The position numbers were made by a program, and so were the translations under genes. Positions 1 to 43,159 of a stretch of 43,159 nt of DNA are shown here, one piece after another; the first letter of the stretch is position 1; each line of letters begins with the position of its first letter. The notes beneath the pieces are model-generated. The model worked only from the letters and a program-made list of their open reading frames with translations. It was not told the DNA's origin and ran no database searches. Location: the NCBI GenBank assembly GCA_021804085.1, contig JAJZKM010000005.1, positions 1-43,159 of the forward strand. The letters are read 5' to 3'. This DNA comes from a bacterium (lineage in GTDB: Bacteria; Patescibacteriota; Saccharimonadia; Saccharimonadales; UBA4665).

Positions 1-68
1 ATCATCTTCGAAGCATAACCCTTCAAGGCTCCTCCAATAAAGAGTTGTCCTGGTGTTTGACTAGCCAT
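1..68 (-). CDS. 5' end of an unidentified protein gene (partial)
   Basis: Only the first 22 codons are inside the window; the gene runs off the left edge. The peptide begins MASQTPGQLFIGGALKGY and has no stop. The ATG at 68-66 is preceded by AGGAGT with 7-8 bases of spacing, a convincing ribosome binding site, so I treat it as a real start although it is too short to assign to a family. It is divergent from the ATP synthase operon. The binding site lies in the 3' arm of a hairpin (separate entry), so translation may be structure-controlled. Function unknown. Confidence 0.6.
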   Translation of the reverse strand, partial: MASQTPGQLFIGGALKGYASKM

Positions 69-73
69 AAAAA

Positions 74-100
74 GACTCCTGACTTTAATTAGTCGGAGTC
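74..100 (-). promoter_or_regulatory. Hairpin enclosing the Shine-Dalgarno site of the leftmost gene
   Basis: On the minus strand GACTCC pairs with GGAGTC and the adjacent GACT pairs with AGTC. This gives a 10-bp stem with one bulged base and a 6-base loop, followed by TTTTT and the ATG at 68. The 3' arm contains the AGGAGT ribosome binding site. The structure could be an attenuator-type terminator or a lid on the ribosome binding site. On the plus strand no T-run follows, so it is not a terminator in that direction. Confidence 0.6.
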
Positions 101-302
101 CAATATGTTTCTGAACTTATGCATATTTGCGGTCCCTAGAGCATAAACCTCTGGAATGAACGATATTTTAAGTTAAAAAATGAGTAGTTGGGTCTGCAGT
201 AGATTTGTGGATCCTGTCTAATTTTTATGGTCGATAAAGTGGTTCTGTAGAACGCCAGATGGAGTATTTTACTATTTTATGGTTATTAAGAAATGTTTTG
301 AA

Positions 303-332
303 TTGTATCAACAGAGTTGTTTCTTGTATAAT
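303..332 (+). promoter_or_regulatory. Promoter of the ATP synthase operon
   Basis: TTGTAT at 303-308 and a perfect TATAAT at 327-332 are 18 bases apart. Transcription would start near 339, three bases before the first ATG at 342, so the operon mRNA would be nearly leaderless. No Shine-Dalgarno sequence lies before that ATG, which fits. Confidence 0.6.
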
Positions 333-341
333 AATCAGTAA

Positions 342-629
342 ATGACAGATAAGAATTCTCGAACTAAAATGTCCGAGCAAGAAGATATTACCAATAATAG
401 TATTGCCGCCAAGCAGCTTTTTATATCGAGTGTTATTTCTATGAGTTGGCAAATGGCGGTTGCTGTATTGGTTCCAGTTGTGGGTGGATACTATTTGGAT
501 CGTCATTTTAATAGTGCTCCTTGGATTACACTTTTCGGCTTGATGTTGGGGGTAATTCTTTGCGTAATGATTGTCCGGCGTGCGGTTCATAACATACCTG
601 GGTTTGTAAAAGGTGGTAAATCTAAATGA
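342..629 (+). CDS. AtpI/AtpZ-like membrane protein, first gene of ATP synthase operon
   Basis: This 95-residue protein has two predicted membrane segments (about residues 32-52 and 60-80) joined by a short loop with the motif GGYYLDRHF. That matches the small AtpI/AtpZ-type proteins encoded ahead of atpB, thought to help c-ring assembly or Mg2+ supply. Its last codons overlap the atpB start by 4 bases (ATGA), so the two are translationally coupled. The start at 342 fits a leaderless transcript; an in-frame ATG at 369 is a possible alternative. The family call rests on size, topology and position rather than strong sequence identity. Confidence 0.75.
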   Translation: MTDKNSRTKMSEQEDITNNSIAAKQLFISSVISMSWQMAVAVLVPVVGGYYLDRHFNSAPWITLFGLMLGVILCVMIVRRAVHNIPGFVKGGKSK

Positions 630-1498
630 ACTTTATTAAAGTTTTTGCGTCCAGTGGCCCGACGGTTTATGTAGCTCCTGAAAAAGTTTTTACACTTTAC
701 GGCTGGCCAATCAGTAATTCGATGATTTACGGCTGGGCTGTTATTTTAATTCTCTTCTTTTTGTTTATATGGGCGGGTAGGCACGTAAAAATTCATCCAG
801 GAAAAGGATTTATTGGATTAATAGAAGAAGGTGTCAATTTTATTACTAACTTGGTTGAGAATAGTTTTAATAATCCAGAAGTTGGACGTAAGTATATTCC
901 CTACTTTGTGACTTTATTTTTCTTTATTCTTTTCAATAACTGGACCGAACTATTGCCAGTAATTAATGATGCTTTTAATTATCATAAAGTACCGTTGTTG
1001 AGACCATTTACTGCAGATTTGAATGCTACTTTTGCAATGGGATTAATCACTATGGGCCTTGTCTATTATGCGTCAGTTAGAGAATCAGGCGGTCTAAAAA
1101 ATTATTTTCAGCATTTTTTTGTCGGAAGTCCTAAAAACCCACTTTTTCTGATTATTGGTCTGCTTGAAATGTTCACTGATTTGACTAGAGTAATTAGTTT
1201 AAGTTTGCGACTTTATTTAAATGTTACTATTGGCATGATCGTCATAGATGTTTTTGCCTACCTTGGTCATATTATTGCACCAATTTCGGCACTTCCCTTT
1301 TATCTTATTGAAATATTTATTTGCATGTTGCAGGCGTACATATTCACCATATTGTCGGTTATGTATCTGGCAGTTGCGGTAAATCATTCTGCAGAACATA
1401 GCAGCCCAAAGGATGAAGATGAATACTTGACCGAAGATGTAGTACCTGAAAGAATAAGAGTAGAGTCTGGATCGGTAGGTACTGCAGGTGGTGCCTAG
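626..1498 (+). CDS. atpB: F1Fo ATP synthase subunit a
   Basis: Membrane subunit a forms the proton half-channels next to the c-ring. The 290-residue protein has several hydrophobic helices. The family signature SLSLRLYLNVTIGM contains the essential arginine (R195 here) that interacts with the c-ring carboxylate, and the last helix holds the conserved QAYIFTILSVMYL. Two features are unusual: the common RLFGNM is RLYLNV here, and after the last helix there is a hydrophilic tail of about 35 residues (from about residue 255) rich in D/E and ending in GTAGGA. It overlaps the preceding gene by 4 bases and is followed 36 bases later by atpE. Confidence 0.96.
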   Translation: MNFIKVFASSGPTVYVAPEKVFTLYGWPISNSMIYGWAVILILFFLFIWAGRHVKIHPGKGFIGLIEEGVNFITNLVENSFNNPEVGRKYIPYFVTLFFFILFNNWTELLPVINDAFNYHKVPLLRPFTADLNATFAMGLITMGLVYYASVRESGGLKNYFQHFFVGSPKNPLFLIIGLLEMFTDLTRVISLSLRLYLNVTIGMIVIDVFAYLGHIIAPISALPFYLIEIFICMLQAYIFTILSVMYLAVAVNHSAEHSSPKDEDEYLTEDVVPERIRVESGSVGTAGGA

Positions 1499-1534
1499 GA
1501 TTATTAGCAATAACACTAAAGTAGGAGAAATGAA

Positions 1535-1774
1535 ATGGTAAATATTACAGATATAGCTGCGGCCGTCGACACGACAATTATTGGTAAAGGTTTAATGATT
1601 GGTGGTGGTTTTATTGGGCCTGGAATCGGGATCGGGCTAATCGGGGGCAATTATCTACAAGCTGTCGGACGTAATCCAGAGGCTGCTAAATTTCTCGGCC
1701 AGGCCTTGATCTTTGTGGCAATAGTTGAGCTTTTTGGCTTGCTCGCATTCGCATCTATATTTATTGTCAAATAG
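1535..1774 (+). CDS. atpE: F1Fo ATP synthase subunit c
   Basis: This 79-residue hairpin protein forms the rotating c-ring. Helix 1 has the glycine repeat GPGIGIGLIGG, followed by the polar loop QAVGRNPEAA. Helix 2 carries the ion-binding glutamate E65 in VAIVELFGLL. The residue after E65 is leucine rather than Ser/Thr, and the helix-1 position that is glutamine in Na+-type rings is isoleucine (about I33). By established rules this points to proton coupling. AGGAGA sits 6 bases before the chosen ATG; the ATG five bases upstream gives only two further codons before a stop. Confidence 0.97.
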   Translation: MVNITDIAAAVDTTIIGKGLMIGGGFIGPGIGIGLIGGNYLQAVGRNPEAAKFLGQALIFVAIVELFGLLAFASIFIVK

Positions 1775-1792
1775 AAGGAATATTTTAGTTTA

Positions 1793-2338
1793 ATGGTCTT
1801 AGAATTAACACATACTATTAATACGCTTGCATCCGTGTCCGGGCTTGGTGCGCTTGGCGTTAGTTTGAAAGAGTTCTTGATTCAGCTAATTACATTTTTG
1901 TTGGCACTATTCGTACTCAAAAAATGGGCCTTTAGTCCGATCATTAAAATCTTAGGCGAGCGACGCAAGGTTATTGAAGATGGAGTTAAACTGGGAGAGA
2001 AATTGCGTTCTGATAAAGCTAAAGTTGAAGAAGACATAGAGGCTGCACTTCACGATGCTCGACGTAAAGCAGATCAAATTATTGCAGACGCTGGGCAAAC
2101 TGCAAGACAACTAATAACAGAAGCCGAAACGGATGCCAAGAAAAAGTCTGATATCATATTGCACGAAGCTAAACAAAAAACTTTGCAAGACATTGAAACC
2201 GCAAGGCGGCGACTAGAATCAGATATAGCTAATCTGGTTGCGCAGGCTACTGGAGCAGTGCTTGACGAAAAAGTTAATGCCGAAACGGATGCCGGTTTGA
2301 TTGAGCGGGCTTTAAATAGTGTGAGGAGAACTGTTTAA
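1793..2338 (+). CDS. atpF: F1Fo ATP synthase subunit b
   Basis: Subunit b is the peripheral stalk that holds F1 against the membrane part. The 181-residue protein has one membrane helix (about residues 28-47, EFLIQLITFLLALFVL) and then a long, charged, alanine-rich coiled coil up to the C-terminus. There is a hydrophobic N-terminal stretch of about 25 residues before the helix. Its stop overlaps the atpH start by one base (TAATG), indicating coupled translation. AAGGAA lies about 13 bases before the ATG, rather far for a ribosome binding site. Confidence 0.93.
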   Translation: MVLELTHTINTLASVSGLGALGVSLKEFLIQLITFLLALFVLKKWAFSPIIKILGERRKVIEDGVKLGEKLRSDKAKVEEDIEAALHDARRKADQIIADAGQTARQLITEAETDAKKKSDIILHEAKQKTLQDIETARRRLESDIANLVAQATGAVLDEKVNAETDAGLIERALNSVRRTV

Positions 2339-2754
2339 TGTCTAAATTAGATAGATCCGTTCTAGCTGATGTTGTGTCTGACCTGTCGCTAGACCAGAAA
2401 GCTGATCTAAAAACACTCTGTAAATCTGTTGCAGCTTATTTGCTAGAGGAGCATAGAGAGTTAGAACTTGATTCACTGGTACGTGACATTCAGAAAAGCT
2501 GGTCCAATAAGGGTTATGTAGACCTATTAGTTCGGGTTGCAAGACCTCTGCCTAATGAAACTATTGATCTTATGGCTGATCGCTTTGCCGATATTTATCC
2601 AAGTGCAAAAATAGCAGTATCGACGGTAGTGGATCCTTCCATTATAGGAGGGGCTAGTGTTGAGCTAGCGGATCAACGTTTTGATATCACGATATCGAGA
2701 CGTTTAAGTAGGTTTACTAAAAGTATTAATGCAATAAAGGAAGTCAATGTCTGA
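2338..2754 (+). CDS. atpH: F1Fo ATP synthase subunit delta (short form)
   Basis: Delta links the top of F1 to the b stalk. The C-terminal signature [21 protein letters not shown], followed by a basic LSRF, is typical of the family. At 138 residues it is well short of the usual 175-180, and the missing part is in the N-terminal helical domain that docks onto the alpha subunits. It overlaps atpF by one base and atpA by 8 bases. The reduction could be a lineage trait; the reading frame is intact. Confidence 0.9.
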
Positions 2755-4300
2755 TTTATCAATCGCCAATTTGTCTGAAGATATTCGGTCGGCAATTGCC
2801 GAACTTAAAGCTCGTCCAGAAATCGAAAATATCGGTATAGTTACTAGAATTGGTGATGGTGTCGCCTGGATCTATGGTTTGTCTCATGCTGGATTTAATG
2901 AAATGCTTGAAATCGAAGGCGTAACTGAGACCGTTATGGCTTTTGCATTTAATCTTGGCCAGGATGAGATCGGTGCTGTGATTATGGGTGATGATAGTCA
3001 GGTTTCTGCCGGAGCGACGGTGCATCTTAGCGGTAAGGTTCTTGAGGTGCCAGTCGGTGAAGCGTTAGTTGGTCGTGTAGTTGATCCATTAGGTAATCCA
3101 CTTGATGGGGGTGAACCAATAAAGGGTACAAAAATGAGTCGTATCGAGAAGCCAGCTCCTGGGGTACTTGACCGACGTAGTGTATTTGAACCACTTATGA
3201 CTGGACTGACCGCTATAGATTCAATGGTCCCTATTGGCCGAGGTCAGAGAGAACTAATTATTGGTGACAGACAAACCGGAAAAACTGCTATTGCTATTGA
3301 CACGATGATAAATCAGGCACGACAAAAAACTGGAGTTATTAATGTTTATGTAGCCATTGGACAAAAATTAAGTAAATTAGCAGCTCTTAAGCAGCGATTG
3401 ATTCGTGAGGGCGTAATGGAACAGACAATCATTATCGCCACTTCTCCTGCTGATCCTGCAGCTATGTTGTATTTAGCGCCTTATGCCGGGGCGACAATGG
3501 GAGAGTATTTTCGGGATAACGGTGGACATGCATTAATTGTGTATGATGATTTAACTAAGCATGCTCAGGCTTATCGGCAAATGTCACTATTGCTTCGACG
3601 TCCACCCGGTCGTGAAGCCTACCCAGGTGATGTTTTTTATCTCCATTCACGTTTACTTGAACGAGCCGCAAAACTTAACGACAAACTTGGTGGTGGTAGC
3701 TTAACTGCATTGCCCATAATTGAGACTCAGGCTGGTGAAATATCTGCATATATTCCAACTAACGTGATTTCAATAACCGACGGTCAAATTTTCTTGGAAA
3801 CAAACCTTTTCTATCAAGGAGTTCGTCCTGCCATTTCTGTTGGCCAGTCGGTCTCGAGGGTTGGTGGTGCCGCTCAAACCAAGGCAATTAAAGCTGTGGG
3901 TGGTGGGCTTAAACTTAGTCTAGCTCAATTTCGAGAATTGGCGGCATTTTCTCAGTTCTCAACCGATTTAGACCCAGAAACTCGAAATATTATTGAGCGT
4001 GGACAGAGACTAACAGAATTGCTTAAACAGCCGCAATATTCACCTCGAGCAATTAATGAAATGTACGTCACATTACTTGTTGCGACTAAGGGTATTTTCG
4101 ATAAAGTTCCGATTGCGAAAACGGTTAGTGCCCAAGAGGCGTTGATCAGAGAGTTTAGACAGCATCATTCTGCACTATTTAATGAACTAAATAACGGTGA
4201 AAAACCTAGCGAAGCTCAGAATGAGAAAATTCTTGACGTAGCCAAAAAGGTCGTTGAAAGCTATGCAGAGCGGGTTAATAGTGACCGGAAGGAAGATTAA
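2747..4300 (+). CDS. atpA: F1Fo ATP synthase subunit alpha
   Basis: Alpha is the non-catalytic nucleotide-binding subunit of the F1 hexamer. The 517-residue length is normal. The P-loop GDRQTGKT is at residues 173-180, and the arginine-finger region [10 protein letters not shown] is present. The N-terminal beta-barrel segment reads [10 protein letters not shown]. The gene overlaps atpH by 8 bases, and its stop TAA shares a base with the atpG start (TAATG), as expected for a tightly coupled operon. Confidence 0.98.
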
Positions 4301-5169
4301 TGCCAAGTACGATTGTCTTAAAAAGGCGTATTAATTCAATTCGTTCTACTAGGCAGATCACTAAGGCTATGGAGTTAGTGAGTGCTAGCAAATTGAAGCG
4401 AGCTCAAGCTACGGCAGAGCGTAGTCGGGCTTATCAGATGCTAGCATATGAACTTCTGCAGCGATTGAGTATTGTTACTGAAGCGAAAACCCATCCACTA
4501 TTCATGAAGCGTAAGGTTACGCGACGTCTCTACGTCATGATTACTTCAAACAGCGGTCTTGCTGGTGCTTTTAATGCTAATATCAATAAAGAGTTATTGA
4601 ATAAATTTCAATCAGATAAAGCTCTGGGAATTAAGTCGCAAGTTATAGCGGTTGGTAGCAAGGGCGCACAGTTCGTAAGACGTCTTGAGGGGGTAGATTT
4701 GTTGTATGTTTATCAGCCCTTCGGAGACAACCCATCAGCAGATGATATTCGACCCCTATTGAATTCTATTATTGAACATTTTCAAAATGAAAAAGCTGAA
4801 GCAATTGAAATAATTTATACTTCATTTGTTTCAACACTATCACAACAAGTGCAAACGTTAGCTTTGCTTCCAGTAGCTGCTGTTGAGCCTAGTAAGCATT
4901 TTAGTGAAATATCTAATTTCGAACCTGATGCTGAAACTGTAATAAATCAAGTAAGTACTCGCTTGGTAGAAGCTCAGCTAATGCAAGCGGTTTTAGAAAG
5001 CCTTGCAAGTGAGCAAGCTGCCCGAATGGTGGCTACGAGGAATGCCACGGACAATGCAAATGATTTGATAAACGCATATACACAAGAGCTAAATACGGCA
5101 CGCCAATCGGCAATTACCCAAGAGCTGGCAGAAATTACCGGTGGTGCTGAAGCGCTTAACGAATTATAA
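4300..5169 (+). CDS. atpG: F1Fo ATP synthase subunit gamma
   Basis: Gamma is the central rotating shaft. The 289-residue protein has the two conserved terminal helices: the N-terminal RRINSIRSTRQITKAMELVSASK region and the C-terminal ATRNATDNANDLINAYTQELN region. The middle domain is typical. It starts on the last base of the atpA stop codon. Length and motifs are normal. Confidence 0.97.
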   Translation: MPSTIVLKRRINSIRSTRQITKAMELVSASKLKRAQATAERSRAYQMLAYELLQRLSIVTEAKTHPLFMKRKVTRRLYVMITSNSGLAGAFNANINKELLNKFQSDKALGIKSQVIAVGSKGAQFVRRLEGVDLLYVYQPFGDNPSADDIRPLLNSIIEHFQNEKAEAIEIIYTSFVSTLSQQVQTLALLPVAAVEPSKHFSEISNFEPDAETVINQVSTRLVEAQLMQAVLESLASEQAARMVATRNATDNANDLINAYTQELNTARQSAITQELAEITGGAEALNEL

Positions 5170-6563
<1,394 letters not shown>

Positions 6564-6564
<1 letters not shown>

Positions 6565-6986
6565 TGAGGTTTATTCTTACTACGATTAGCGGTGTTAAAT
6601 ATGATGGCGAAGTTGCAGAAGTTGGGCTGCCGACTCTTGATGGCAGAATTGGAGTAATGGATAATCACATGCCGTTGTTCAGTGTTGTTGCGCAGGGTGC
6701 TATAGCTATTCGTAAATTACCACATGATCCAGACAGTGCAATGGAATATTTTGCTACATATGGTGGGGTTATTGAAGTATCTCAAAATACACTTAGGGTA
6801 CTTGTTGATGAAGCGCATCAACCGGATGAAATTAATGAACAAGAAGCGCAGATTGCAATGGAACGAGCCAAACAAATGAAAATTAGCGCCAAAGATCAAG
6901 CAAGCCTGGATCATGCGCAAACCATAATCGATCGACAAGCAGTTAGGTTGCAAGTTGCTTCACTAAGGCACCGCAGGCGACAGTAA
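6564..6986 (+). CDS. atpC: F1Fo ATP synthase subunit epsilon
   Basis: Epsilon is the regulatory subunit bound to gamma. The N-terminal beta-sandwich is recognisable in LPTLDGRIGVMDNHMPLFSV and the following GGVIEVSQNTLRVLVDEA. The C-terminal helical domain (about residues 90-140) is present, so the ATPase-inhibiting function may be retained. It is the last gene of the operon, and no clear intrinsic terminator follows directly. Confidence 0.95.
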
Positions 6987-7357
6987 GATTCCTATTAATA
7001 AAAATAGAGCATATTTTTGAATTTGGTATTCTTGATTAGTGGAATTCGTGAGTTGGTTTAAGTAATAATTACTTTGAAATAAATATTGTTAACATCTGCA
7101 TATAAAATATAAAGTTTATTTACTATTAGTAAACTACTTTAAGAAGAAATTTATAGCATTTTATATCTATATTTTGGTTATGATTGATTGAAAATTATTT
7201 ATCTACGCGATCTTTGTAGAGATAGATAAATTACGGAATAGGCATTGAATTAAGGCTTGATGCTACGAAAATAATTTTAACGCTTAAGCTTGCAGTCTTT
7301 ACAATTAAATAATTAAAAGGTACTCTAAGTGTAATAAAACTAAGGAGGTTCCAATAA
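6987..7357. other. Gene-free AT-rich spacer with one inverted repeat
   Basis: These 371 bases have no credible gene. A perfect 9-bp inverted repeat, ATTTATCTA at 7197-7205 and TAGATAAAT at 7223-7231, has a 17-base loop; an alternative inner pairing TCTAC/GTAGA (7202-7206 with 7216-7220) is also possible. Near the right end TTTACA and TACTCT are 17 bases apart and could be the promoter of the channel gene, which also has a strong AAGGAGGT ribosome binding site. Confidence 0.5.
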
Positions 7358-8146
7358 ATGGTAATTGGAAAAAAACAGGTAGCTACTTTAGTAGCTGAAT
7401 TCCTGGGTGCTGCTGTGTTAACGTTGGTGTTCTTAAGTGTGCATTATTCGACGATCGGTATTCCGTATTTTGTGGCCTTAGCGGCCGGTGTAGCAACGGC
7501 AGTTGCTGCATATTTTTTTGGTGATATATCAGGTTCACATTTGAACCCGGCTATTACTTTAGCTGTATGGACAGCTAGAAAAATCAGTACGGTCACTGCT
7601 CTAACCTACATTATTGTTCAGAGCCTTGGTGCCTGGGCTGCATATGGTATATATCACTACTTTGTGGCTAGCACTTTGTCACCAGTTGGTGGTCATTATA
7701 GCGCCCGTATTCTGTTCGCAGAAGCAATAGGTGCTTTTGTATTAGCACTAGCTTGGGGTGCAGTTTATTTACGAAGATATGATGCTACCAATCGAGCTTT
7801 GTTGCTTGGTGCTTCGTATGCTTTAGCTATCATTATTGCTGCATCGGCAGGCATTGGAATAGTTAATCCTGCCGTCGCCTTAGGAGTTCGTGCTTGGGCC
7901 TTTGCTGGTTCAATGGGTTGGGGTACGTACGTGCTTGGTCCAGTATTAGGTGCAATTATCGGTTTCAATCTTTACGTTTTGATTTTTGGTGACTCTTCTA
8001 ACAATGTTGTTGAAAGCGAAACTTTAGTCATTACCGAGACAGTTGTTCCTATTGTAAAAACATCTGCTCGAAGCAAAAAGCGTTCTACTAAGACTGCAAC
8101 AAAATCTAGTAGCAATAAGAGCAAAACATCTGCTCGAAAACGCTAA
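7358..8146 (+). CDS. MIP/aquaporin-family channel with basic C-terminal tail
   Basis: This membrane channel has 262 residues, with six hydrophobic segments and two NPA boxes: SHLNPAITLAV (NPA at 63-65) and GIGIVNPAVALG (NPA at 170-172). The family passes water or small neutral solutes such as glycerol. The arginine that normally follows the second NPA and narrows the pore is valine here (V173), which would change selectivity. After the last helix comes a Lys/Ser/Thr-rich tail of about 35 residues in which KTSAR occurs twice, encoded by a 16-base direct repeat at 8057-8072 and 8123-8138. The start is fixed by AAGGAGGT. It is transcribed alone and ends at a terminator shared with the convergent helicase gene. 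Confidence 0.9.
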   Translation: MVIGKKQVATLVAEFLGAAVLTLVFLSVHYSTIGIPYFVALAAGVATAVAAYFFGDISGSHLNPAITLAVWTARKISTVTALTYIIVQSLGAWAAYGIYHYFVASTLSPVGGHYSARILFAEAIGAFVLALAWGAVYLRRYDATNRALLLGASYALAIIIAASAGIGIVNPAVALGVRAWAFAGSMGWGTYVLGPVLGAIIGFNLYVLIFGDSSNNVVESETLVITETVVPIVKTSARSKKRSTKTATKSSSNKSKTSARKR

Positions 8147-8164
8147 AAAAGATAAGATCTTTTC

Positions 8165-8196
8165 GACTGCCTGCTACTAAAATAGTAGGCAGTTTT
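8165..8196. terminator. Rho-independent terminator between convergent genes
   Basis: ACTGC/GCAGT and CTACT/AGTAG form a stem with a 3-base bulge around the loop AAAAT, followed by TTTTTATTTTT on the plus strand. It ends the channel transcript. On the minus strand the run after the stem is less T-rich, so termination of the helicase gene here is less certain. Confidence 0.85.
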
Positions 8197-11100
8197 TATT
8201 TTTCTAATAAAACATTCTCAAATTGCTTAATCCCTGCTACGCTTTTTTTATATTTTGTGGTGTCAGGAAAATCTAGGCGCATGATCATTTCCCAAACAAC
8301 TTTTATTAATTCAGATAATTTTTGCTCTTCCTCTGACTTAAATTTTAGAGTTAAACTTTGAGGGATAGAGCTATCTGGATTCGGTTCTATGAACTGAATT
8401 TTAGCTGCTTCAACTTTATAGCCTTTGAATCTAGGAGAGTTTTCTACTAAAAATTTATAGAAGTATAGTTGTCGTTGGTTATGGTAGGATTTAACGTCGC
8501 TCCCCCATTTGCTATAGCTACTCCCTGTTTTAAAGTCGACGATAACTATTGTTTTTGCACTCACGTTAATTAACATTCGATCTATTTTTCCGCCTAACCT
8601 AATACCATCTAAGTTGATATTTATGCTCTCTTCACTTAGATCATGTTTATCAATTGGGATAGGATTATTTGGAAAGTAAAATCCTAGAGCATTAAAGCCT
8701 CGTTTTAAGTTCTGCGTGTATTCCAACTGATTTAATTTTGCTTTTCTTAGCTCAAATTCAAAGTGAGCCATGATGTCTTCCAGTAAGGGCTTATGGTCTT
8801 TTTTTGCGATACTGTTTTTAAATTCCCAATCTAGTGTGGCATGGATCGCACTGCCGTAAGCGCCAGCGACATTTTTGGGACGAGGGAATCCAAGGATTGA
8901 ATCAATAAAGAATTTTTTCGGGCCTTCATTAATTACATTGGTATAGGAATTTAGTTTAGACGCCGTTAAGTTAAATTTATTTAATTTGGCGTTCAAAAAG
9001 TCTCTCCGCTCCGTAGCCGTAAAATCTAGGTGTCTATCGAACCATAAATGGGCAGCATTAATTACAGGAATGTTATCAATGTCTGGTGTTAGAATTGTAT
9101 TTTTGTTTCTAGGTAATAATTTGCTATTGAAGCTGCCTTCTGGGTTATCTGACTCATCTAGAAAAACTACTTTTTTTGCACTTTTACCGCTAACTGTTTT
9201 TTTATAACCAACCATAACTAGTCTTGTTTTTGCCCGTGAAGCCGCAACGAATAAAAGTCTAAGTTTTTCATCGTCATTGTTATTGTCAATGCGTATATGG
9301 GCTAAGTTACTCGGTAAAGTTATTTTAGAGGGTTGATCTTGTGCTGAATGCCCCCAAACATGATCGCAAAAATTTATTAGTATAACACTTTCAAATTCCA
9401 GACCTTTAGCAGAGTGAGCGCTCATTAGATTAATTGATTGCTCACTTTCTTTAATGGAATAATTGTCGGATATTTTTATGTGAGCCGCAAGATGCCCGTC
9501 AGTGAATTCCAGCATATCTCGTATAGTAAGGAAATCTTCATTAATCTCGCGCATTTTAGAAATCAAGATGTTAAGACGTCCCGGAAGCCGCCATTGTTCA
9601 TTGCCTTCTCTGTTATCAAAATAATAGCTATAAAACTTACTGTTTACAGTAAGTTGGATATTGTCTTCAATTAATAGGTCTGCCGTACCCAATAAGTAGC
9701 TAATCATTGTTTCGAGTGAAGTATAGGAACTAATTTGGCTAAGGCGAATGTAGAAAAGCGCTATATTTCTAGTTTTTGGATCATTTAGTAGTAGTTCCGT
9801 CCAACTAGCATATGTCTGTTTGGCTGTTGCCGATAATTGCCAAATGAGTTCTGTGGGTAATGATTGATATTCATAACTAAGAACTTCGGGCCAAATATTG
9901 TTGGCGGATATATTGTCAGAATCTTCCAGCGCGCATACAAGACGGCAACATGTTAGCAGATTGTTTATTAAGGGGTCTTTTAGGATGTCATCTTTGCGTT
10001 CGTAGCTAATTGCGATCTGCTTAGCGTGCAAGTATGGAATAATTTCTTCTAGCATTTGGTGTTTTGGAGCGAATATTGCAATTGATTGAGGTGATTCTCC
10101 TTTATCGATTAAGGAATGCACATAATTGGCTGTCCAAGCTAAATGTTCATTGTCGAGGTTTAAATCAACGCGTAGAATTTGTTGAGGTTTATTTAACTCA
10201 AAGGCTTTTTGTACCTTAGGCAATAAATTGAGTTTTTCATTAATCTGCTCTCTTAAACCTCTGGAAAAATTTATAATTTCAGTACCGGATCGGTAATTTT
10301 GTTTTAAATTAATTAATTTGACATCACGGTAGTCATAATAGAAACGCTCCATGTGAGAATAATGAGCACCTTGAAATGAATATATAGCCTGATCATCGTC
10401 CCCAACTGCCAAAATATTAGGACGTTCTTCATTTACGGGATTGTCAGATAGCAGTTTAACGAGTTTAAACTGTGCTTCATTTGTGTCTTGAAACTCATCA
10501 AGTTGTATATATTGATACTTTTCTTGCAGGCTATATTTTAAATCTAAGTTAGTTTCTATCCCCTCAATTGCGATTAAAATCATGTCATCATAGTCGAAAA
10601 GTTTTTCTTTCTCTAATTGGTCATTGTAGAGTTGATAAATATCAGCGAATGCAAGTAGGCGTCGAATTACACGAGGGCTTTGTAGTCGAAAGCGGTTAGA
10701 GCTATCTTTTTCTAACCATTTATTTTTCCAAGCAGTCAGTGCCGGGGTATTGTTATTGTCCTGGGCAGTTGTAAGTGCCTGCTCTAGCTGTTCAATAAAG
10801 ACTTGCTTAACAGGAGTTACGTCATTAATTGACGGGCAGTTAAGTCCACTGGCGACTTCAAATAATTGAGCATATTTTGATATTAGAGCCTTGCTCATCT
10901 TTATAGTCGGGTCAATGATATCGTTAATTATCTGATCTATTTCCTTAGCAAATATGAGATTAGTATGGCAAACCTCCTTTAAGGTGTTAGGTGTGATTAG
11001 GGCTCGTTTAAATCCGCCAATTAGAGTTTTGATATCTTTAAGATAAATATCATTCTTCAGTGGATTATCATAGTCGAGTTCACTTAAAATTTTTCGAGTA

Positions 11101-11480
11101 AGACGGTCAAGTGCTAATTCGTCTGCAGGACGGCTACCCGGAGCCAAATCAAATAAGTCAGGGTATGATCGTATTAGTTCGTTTCCAAAAGCATGATATG
11201 TGGATATTGTGACTTCAGCTCCAGGGCGTCCTATTAGTTTAGATAGTCGTTCTTTCATAGCTACCCTGCCAGCCTCAGAATAGGTTAGGCACAATATGTT
11301 AGCTGGAGTAGTGTCACTATTTCTAAGAATTTGACCAATTCTTAATGTAAGTAGTTGGGTTTTGCCTGTGCCTGGTCCAGCGATAACTAGCACAGGACCT
11401 TCTATGTGATCTACTGCTTGACGTTGTTCATTGTTAAGACGATCTAGTGCTTTTTGATATATCTTATTGTTGGCAGTCAT
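8196..11480 (-). CDS. UvrD/PcrA-like superfamily 1 helicase with RecB-type nuclease domain
   Basis: This ATP-dependent 3'-5' DNA helicase probably acts in recombination or repair. Its 1094 residues carry all SF1 motifs: AGPGTGKT (34-41), DEFQDTN, GDDDQAIYSFQGA, LKQNYRSG, SAHSAKGLEFESV and LLFVAASRAKTRL. The last quarter has a PD-(D/E)XK nuclease core of the RecB/AddB kind: GGKIDRM, VDFKTG and NQRQLYFYK. Helicase-nuclease fusions of this kind are familiar from CPR genomes and may stand in for AddAB or RecBCD. An upstream in-frame TTG adds one residue; I prefer the ATG. It starts 18 bases after ndh, so the two probably share a transcript. Confidence 0.9.
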   Translation of the reverse strand: MTANNKIYQKALDRLNNEQRQAVDHIEGPVLVIAGPGTGKTQLLTLRIGQILRNSDTTPANILCLTYSEAGRVAMKERLSKLIGRPGAEVTISTYHAFGNELIRSYPDLFDLAPGSRPADELALDRLTRKILSELDYDNPLKNDIYLKDIKTLIGGFKRALITPNTLKEVCHTNLIFAKEIDQIINDIIDPTIKMSKALISKYAQLFEVASGLNCPSINDVTPVKQVFIEQLEQALTTAQDNNNTPALTAWKNKWLEKDSSNRFRLQSPRVIRRLLAFADIYQLYNDQLEKEKLFDYDDMILIAIEGIETNLDLKYSLQEKYQYIQLDEFQDTNEAQFKLVKLLSDNPVNEERPNILAVGDDDQAIYSFQGAHYSHMERFYYDYRDVKLINLKQNYRSGTEIINFSRGLREQINEKLNLLPKVQKAFELNKPQQILRVDLNLDNEHLAWTANYVHSLIDKGESPQSIAIFAPKHQMLEEIIPYLHAKQIAISYERKDDILKDPLINNLLTCCRLVCALEDSDNISANNIWPEVLSYEYQSLPTELIWQLSATAKQTYASWTELLLNDPKTRNIALFYIRLSQISSYTSLETMISYLLGTADLLIEDNIQLTVNSKFYSYYFDNREGNEQWRLPGRLNILISKMREINEDFLTIRDMLEFTDGHLAAHIKISDNYSIKESEQSINLMSAHSAKGLEFESVILINFCDHVWGHSAQDQPSKITLPSNLAHIRIDNNNDDEKLRLLFVAASRAKTRLVMVGYKKTVSGKSAKKVVFLDESDNPEGSFNSKLLPRNKNTILTPDIDNIPVINAAHLWFDRHLDFTATERRDFLNAKLNKFNLTASKLNSYTNVINEGPKKFFIDSILGFPRPKNVAGAYGSAIHATLDWEFKNSIAKKDHKPLLEDIMAHFEFELRKAKLNQLEYTQNLKRGFNALGFYFPNNPIPIDKHDLSEESININLDGIRLGGKIDRMLINVSAKTIVIVDFKTGSSYSKWGSDVKSYHNQRQLYFYKFLVENSPRFKGYKVEAAKIQFIEPNPDSSIPQSLTLKFKSEEEQKLSELIKVVWEMIMRLDFPDTTKYKKSVAGIKQFENVLLEK

Positions 11481-11498
11481 CAAATATTGAAAGTGTAA

Positions 11499-12713
11499 TT
11501 ATTTAATTACTGGTTCACTGAACGGAGCAGGCCTCTTTGGCTGGCATACGGCGCAATTATCTTCAACGTTATAATAGGAAAGCCACTGACGTCCTGCTTT
11601 TAGCCAAGGTTCGTAGTCACTATATGCCCTAGCGTCTGCCGCCTGCCTGAGAGCCCAACCAAGACGACCGTAAATTCTTAATTTACCATATATTACTGCC
11701 GCCCATCCTGATCCTGCAGGTATAATTGTTATTGGTCGTACAGCCTTGTAGCTTTTCATATCTTTTCCTTCAGCGCGTCTTTTTAAATTTTCTGCGACAA
11801 ATGCTCCGTCTCTTAGAGCTGTTTGTGCCATGCCGCTGAAAGGTGTATTTGCATTATCTCCTAGTACAAAAATATTATCTTCTGCTTGCAGGTAGATATC
11901 AGTTGCTACATGGTGTTTCGGAGTTAAAATGAATTGATTGGCTTGAAAAAAAGGATTAATGCCGGTTCCGGCAGTCCAGATCACTGTGTGGCTTTGGATG
12001 GGTTTATCGCCAACAATTAGTTCATTGGCGGTCTGTCCCTGAACGGCTTTACCGCAATAAATTCTAACGCCTAATTTCCTCAAACGACGTTGAATTGCTC
12101 GAGCACTGTCCCTAGGTAGATTAGGCAGCAGTCTTGGCGAAGCCTCTATGAGATCTATATGAATCGGAACGGGATCGATTGAGTGCTGCTTCATTAGTCG
12201 ATGTAAATATTCCGGTAGAGCAGCCGCTAGTTCAATACCAGTTGGACCCGCACCTACGACAACATAGTTAAGGTCAGGGTGATGATCGTTAATTAATTGG
12301 TTGTGCAAGTGCGCTTTTAATCTTTCGACGTCCTCAATACTTTTGACGCCGTATGATAATTCTTTCAGGCCAGGAATATTAAAATAGTTCGTAACTACAC
12401 CAAGTGCAAGCACTAAAGTGTCATAGTTAAAGACCACTCCATCTTTAGTGGATATTGCTTTAGTTTTTCGGTCTAAACTAACAGCTTCTCCTTGAGCTAT
12501 CCTTATGTTCTTGCCATCTAATAGCTCTCGTAGTGGGATATAAGAATTAGCCCTACTACCTCCTGTCGCTACATGATAAAGTGTCGGATAATAATTAAAA
12601 GCGTCTTTATTTGATAATAATGTAATATCGAAGTGCTCGTCACTGGATAGATCTAGAGCAGCTTTAATTCCAGCAAAGCCTCCCCCGATTATTAATACTT
12701 TTTCTTTTGTCAT
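11499..12713 (-). CDS. ndh: Type II NADH dehydrogenase (NDH-2)
   Basis: This single-subunit flavoenzyme passes electrons from NADH to quinone without pumping protons. The 404-residue protein has the FAD-binding VLIIGGGFAG near the N-terminus, the second dinucleotide fold VVVGAGPTGIELA, and the FAD-contacting IFVLGDNANTPFSGMAQTALRDG. The C-terminal segment, with aromatic and basic residues, would lie on the membrane. The frame is open 20 codons further upstream, but the ATG at 12713 matches the fold start and has TAGAAT (12727-12722) 8 bases before it, as expected for a leaderless mRNA. It supplies the NADH entry point for the respiratory chain encoded nearby. CAVC near the C-terminus is unexplained. 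Confidence 0.9.
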   Translation of the reverse strand: MTKEKVLIIGGGFAGIKAALDLSSDEHFDITLLSNKDAFNYYPTLYHVATGGSRANSYIPLRELLDGKNIRIAQGEAVSLDRKTKAISTKDGVVFNYDTLVLALGVVTNYFNIPGLKELSYGVKSIEDVERLKAHLHNQLINDHHPDLNYVVVGAGPTGIELAAALPEYLHRLMKQHSIDPVPIHIDLIEASPRLLPNLPRDSARAIQRRLRKLGVRIYCGKAVQGQTANELIVGDKPIQSHTVIWTAGTGINPFFQANQFILTPKHHVATDIYLQAEDNIFVLGDNANTPFSGMAQTALRDGAFVAENLKRRAEGKDMKSYKAVRPITIIPAGSGWAAVIYGKLRIYGRLGWALRQAADARAYSDYEPWLKAGRQWLSYYNVEDNCAVCQPKRPAPFSEPVIK

Positions 12714-12780
12714 AATTATATATTCTATTTTTAAGTATAACTTTTTTTGTTTCGACAGACCAGCTAATTGCACTTACTCA

Positions 12781-12924
12781 CTACTTCGTAGACACTTCGA
12801 CTCTTGGAATAGTTATGTTTAATGTAGCACAGAATTCTTCAGGAGTTAGGTAGTTTAGTGCTTGGTGAGGACAGCAATCAAATTTAAGACACCAATAACT
12901 TTCGTTTTTGGATTTTCTTAACTC
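12781..12924 (-). pseudogene. C-terminal remnant of an IS3/IS481-type transposase
   Basis: A 47-codon open stretch reads KSKNESYWCLKFDCC and then PHQALNYLTPEEFCATLN before a stop at 12783-12781. The PHQALNYLTPEEF segment is the classic C-terminal end of DDE integrase-core transposases of the IS3/IS481 group. Nothing upstream in this frame continues it (TAA directly before), and no catalytic DDE residues remain, so it is a dead fragment. It lies at the 3' side of the two unknown genes and marks a place where mobile DNA has entered. Confidence 0.75.
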
Positions 12925-12987
12925 TTACCCTAAATTGCAGCAAAGGAATTAGAAGTAAAGAAGTTAGAAAACTTAAGACTTAAGTTC

Positions 12988-14502
12988 TTACCCCACCGAC
13001 AGACGCGCGTAATCAGCACACTCAACATACGAGATGCTTAAGCCCCGTATACGAGTACAACCGTAGAAATGTGAGTAAGGTACCCTAGGCCGGCCGGGAC
13101 TTAGAATTAAGTTGAAATGACGAATTTTTGATCTTTCATCAATATCAGGACCATTAAATTGCCCCGTCGCCTTAAGTGTTTGCCAGAATGTTAGAGCGTC
13201 TAATACGCTAGGTACTTTATATTTGAGATTTGGTGATTGTCTCTTAAGTGAATCTAGGATTTGAACTTGTCGTTCAACCGTATCGTAGCCTAAATCTGCA
13301 TTATATTTGTTCGGAATAAGACTGAAGATAACTGCTCCCTCGTCTGGATTAAAGCCAGATAACTGAGCCAGTTCCTCATCGGTTCTAGGCTCTTCGAAGA
13401 TTGACCTTTTGCCATCATCAATAATGGCATCATACCCCAGATTTTTAGCAAAAATGTTAGCCAGTGATATTAAGCTTTTAGCCGAGACCGTAACATTAGG
13501 TCTAGCTACAAGAGTATGTAGTTCGCCGTGCGTAATAATTCTTTCTACTACATAATCTAGGACACCGCTTTCTTGCCACTCGAGCATTTTGGCTTCAAAT
13601 AGCTCTCCAAATTCTTCTTTAGTTAGTAGTGAGTCATTCGCCTCCTGCGAGCCTCGTTTCAATAAGCTTTGTTCGATGCTGGCTGGTTCACGCCATCTAA
13701 TATGTTCGGCAATTTCATTGTAGCCCTTATAGCTGAATTCAAAGCTTTCACGGAGGTATTCTATGGCTACTTTCCTCTTATTATCGTAGTCACGCTTGGC
13801 ATACTCCTGACGCAACTTGACAAGGTGCGAGTCTTTTTCTTTCCCCTCGATCTTACTGCTCTCGTGCAAAATTCGTATGTCTCGGTCCACATTAACCATA
13901 GATAGTCCCAACCATCTAATGTACTCACGCTTGTCATACTGCTGACGCAACTCAACAAAGAGTGAGTCTTTTATCTCGTAGTCAAATTTCCTATAGCCTA
14001 GTCTAATCTCATCGCCCTCCTGGCTGATTGGAACATAGATCTGAGGTGAAATCATATAGTACTTGCCTCGGTCGATGGTGCTAACTACGCCATTGCTGAT
14101 GTATTCGTATTCGCCATAATAGACATTGTTTTCTTCGTATTTGTAGGCATGTATGCCCCCATTGTTGTCGGCGATGTATCCTTTAGCGAGAGCTACTTCG
14201 GTTTTGTCCATCAAATCTTCTCGGCCAACTAGCGAAAAAACGGCTTGCCTCAAACCATAAGCAACATTGTCTAGGTTGCTGTCGAGTGTGTTGTCTGGAT
14301 TGCTAACTGTGTGGTTGTAGCGGTTCTTAATGGATACGTGTGTTCCATTGCGGCTAATTTGTACCGACATACTTGAAGTACCATATGGATCATCACGAGC
14401 CGGGATAAGGCCAGTTAGATTGTAGCTGTCAGAGTCCTGGTCGTAGCGGCCAATGGTTTTGAGATAGGTCTTCCAGCTGTCACTGAGAGTATTCACTGTC
14501 AA
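12988..14502 (-). CDS. Unidentified 504-residue protein of an accessory island
   Basis: I do not recognise a family. The protein is soluble-looking and charged, with no signal peptide or membrane helix. A 17-residue motif occurs twice, at residues 178-194 and 223-239 (KDS-x2-V-x-LRQ-x-Y-x-KR-x-Y). The first usable start is TTG at 14502, then GTG at 14496; neither has a ribosome binding site. The frame stays open upstream, overlapping the end of the preceding gene, and the extra residues (NKYHILWLRHTEVADTKPAN) look protein-like. The gene may therefore continue from the upstream gene by a -1 frameshift. The base composition looks less AT-rich than the flanks, and a transposase fragment follows, so recent acquisition is likely. 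Confidence 0.6.
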   Translation of the reverse strand: MTVNTLSDSWKTYLKTIGRYDQDSDSYNLTGLIPARDDPYGTSSMSVQISRNGTHVSIKNRYNHTVSNPDNTLDSNLDNVAYGLRQAVFSLVGREDLMDKTEVALAKGYIADNNGGIHAYKYEENNVYYGEYEYISNGVVSTIDRGKYYMISPQIYVPISQEGDEIRLGYRKFDYEIKDSLFVELRQQYDKREYIRWLGLSMVNVDRDIRILHESSKIEGKEKDSHLVKLRQEYAKRDYDNKRKVAIEYLRESFEFSYKGYNEIAEHIRWREPASIEQSLLKRGSQEANDSLLTKEEFGELFEAKMLEWQESGVLDYVVERIITHGELHTLVARPNVTVSAKSLISLANIFAKNLGYDAIIDDGKRSIFEEPRTDEELAQLSGFNPDEGAVIFSLIPNKYNADLGYDTVERQVQILDSLKRQSPNLKYKVPSVLDALTFWQTLKATGQFNGPDIDERSKIRHFNLILSPGRPRVPYSHFYGCTRIRGLSISYVECADYARLSVG

Positions 14503-14564
14503 CTCATTAGCCGGCTTGGTATCAGCAACTTCGGTGTGTCGGAGCCATAGGATGTGATATTTAT

Positions 14565-15257
14565 TTAGCCGTTCGCTTGGGTTATTGAGGGTACAAAGAG
14601 ACGTTCATTGGACCGAAAATCTTGCTTATCATATGGCACAAACTCGTCTGTAGATTCAAATGGCCCAGTGAGTTCATACCCAACACTGCGGGCTAGTTCA
14701 TATGGATCTTTGGCCAGTTGCCTCTCATATTCAGAAACGTTTTTGTACCGCTGCTCGAGCGTGGCCTGTATATAGGTGTAATTATCTTTGAGGAGTGCTA
14801 AGGCACCGTGTTTACTGGGAATGAGGCGTTTTAGTTCATTGGCAAAACCGGGTTGATCCATAAAACTAGCCAACAGTTCCCTGGCAGCTCCACCAGTGTA
14901 ACCACCACCTTCCATAAGATCACCTTTAACGAACCGTTCACTAAAACGATTTTTAAGCGCGCGTAGATTTTCATTAGTGTTCTTTTTGCGTTCAGATTCT
15001 AGCTGTTCGACACCAACTTCTGGGGTTTGCAGTAATTCTGTAGCAGCAGCAATAGCCACCGCACCCATTTCGCCTGGATTCAAAGGCTTAGCCAGTGTCT
15101 CTAGTGTGCCAGGTATATATTCTTCAGCTGGTCCAAGCTCCTGATTAGCAAAGTCAATATGGGGCTTCTCTAGTTGCGCCGACATTTGCGCTAGCTCCGA
15201 AACCTGTAGAACCGGTTCCCGTTGAGGTAGAAACTGGATTTCTGGGGAGTTATTCAT
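14565..15257 (-). CDS. Unidentified 230-residue protein, first gene of the accessory island
   Basis: No family is recognised. The N-terminal third is rich in Q, P and E (LPQREPVLQVSELAQ). The middle has a charged helical stretch (LESERKKNTNENLRALKNRFSE) and then GGGYTGGAARELLASF. No membrane segment or signal peptide is visible. The ATG at 15257 is chosen over the one 8 codons upstream because it is the more protein-like start; neither has a strong ribosome binding site. It is driven by a promoter that carries an inverted repeat (next entry), and its 3' end overlaps the extended reading frame of the next gene. A regulated two-gene cassette or one broken gene are both possible. Confidence 0.6.
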   Translation of the reverse strand: MNNSPEIQFLPQREPVLQVSELAQMSAQLEKPHIDFANQELGPAEEYIPGTLETLAKPLNPGEMGAVAIAAATELLQTPEVGVEQLESERKKNTNENLRALKNRFSERFVKGDLMEGGGYTGGAARELLASFMDQPGFANELKRLIPSKHGALALLKDNYTYIQATLEQRYKNVSEYERQLAKDPYELARSVGYELTGPFESTDEFVPYDKQDFRSNERLFVPSITQANG

Positions 15258-15283
15258 AATGTATATCTTAGGTCGTTGCAAGT

Positions 15284-15316
15284 ATGTATACTATAATACT
15301 TTATACATTATGTCAA
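15284..15316 (-). promoter_or_regulatory. Promoter with putative operator for the island genes
   Basis: On the minus strand TTGACA (15316-15311, perfect consensus) and TAGTAT (15293-15288) are 17 bases apart. Between and across them lies an inverted repeat, ATGTATA at 15284-15290 and TATACAT at 15302-15308, with 11 bases between the arms. The position is ideal for a repressor that blocks the promoter. The repressor is not identified. Confidence 0.6.
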
Positions 15317-15464
15317 TTATGTGCACTTAATCCTTAAATTAAAATTAGTTATTAGGATATTAATGAATAGTGCTAGTTATATTTAACTTTATGATTTTCA
15401 TTCCGATTAATTCTGGTTTGTAAGTATATTATACTTGCGCTAACTAACTAATTTAGCTTAAGCT

Positions 15465-15470
15465 TATACT
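15465..15470 (+). promoter_or_regulatory. -10 element of the FAD dehydrogenase gene
   Basis: TATACT lies 9 bases before the ATG at 15480, placing the transcript start about 3 bases before the start codon. No ribosome binding site is present, consistent with leaderless initiation. No good -35 box is seen at 17 bases; TTGCGC at 15435-15440 is too far away. Confidence 0.5.
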
Positions 15471-15479
15471 GGATTATTT

Positions 15480-17171
15480 ATGAAACCAGAAGAAACTAAA
15501 ATGGCTACGCCAGATCTTAAACGCTTGGTTATAGATTCTGGTTTTAGGGGCGAACTTGATGATTCTCCAGTAACTATTGAAGCTTACAGCCATGACGCTT
15601 CCCTCTTTGAGATTAAACCAAAACTTGTGGTTTTTCCACGTGATAGTAATGATATTGAAACCCTAGTAAAGTTTATTGCTGCAAACAAAAAAACTATTCC
15701 TTCATTATCTCTAACGGCACGATCCGCTGGTACGGACATGGTAGGTGGCGCAATCAATGATTCGATTATTGTAGATTTTAGAAAACATTTTACTGAAATT
15801 GAGATGGTTACTAGGACATATGCTGTTGCACAGCCAGGTGTTTTGTATAGAGATTTTGAACCACGAACTCTTCAGCATGGTGTATTAATGCCTACTTTTC
15901 CGGCATCTAGGGACTTAGCCAGTATTGGTGGTATGATCGCTAACAATTCGGGAGGTGAAAAATCTTTGGAGTTTGGTAAAACCAAAGATTTTGTTAATGA
16001 ACTTAAAGTTGTTTTTAGTGATGGGATTGAGCGTAGCGTAAAGCCTATACATAAGACTGAGCTTGATAAGATTATGGCTAAAGATGACTTCGAAGGAAGA
16101 GTTTATCGTAGAGTATATGAGCTTTGCGAAAACAATTACGATTCTATTAAATCGGCTACACCGAAAGTTAGTAAAAATTCAATGGGTTATAACTTATGGG
16201 ATGTCTGGGATCGAGAAAGTGGAATATTTGATTTAACTAAGTTGATCGTTGGAAGCGAAGGTACGCTTGGACTTGTAACCGATATTAATTTTAGATTAGT
16301 GCCCGCCAAAACTCATTCAGGTCTACTGGTACTGTTCCTTAGAGACTTGGATGATTTAGGTGAATTAATACCCTTAGTTCTAGCTCATCATCCGGCAACC
16401 TTTGAAAGTTTTGACGATCAAACTTTATGGCTATCGATTCGTTTTATGCCGAGCTTTTTAAGATTGCTTGGTGTTAAGAGATTTGTCCATCTGATAATCA
16501 GTTTAATTCCTGATGGTTTGCAATTATTACGTGGTATTCCTAAGTTAATTTTGATGGTTGAATTTAATGGAGATAATGAGGAAGAAGTGCGAAACCGAAT
16601 AAAGGCATTGCATAGTGAGCTTAAAAAGCAAAAAGCTCGTTATGAGATCAATGGTTTTGAGGAGGACGCTACTGAAGGAAAAAGTGAAAAGTTTTGGGTT
16701 ATGCGTCGTCAAAGTTTTAATTTGTTAAGAAGTAAAGTTAAGGATAAACACACCGCACCATTTATTGATGATCTGGTAGTTAGCCCAGAGTATTTAGTGG
16801 ATTTTCTTCCTAAACTCAGAAAGATTATTGTTAAGTATCACCTATTTGCCACTATTGCTGGGCATATGGGGGATGGAAACTTTCATATAATCCCGTTAAT
16901 GAAACTTGAGAATAAGTCTGAACGCGATACTTTGGTTCCCGCTATGAAGGAAGTGAATGATTTGGTTTTAAGTTATCATGGTTCCTTGTCGGGTGAGCAT
17001 AATGATGGTCTGGTTCGTGGACCTTGGCTCGAACAACAGTTTGGGCCGGATATTCTCAGAATGTTTAAGGAGATTAAATTCATATTTGACCCAGATAACA
17101 TTTTTAATCCGCACAAAAAGTCCGACGCAGATTGGGACTATAGTTTTGCTCATATACGCGAACACTTTTAG
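15480..17171 (+). CDS. FAD-linked dehydrogenase, GlcD/D-lactate dehydrogenase type
   Basis: This 563-residue flavoprotein belongs to the vanillyl-alcohol-oxidase superfamily, which oxidises 2-hydroxy acids such as D-lactate, glycolate or 2-hydroxyglutarate. The N-terminal FAD domain has TARSAGTDMVGGAIN, the signature SIGGMIANNSGGEKSLEFGKT and GSEGTLGLVTDINF. The C-terminal catalytic half has AGHMGDGNFHIIPL and SGEHNDGLVRGPW, which hold the metal and substrate-binding His/Glu/Asp residues of the group. It sits 50 bases upstream of cyoA on the same strand, so it probably gives electrons to the quinone pool used by that oxidase. The substrate cannot be fixed from sequence; D-lactate from fermentation is a reasonable guess. 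No iron-sulfur cysteine cluster is present. Confidence 0.85.
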   Translation: MKPEETKMATPDLKRLVIDSGFRGELDDSPVTIEAYSHDASLFEIKPKLVVFPRDSNDIETLVKFIAANKKTIPSLSLTARSAGTDMVGGAINDSIIVDFRKHFTEIEMVTRTYAVAQPGVLYRDFEPRTLQHGVLMPTFPASRDLASIGGMIANNSGGEKSLEFGKTKDFVNELKVVFSDGIERSVKPIHKTELDKIMAKDDFEGRVYRRVYELCENNYDSIKSATPKVSKNSMGYNLWDVWDRESGIFDLTKLIVGSEGTLGLVTDINFRLVPAKTHSGLLVLFLRDLDDLGELIPLVLAHHPATFESFDDQTLWLSIRFMPSFLRLLGVKRFVHLIISLIPDGLQLLRGIPKLILMVEFNGDNEEEVRNRIKALHSELKKQKARYEINGFEEDATEGKSEKFWVMRRQSFNLLRSKVKDKHTAPFIDDLVVSPEYLVDFLPKLRKIIVKYHLFATIAGHMGDGNFHIIPLMKLENKSERDTLVPAMKEVNDLVLSYHGSLSGEHNDGLVRGPWLEQQFGPDILRMFKEIKFIFDPDNIFNPHKKSDADWDYSFAHIREHF

Positions 17172-17180
17172 GTTATAGCT

Positions 17181-17195
17181 TTAGCATTATGCTAA
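17181..17195 (+). promoter_or_regulatory. Perfect dyad before cyoA, candidate operator
   Basis: TTAGCAT and ATGCTAA are perfect 7-bp arms around a single T, followed at once by AATATATAC, which could hold a -10 element. It lies between the dehydrogenase stop and cyoA. The stem is too AT-rich and lacks a T-run, so it is a poor terminator. Binding by a dimeric regulator is more likely. Confidence 0.45.
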
Positions 17196-17221
17196 TATAT
17201 ACCCGTAAAGACGAGAGATAG

Positions 17222-18103
17222 ATGACTAAAATTAGAAAAAAGTTAGTGTTGAGTCTATTTATTGTTATTGTGCTAATTATTAGTGGTGACTATTTGAGTC
17301 GAGTTAGTATTCCGGTTCTAGAGCCTAAAGGGGTAATTGCCGATCAAGAGTTCAGGTTGTTAATAATTATTACTTTAATTATGTTAATTGTTGTCGTGCC
17401 TGTGTTTTTTTTGTTAGCATTTATTGTTTGGAGATATCGTGACGACAATAATCACAGAGGTAAATATACTCCAGATTGGGATCATAGCCGACTGATTGAA
17501 GGAATATGGTGGGGAATACCAACATTATTGATTATAGTCGTTGCGATTATAACCTGGAAGGCCACATATGCGCTTAATCCATATAAGCCTATTGCTTCAC
17601 AGAATCCTACGATCACAATTCAAGTAGTATCCATGGATTGGAAATGGCTGTTTATATATCCGAAACAACATATCGCTACTATTAATTACATTGAGTTTCC
17701 AGTTAATTATCCAGTTCACTTTTACATCACTTCAGATGCACCAATGAATTCGTTTTGGTTACCTCAACTTTCAGGTCAGATATATGCCATGGCGGGCATG
17801 CAGACGCAGCTTTATTTAATGGCTAATGTCAAAGGTACCTTTATTGGCCGCTCGGCAAATATTAGCGGAATAGGTTTCGCTGGTATGCAGTTTAGTGCCG
17901 TAGCTGTTAATGCCAATACTTTTAAATCTTGGGTAAGGCGTACTTCTGATTCTCCTGAAACTTTATCTTTATCGGAGTATAAGAAGCTTCAGAAGCCAAG
18001 TTTATATGTTCCGGTAAGATTCTTTTCTCGACCAGTTGTAGGTCTGTTTAACGCGGTTATCAATCAATATATGACCCCAGAAAGTCAGGCGATTAAACTA
18101 TGA
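17222..18103 (+). CDS. cyoA: Cytochrome bo3 quinol oxidase subunit II
   Basis: Subunit II of the proton-pumping quinol oxidase. The 293-residue protein has an N-terminal hydrophobic segment, two membrane helices (about residues 44-70 and 90-114) and a periplasmic cupredoxin domain with SMDWKWLFIYP, MNSFWLPQLSGQIYAMAGMQTQL and ISGIGFAGMQF, close to the E. coli protein. There is no cysteine at all: the CuA ligands are absent, as in quinol rather than cytochrome c oxidases. The lipobox cysteine that lipidates the E. coli subunit is also absent. Its TGA stop overlaps the cyoB ATG by 4 bases. Confidence 0.96.
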   Translation: MTKIRKKLVLSLFIVIVLIISGDYLSRVSIPVLEPKGVIADQEFRLLIIITLIMLIVVVPVFFLLAFIVWRYRDDNNHRGKYTPDWDHSRLIEGIWWGIPTLLIIVVAIITWKATYALNPYKPIASQNPTITIQVVSMDWKWLFIYPKQHIATINYIEFPVNYPVHFYITSDAPMNSFWLPQLSGQIYAMAGMQTQLYLMANVKGTFIGRSANISGIGFAGMQFSAVAVNANTFKSWVRRTSDSPETLSLSEYKKLQKPSLYVPVRFFSRPVVGLFNAVINQYMTPESQAIKL

Positions 18104-20082
18104 GTTTATTCAATAACTTGGCTGGTATTCTAGGTAAACTGTCCTTGAAGCAATTTCCACATGATCCTTTAACGATGTTTGGTGCCGGTTTAATAGTTTT
18201 GGTGCCGATTGTAATTATAGCTATACTAACGGTCACAAAGCGTTGGCGCTGGCTATATCGAGAATGGCTGACAACCCAGGATCCTAAACGAATAGGAATA
18301 ATGTATATTATCGTGGCAATCGCTATGGGTCTGAGAGGTTTATCTGATGTTTTATTGATTCGAACTCAGCAAGCCATATCTGTTGGTAGTTCTCAGGGAA
18401 TTTTAAGCGCATCTCATTTTCAGCAAATTGTGAGCGCTCATGGCACGATCATGATCTTTTTTGTAGCTATGGGATTAATGTTTGGAATTATTAATCTAAT
18501 AGTTCCCTTACAAATTGGTGCGCGTGATGTTGCCTTTCCTTTTCTGAACGCAACCAGTTTTTGGCTATTCTTTTCAGGGATGGTATTAATTAATTTATCG
18601 TTAGTTATTGGTGACTTTTCTGCTGCCGGTTGGTTAGCCTACCCTCCCTTAAGTGAATTAAAATATAGCCCAACTGTGGGCGTTGATTACTGGATCTGGA
18701 GCTTAGAAATCGCAGGTGTTGGGTCGCTTTTGGCTGGTATTAACTTTTTGGTAACAATCTTGAAAATGCGAGTAAAAGGAATGAGTTTGATGAAAATGCC
18801 GATGTTTTGTTGGAGTGTATTAGGTTCGATGTTCTTAGTTGCGTTTGCTTTCCCTATTCTAACCGTAGCTTTAACTCTTTTAGCTTTTGACAGAGATCTC
18901 GGAACCCACTTCTTTACCTCCGGCGGAGGAGGCAATATGATGATGTACGTTAATTTGATTTGGGCTTGGGGCCATCCAGAAGTTTATATTTTAGTTTTGC
19001 CAGCTTTTGGTGTGTTTTCTGAAGTGGTTTCTGCTTTTTCTCGCAAAAAACTCTTTGGCTACACTTCTATGGTTTGGGCTATTTGGGCAATCGTATTTCT
19101 TTCTTTCATTGTTTGGCTGCATCATTTCTTTACCATGGGAGCAGGATCAAACGTTAATGCTTTTTTTGGAATCATGACGATGATTATAGCTGTACCTACG
19201 GGTGTTAAGTTATTTAACTGGTTATTTACTATGTACAGAGGTAAGTTAGATTTAAAAACACCCCTACTATGGTTTATCGCTTTTGCGGTAGTTTTTACCA
19301 TCGGTGGTATGGCCGGTGTGTTAATGGCCGTGCCGCCAATAGATTTTCAGTTACACAATAGTCTTTTCTTGGTAGCCCATTTTCACATGATGATTGTGGG
19401 GGGTGTAGTTTTTGGATATTTTGCTGGAATAACTTATTGGTTTCCTAAATTCTTTGGTTTTAAGCTCAATGAGCGGCTTGGTAGATATGCGTTTTGGTGT
19501 TGGCTAATCGGTTTTTTGCTGGCCTTTATTCCGTTATATATTCTAGGTTTTATGGGTGCAACTAGACGGCTTAATCACTATAGTGCTTCTCTAGGTTGGC
19601 AACCATTATTCGTGGTTGCAGGTATAGGTGCCGTAGTTATTGCAGTTGGTGTTGGTTTTCAGTTTTTGCAACTAATTTTTAGTATTTTGCAAAGACATCA
19701 GAATACCTCTGGTGATGATCCTTGGGATGCTCGAAGTCTAGAGTGGTCGCTTCCTACGCCCGTACCATTTTATAATTATGCTAGATTACCTGCGGTGACT
19801 GAGCGAGATGCTTTTTGGATTGCAAAAAGAACCCACCAAATTGATACGAGAGAATATGAGCCAATAGAACTACCACGTAATACCCCTCTGTCGATGATTA
19901 TCGGTGTTAGCATTTTAATATTTGCTTTTGCGATCGTATGGCACATTTGGTGGCTCGCCGCAGTCGGATTATTGGCGGCAGTGGTTATTATTATTCGTTC
20001 AATGGACGAAAACACGACATATACCATAAGTGCTAACGAGGTCATGAAATTGGATAAATTGTATAGAGAGGGTGAAGTATAA
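18100..20082 (+). CDS. cyoB: Cytochrome bo3 quinol oxidase subunit I
   Basis: This is the catalytic subunit that reduces O2 and pumps protons. The 660 residues match the E. coli length. Heme b ligands are H114 and H429, the heme o ligand is H427, CuB ligands are H292, H341 and H342, and the Tyr cross-linked to histidine is Y296 (HPEVY). The proton-path residues D143 (ARDVAFPFLN) and E294 are kept. The quinol-site residues R79, D83, H106 and Q109 (LRGLSD, HFQQ) correspond to R71, D75, H98 and Q101 of E. coli. All key residues are present, so this should be a working A-type quinol oxidase. It is directly followed by cyoC. Confidence 0.98.
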   Translation: MSLFNNLAGILGKLSLKQFPHDPLTMFGAGLIVLVPIVIIAILTVTKRWRWLYREWLTTQDPKRIGIMYIIVAIAMGLRGLSDVLLIRTQQAISVGSSQGILSASHFQQIVSAHGTIMIFFVAMGLMFGIINLIVPLQIGARDVAFPFLNATSFWLFFSGMVLINLSLVIGDFSAAGWLAYPPLSELKYSPTVGVDYWIWSLEIAGVGSLLAGINFLVTILKMRVKGMSLMKMPMFCWSVLGSMFLVAFAFPILTVALTLLAFDRDLGTHFFTSGGGGNMMMYVNLIWAWGHPEVYILVLPAFGVFSEVVSAFSRKKLFGYTSMVWAIWAIVFLSFIVWLHHFFTMGAGSNVNAFFGIMTMIIAVPTGVKLFNWLFTMYRGKLDLKTPLLWFIAFAVVFTIGGMAGVLMAVPPIDFQLHNSLFLVAHFHMMIVGGVVFGYFAGITYWFPKFFGFKLNERLGRYAFWCWLIGFLLAFIPLYILGFMGATRRLNHYSASLGWQPLFVVAGIGAVVIAVGVGFQFLQLIFSILQRHQNTSGDDPWDARSLEWSLPTPVPFYNYARLPAVTERDAFWIAKRTHQIDTREYEPIELPRNTPLSMIIGVSILIFAFAIVWHIWWLAAVGLLAAVVIIIRSMDENTTYTISANEVMKLDKLYREGEV

Positions 20083-20697
20083 ATGGCGGCTGAAATTGAA
20101 ATACATAATACGAATCGACTGATTGAAAGTTATGATCGTGATGCTACAACTATATTAGGTTTTTGGGTTTATTTGATGACCGATTGTGTTTTGTTTGCAA
20201 GTCTTTTTGCTGTATTTGCTGTGTTGCGCAACAATACATTTGGTGGTCCTTCTGGGGCTACACTATTTAGTCTTCCGTATGTATTGGCTGAGACCTTTTC
20301 ATTGCTTACTAGTAGTTTTACCTGCGGGTTGGCTGTATTGAGTGCTCAACGTGGCAACAAAAAACATACGATCTTCTGGTTTGGTGTTACTTTTCTGCTT
20401 GGCCTTATATTTTTAATAATGGAAATTAGTGAGTTTCACAAATTTGTCAAAATGGGTGATAGTTGGCAAAGAAGTGGGTTTTTATCTTCATATTTTACGC
20501 TAGTTGGCACTCACGGGCTTCATATAACCATTGGGCTAATTTGGATTGCTGTTATGTGTGTATATGTATATAAACGTGGTATTGGACAAACTACATTAAA
20601 GCGTATTCGGATGTTATCTCTTTTTTGGCATTTTCTTGATGTTGTTTGGATATTTATATTTACAGTTGTGTATTTGTTTGGGGCATTACACGCATGA
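20083..20697 (+). CDS. cyoC: Cytochrome bo3 quinol oxidase subunit III
   Basis: This 204-residue membrane subunit has five hydrophobic segments and the signatures GFWVYLMTDCVLFASLFA near the N-terminus and GTHGLHITIGLIWI and FWHFLDVVWIFIF near the end. It stabilises subunit I. The start follows the cyoB stop without a gap, and its TGA overlaps the cyoD ATG by 4 bases. Confidence 0.96.
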   Translation: MAAEIEIHNTNRLIESYDRDATTILGFWVYLMTDCVLFASLFAVFAVLRNNTFGGPSGATLFSLPYVLAETFSLLTSSFTCGLAVLSAQRGNKKHTIFWFGVTFLLGLIFLIMEISEFHKFVKMGDSWQRSGFLSSYFTLVGTHGLHITIGLIWIAVMCVYVYKRGIGQTTLKRIRMLSLFWHFLDVVWIFIFTVVYLFGALHA

Positions 20698-21092
20698 ACA
20701 AAATAAAAAATAGTCAGACTTATGATGTGCTTGTATCTCGACATAACCCGGAGTCGGCAAGCCTGAGAGGCTATATAATCGGATTTTTGGGATCGATAGC
20801 TTTAACACTTATCGCATATTTACTAACTTACTATCATGCTGCGGGACGTGATGTACTTTTTGGTCTGTTGGCAGCCTTAGCTTTAACTCAGTTTGCAGTG
20901 CAATTGATCTACTTTTTACATGTCGGCAAAGAGTTTAGTCCCAGGCTTAAACTTATTGTTATGTCGTGTATGATCATTGTGGTTTGTATATTAGTTGGAG
21001 GTTCACTCTGGATCATGTCTAATCTGAATGGAAGAGTAATGCCGTCAACTAAACAGATGACGCGCTATATGAACGACCAAGATAACTTATGA
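20694..21092 (+). CDS. cyoD: Cytochrome bo3 quinol oxidase subunit IV
   Basis: This small membrane subunit has 132 residues, slightly longer than the E. coli one (about 109). Three hydrophobic helices are visible: GYIIGFLGSIALTLIAYLL, FGLLAALALTQFAVQLIYFLH and IVMSCMIIVVCILVGGSLWI. I chose the ATG overlapping the cyoC stop (ATGA) over a start 16 codons upstream inside cyoC, because the overlap matches the other junctions of this operon. It overlaps cyoE by 4 bases. Confidence 0.94.
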   Translation: MNKIKNSQTYDVLVSRHNPESASLRGYIIGFLGSIALTLIAYLLTYYHAAGRDVLFGLLAALALTQFAVQLIYFLHVGKEFSPRLKLIVMSCMIIVVCILVGGSLWIMSNLNGRVMPSTKQMTRYMNDQDNL

Positions 21093-21931
21093 AAATAGCT
21101 GCGTATTATAAGTTAGTTAAGCCTGGAATAATATATGGAAACCTGATTACTGGTGTAGCTGGATATTTGCTAGCATCGGGTCTAAAGATTTATTTCGCAT
21201 CTTTTATTTCTATGGCTATTGGGATGTCGCTAGTTATGGGGTCAGCTTGTGTGGTGAATAATCTTATGGATCGTGATATAGACAGTAAGATGGATCGCAC
21301 AAAAAGACGACCATCAGTTAGTGGAGAGATTTCGCGAACTTCTGGTGCGATTTATTCTGCGACGTTGGCCATCATCGGCTTTATTCTTATATTTGTTTTT
21401 GTAAATAAGCTTTGTGCCCTAGTTGGGTTGATCGGCTTTATAGACTATGCCGTTATATATACATATCTGAAAAAACGAACATATCATGCAACACTAATTG
21501 GGTCTCTGGCTGGCGCCGCACCTATTGTTGGAGGTTATGTAGCATATTCAGATAATTTTAATTTAACTGCACTTGTAATTGGAATTATGATGGCGGTTTG
21601 GCAAATGCCGCATTTTTATGCAATTTCAATATATCGTGAGAAGGATTACCGTAAAGCAAAAATACCAGTCATGTCGATCACTTCAGGAAAAATGATTACG
21701 GCTCGCTGGATGGTTTTTTACAGTTTTATATTTTTAATATCTTCAGTTGAACTGTATCTTATTCAACCATCGAGATTATTTTATTTAATAGTAATGAGCT
21801 TAGTGTCTATGATTTGGTTAGGCTTTAATATTAGCGGTCTGAAGCGACCAGATATTGCCTGGGCCAGAAAAAGCTTTTTTCTGTCACTAATGGTTATGCT
21901 CGTTATGTCTTTTATGATTGCTATTAATTAG
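21089..21931 (+). CDS. cyoE: Protoheme IX farnesyltransferase (heme O synthase)
   Basis: This membrane prenyltransferase of the UbiA family adds a farnesyl group to heme b, making the heme O needed by cyoB. The 280-residue protein has about eight hydrophobic helices. The first Asp-rich motif is NNLMDRDIDSKMDRTKRRP and the second region is WQMPHFYAISIYREKDYRKAKIPVM, both typical of heme O synthases. It is the last gene of the cyo operon and faces a convergent histidine kinase gene 31 bases away. Because it needs heme b as substrate, the cell must make or import heme. Confidence 0.96.
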   Translation: MKIAAYYKLVKPGIIYGNLITGVAGYLLASGLKIYFASFISMAIGMSLVMGSACVVNNLMDRDIDSKMDRTKRRPSVSGEISRTSGAIYSATLAIIGFILIFVFVNKLCALVGLIGFIDYAVIYTYLKKRTYHATLIGSLAGAAPIVGGYVAYSDNFNLTALVIGIMMAVWQMPHFYAISIYREKDYRKAKIPVMSITSGKMITARWMVFYSFIFLISSVELYLIQPSRLFYLIVMSLVSMIWLGFNISGLKRPDIAWARKSFFLSLMVMLVMSFMIAIN

Positions 21932-21962
21932 AGTAGATTTGAATTAGCATTAAGCAGTATTT

Positions 21963-22952
21963 TTAACTATCAAAAACGACCTTTACTTTAGTTCCTTTAC
22001 CGAGCTGGCTAGATATAATTATATTGGCTTTGTGTAAGTCACCTATTTGCTTGGCTATAGATAGGCCTAGTCCAAAGCCCGAATTCCCAGTTCTAGAATT
22101 ATCCGCACGGTAAAAACGGTCGAATATATGTTCTAGGCTTTCGGCTTGAATTCCCTTCCCGTGGTCGATAATTTCTAACCACGGTTGGGGCTTATTGTCG
22201 CATTTAATGGTTATTGTGGTGTTCTGGTCACTATATTTAATTGAATTGTCTAAGAATATCACTAACATTTGAATTAGAGAATCTTTATCACCATTCACTC
22301 TAGTGGGTTCGCACTTTAGTTTTATGGATATATTCTTATTGTTGGCAGTCAACATAACTTGATCTCTTGCCTCTTTAATTATTTCAGTGAGTTCAAGCTT
22401 ATTGAAATGACTTTGAATTTTGCTGGCCTCAAGTCGTGAAAGCTTCATAAGATTATTTATTAATGTTTCTAGTTTAGAAGCTTCTTCTATATTGCTAATT
22501 ACAACTTTTTTAAAATCTTCGACAGATAAGCTCTCATCCATCAGAGCTACTTCGGATTCCATTTTTAGTGCGGTAAGTGGTGTTCGTAGTTCATGAGAAA
22601 CGTCAGCGGTAAAACGTTTCTGTTGTTCGTGTGCCTCTTCGATTGGTTTAAGCGTTTCGATTGCTAATAGATAGCAAATAATTCCTCCACCGACCAAAAC
22701 TAAAACGTTGATAAGTATTAGTTGATCCATTAAGTGTTGACGATCTAAGTTGAGTTCTTTTGGGCTCGGTCGAACATACTGAGTTCCATTAAAAACTGGA
22801 AAGGCTTTTGATAACTCTTGGCCCTCCCTAGCCAGATCAATGGATAAGTTGTTAGAGCCGACACGATATACAACCGACGAGAAGATAATCGAGATAATCA
22901 TAACAACACAAAGGTACGAAATGGTTAGCTTGAATGTTGCGCTTTTAAACAT
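21963..22952 (-). CDS. Two-component sensor histidine kinase
   Basis: This membrane-bound sensor kinase has 329 residues: a first membrane helix (about 8-28), a short extracytoplasmic loop of about 45 residues, and a second helix (77-98). A dimerisation domain with phospho-acceptor H120 (ADVSHELRTPL) and an ATPase domain with the N box (FLDNSIKYS) and G boxes (DHGKGI, GFGLGLSIAK) follow. There is no clear HAMP domain. It lies 22 bases downstream of an OmpR-type regulator gene and is surely its partner. The signal is unknown. The gene is convergent to cyoE. Confidence 0.93.
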   Translation of the reverse strand: MFKSATFKLTISYLCVVMIISIIFSSVVYRVGSNNLSIDLAREGQELSKAFPVFNGTQYVRPSPKELNLDRQHLMDQLILINVLVLVGGGIICYLLAIETLKPIEEAHEQQKRFTADVSHELRTPLTALKMESEVALMDESLSVEDFKKVVISNIEEASKLETLINNLMKLSRLEASKIQSHFNKLELTEIIKEARDQVMLTANNKNISIKLKCEPTRVNGDKDSLIQMLVIFLDNSIKYSDQNTTITIKCDNKPQPWLEIIDHGKGIQAESLEHIFDRFYRADNSRTGNSGFGLGLSIAKQIGDLHKANIIISSQLGKGTKVKVVFDS

Positions 22953-22974
22953 CAGACTTGTTTTATTGTTAAAC

Positions 22975-23652
22975 CTAATCGCCTAATTTATAACCAAATC
23001 CACGTACGGTGCTGATTAATGGGGGCAGATTTTCGAAGGGTCGGTCAATTTTTGATCGTAAATAACCAATATATACCTCGACAGTGTTAGGCATCACGAT
23101 TGCGTCTTCATTCCAGACGTGATTTATGATCATATCTTTAGTAAGTATTTGTTCGGAGTGTCTCATAAAATATTCAAGAAGCGAAAACTCTTTGCTTGAT
23201 AGTCTAATCGGCTTTCCGTCACGAGTTACCTCGTACTTCGCTAGATCTAGTGCCAGATCCTTGTATTTTAATATTGCTTCGTTGGTAATCGGTGGACGAC
23301 GCATTAAAGCTTGCATTCTTGCTACAAGTTCAGAGAATGAAAAAGGTTTAACAAGATAATCATCTGCACCAGCGTTCAGGCCCTCTACTTTATCATCTAT
23401 ACTGCCTCGGGCGGTTAATATCAGGATTGGTGCTTTTTGGCCTTCTTCACGTGCTTTTTTGGCTATTTGTAGGCCGTCAATGCTTCCTGGTAGCATTCTG
23501 TCGATTATAATGATGTCATAGTCTGGATCAATTGCATAACTTAGGCCGGTATCGGAATCATTGACAGTGTCAACAGCATAACCCTTTAACTCAAGCCCTC
23601 TTTTTACGGCATTAGCAATTTTTTCTTCATCTTCAATAAGTAGTACTCTCAT
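22975..23652 (-). CDS. OmpR/PhoB-family response regulator
   Basis: This 225-residue transcription factor has a receiver domain (1-115) with phosphorylation site D51 and the conserved T80 and K102. The C-terminal winged-helix DNA-binding domain carries LSSKEFSLLEYFMRH and NTVEVYIGYLRSKID ending in TVRGFGYKL. It is first in a two-gene unit with the kinase. A TAAACT element (23664-23659) 6 bases before the ATG would give a leaderless mRNA; TATACT slightly further upstream is an alternative. No direct link to the cyo genes can be shown. Confidence 0.95.
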   Translation of the reverse strand: MRVLLIEDEEKIANAVKRGLELKGYAVDTVNDSDTGLSYAIDPDYDIIIIDRMLPGSIDGLQIAKKAREEGQKAPILILTARGSIDDKVEGLNAGADDYLVKPFSFSELVARMQALMRRPPITNEAILKYKDLALDLAKYEVTRDGKPIRLSSKEFSLLEYFMRHSEQILTKDMIINHVWNEDAIVMPNTVEVYIGYLRSKIDRPFENLPPLISTVRGFGYKLGD

Positions 23653-23687
23653 ATATACAGTTTAAAGTATAGATGTTTATTTGAAAA

Positions 23688-24593
23688 TCAGCTGTAGTTA
23701 CCTTCGTCTTTTGTTAGTTTGTTGATGCGATCTAATGCGTGCGTAAATAATGCGGCTATTAATAGAATTACAAGAAATACCAGAAAAACTCCTCTATCTA
23801 TAATGTTTGCTCCTAAGATTTGAGCTGTAGTGTAGTGGTGAAGCTGCCGCGAAAACTCTAGAAATGCCTCCCTAAAACCTATTGCCCCAGGTGTTAATGA
23901 TACGAAAAGCGAAAAATTAGCTGCACCGGTATAACTAATCGAACGGATTATGTATATGTGATTTGTTATATTTGCCAATTCGGTTCCATATATGAAAGCT
24001 TGTACTATTAATTGACATAATGTGAATAAAAACAGTTTAGCTATCTTTTTTGGTGAAAAATCAAGTATGATTTGGCCAAATCTTTTCGAATAATGTTTTT
24101 TAGCAAATCTTATAAATAGATAGCTAATTAAGGCCACTGCACATACCGAAGGAGCAATTAGCCACCAGTAATGACTTGTTGTGAAAAGGAATACTGCACT
24201 AATAATGGCGTAAATACTAAAATAAATTAAGCTAGCAATTATGTATGAACCAATTGGGACTTTATGTTGACGTTTTAAATACGTGGCTCTAACACCGGGA
24301 CCACTTTGTAATGGTAGGAAAAAATTTGCCAATGTAGAATATATTGAAAGTAACATGTTTTCTTTTGTTTTTAGTGGCTTGCCACATAAACTAAGAGTGG
24401 CGTTATATACTGACATCCAGCAAAGAAGCATTATTCCATAACAACCGAGTAGCAGCAGTAATAGCCAAGGATTAATCTGTTTAAGTTCATTAATGATCGA
24501 CAGATGAGTGCTCACATAGTATGCGAATAGTCCTAAGGTTGCAGTTAATATGATGACTGCGATTACCCCACGGATTCGTCTATTTAGCTTCAT
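23688..24593 (-). CDS. YbhN/LPG-synthase-TM-like membrane protein (flippase-like)
   Basis: This 301-residue protein has about eight membrane helices and motifs of the UPF0104/YbhN family: NFFLPLQSGPGVRATYLKRQ, SLTPGAIGFREAFL and IDRGV. The family includes the membrane half of lysyl-phosphatidylglycerol synthase and related lipid flippase-like proteins. No aminoacyl-transferase domain is fused. It ends 35 bases before the response regulator gene, and the three genes may be co-transcribed, which would suggest envelope sensing. The substrate is unknown. Confidence 0.8.
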   Translation of the reverse strand: MKLNRRIRGVIAVIILTATLGLFAYYVSTHLSIINELKQINPWLLLLLLGCYGIMLLCWMSVYNATLSLCGKPLKTKENMLLSIYSTLANFFLPLQSGPGVRATYLKRQHKVPIGSYIIASLIYFSIYAIISAVFLFTTSHYWWLIAPSVCAVALISYLFIRFAKKHYSKRFGQIILDFSPKKIAKLFLFTLCQLIVQAFIYGTELANITNHIYIIRSISYTGAANFSLFVSLTPGAIGFREAFLEFSRQLHHYTTAQILGANIIDRGVFLVFLVILLIAALFTHALDRINKLTKDEGNYS

Positions 24594-24783
24594 AGTTTAG
24601 ATATTAGTATAACCTGATTCATGATTCATATCACTTGAAACCGAATTTGTTAGTTACTTAACTTACAGCCTGCATTAATGCTTTCGCCGCATACTTACAA
24701 TACTATTAACGAGAAATTAAGTAGGAGAATCCTGGAATGTCAGAGCGTTTAAGGTATACCTAAAGAGTTAATTGGTGTGTTGG

Positions 24784-24876
24784 ATGAATAATTTGAGCTG
24801 TAATGAGCAAGACAAACCCTTCGGACACTATATTAACGCTTATGGTGTCAATGCTTTGCGTCTAGATGTACACTGA
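24784..24876 (+). CDS. Possible 30-residue open frame before the Crp/Fnr gene
   Basis: A short frame (MNNLSCNEQDKPFGHYI...) ends 5 bases before the Crp/Fnr start. It has no ribosome binding site and no recognised relatives. It could be a leader peptide, a decayed gene or chance. The rest of the 290-base gap before the regulator gene holds nothing I can support. Confidence 0.15.
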   Translation: MNNLSCNEQDKPFGHYINAYGVNALRLDVH

Positions 24877-24881
24877 CTAAT

Positions 24882-25577
24882 ATGATTAATATTCATGAAA
24901 AAATGTTCGATCAGTTCATTTCGCATTACCCTACACGTTCTTATCGCAAGGGTGAAATTATTATATTCCAAGGTGAGGCTCCAAGATCAACATTTGTTAT
25001 TAGAAGTGGAGTGGTTAAGGCATATAATCTTAGTATTCATGGTGATGAAAAACCAATGGGTTTCCTTGGGACTAGAGATAGTTTTCCCGGAACCTGGATT
25101 TATGACAAAGTACCGAGTGCTATTTACTATTATGAAGCCTTCACCCATGATAGCGTAGTGTATTTAGTACCTCGTGATGACTATGTGGCCTTCATACGCT
25201 CAAATCCGGCTATGGCTTTAGCGGAGCTTGATCGTTATGTGGAAGGACAACTGGGCTTATCTATGCAGCTTAACGCCCTACAGCACTCTAGGGCTAATGA
25301 AAAGCTGATGTATACCTTGCACTACTTATCAATTGCCCATGGCAAACCGATTAGCGATAAAAAAAGAGAAATTGAATTTCATCTTACTCATCAAGATTTT
25401 GCTAATTTAACCGGTTTAACAAGAGAAACTGCAGCTACTGAGCTAAATAAGCTTAAACACTTAAAGGTTATAAATTACGGCCAAAACATACCCTACACAG
25501 TTGACCTAGCTAAATTGCAATCTATTCTTAACGATCAGTATATATCTGAACTCGACCCTGGGACAGGAACTGCTTAG
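24882..25577 (+). CDS. Crp/Fnr-family transcription regulator
   Basis: This 231-residue protein has an N-terminal cyclic-nucleotide-binding-type barrel (about 15-125: YRKGEIIIFQGEAPRSTFVIRSGVVKAY), a long dimer helix, and a C-terminal helix-turn-helix (LTHQDFANLTGLTRETAATELNKLK). It has no cysteine, so it cannot hold an Fnr-type iron-sulfur cluster. The cAMP-pocket arginine/serine signature is not clear, so its ligand may differ. TACACT (24869-24874) lies 7 bases before the ATG, again a leaderless arrangement. Given its place near the respiratory genes, control of respiration is possible, but that is inference. Confidence 0.9.
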   Translation: MINIHEKMFDQFISHYPTRSYRKGEIIIFQGEAPRSTFVIRSGVVKAYNLSIHGDEKPMGFLGTRDSFPGTWIYDKVPSAIYYYEAFTHDSVVYLVPRDDYVAFIRSNPAMALAELDRYVEGQLGLSMQLNALQHSRANEKLMYTLHYLSIAHGKPISDKKREIEFHLTHQDFANLTGLTRETAATELNKLKHLKVINYGQNIPYTVDLAKLQSILNDQYISELDPGTGTA

Positions 25578-25598
25578 TCTCGTCTAAAAACCTAAATT

Positions 25599-25988
25599 TT
25601 AATTGAGACTTAACTGAGCGTTGTTGATTTTTAAGGTGTCGTTTATTACTTTGGATAAGTTTTGTGGAGCAGTCCAGGACTTAATTATGCAGCGCGTAGC
25701 ACCAAGATTGTATGCCTTAGTCACCTCGGGAGAATTTTCCATATTAGTAAAAATTAAGACTTTTACATTAAGATGATCCTTAATACTATAGTTTTCTAGA
25801 AGTTCTAGGCCACCCATTATTGGCATTAATAAATCTAGCAAAATTAAATCAGGTGTATACTTTTGTAACAGTTCTAAAGCATCCTGCCCATTGAAGGCTG
25901 TTTTCACATGATGTTTTTCGCTTTTGAGAATAATCTTATATGCGGCGTTGAGATCTTTATCATCCTCTACTACTAGAATATTTGCCAT
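25599..25988 (-). CDS. Stand-alone receiver-domain response regulator
   Basis: This 129-residue CheY-like protein is a single receiver domain with D52 as phosphorylation site, the acidic pair E8-D9-D10, T81 and K103. It has no output domain, so it would act through protein contacts or as a phosphate relay. It lies 57 bases downstream of the PAS histidine kinase gene on the same strand, and a GAGGAAAGAGGG stretch about 14 bases before the ATG may aid translation. The pair is probably one signalling unit. Confidence 0.9.
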   Translation of the reverse strand: MANILVVEDDKDLNAAYKIILKSEKHHVKTAFNGQDALELLQKYTPDLILLDLLMPIMGGLELLENYSIKDHLNVKVLIFTNMENSPEVTKAYNLGATRCIIKSWTAPQNLSKVINDTLKINNAQLSLN

Positions 25989-26045
25989 ATTATTTAAATT
26001 TCCCTCTTTCCTCTCTATTATGCCACAATCAATATCTTTGACTGT

Positions 26046-27170
26046 CTATTTCTTTACTGCGTTCATTTTTTTCTTCTGAGGCAATATGGGTATGGATGCA
26101 TAAAAAGTGGAGCCTTTCCCTTCGGTGCTTTTGAACCAGATGTCCCCGCCAAGTTGATTGAGTAGACCTTTGGCGACATAAAGACCAAGTCCTGTTCCAG
26201 AAGTTTCTTCACGTATTACATTTTTAGCGCGAAAAAATTTGCTAAAAATATTATCTTGGGAATCTAGAGGAATTCCCAAGCCATTATCTTTGATGCTTAC
26301 TATGGCTTTATTTCCTTGCATTCTAATTAGAACATTAATTTGGCCGTTGGCGGGAGTGTACTTGATGGCATTAGACATCAAGTTTTGGAATATTTCCTTC
26401 AGTAAATTAGGATCTGAAATAATTTTTAACCCAGGTATTTTATCTGTAATATCCACTTTAATGTTCTTTTCAGTGGTAAATAGAGTATGTTCCTTAACTA
26501 TTCCTTCAATTATCTGATTTAAAGATATTGATTTTTTAATTATTGCTATGCTCTGACTTTCTATACGGCTGATATTTAGCAAGGTGGAGATAGTCTCATT
26601 CATGCGATTCGTAGCCGAGATTATAGTCTTTAATGATTTAGTTTGATCTTTGCTTAGAGTGCCCATATAACCATCAACTAGCATGTGGGTGTAGGTTTTA
26701 ATTGAGGAGAGGGGTGTTCTTAACTGATGTGATGCGAGAGAGATAAAGTCGCTTTTCATTTTATCGATCTCATATTCTTCTGTGATATCTCGAAATATCT
26801 CAATACAACCTACCGGCTCACCTTTTATTATAATTGGTGAGATCGTCATGGCTACTGGTATCAATATACCGTCTTTGGTCTTGTACTGAACTCTATCAGA
26901 TATTATATTGCCACTTACAAAAGCTTTAGTTGAAGGACGTTCAATTAATGAAATCGCAATACCGTCTTTATCATAAGTCTCGAGAATTCTAGGAAGCCAT
27001 TGACCGAGAACTTCATTTTCGCTATAGCCTAGAATTTTTTGAGCCGTGGGGTTTATTCGTGTTATATGCCCATATCCATCGGTAGTAATTGCTCCATCTC
27101 CGATGCTGTTAAAAAGAGTATCAGTAAGTGCTTTTTGACTTGCATAATCTTGACTTGTTTTTCCAGCCAT
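26046..27170 (-). CDS. PAS-domain sensor histidine kinase
   Basis: This 374-residue kinase starts with a PAS domain (about residues 15-125: SIGDGAITTDGYGHITRINPTAQKILGY), then a phospho-acceptor domain with H148 (LASHQLRTPLSSIKTY) and an ATPase domain with LMSNAIKYTPANG, DNGLGIP and GTGLGLYVAKGLL. No membrane helix is present, so it should sense an internal signal such as redox state or a small ligand. An upstream TTG start would add 23 residues. I prefer the ATG at 27170, which directly precedes the PAS domain and has TAGAAT (27184-27179) 8 bases before it. Confidence 0.9.
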   Translation of the reverse strand: MAGKTSQDYASQKALTDTLFNSIGDGAITTDGYGHITRINPTAQKILGYSENEVLGQWLPRILETYDKDGIAISLIERPSTKAFVSGNIISDRVQYKTKDGILIPVAMTISPIIIKGEPVGCIEIFRDITEEYEIDKMKSDFISLASHQLRTPLSSIKTYTHMLVDGYMGTLSKDQTKSLKTIISATNRMNETISTLLNISRIESQSIAIIKKSISLNQIIEGIVKEHTLFTTEKNIKVDITDKIPGLKIISDPNLLKEIFQNLMSNAIKYTPANGQINVLIRMQGNKAIVSIKDNGLGIPLDSQDNIFSKFFRAKNVIREETSGTGLGLYVAKGLLNQLGGDIWFKSTEGKGSTFYASIPILPQKKKMNAVKK

Positions 27171-27378
27171 ATCTGTAAATTCTACCAAAGTAGTATTATA
27201 TATGGTGTTAAAAAAATTACTTATAGATTTAAAGTACAAGATTACTGAGGTGAACCTATCTACTATTATGACATCCGCTTAACTTAACATAAAGTATGAT
27301 GAGGATAAGCTTATGCTATTAGGGTAAAGTCTGGTTGTATATATGTGATTAAAAAGTATATGCTAAGGATAAATTATC

Positions 27379-29595
27379 ATGGCTGAATTTTCACCACATA
27401 ATTCCCAGTACGTTACTTTTAAAATAATTTTGCCTGCGATTTATAACAAGCCTCCTGACCCGTCGCAATTTTATTTGTTATGTGAAAAATTGTTAGCAAA
27501 TTATTTGCCACGGAAAAAGCCAGTCATAATTTTAGAATGTATAGCTAGCTATAGCGATGGTAATTTGTTTTTAGTATCAGTACCATACGCCCTAAGTCAG
27601 CAAATTAGGAATTTATTAATAAGTTATTGGCCGCGTCTTGAAATTGAACAAGTAACAGAGCGTCAGCACTATGCGTCTTCTAAGTATTCTCGTTACCGAG
27701 TTCGTGCCTGGCGACCTGAAAGAAGATATTTTACTGCAGGCATCCTTAAATCCTGGTTAAGTATTGGTAATAATTTGAAAAAAAATGAAGCAATTGGATG
27801 GCAAGTAATAGTGGCAAGCCAAAAAACTTCAACTACAATTGACATACTATCGGTAGTATATAAAATATTTCGATGGTTTCTATCGGTGATTTGGGGCATT
27901 ACACTTCTCTTTCTGACTGATCCGGTTAAGAGTAGGCAATACAAGATAAACCGAACTCTTAAGATTGGTAGGACCAAATCTCCTGCCTTAAATATTTTAG
28001 TAAGTCTACGGAGTTTTACTCTATCGAGTACACCCGATCGTTTATCTTCTTTGGATTTAGCCTGCGTAGCTACCCTAAAGGCACATGGCAATCAAGCGAA
28101 AATTGTATCTCGTCAGAATATGGAGATGTTTATTTTTAAAAAACCAGGTAGAAAATATAAGTTAAGTACTGATGAGTTGAAAATGCTTTTCGAGTTTCCG
28201 GAAAGCGGTAGCTGGCAAGATAAAAGCATACAAAGTTTTAGTACTGAATTACAGCCAAATATTAAACGAAAGTCCTTAAAACCAGATGTCGTGTTGGGTG
28301 TTTATGCTCAAGGCGAGGATGTGTGTGATATTGCATTAAGCAGAATTGAACGCCAAAAACACACCCTGATTGTTGGTGGCACAGGAATGGGAAAATCGAC
28401 CCTTCTTGGCCATTCTTTTATTCAGGATATTTCGGTTGGTTTAGGCGCTACCTTAATTGACCCACACGGCGAGCTGGCGAAGCTAATACTTAGATGCGTC
28501 CCAAAAAACAGAGTTAGTGATGTTGTTTACATTAATCCTGTCGATATATCTTATCCGATAGCTATCAACTTACTTCAACTTCCAGAGAATTTAGATGATG
28601 AAGAATTTGAAATTGCCAAAGATTTTGTCTGTGAAGCAATAGTTTCTATTTTTCGCAAGATTTTTTCTGAAGACGGAACTGGTGGCCATCGAATAGAATA
28701 TATTTTGCGTAACTCTATTCAGACCGCACTAACTGTTCCTAATGCAAACATCTTTACAATTCACAAGCTATTAACTAATGATATATATCGAGCTTCAGTG
28801 GTATCAAATCTTAGGGATCAAAGTTTACGTGATTTTTGGCATGGTGAATTTAATAAGGCAGGAAGCTATCAAAGAGTTAAAATGATGTCCGGGGTTACGG
28901 CTAAGCTTGGTAGATTTGCGCGTTCCGCTTCGGCAAAACGGATGCTTGAATGTCCTCGTTCATCAATTGATTTTGAAGATATTTTAGAAAATAGAAAGAT
29001 ATTAATATGTAATCTTTCTAAGGGAGGTATAGGCGAGGATACTTCTAATCTTCTGGGTCAGGTTATATTGGCAAAGCTTCAATTGGCTGCGTGGAAGAGA
29101 TCCTTGAAATCAGTTAAGAATCAAGCACCCTATAGCCTATACGTAGACGAATTTGCTAGTTTTTCAGGCTCTATTTTTTCTCAATTAATAAGCGAATCTC
29201 GTAAATTTGGCCTAATGTTGACCCTAGCAGAGCAAACTACTGCTTTTCAAAATGAATCTGAGAGTAATATTTTGCTGTCTAATGTCGGTAATGTGTTATG
29301 TTTTCGTACTGCGGCAGCTATAGACGCTAGACGTCTGGCTCCAATCTTTGAGCCTAGACTCAGTTCCTATGACCTAGCTAACCTAGCACCTTATCAATTT
29401 TATCTGAAATCTTCTGGTGAATTCGCACAACATCCTATGTCTGGAAAAACTATCAATTTACCAACTGGACGAGCAGATATAATGAAATTAGTAGTGGACA
29501 CATCCAGAAGGCATTATTCTGTTAAATATGTATCCAAAACTAATGATTTTGACAGAAAAATACCATATAAATCACCAACAATTGGGAATGTATAG
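27379..29595 (+). CDS. TraG/VirD4-HerA-like membrane ATPase (type IV secretion coupling type)
   Basis: This 738-residue protein has an N-terminal region of unknown fold, one membrane-like segment (about 157-180), and a RecA-like motor domain with Walker A GGTGMGKS (333-340) and Walker B SLYVDEFASF (about 586-595), then a Q/R-rich sensor region (TLAEQTTAF). DPHGELAKLIL after the Walker A strand is typical of VirD4/TraD and HerA-DUF87 ATPases that pump DNA or protein across membranes. No other secretion genes are next to it, so the machine it serves is unknown. AAGGA about 10 bases before the ATG supports this start. Confidence 0.85.
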   Translation: MAEFSPHNSQYVTFKIILPAIYNKPPDPSQFYLLCEKLLANYLPRKKPVIILECIASYSDGNLFLVSVPYALSQQIRNLLISYWPRLEIEQVTERQHYASSKYSRYRVRAWRPERRYFTAGILKSWLSIGNNLKKNEAIGWQVIVASQKTSTTIDILSVVYKIFRWFLSVIWGITLLFLTDPVKSRQYKINRTLKIGRTKSPALNILVSLRSFTLSSTPDRLSSLDLACVATLKAHGNQAKIVSRQNMEMFIFKKPGRKYKLSTDELKMLFEFPESGSWQDKSIQSFSTELQPNIKRKSLKPDVVLGVYAQGEDVCDIALSRIERQKHTLIVGGTGMGKSTLLGHSFIQDISVGLGATLIDPHGELAKLILRCVPKNRVSDVVYINPVDISYPIAINLLQLPENLDDEEFEIAKDFVCEAIVSIFRKIFSEDGTGGHRIEYILRNSIQTALTVPNANIFTIHKLLTNDIYRASVVSNLRDQSLRDFWHGEFNKAGSYQRVKMMSGVTAKLGRFARSASAKRMLECPRSSIDFEDILENRKILICNLSKGGIGEDTSNLLGQVILAKLQLAAWKRSLKSVKNQAPYSLYVDEFASFSGSIFSQLISESRKFGLMLTLAEQTTAFQNESESNILLSNVGNVLCFRTAAAIDARRLAPIFEPRLSSYDLANLAPYQFYLKSSGEFAQHPMSGKTINLPTGRADIMKLVVDTSRRHYSVKYVSKTNDFDRKIPYKSPTIGNV

Positions 29596-29610
29596 TATTT
29601 TTTGTATAAT
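29582..29610 (+). promoter_or_regulatory. Promoter of tRNA-Gln
   Basis: TTGGGA (29582-29587) and a perfect TATAAT (29605-29610) are 17 bases apart and lie 16 bases before the tRNA. The -35 part overlaps the end of the ATPase gene. Confidence 0.6.
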
Positions 29611-29626
29611 TCATATTAGGTTATTT

Positions 29627-29701
29627 TAGGGCGTCGCCAAGTGGTAAGGCACCAGGTTTTGGTCCTGGCATTCGGGGGTTCGAATCCCTCCGCCCTAGCC
29701 A
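29627..29701 (+). tRNA. tRNA-Gln (anticodon UUG)
   Basis: A full cloverleaf is present: acceptor stem TAGGGCG/CGCCCTA, D-arm GCC-AAGTGGTAA-GGC, anticodon stem CCAGG/CCTGG with loop TTTTGGT (anticodon TTG, reading CAA/CAG), and T-arm GGGGGTTCGAATCCCTC with the standard TTCGAAT. The discriminator G and CCA are encoded. It closely resembles known bacterial glutamine tRNAs. Confidence 0.97.
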
Positions 29702-29880
29702 AATTTAATCCTGATCTTATTGATTTACTACTTTGACATATCTAAGAACCTCATATTTTAAGATGTAAATGATATGAGTATCTGTTAGATCCACTATAAC
29801 TAACAGTGTATGAATAGAATACGTTTTGGACTAATTTAATACTTGGTTATTGTTAATTATATGTTATATAATACTTCACC

Positions 29881-30405
29881 ATGAGTGAATTTTTGGAACA
29901 AAAAACAGAAACTGATGTTAATTTCCACGAAAATTTGGTTGATATTCCTGCGCATATTGATGCTTACCTTGGAAGAGTGGGCTGTATATACACTGAATAT
30001 TTCCCTAAGAATGTAGAAAAACATTTAGAATCTGCTAGCAATATCATGGAAAAAATATCAACTTTTTTGGAAGTACCATACGAGAATCGTTTTAGAAATA
30101 CCGCATATTGGACATTTGACGATAATCCAAAATATGTTAAAGACATAATTGCATCATTTGCGAAATCTAGTAAGTTAGAATACGAAGATAAGGTTCAGTA
30201 TATTGCTAACTGTAAAGATTTATTGAAAAAAAAATCTATCGTGCAAACTAATATTGAAGCAAAATTTTTGGTCAATAAAATACTTAAGAATTTAAAAGAA
30301 GAATGTCCTGTAGATGAAATTACTAAAATAAAACAGGACGTATTGCCACCACTGCGAAAAAATATCATTAACTACGTCACGACTACAGTAAGCAAAAAAT
30401 CGTAA
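29881..30405 (+). CDS. Unidentified 174-residue cytosolic protein
   Basis: I do not recognise a family. It is a charged, mostly helical-looking protein with no membrane segment or signal peptide, lysine-rich in its second half (KDLLKKKSIVQTNIEAK, KNLKEE). TATAAT at 29867-29872 is 8 bases before the ATG, with TTGGTT at 29843-29848, so a leaderless transcript is likely. A short hairpin follows the stop. The gene stands alone between the tRNA and an alpha/beta-hydrolase gene. Confidence 0.75.
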   Translation: MSEFLEQKTETDVNFHENLVDIPAHIDAYLGRVGCIYTEYFPKNVEKHLESASNIMEKISTFLEVPYENRFRNTAYWTFDDNPKYVKDIIASFAKSSKLEYEDKVQYIANCKDLLKKKSIVQTNIEAKFLVNKILKNLKEECPVDEITKIKQDVLPPLRKNIINYVTTTVSKKS

Positions 30406-30410
30406 TACAT

Positions 30411-30430
30411 TAAGATTTTTTTAAATCTTA
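30411..30430 (+). terminator. AT-rich hairpin after the 174-residue gene
   Basis: TAAGATTT and AAATCTTA are perfect 8-bp arms with a TTTT loop, 5 bases after the stop codon. No T-run follows the stem, so it is a weak terminator at best. The next 190 bases up to the hydrolase gene hold nothing further that I can support except a TAAAGT -10 element just before its ATG. Confidence 0.4.
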
Positions 30431-30624
30431 TCGTATAGGGAAATAATTCAAAATCAATGAATGATAATAGTACGGTTTTAATTAAATAAATTGTAACTTT
30501 TGATATTGAATCAGTTATTTTTGCTTTTAAAATAGTGCAATAGATAGATTTATCAATGAAGAAGTTACTAGATTAGTTATTCTAATGCTTGCCCTAGATT
30601 ACTTAATTAAGATAAAGTTAAAAA

Positions 30625-31533
30625 ATGTCAGTCAACAAAGTCCCTGCTAAATATCTTGTTTCCATAAATATGAATGGACTTGAAGGCAGAATGCTGCGTT
30701 ATCCTTTGAATAATAGTTCTAACGATATACTTTTTGTCGGTGATCTTCGCTCGAATATCGAATATTGGTGGGGTTTAGCGCGTGCCTTGCATGATTTTGC
30801 AACTGTTACCATTCCTGATTTGCCGGGGATAGGTGGAATGGATAGTTTTTACCACATTAATGTTCGGCCAAGTATCAATAATTATGCTGATTATTTGGCC
30901 ACGTTTATAAAAATGCGATATAAACATAAAAAATTTGTTTGTATAGGCGCAGGTTTTGGGTTTGTCGTAATAACACGCATGCTTCAAAAGCATCCTGATC
31001 TAAAACGTAATATAAAATTGCTAGTATCTTTTGGAGGGTTTGCCGATCACGATGATTTTGTTCTAAGTAAACGTCAATATTTTTTGTCTCTATATGCTAC
31101 TGCCCTGTTCAGTCGTAGGCTGCCGTCTTTTATATTGAAATTTATTGTATCGCGTGAAGTTGTTTGGCGCAGGATTTCTAGTCGATCACTACCCGGAAGC
31201 ATCCCTTCTAAAGAAAAACAAAAACTAATAGATGTCGAAGTAGAGCGCTGGCTTAGTGGAGACCTTAGGACGTATCTAGTAATAAGTAATGAGTTAGCAT
31301 GGTTTACTAATTGTAAGGTCCCCATTGAACTAGATGTGTGGCACGTAGGCTTACGTTCTAGCTATTTAAATTGGCGACGAGTCTTGAGGCATATGAATCA
31401 AGTCTTTGCTAATTGTCACTATCTCAGTTCCTCCAAAGCAACCAATAACTATTCACTCTTACGTAGCAAGAAATCTGCCGCAGTATTTCTACCGACTAAT
31501 ATAAAAAGGCAAATTAAACTTGCATGTGATTAA
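30625..31533 (+). CDS. Alpha/beta-hydrolase-fold protein lacking the nucleophile serine
   Basis: The 302-residue protein follows the alpha/beta-hydrolase plan: a strand and oxyanion region (DILFVGDLRSN), VTIPDLPGIGGMD, and a nucleophile elbow at FVCIGAGFGFVV. In that elbow the catalytic Ser of G-x-S-x-G is glycine (G110), and no other Ser, Cys or Asp takes its place. It may be a non-catalytic binding protein or have changed chemistry. TAAAGT (30613-30618) is 6 bases before the ATG, suggesting leaderless translation. A permease gene lies 52 bases downstream on the same strand. The fold call is fairly sure; the function is open. Confidence 0.7.
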   Translation: MSVNKVPAKYLVSINMNGLEGRMLRYPLNNSSNDILFVGDLRSNIEYWWGLARALHDFATVTIPDLPGIGGMDSFYHINVRPSINNYADYLATFIKMRYKHKKFVCIGAGFGFVVITRMLQKHPDLKRNIKLLVSFGGFADHDDFVLSKRQYFLSLYATALFSRRLPSFILKFIVSREVVWRRISSRSLPGSIPSKEKQKLIDVEVERWLSGDLRTYLVISNELAWFTNCKVPIELDVWHVGLRSSYLNWRRVLRHMNQVFANCHYLSSSKATNNYSLLRSKKSAAVFLPTNIKRQIKLACD

Positions 31534-31585
31534 CTAGTGCAGGAACAGCATTGCTTAATGGGCGCTGTTAAGTGATAATGTGGCT

Positions 31586-32704
31586 ATGATTCACTTTCAT
31601 GATTATGGTCGAAAAAAGTCATCACTAGTAGAAGTGACTGTTTCTACGAATACCTTGATCAGAATTGTTTTTGTTGTATTGATTACTTTTGGAATGGTAA
31701 AGGTTTTTATGGACATAACTCATTCGATCTTACTTGTATCAGTTGCTTTTTTCCTGGCTCTAGCGTTAAATTCTCCGATTTCTCGTATTGCAAGCATTTT
31801 ACCTGGCAAAATACGAGGCAATAGATTGGTCGCCACAAGTATTTCTTACTTGGTAGTAATCTTTTTTTTGACTGTTCTAGGTATGTACTTAATTCCTCCT
31901 TTTATTCATCAGACAGAAAAATTTATTATTGCAACTCCTAACTTGTTAAGTGAACTAAAAAATCAGCATTCAACACTTGGTCATTTTATTCGTGTTCACC
32001 ACTTGCAGGGTTTTTTAAGCTCTTTATCTAACGAAGCCCATAATCGTCTGGGCTCTATTGGGGGCAAGGCTTTCTCTAGTATTGCTGGGATTCTTAGTGA
32101 CGTGGTATCTCTGTTGGTGGTTGTGGTTTTAACATTCATGATGCTGGTAGAAGGTCAAAAATGGCTGTCGGTTTTGAGTGGTCTTTTTGTTTCAGAGAAC
32201 AAGACTAAAGAAGTAAATGTAATTGCAAATGAAATGTATAGAGTAATCAGGGGATATGTTAACGGTCAAGTTCTTTTGGCTTTAATTGCTGCTATTTTGA
32301 TGGGTCCGGTTTTATTTATGATGCATGTTAGTTTTCCTATAGCTATGATGGCGATTATTTTTATTTGTGGTTTAGTCCCTGTAATAGGACATGCGATTGG
32401 TGCCTTAATAGTTACTATCGTAGCGGTATTTCACTCTTTAACTGCAGCTCTAGTGGTGCTTATTTTGTACATTATTTATATAAATATAGAAAATTATTTA
32501 TTACAACCGCGAATTCAATCTAATACAACAAATATGTCACCCCTACTAGTTTTAGTATCGGTGATAGTCGGAATAAATTTCGGTGGTATTTTCGGAGGAC
32601 TAGTAGCTATTCCAGTCGCAGGATGTATTAGAGTGTTGATCATTGAATTGCTGGAACATAAAAAGCTATTACCTAAAAACTTCCTTGATGAAGCAAAGGA
32701 TTAA
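31586..32704 (+). CDS. AI-2E/PerM-family membrane transporter
   Basis: This 372-residue membrane protein has about eight helices in the family pattern: two pairs at the N-terminus, a soluble-looking linker (residues about 95-150), and a C-terminal block with VNGQVLLALIAAILMG, ICGLVPVIGHAIGALIV and IENYLLQPRIQSNTTNMSPLLVLVSVIVG. The last is the hallmark of the AI-2E/UPF0118 family. Members export autoinducer-2 or act as Na+/H+ antiporters or general permeases. I start at ATG 31586 rather than GTG 31580 because GATAAT (31574-31579) is 6 bases before it. Its stop codon overlaps the convergent cysS stop. Confidence 0.88.
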   Translation: MIHFHDYGRKKSSLVEVTVSTNTLIRIVFVVLITFGMVKVFMDITHSILLVSVAFFLALALNSPISRIASILPGKIRGNRLVATSISYLVVIFFLTVLGMYLIPPFIHQTEKFIIATPNLLSELKNQHSTLGHFIRVHHLQGFLSSLSNEAHNRLGSIGGKAFSSIAGILSDVVSLLVVVVLTFMMLVEGQKWLSVLSGLFVSENKTKEVNVIANEMYRVIRGYVNGQVLLALIAAILMGPVLFMMHVSFPIAMMAIIFICGLVPVIGHAIGALIVTIVAVFHSLTAALVVLILYIIYINIENYLLQPRIQSNTTNMSPLLVLVSVIVGINFGGIFGGLVAIPVAGCIRVLIIELLEHKKLLPKNFLDEAKD

Positions 32705-34074
32705 GTTATATACTGCCAAACTGGTCCGTCAGGTGTATCAAGTATGGTGATATTGCTCACTTCTAGCATTTGACGTATACCATCTGCTTTTGGCCAGTCA
32801 TTTTCGTCTCTCGCTCGTTCCCTTTCGCGAATCAAATGTTTTTGGGTAATGCTAATGTCTTTTACGTCTTGTAAATTTAGTCCAAGTAATTCATCCATTA
32901 ATGAAATAGATGATTCGATTGATATTTTACTGGGTGAAGTTTTTTCCGCTTGATCGAGAAATTCCTCAAAAACAGATAATGCCTTTGGAGAGTTTAGGTC
33001 GTTTTGCAGATATCTTAGTATGTCCGGTGTTCCAAGTGTTTTTTTGCCAGTAGTTTGAAATCTTCTGACAGCAAAATTATGATATCTAAGTAGTCTTTTT
33101 TTAGTTGCTTCAAGATGTTCCCAGCTGAACTTACTTTGAGTTCGATAGTGGGATTCAGCTACTAGCAGTCGAAAGACTTCCGGAGAGTATCCCTTAGCTT
33201 CAAGATCTTCTAGAGTTAAACCGTTGCCTAGGCTTTTAGATATTTTTTGATCATTAATTAAGATATGATTGGTATGTAGCCAGATGTTGGCCAGAGGATG
33301 TTGAGTTCGCGCTTCACTTTGTGCAATTTCGTTTGTATGGTGAACTGGAATATGGTCTATTCCTCCAGAATGAATATCTATAGTATCACCTAGATATTTA
33401 TAGCACATAGTAGAACATTCAATGTGCCATCCTGGGAATCCCTTACCCCAAGGACTATCCCACTCCATATCACGCGGTGTTGATGGAGAGCTGAACTTCC
33501 AAAGTGCAAAATCTGAAGGTCTATGCTTTTGTTGATTAAAGTCTATTCTTACACCAGGTTGTTGTTCATCAAGATCTAAGCGGGCAAAATCTGAATAGCT
33601 CGGAAATTTTGATGTTTCATAATAGATCCCATCATCTATTCTATATGTAAATCCTTTTTGCTCTAAGATTTTTATAAATTCGATTTGGTCATCGATGTGA
33701 GCGGTTGCTCTAGGGGTTTGCCAGGGGTTAATAAAATTAAGCTTTGCGAGCCTGTCTAAAAAATAATTACTGTAAAAGTCAGCAATTTGCCAGGCACTTT
33801 TTCCTTCTCGGCGAGCCCCCTTGGCTAATTTATCTTCACCGTAATCCGCGTCAGAAGATAAATGGCCAACATCGGTTATATTCATTACCCATTTTGGGCG
33901 GAATCCAGAAGCCATTATTACTCGTATTAAAATATCGTAGCGCACAAACGTAAACCAGTTACCTATATGTGGATAATCATAGACAGTGGGTCCACAAGTG
34001 TAGACCGTGACCTCAGGAGGATTTATCGGCCGTAATTCTTCAATGTTACGAGTAAGAGTGTTATATAGAAGCAT
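32701..34074 (-). CDS. cysS: Cysteinyl-tRNA synthetase
   Basis: This class I enzyme charges tRNA-Cys. The 457-residue protein has HIGN (36-39, the HIGH motif), KISKS (the KMSKS loop) and the zinc ligands that select cysteine: C27 in TCGPT, the second Cys in CSTMCYKY, and His and Glu in HHTNEIAQSEA. Unlike RecR and DnaX in this window, it keeps its metal site. It overlaps the upstream phosphoesterase gene by 14 bases, so it is at the end of the ybaB-recR-DHH-cysS run. Confidence 0.97.
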   Translation of the reverse strand: MLLYNTLTRNIEELRPINPPEVTVYTCGPTVYDYPHIGNWFTFVRYDILIRVIMASGFRPKWVMNITDVGHLSSDADYGEDKLAKGARREGKSAWQIADFYSNYFLDRLAKLNFINPWQTPRATAHIDDQIEFIKILEQKGFTYRIDDGIYYETSKFPSYSDFARLDLDEQQPGVRIDFNQQKHRPSDFALWKFSSPSTPRDMEWDSPWGKGFPGWHIECSTMCYKYLGDTIDIHSGGIDHIPVHHTNEIAQSEARTQHPLANIWLHTNHILINDQKISKSLGNGLTLEDLEAKGYSPEVFRLLVAESHYRTQSKFSWEHLEATKKRLLRYHNFAVRRFQTTGKKTLGTPDILRYLQNDLNSPKALSVFEEFLDQAEKTSPSKISIESSISLMDELLGLNLQDVKDISITQKHLIRERERARDENDWPKADGIRQMLEVSNITILDTPDGPVWQYIT

Positions 34075-35068
34075 TTATAAGTTCCGAGGTTTTAACTATT
34101 ATATCGCTTTTTATTTTTTCGATGCTAGCGCCTGACGTAATTTTGAACCCACTTGCATAGTCGTGGCCGCCACCTCCGAAAAATTCAGCTAGTTTGCCGG
34201 CGATTGGCCATCCTATATTGCTTCTAATTTTGGCAGTGAGTTTACCTTTTGGATAAATTTTCAACACAATGGCTATTGCAGTGTTGGTTGTAAGTTTCAT
34301 GTCTTCAAGCGCCAACATAGATGGATTATATAATGGGCTATAGTGTTCTATTTCTGACCAAGGAATAGTAAGAAGTGCTAGTCTATCATCTAACAAATAT
34401 TCAATACGTTCCAGCAGTTGACCTTTATAATGTACTAGTTCTGGACTTTTAAAATTAACTTTCTTTCTGTTATTTTCGAGTTCAGATAACGATACACCGT
34501 TATCGACCAGTTCAGCGATTATATAAATAGTTCTTGATGATACGTTAACTGTAGTTAGTCCTAGTGTGTCTGATAATATTGCGGCTGTTATGGAATCCAT
34601 AGCGCGTTTATTAACTTGCCAATTTAATTGTTTGGAAAGTTCATAGATAACTTCCGACGTAGCTGAAGCAGATGGAATATTTAAGCTTATAGTAGCAAAT
34701 TCTATGTTTTGTGTATTTGAGTGATGGTCAATAACAATAAGAGGTTTTGAGCTCATGAAGTTTAAGCCATGATGTTTAGTTATGTTGTACAGTAATGATG
34801 TTGATGAGGTGTCGACTACTATGGATAGATCAAAATCAATACTGCAAAAGTCAGATACTCGGTCCCAGCCAGATAAATACGAAAGATAGTCAGGAATTTT
34901 TGCTCCACAAATCATTTCGGTTACTTTTCCTAGATCTCCAAGTATTTGCTCTAGAGCTAGCGCGCTGCCCATACTGTCGCCATCTGGGTTGTCGGGTTGA
35001 ATGATTAAGATCTTTTGAGCATTTTTGATCAGTAGATCTATTTCGCTTGCTTCTTTATATATTGTCAT
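34061..35068 (-). CDS. DHH/DHHA1 phosphoesterase, NrnA-like
   Basis: This 335-residue enzyme of the NrnA group degrades short oligonucleotides or dephosphorylates pAp. The DHH domain has PDNPDGDSMGSA, VVDTSST and IDHHSN, which hold the metal-binding Asp and His residues. The C-terminal DHHA1 domain has the glycine-rich GGGGHDYASGFKI. It overlaps recR by 4 bases upstream and cysS by 14 bases downstream, so it is translationally coupled to both. The choice between nano-RNase and pAp phosphatase cannot be made here. Confidence 0.9.
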   Translation of the reverse strand: MTIYKEASEIDLLIKNAQKILIIQPDNPDGDSMGSALALEQILGDLGKVTEMICGAKIPDYLSYLSGWDRVSDFCSIDFDLSIVVDTSSTSLLYNITKHHGLNFMSSKPLIVIDHHSNTQNIEFATISLNIPSASATSEVIYELSKQLNWQVNKRAMDSITAAILSDTLGLTTVNVSSRTIYIIAELVDNGVSLSELENNRKKVNFKSPELVHYKGQLLERIEYLLDDRLALLTIPWSEIEHYSPLYNPSMLALEDMKLTTNTAIAIVLKIYPKGKLTAKIRSNIGWPIAGKLAEFFGGGGHDYASGFKITSGASIEKIKSDIIVKTSELINASI

Positions 35069-35691
35069 TTTCCTAAACTTTCTTCAGACAAGGTTTGCCG
35101 ATGTTCTATCGCTCTACTTAAAGTTATCTGATCAGCATATTCTAAATCAATTCCAACTGGGAGACCTCTAGCTAGTCGACTTATTTTAACTGGTCGATCA
35201 GCGATTTGTTGCATTATGTATAGTGCCGTTGATTCTCCTTCAACGCTTGCATTTGTAGCCAGTATTACTTCTTGTACGTCATCTTCGTCGATGCGCTTAA
35301 TAAGTTCATTGATATGCAATTGCTCAACTGTAATTCCGTCGATTGGTGAAACTAAGCCACCAAGCACATGATAAGTGCCTTTGAATTGACCAGTTTTTTC
35401 GATTGCCATAAGATCAAAAGGTTCTGCAACTACTGCAACAATTTTTTTGTTTCGTGACGGATTACTGTAGAGATCAGATATCGATTGTCCTGCGGGTACT
35501 AGGGCAAAGGTTTTTTTGCAATATGAAATTCCATCTTTTAAATTGTTCAAAGCAGAGGCTAGTTTAACCCCTGCCTTTGAGTCGTTACGTATAAACCAAT
35601 ATGCATATCGCTCAGCTGTACGCGAGCCTACGCCGGGTAGAGCGCTAAATGCGTCAATGAGGTCAGTTAATGCCGGTGGTAGTACGTTCAC
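35065..35691 (-). CDS. recR: Recombination protein RecR with degenerate zinc finger
   Basis: RecR works with RecF/RecO to load RecA on gaps. The 208-residue protein has the N-terminal helix-hairpin-helix (LPGVGSRTAERYAYW), a Toprim domain (IVAVVAEPFDLMAIEKTG... HVLGG) and the C-terminal RLARGLPVGIDLEYAD. The usual four-cysteine zinc finger is lost: only C58 remains, and the other three positions read T61, S72 and Y75. The fold around it (SNPSR) is still alignable. It lies between ybaB and the DHH gene, overlapping the latter by 4 bases. Confidence 0.93.
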   Translation of the reverse strand: MNVLPPALTDLIDAFSALPGVGSRTAERYAYWFIRNDSKAGVKLASALNNLKDGISYCKKTFALVPAGQSISDLYSNPSRNKKIVAVVAEPFDLMAIEKTGQFKGTYHVLGGLVSPIDGITVEQLHINELIKRIDEDDVQEVILATNASVEGESTALYIMQQIADRPVKISRLARGLPVGIDLEYADQITLSRAIEHRQTLSEESLGK

Positions 35692-35695
35692 TATT

Positions 35696-35989
35696 CTATA
35701 GACCTAGGCTTCCCAACGCTCCCATCATGGGTTGCATTTTTTCAGAAGCAATGCGTTGGCTTTCTTTTATGGCATCCCTTACTGCATCTTCTAACCAACG
35801 TTCAAGTTGAGTTATGTCATCAAGGTCTATTGATTGAGGATCAATGTGTATTTTTTTAATTTTTTGTTCACCAGTTATTTCTACAGCAACAGCTCCGTCG
35901 CCTTTTTCTATTTTTATGACCTCTTTTTCTAGTTCTTTTTGGACCTTTTTCACTCTCATCATTAATTTTGCTTGGTCTATCTTGCTCAT
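35696..35989 (-). CDS. ybaB: YbaB/EbfC nucleoid-associated protein
   Basis: This 97-residue DNA-binding protein has the YbaB pattern: an N-terminal helix (MRVKKVQKELEKE), strands (VAVEITGEQKIKKIHI) and a C-terminal helix with AVRDAIKESQRIASEKM. In many bacteria it sits before recR, as here (4 bases apart). AAGGAGA lies 8 bases before the ATG, with a TATAAT element further upstream, so this is probably the first gene of the ybaB-recR-DHH-cysS operon. Confidence 0.92.
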   Translation of the reverse strand: MSKIDQAKLMMRVKKVQKELEKEVIKIEKGDGAVAVEITGEQKIKKIHIDPQSIDLDDITQLERWLEDAVRDAIKESQRIASEKMQPMMGALGSLGL

Positions 35990-36040
35990 CTTATATATCT
36001 CCTTATGTAAAATTATAACAAATATATGATGTAATTTTAT

Positions 36041-37258
36041 TCATAACTTACGACTAAACATGGATGTTACATTTGGGTTGTAAGCCCATGCTACAAAATA
36101 ACTTCTACCCGAGTAAAAGCTTGTAAGCAAGACGACCGTAGTGATTAGTGCCAATCCAATAAATCGTACTAAATGATTACGAGGAAATACTTGATACCAT
36201 TCTTTTAGCATGTAAGCTAACCCAGTGGCAAAGGCAATATCTAATAGTGGCAATGAAACTATGCTAGATATAACACCAAATCCCGATATGATCCACGATA
36301 ACAAAATAAAAATAAGGATATTACGCCAATGCCAATTTTTAATGCGTCTAATATAGTAAATTGTACCAATTAAAATTATTAACGAAAATGATATCGGTAT
36401 AAGGGGTATATGCTTAATCCCAAATGATGGACTAAGGTCAGAATATATGAATAGGTTAAGTGGTGTATGTATAAAGTTACTAAAAAAACTATTAAGTTGC
36501 CCGTGAGAGCCTAAGCCATAACCTAGCCAATTCTTAATTAATGTTGAAGAATAATTCGTTACCAGATGAAATAAAATCGGTAGCGCAAGAACTATCGTAA
36601 TCATTGGCAATAGCATTTTGTTTATAATAGGTTTTGATGCTACTATTTCTCGAATTTGTGTAATGGTTAGTATTAGCGCAGTGATGGCAAACCAAATTCC
36701 ACCTGGTACATATAGGCTAAATCCAACCGCACACACTAAAAATATAATAGCTTTGATATTTTTTTTAGTTCTTAATAATACTGTGGCAATCACAAGAGTT
36801 GTAAGCATCAACAGTTGGCTTATGATTGGCGAAGCTTGGCGTGCTAGTGCCAAAAATCCAAGATTGGTAAGTAACATTAATAATGCGAGAGTAGCTATTT
36901 TGTAACCATGCCATAAACTTATCATCCAATATAGTGCAATTGCGCACAGTAAGCCTGTTACGACTGAAGCTATCCTAAAAGCCCAAATGCTGTGATTAAT
37001 GGTAAAACTTATATGAAGAAGTAGATAGTAGGGACCGTATATGTTAGATAAGATTTTATTCCATGAGCTATCTACAAATAATAAATGTTTTGTAATGGCT
37101 TCATTTGAGCTTATCCTTCCATTAGTTAGGCTGACTAAACGCCATAACAGTAGTATTAAAGACGCTACTGTAATCAATATTCCACTTATAAACCTGTGGT
37201 TGATGTGTTTTTTGGCTAGGGTTAGTAGTTTTCGTAAAATATTGACTATTTGATGCAT
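36041..37258 (-). CDS. Multi-pass membrane protein, GT-C glycosyltransferase-like
   Basis: This 405-residue protein has about ten membrane helices. The first loop after helix 1 reads LTNGRISSNEAITKH, where the acidic residue fits the catalytic position of GT-C (PMT/ArnT-like) glycosyltransferases, and YGPYYLLLHI and FRIASVVTGLL follow as in that group. The resemblance is structural rather than motif-strong, so the call is tentative. It starts 12 bases after dnaB ends and probably shares its transcript. A role in envelope sugar transfer is inference. Confidence 0.55.
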   Translation of the reverse strand: MHQIVNILRKLLTLAKKHINHRFISGILITVASLILLLWRLVSLTNGRISSNEAITKHLLFVDSSWNKILSNIYGPYYLLLHISFTINHSIWAFRIASVVTGLLCAIALYWMISLWHGYKIATLALLMLLTNLGFLALARQASPIISQLLMLTTLVIATVLLRTKKNIKAIIFLVCAVGFSLYVPGGIWFAITALILTITQIREIVASKPIINKMLLPMITIVLALPILFHLVTNYSSTLIKNWLGYGLGSHGQLNSFFSNFIHTPLNLFIYSDLSPSFGIKHIPLIPISFSLIILIGTIYYIRRIKNWHWRNILIFILLSWIISGFGVISSIVSLPLLDIAFATGLAYMLKEWYQVFPRNHLVRFIGLALITTVVLLTSFYSGRSYFVAWAYNPNVTSMFSRKL

Positions 37259-37269
37259 AGTTTATCCGG

Positions 37270-38634
37270 TTAATCGTTTGGTGGTGAATGATGTTTAGTA
37301 TCTAAGGAACGGAAACGTTGTTTTTCGTTGTCGAAATATAACTCAACTCCCCCAACTGGGCCATTTCGATGTTTCTTTATCAGTATGTCGGTTATGTTTT
37401 TACGGTCAGTTTCTGGATTGTAAAATTCTTCTCGATAAATAAAAGCGACCACGTCGGAATCTTGCTCTATACTTCCACTTTCTCTTAGGTCGGAAAGCTG
37501 AGGTATTTGAGGACTGCGATTTTCCACTGAACGATTTAACTGGGAAGCGGCGATCAATGGAACATCGAGCTCCCTAGCTATGCTTTTTAAGTTACGAGAA
37601 ATCTCTGATATTTCTTGTACTCTATTCCCTTCGCTGCCAAAGCGGCTGCCCCCACTCATTAGCTGTAAATAGTCTATGATAATTAAACCAAGTCGGTGGC
37701 GATGATTTTCTCTTCTTGCTATGGTGCGTAAATCACTGACCGTTATGCCAGGGGTGTCATCTATGTAAATCGGAGCCTCGCTTAGTGTGCCCATTGCTTC
37801 TCCAATTTTTTCAAAATCTGAATCTGTTAGGTTGCCGTTTCTTAGTGCCCAAGCGTCAACTCCTGACTCAATACTAAGTAATCTGTCAACTAGCTGCTCT
37901 TTGCTCATCTCTAGGCTAAAAAATAAAACGGATTCTTTTGATTGAACAGCAACATTATGGGCAAAATTTAGCATCAATGCAGTTTTACCCATGGACGGTC
38001 GAGCCGCTAAAATGAATAAATCAGATCGCTGAAATCCGGCTAACTTCTCGTCTAAATCTTTAAATCCGGTTGATATACCTCGTAATTTCTTCTTGTCTTT
38101 ATGTAATTCATCGAGTCGTTCAAAACTTTCCGCCAAAATTGCCTCTAGACTAATTACGGATTGTTTTACGTGTTGTTGGCTTACTGAAAATAGATTGCTC
38201 TCAGCCTCTTCTATAAGTTCGTTTAGAGCTTTAGTTTCGTCGAATCCTAGCGATACCATCTTTTGCGAAACATTAATCAATCTTCTTCGTAATGACTTTT
38301 GAGTAACGATGTCAGCATATTGTTCGACATGACTGGCTGTAGGCACGAAATTAGTTAGTTCTGTTAGGTAGGATGCTCCGCCAACGCTCTCTATTTCCCC
38401 GCTATTTTTTAGTTGGTTAGCCAGAGTTAAGACGTCTATCTCAGAATGTAGATCATAAAGCTCCAGCATACTTTTAAAAATGATTTCGTTTTTTTTGTCA
38501 AAGAAATCAGAGGGACGAATTTGGTCAGCTATTTTTACGATCGCATCGGCGTCAATTAATATTGCTCCTAATAAAGATGCTTCGGCGTCGAGGTTTTGTG
38601 GTGGCTGATTTAATGGTTGCATAGTGTTAGCCAT
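37270..38634 (-). CDS. dnaB: Replicative DNA helicase
   Basis: This hexameric helicase unwinds DNA at the replication fork. The 454-residue protein has the N-terminal DnaB domain (NLDAEASLLGAILIDADAI), a linker, and the RecA-like domain with Walker A ARPSMGKT (211-218), Walker B LIIIDYLQLMSG and the downstream SQLNRSVENR, DLRESGSIEQDSD and KHRNGPVG motifs. Length and motifs are normal, with no intein. A near-match DnaA box (TTATCCCCA, 38713-38721) lies between it and dnaX. Confidence 0.97.
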   Translation of the reverse strand: MANTMQPLNQPPQNLDAEASLLGAILIDADAIVKIADQIRPSDFFDKKNEIIFKSMLELYDLHSEIDVLTLANQLKNSGEIESVGGASYLTELTNFVPTASHVEQYADIVTQKSLRRRLINVSQKMVSLGFDETKALNELIEEAESNLFSVSQQHVKQSVISLEAILAESFERLDELHKDKKKLRGISTGFKDLDEKLAGFQRSDLFILAARPSMGKTALMLNFAHNVAVQSKESVLFFSLEMSKEQLVDRLLSIESGVDAWALRNGNLTDSDFEKIGEAMGTLSEAPIYIDDTPGITVSDLRTIARRENHRHRLGLIIIDYLQLMSGGSRFGSEGNRVQEISEISRNLKSIARELDVPLIAASQLNRSVENRSPQIPQLSDLRESGSIEQDSDVVAFIYREEFYNPETDRKNITDILIKKHRNGPVGGVELYFDNEKQRFRSLDTKHHSPPND

Positions 38635-38732
38635 GAGCTAGAATGTTTTTTCCCAAATAGTATCTAACATTATAAGCTTTCACGAGAACGATGACTATTG
38701 ATTATGAACAATTTATCCCCAATGTAAATTTC

Positions 38733-40181
38733 TTACAGTAGTTCACCTTTTCCAAATATGCTATTAATTGTTTCAATATCCTGTATTTCCTCTGGTTTAG
38801 ACTCCCTTTTCAGCAGTTTTGGATTTATCGAACATTCCAAAATCATATCATCACCACTAATCGTTTTTATAGCTTGCAAGAGAATTGAATGATTTTTCGG
38901 ATCTATAATTCTTTTTTGGTGAAACGCAAAAGCAAATTGAAGCTTTATGACTCCAGTTGTATTGAAATCTGGCACACCCATTCTAACTACTCCGTAAAGA
39001 GTGTTATGTTCCTTTTTTATTAGGCTTAGAACCTCTGCCCACATCTTTTCATCGACATTTTTCTTTAATACAGAAGCTTTTTTTGGTTTCGGTTTAGGGG
39101 AATCGGGAGGTACTTGATTTTTTGGTTGTTTAGCAATAGGTTTTATTGGTTTTACAGGTTCTATTTGCACTACAGGTTCTATGCGTAATTCTTTCGTCTT
39201 GGTCGGCTTTTGTTCTGCTTTTGGTCTCGCACACACCTTAAGAAGTATTAGCTCTAGTAGTTGATTTGGTCTAGATGCGGCTTGAACGTCTAATAAATCT
39301 TTTAGTAAATTAAGAATTATATCTTGAGAAAGTACTGATTCGCCTGATAAAAATTGTTTTTGAAATATTTGAGCTAATAGTGATGCAATAATTGGCGCAG
39401 AGTAACCTTGTCCTGCCATGTCAGTAAGGTTTGCTACTAGAGCTGAGCTTTCTCCATTATGTATTGCATTGATTAAATTATCGATCATTACTTTTGGAGG
39501 AATTCCGAGTAGTGAGCTTATAGTCTCATCAGTTATCGGCTGGGTGTAGTTGGCTGCCTGATCAAGCAATCCAATGGCGTCACGAAAACTACCCTGTGCG
39601 TGTTCGGCAATAATGCCTAATGCTTCTTCACTCACCTGTATAGACTCCTTGTTTGCGATGAATCGTAGGTGCTGTATGACTTTCTCTTTATCGACTGGCT
39701 GAAAGTGGAAGCTCTGCGTACGACTAATGATCGTATCTGGTAATTTATGCGCTTCGGTTGTGGCCATTATAAAGACCACATGAGCCGGAGGCTCTTCGAG
39801 AGTTTTTAATAATGCATTAAAAGACTCGTTTGTTAGCATATGAACTTCATCGATAATATATACTTTATACTTTGCACTTACTGGGGCAACGTAAACTTTT
39901 TCGATAAGAGCTTTGGTCTCGTCAAGTTTTCGATTAGAAGCTGCATCGATTTCTATGATATCTATATGCTGAGAGTTATTGGTATAACTAAGAGAGTTTA
40001 TGTCGTGCGCGAGAATGCGTGCTATAGACGTCTTTCCGACACCACGAGGCCCCGTAAAAAGATATGCATGGCTAATGCGACCTGTTTTTACTGCTTGAGA
40101 TAGAGTCCTAGTAATGTGCTCTTGGCCCACTATTTCTTCTAAACTCTTAGAACGGTATTTGCGATATAACGCTTCAGGCAT
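38733..40181 (-). CDS. dnaX: DNA polymerase III tau/gamma subunit without zinc module
   Basis: This clamp-loader ATPase has 482 residues. Walker A is GPRGVGKT (44-51), Walker B DEVH (111-114), and the SRC-like motif reads ISRTQSF. Between them the normal four-cysteine zinc module is missing: residues 60-75 go straight from INSLSYTNNSQHID to IIEIDAASN. The C-terminal part has a proline/lysine-rich linker (about 330-375) and a short end domain. TATAAT (40197-40192) is 10 bases before the ATG. No programmed-frameshift signal for a short gamma form was seen. Confidence 0.95.
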   Translation of the reverse strand: MPEALYRKYRSKSLEEIVGQEHITRTLSQAVKTGRISHAYLFTGPRGVGKTSIARILAHDINSLSYTNNSQHIDIIEIDAASNRKLDETKALIEKVYVAPVSAKYKVYIIDEVHMLTNESFNALLKTLEEPPAHVVFIMATTEAHKLPDTIISRTQSFHFQPVDKEKVIQHLRFIANKESIQVSEEALGIIAEHAQGSFRDAIGLLDQAANYTQPITDETISSLLGIPPKVMIDNLINAIHNGESSALVANLTDMAGQGYSAPIIASLLAQIFQKQFLSGESVLSQDIILNLLKDLLDVQAASRPNQLLELILLKVCARPKAEQKPTKTKELRIEPVVQIEPVKPIKPIAKQPKNQVPPDSPKPKPKKASVLKKNVDEKMWAEVLSLIKKEHNTLYGVVRMGVPDFNTTGVIKLQFAFAFHQKRIIDPKNHSILLQAIKTISGDDMILECSINPKLLKRESKPEEIQDIETINSIFGKGELL

Positions 40182-40234
40182 GATTACTTCTATTATATCT
40201 GTTAATCATGCAAAGCCTCAAACAGAATTTTTAG

Positions 40235-40744
40235 CTAAAGTGCAGCCTCAAGTGCAGCCCACTCGGCTGTCGATTCGTCCTCGGGAATGTTGATACTAAC
40301 CTGGTCTCCAGGTTTTGCCTTAAAATATGTCACGCTTGCAAGTAGTACACGATAACTTTTGTTATTCACGGTTACAGAATAATGGCCATTCTCAAGATTA
40401 AGAGTACCCACTACTTGCTTACGTTCTATGGGACCAATTTGCTTATACATAAATGCGCCGTCATCAGCAATTGTTAGCTTTAAGATGTCGCCCTGAACTA
40501 ATTTAGATTTAGAAGCATAGTTTGCTGGTACTGGATATATCTTATTGTCACTTCCAACCATGTTTTGCCCGTCAAATACACCTTCTATGATTTTGCCCAG
40601 TGAATCATCGCTACTTATTTTGACGATTTTTTCATCATCACCAATAAGACTTACCAGCAGTTCATTAGCTGCTGCTAAATTAGTTTCAGCTTCTCTGATT
40701 AGTGATCGAAGTCTTTTGATTTGTTTATCGGGTACGTCTGGCAT
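40235..40744 (-). CDS. Unidentified 169-residue protein
   Basis: I do not recognise a named family. The N-terminal 40 residues form a helical, coiled-coil-like stretch (IKRLRSLIREAETNLAAANELL). The rest looks beta-rich (GKIIEGVFDGQNMVG, YPVPANYASKSKLVQGDILKLTI, GHYSVTVNNKSYRVLLASVTYF), reminiscent of an OB- or barrel-type domain. There are no membrane segments. The frame is open to a GTG at 40780, which would add 12 residues; neither start has a convincing ribosome binding site. It lies between rplL and dnaX on the same strand, but has its own upstream spacer and dnaX has its own promoter. Confidence 0.75.
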   Translation of the reverse strand: MPDVPDKQIKRLRSLIREAETNLAAANELLVSLIGDDEKIVKISSDDSLGKIIEGVFDGQNMVGSDNKIYPVPANYASKSKLVQGDILKLTIADDGAFMYKQIGPIERKQVVGTLNLENGHYSVTVNNKSYRVLLASVTYFKAKPGDQVSINIPEDESTAEWAALEAAL

Positions 40745-40873
40745 TTTTAGCTTTTCTCGTTTCTGGTTCCTCAACTCCACCTATTAGGACCTGGGTCTAG
40801 GTAAGATAACAATAAATTATCACTATTCATAGATAATGTCAAAATAGGATCTGTGGATAACTATCTATCTAGC

Positions 40874-40912
40874 AATCTAGTCTATAGATTATTTTGGTCT
40901 ATAGACTAGATT
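40874..40912. repeat. 15-bp perfect inverted repeat after rplL
   Basis: AATCTAGTCTATAGA at 40874-40888 and its exact complement at 40898-40912 have a 9-base loop. It lies 42 bases after the rplL stop, so it probably protects or ends that mRNA. On the minus strand no T-run follows, so it is not a textbook terminator; on the plus strand TTTTAAT follows, but no plus-strand gene ends here. A perfect DnaA box, TGTGGATAA on this strand, is 14 bases away at 40852-40860. Confidence 0.8.
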
Positions 40913-40953
40913 TTAATATATGTAAGACTTTTTTTAAAAGCTCAACTCTTAAA

Positions 40954-41334
40954 TTATGCTAGCTCTACTGTTGCGCCTGCTTCTTCGAGTTTTTTCTTTG
41001 CTTCCTCAGCGTCTTCGGTCTTAGCTTTCTCTAATATTGTTTTTGGAGCACCGTCTACGAGTGCCTTAGCTTCGCCTAGGCCTAGGTTAGTTATTTCTTT
41101 AACGGCTTTAATTACAGCTACCTTCTGAGCTCCTGCATCTTTAAGCACTACATCGAATTCACTTTTTGCGGCTTGTTCTGCTCCGGAGTCTCCTGTGGCA
41201 GCTGGTGCTGCTATGGCTACGGCAGCTGCAGCTGGTTCAATTCCATACTTATCCTTTAATATGTTGCTTAATTCGTTTACTTCTAGAACTGTCAAACCGA
41301 CAAGTTCTTCTGCTAATTTATCAATATTGGCCAT
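40954..41334 (-). CDS. rplL: 50S ribosomal protein L7/L12
   Basis: This 126-residue stalk protein recruits translation factors. It has an N-terminal dimer domain ([20 protein letters not shown]), an Ala-rich hinge (about 34-55) and a C-terminal factor-binding domain ([38 protein letters not shown]). AGGAGG is well placed before the ATG. It starts 19 bases after rplJ. The order rplJ-rplL is the universal stalk operon. Confidence 0.98.
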
Positions 41335-41353
41335 ATATCCTCCTATTTAAAAA

Positions 41354-41875
41354 TTAAATTGTTCTTGTTTCTAATGACGACACGATTTTAGCAAGGCCAC
41401 CTGTGCTTGCGCTTACTACTGATTGTATTGGTGAATGTAGCAAAGCAACCACTGATGCTATAAGTTGTGGTTTGCTTGGTAAGTTTGCGAGTACTTTAAC
41501 CTCTTCGGCGTTTAGCCATTTTCCATCGTAAGTTATTGCACCAATAAATTCTAATGTTGGCTGAGTTTTAGCGAACTCTGCAATATTTTGCGCTGGTGCT
41601 ACTTCGTCTTCAGAATTAAAGGCATAGGTTAACATGCCGTTAAGTACGTCAGTGTTTATATCACTAAATTTATCAACGCTTTTAAGAGCTTTGATGATCA
41701 AGCGATTCTTAGCTACCACAATCTTAGTGCCATTATTTTTGGCTTGTCGTCGTAGTGCCTGCATGTCTTTAACTGTAGTACCTTGGTACTTTGCTATGAC
41801 GGTTATTTTAGAGTTAGAAAGTAGTTCTTTTACGTTTGCTACTACTTGTTCTTTCTTTTCTCTAGTTAATGCCAT
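41354..41875 (-). CDS. rplJ: 50S ribosomal protein L10
   Basis: This 173-residue base of the ribosomal stalk binds 23S rRNA and the L7/L12 dimers. It is recognised by MALTREKKEQVVANVKELL, YQGTTVKDMQALRRQAKNNGTKIVVAKNRL and the C-terminal helices. The frame is open 23 codons further upstream, but the ATG at 41875 has AGGGGAAG 6 bases before it and matches the family start. An autoregulatory leader lies upstream. The usual rplK-rplA genes are not next to it; a divergent unknown gene is. Confidence 0.97.
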   Translation of the reverse strand: MALTREKKEQVVANVKELLSNSKITVIAKYQGTTVKDMQALRRQAKNNGTKIVVAKNRLIIKALKSVDKFSDINTDVLNGMLTYAFNSEDEVAPAQNIAEFAKTQPTLEFIGAITYDGKWLNAEEVKVLANLPSKPQLIASVVALLHSPIQSVVSASTGGLAKIVSSLETRTI

Positions 41876-41905
41876 GTATTCTTCCCCTTGGATTTTAATA
41901 TCATT

Positions 41906-42064
41906 CAGACAATATCGACCTATATTGTCTGTTTGCGTTGCCAACGAAAACTTATCAGTCCTAAGCTATAAGATTTTCGTAAGAGATATTCGAATTAAAA
42001 TTCGTTCTGCTTACCTCGGCGACATTATCAAGGAATAAATCCCGTCGCTGTCTTAGGGCAACTT
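41906..42064 (-). ncRNA. L10-type ribosomal protein leader RNA
   Basis: Reading the minus strand, CCTAAGACAGCGACGGG (about 42058-42042) is followed by CGCCGAGGTAAGC (about 42021-42009). This matches the conserved blocks of the L10 leader family, where L10 with L12 binds its own mRNA. Closer to the gene a perfect 10-bp hairpin, CAGACAATAT/ATATTGTCTG (41906-41915 with 41922-41931), could switch transcription or translation. Confidence 0.8.
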
Positions 42065-42070
42065 GTATTT

Positions 42071-42098
42071 ATTTTAACATTTTGTATCTGATTGGCAA
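42071..42098 (-). promoter_or_regulatory. Promoter of rplJL
   Basis: On the minus strand TTGCCA (42098-42093) and TAAAAT (42076-42071) are 16 bases apart. Transcription would start near 42064, at the beginning of the L10 leader. Confidence 0.55.
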
Positions 42099-42137
42099 GG
42101 ATAAATGTATTTTTTAGTTTTCTAGAGCCAAATAGTA

Positions 42138-42166
42138 TTGACATTATATGTATATTTTTGTAGAGT
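42138..42166 (+). promoter_or_regulatory. Promoter of the 178-residue gene
   Basis: A perfect TTGACA (42138-42143) and TAGAGT (42161-42166) are 17 bases apart. The transcript would begin about 15 bases before the ATG at 42188. It is divergent from the rplJL promoter. Confidence 0.6.
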
Positions 42167-42187
42167 TGTTCAGCTTGGGTAACAGAG

Positions 42188-42724
42188 ATGAAGACAATAG
42201 AATTCGGACATAATAAAATTGAGTCAATAAATATCGAATCAATGGATATTATTGATCAATATTTGCAATTCAAAAATAATCGGTATGAAACAGACTCTGA
42301 AAAGATTAATGGTAAGGTCTGCGATGCAGAAATATTTGCGTTGCAACTCTTGGATTTTTGGAGCAAAGACATGCACGCTAATACCGGTAGTACATTATAT
42401 GTGCCTGCAGTAAGTTCCTCGGGGCAAGATTTTTATAAGCAAACTATAGGATGTTTAGAAAAGCATTTGATGTATATTGAGATTATCAAGGCAGGATTAG
42501 CTGAAATCGATAATGTAGATAATTTAGAATATGATATAGAAGAAGTTAATTGGGAAAATAACGAATCCTACCTTGACTACAAGGTAGGAGGAGAAAACTA
42601 TAATAATTTAATTGTTAATATTGATGGAAATCGGCTTAAAACAAGATTTGCTCGCCAATTTTCCTTTGACTCGGCGAATTCCATTGCTGGAATTTATTAT
42701 TCTAGACAACAGAATGAAGGCTAA
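42188..42724 (+). CDS. Unidentified acidic 178-residue protein
   Basis: No family is recognised. The protein is rich in Asp, Glu and Asn, with no membrane segment or signal peptide. One region reads LQLLDFWSKDMHANTGSTLYVPAVSSSG, and an acidic stretch (about 115-130: IDNVDNLEYDIEEVNWENNE) follows. It has a good promoter but only a weak ribosome binding site. Its stop overlaps the stop region of the convergent ThyX-like gene by 4 bases. Confidence 0.75.
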   Translation: MKTIEFGHNKIESINIESMDIIDQYLQFKNNRYETDSEKINGKVCDAEIFALQLLDFWSKDMHANTGSTLYVPAVSSSGQDFYKQTIGCLEKHLMYIEIIKAGLAEIDNVDNLEYDIEEVNWENNESYLDYKVGGENYNNLIVNIDGNRLKTRFARQFSFDSANSIAGIYYSRQQNEG

Positions 42725-43159
42725 ATTTTTTGACTTGACGAGTTTTTCTCATCTAGTTTTTTGAGTTTTTCTTGGGAATAACGTTCAGCGTTTAGTCGTG
42801 TTAGCTCAGGATCCTCGCCCTTACCGACAAAAACCATAGATTCTCCAATTAGAGGATGAACATTGGTAACTTTAGCATGCATTTCGTTAACTAACTTACG
42901 ATAAGCTGGATGTCCTTGAGGAGATGTGCGTAGTTCGTGAATATGAAATGCCTCCCGAGCATTGTATGTTACTTTCCATCGCATTCTATGTCCAAGTAGC
43001 GTTGCATATTGAGCTTCTTCTTGATAGCCTGCAGCTTGCATGTCGCTGTATAGTTTTAGCGAAATTTCAAAACATTTTTCATATAGTTCGCTCAGACCTG
43101 CGTCTTCTATCAGTTTAGGTAGGTCATAGCCTAATCGAGGAGATAATTTAGAATATGAT
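42721..43159 (-). CDS. ThyX-like FAD-dependent thymidylate synthase family protein (partial)
   Basis: The 3' part of a gene that runs off the right edge: about 145 codons, with no stop up to the window end, although an internal ATG at 43041 could be mistaken for the start. GHRMRWKVTYNAREAFHIHELRTSPQGHPAYRKL resembles the C-terminal half of ThyX proteins, where the N-x-R and HELR-type residues bind dUMP and flavin. ThyX makes dTMP with methylene-tetrahydrofolate and FADH2. The RHRR-type signature would lie in the missing part, so activity cannot be judged. After about residue 100 of the visible part comes a charged tail (KKLDEKNSSSQ). Confidence 0.75.
   Translation of the reverse strand, partial: SYSKLSPRLGYDLPKLIEDAGLSELYEKCFEISLKLYSDMQAAGYQEEAQYATLLGHRMRWKVTYNAREAFHIHELRTSPQGHPAYRKLVNEMHAKVTNVHPLIGESMVFVGKGEDPELTRLNAERYSQEKLKKLDEKNSSSQKI

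Follow-up and report, generated by a model that had tools for sequence, protein, structure and literature searches.

Diversity-generating retroelements (DGRs) copy a template, with errors at adenines, into the 3' variable region of a target gene. DGRs in Patescibacteria, together with the modular make-up of their targets, have already been described (PMC8144416), and so have DGRs with several targets of which even the most distant diversify (PMC3521204). The locus described here lies in a window of 43,159 nucleotides (the whole stretch of DNA analysed, contig JAJZKM010000005.1 of assembly GCA_021804085.1) from a bacterium of the Saccharimonadales, lineage UBA4665. At this locus a promoter of clear layout precedes a single gene homologous to DGR targets, in an assembly in which no DGR machinery was found. 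A sequence-only reading had proposed an operator-like inverted repeat inside a consensus promoter, on a foreign-looking cassette of two proteins expected to be a defence, toxin or phage-type module. We instead favour, with a probability of roughly 0.8, a sigma-70-type promoter belonging to a transferred, orphaned and frozen DGR-target gene, with the repeat playing no regulatory role. Coordinates are collected in Table 1.

Table 1. Features of the island, its gene and its promoter (positions in the window; strand as read, with a dot where none applies)
Feature	Position	Strand	Remarks
Inserted stretch between NDH-2 and FAD-oxidase genes	12746..15433	.	Edges set by eye from relatives' intergenic sequences
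Remnant of the 3' end of an integrase-core (rve-type) transposase gene	12769..12872	-	Copies at 96% (C6), 94% and 76% (C22)
Inverted repeat AACTTAAG-T-CTTAAGTT just past the stop codon	12970..12986	-	P 0.2, chance level
Rest of gene: end of N-module and C-terminal DGR-target domain	12988..14597	-	N-part 75% to G311 over 200 codons
IMH-like end GCGCGTCTGTCGGTGGGG, then TAA	12991..13008	-	Unique in the genome when up to 3 mismatches are allowed
Variable-region-like 3' end (approximate extent)	12991..13090	-	Set against the templates of four relatives, mismatches favour template adenines
5' ORF with the N-terminal module, in another frame than the rest	14565..15257	-	ATG 15257-15255; 72% to G311 protein over 163 codons
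Place of frameshift, about 14598	14594..14602	-	A single G311 protein aligns by tblastn in two pieces that join here with a change of frame
11-bp inverted repeat, CATAATGTATA (15255-15265) and TATACATTATG (15302-15312)	15255..15312	.	One arm contains the start codon
Inverted repeat ATGTATA-N11-TATACAT	15284..15308	.	Arms 7, spacer 11, no mismatch; not conserved, chance level
-10 hexamer TAGTAT	15288..15293	-	Spacer to TTGACA of 17
-35 hexamer TTGACA	15311..15316	-	From the sequence, a promoter scan and comparison with relatives

The genes for NDH-2 and a FAD-linked oxidase face each other without the island in all 15 genus relatives that show both genes, and no match to either island ORF occurs at the junction in these 15. 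A total of 16 FAD-oxidase loci from the 18 genus relatives were examined, and 15 have both flanking genes; the count excludes G011 (contig ends first), G017 (match starts at the contig end) and G002 (paralogue only). Measured from where NDH-2 starts to the first FAD-oxidase codon that aligns, the gap is 83-199 bp in 13 relatives and 447 and 934 bp in one each, and the window junction is longer than theirs by about 2.7 kb. The cassette is indeed foreign-looking, as borne out by its absence from these relatives and by its G+C content (0.444 against 0.380 for the window). The NDH-2-side end of the island, about 115 bp past the gene's stop codon, is the transposase remnant, which we take to be IS481-like; the protein of its 76% copy matches rve_3 (Pfam). 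Other extra DNA occupies the same junction in L077 (G008; 2141-2878), of 934 bp, and in L082 (G006), of 447 bp; the G008 insert holds a 245-aa ORF with what reads by eye as a pilin-like hydrophobic start. Next to the NDH-2 and FAD-oxidase genes, and in a genome assembled to 652 kb, the window also carries genes for terminal oxidase subunits II, I and III (COX2/COX_ARM, COX1 and COX3; 17222-20697).

What had looked like two island proteins is a single gene of DGR-target type, interrupted by a frameshift. G311, a genome from another family of the same order, encodes a 667-aa protein that matches both ORFs, in two frames that meet at one residue, and because this one continuous protein spans both we read them as a single gene with a single frameshift, the break being either a real mutation or an assembly error. 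Programmed frameshifting was also considered and set aside, as no slippery heptamer was seen by eye. Differences from G311 at codon positions 1, 2 and 3 number 33, 24 and 67 on one side of the break and 38, 23 and 91 on the other, and this third-position excess on both sides indicates that for most of its history the gene evolved under constraint at the protein level. The C-terminal domain is closer to those of G004 (45% identity) and L165 (44%) than to that of G311 (37%). The part of the N-module that lies on the 3' ORF occurs in three of 392 order genomes (the window's own, G311 and G374), and the C-terminal domain in 19 of 198 relatives and 25 of the 392, with the own genome counted in both. 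In L171 (G374:C18) the window gene's N-module is followed not by the DGR domain but by another C-terminus, rich in repeats. No family was found for either ORF in Pfam (E<0.01), PHROGs (E<0.3), PADLOC or NCBIfam. The 3' ORF has no match in genome_contigs or viral_contigs and the 5' ORF none in viral_contigs; among the 198 relatives, a set that does not include G311, the 5' ORF (query window:14568-15260, one residue too long) matches only itself.

The perfect TTGACA and the TAGTAT at the proposed spacing are both present. A promoter scan of 11000-18500 returned 10 sites, of which this one scores highest at 10/12; since shuffles of the same stretch give 20.3 expected sites, the scan by itself is no evidence for a promoter. 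The relatives are more informative. A promoter with a spacer of exactly 17 and a score of 10/12 or better is found upstream of 18 of 27 distinct relative genes, as against 2.3% of 2,900 Markov-1 upstreams, which bears out the claim of a consensus promoter, and because the layout recurs in this way we regard it as a genuine sigma-70-type promoter from which the gene would be transcribed. The nine relatives that lack a 17-spaced promoter at 10/12 count against our explanation. These figures stand for 19 of 28 rows, L154 and L155 being one record; they leave out L152 and L153 (same records as L057 and L061) and include L070, whose start position is not fixed, and L074, which has 75 upstream bases only. 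The window's own upstream was taken from 15260, 3 bases before the true ATG (15257). TAGTAT likewise serves as the -10 in L057, L058, L155 (= L154) and L161, and TAATAT in L061, L156 and L157.

The inverted repeat across the spacer and -10 is also there as the sequence-only reading had it, and its frequency is unremarkable. An ATGTATA/TATACAT pair with up to two mismatches occurs once in the window against 0.40 expected, and at least once in 33 of 100 shuffles. Any perfect 7-bp inverted repeat with a spacer of 3-20 appears in 10.4% of 20,000 shuffled versions of the 69-bp promoter that keep its hexamers and in 25% of 5,000 Markov-1 sequences of 77 bp, so that some such repeat is expected in 10-25% of comparable AT-rich promoters; the window as a whole holds five perfect 7-N11-7 repeats and 117 start positions for 7-bp repeats with a spacer of 3-20. 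That reading had overlooked the 11-bp inverted repeat and a third ATGTATA at the start codon. Any 11-bp repeat with a spacer of 3-40 is found in 0.085% of the 69-bp shuffles, a stretch 3 bases short of the full arm, and in 0.74% of the 77-bp Markov sequences, and the window holds seven start positions of such repeats. Any 7-mer comes three times within 77 bp in 4.1% of Markov sequences, with three such regions in the window; the exact word ATGTATA, picked after being seen, did so in 0 of 20,000. For a single promoter to carry ATGTATA three times as well as an 11-bp inverted repeat is mildly unusual.

Neither repeat recurs in the relatives' upstream regions. ATGTATA-N11-TATACAT is found in 0 of the 27 distinct genes, the closest approach having 3 of 14 mismatches (L071) and the rest 4-7, and the word ATGTATA occurs once each in L062 and L073 and in no other relative. 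The 11-bp repeat was not seen in the relatives' upstreams; the comparison listing of 11-bp repeats omits the window's own, whose upstream ended at 15258, those listed for L068 are runs of N, and L061 and L161 have unrelated ones far upstream. Unrelated 7-bp repeats lie over the best -10 of L064 and L065.

Complete versions of the target type are found among the relatives. In seven related loci (L058, L059, L061, L069, L070, L165 and G311) a template repeat lies beside the target gene, and the two differ almost only at template adenines. Over the last 57 nt, mismatches at template A and non-A positions are 14/17 versus 0/40 in both L165 and L061, 13/15 versus 1/42 in L058, and 9/17 versus 0/40 in L069, an adenine-specific pattern that suggests copying of the template into the target. 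In L059 (G168) and L070 (G049) the template lines up only in part and the variable region is out of frame with it, so that these targets look broken inside the variable region; alignment A1 omits both for this reason. Reverse transcriptase and Avd adjoin all seven loci, in the case of L061 by way of its copy L153 and in the other six as tblastn matches to the L153 proteins, and the reverse transcriptase is in two frames in L059 and G311. RVT_1 (Pfam) scores above its cut-off in L153 and L165. Below the curated cut-offs are bAvd (Pfam; E 3.2e-5 for L153, 6.3e-7 for L165), the Avd model NF033474 (NCBIfam; E 3.9e-8 for L153) and the best NCBIfam name for the L153 reverse transcriptase, a group II intron RT. 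The nearest PDB sequence to the relatives' reverse transcriptase is 8ub7, "Reverse transcriptase" (E 1.9e-30), presumably of phage BPP-1 origin. To judge from their sequences, these loci are diversity-generating retroelements, with weak backing from the family models.

A reverse transcriptase match is present in seven of the 19 genomes with the C-terminal domain (G020, G049, G103, G132, G150, G153 and G168), in G020 on a contig other than that of the target gene, and in 21 of the 179 remaining relatives. In G132 the target is on one of the contigs C13 and C15, and template repeat, Avd and reverse transcriptase are on the other; each piece is close to the end of its contig, which makes an assembly break the probable cause of the split, and we dropped it as evidence for action in trans. 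G103:C24 has two target-type genes (L069 and L161), the second with a TTGACATAAT...TAGTAT promoter. In L165 (IMG/VR record 3300033402_000781, filed as viral) the set of target, template, Avd and reverse transcriptase is flanked by genes for a Clp-type ATPase and a large serine recombinase, and the record may be a bacterial or integrative element rather than a phage. Searched against viral_contigs, the L069 target has no match and the L165 target finds only its own record.

The window gene shares the IMH-like end GTGGGGTAA with L057, L058, L061, L063, L065, L069 and L165; this end is absent from the full-length relative G311 and from the genus's short homologues. Compared with the L069 template, the gene differs at 11/17 adenines and 9/40 other positions (p 0.0032), and the templates of L165, L061 and L058 give p 0.014, 0.038 and 0.048, four values that are modest and non-independent. 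No adenine lean appears in four short genus homologues (16 comparisons, lowest p 0.11) or in the long relative L062 (p 0.42-0.71), and the true target L069, set against foreign templates, gives p 0.017-0.22. The lack of a lean in L062 marks the test as blunt, and since the window gene has no template repeat of its own, its diversification is read from the relatives' templates. DGR targets often carry a stem-loop just after the stop codon; at that place a stem-loop reaches P <0.05 only in L057 and L061. An AlphaFold2 model of the window's C-terminal part with four relatives has a mean pLDDT of 47, too low to show a C-type-lectin fold, and the best PDB sequence match is at E 0.22. The short homologues L064, L066, L067 and L073 (G005, G009, G015 and G002) lack the IMH end; over the last 28 residues G005 and G009 are identical and G015 has a single difference, and their variable domain is apparently frozen.

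As to machinery, the window's own genome (G000, 81% complete) yielded no template repeat, as a second profile match or IMH end, no reverse transcriptase in profile and RT-query searches, and no Avd with an Avd query; the missing parts may sit in its unassembled portion. PF00078 is found in 0 of 19 genus genomes, six of them at least 90% complete, and a reverse transcriptase query at E up to 1 gave one weak match in the 19 (G014, E 0.012). The Avd query gave one clear match in the genus, a two-frame relic in G008, and three weak ones (E 0.01-0.06); within the 12 kb examined the relic has neither reverse transcriptase nor target. Because neither reverse transcriptase nor Avd was found in its genome, we class the window gene among homologues or relics of DGR targets rather than as a working DGR; it is probably a stranded and broken target.

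Three other explanations deserve weighing. The gene could still be a live target, if the fifth of the genome that is missing from the assembly contained a template repeat, Avd and reverse transcriptase that diversify it in trans. The intact IMH-like end and the frame that stays open through the variable region favour this, as does the diversification of distant targets described in PMC3521204, but the genus-wide dearth of reverse transcriptase, the decayed state of its one clear avd trace and the frameshift upstream of the variable region make it unlikely. A two-gene defence or toxin-antitoxin island under autoregulation would fit two ORFs of foreign composition behind a promoter with a palindrome, yet it is very improbable: one continuous G311 protein matches both ORFs, and the cassette yielded no DNA-binding domain. 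The expectation of a defence, toxin or phage-type module likewise fell away, there being no PADLOC match and a sole PHROGs match, at E 0.39.

A strain-specific operator is a further candidate, in which a repressor encoded elsewhere would bind the repeat or the three ATGTATA words, cover the -10 and silence the transferred gene. In its favour are the position of the repeat over spacer and -10, the cluster of words and 11-bp repeat between 15255 and 15312, and, among the window ORFs scanned, genes for an OmpR-type regulator at a distance of about 8 kb (22975-23652) and a CRP/FNR-type one at about 10 kb (24882-25577). The sequence-only reading had itself held that relatives keeping the cassette without the repeat would speak against an operator, and this is what the relatives show. 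The genome search that it proposed returned a single perfect copy in the 652-kb assembly and no second, and mismatched copies, sought in the window, number none beyond this one. Moreover, no regulator was found in the cassette, and CRP/FNR consensus sites are unlike ATGTATA-N11-TATACAT. We therefore rejected the operator, which is quite improbable, on the lack of conservation and the chance-level frequency of a 7-bp repeat; most likely the repeat is a chance pattern inside an ordinary promoter.

The account that we prefer, the promoter of an orphaned DGR target, can be put as follows. The gene most likely arrived by horizontal transfer with its own promoter. In intact relatives the target is followed by template repeat, Avd and reverse transcriptase. 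Its variable region, presumably diversified by a DGR in the past, is most likely now frozen, given that the search for template repeat, Avd and reverse transcriptase in this genome came up empty and that what is left of a transposase gene follows the target. The inverted repeat would have arisen within the AT-rich promoter, partly from the shared TAGTAT box, and would have no regulatory role in the gene family. More speculatively, Saccharibacteria might exchange DGR targets as free-standing modules, made of promoter and IMH end without template or reverse transcriptase, that recombine N-terminal and variable domains, with stranded targets frozen or re-diversified by a later DGR and the window gene a chimera. 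We hold this broader scheme to be doubtful; it draws on the N-module, at 72-75% to G311, and on the C-terminal domain being nearer to G004 and L165 than to G311.

An operator here would be of minor interest. Read as what remains of a DGR, the locus shows a possible fate of a hypervariable target once its machinery is gone in a lineage of reduced genomes, and genus relatives retain the same domain in seemingly frozen form. The 17-spaced promoter together with the GTGGGGTAA end offers a practical clue to DGR targets missed by searches led by reverse transcriptase. Our literature search turned up no paper on orphan DGR targets in Saccharibacteria, which is no proof that none exists.

Among described systems, the closest appear to be the Patescibacteria DGR clade 2 targets of PMC8144416, which the locus resembles in its C-terminal variable region and modular N-termini and, in its relatives, in adenine-specific mismatches, Avd and reverse transcriptase; the window copy differs in being frameshifted and in that searches for a template repeat, Avd and reverse transcriptase to go with it found none. 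The short genus homologues (in G005, G009, G015 and G002) have the same C-terminal domain and no reverse transcriptase match in their genomes, but end in GGTTAG, GGTTAA or GGCTAG rather than GTGGGGTAA and lack the adenine lean. With the Bordetella phage BPP-1 DGR (PMC12875486), the likeness lies in the IMH-like end of the target and in the Avd and reverse transcriptase of the relatives; in contrast to that system, the relatives' target domain has no family name and their order is target, template repeat, Avd on the opposite strand and reverse transcriptase. Set beside the DGRs already known in Patescibacteria, what is new here is a DGR target that looks orphaned, chimeric and frameshifted.
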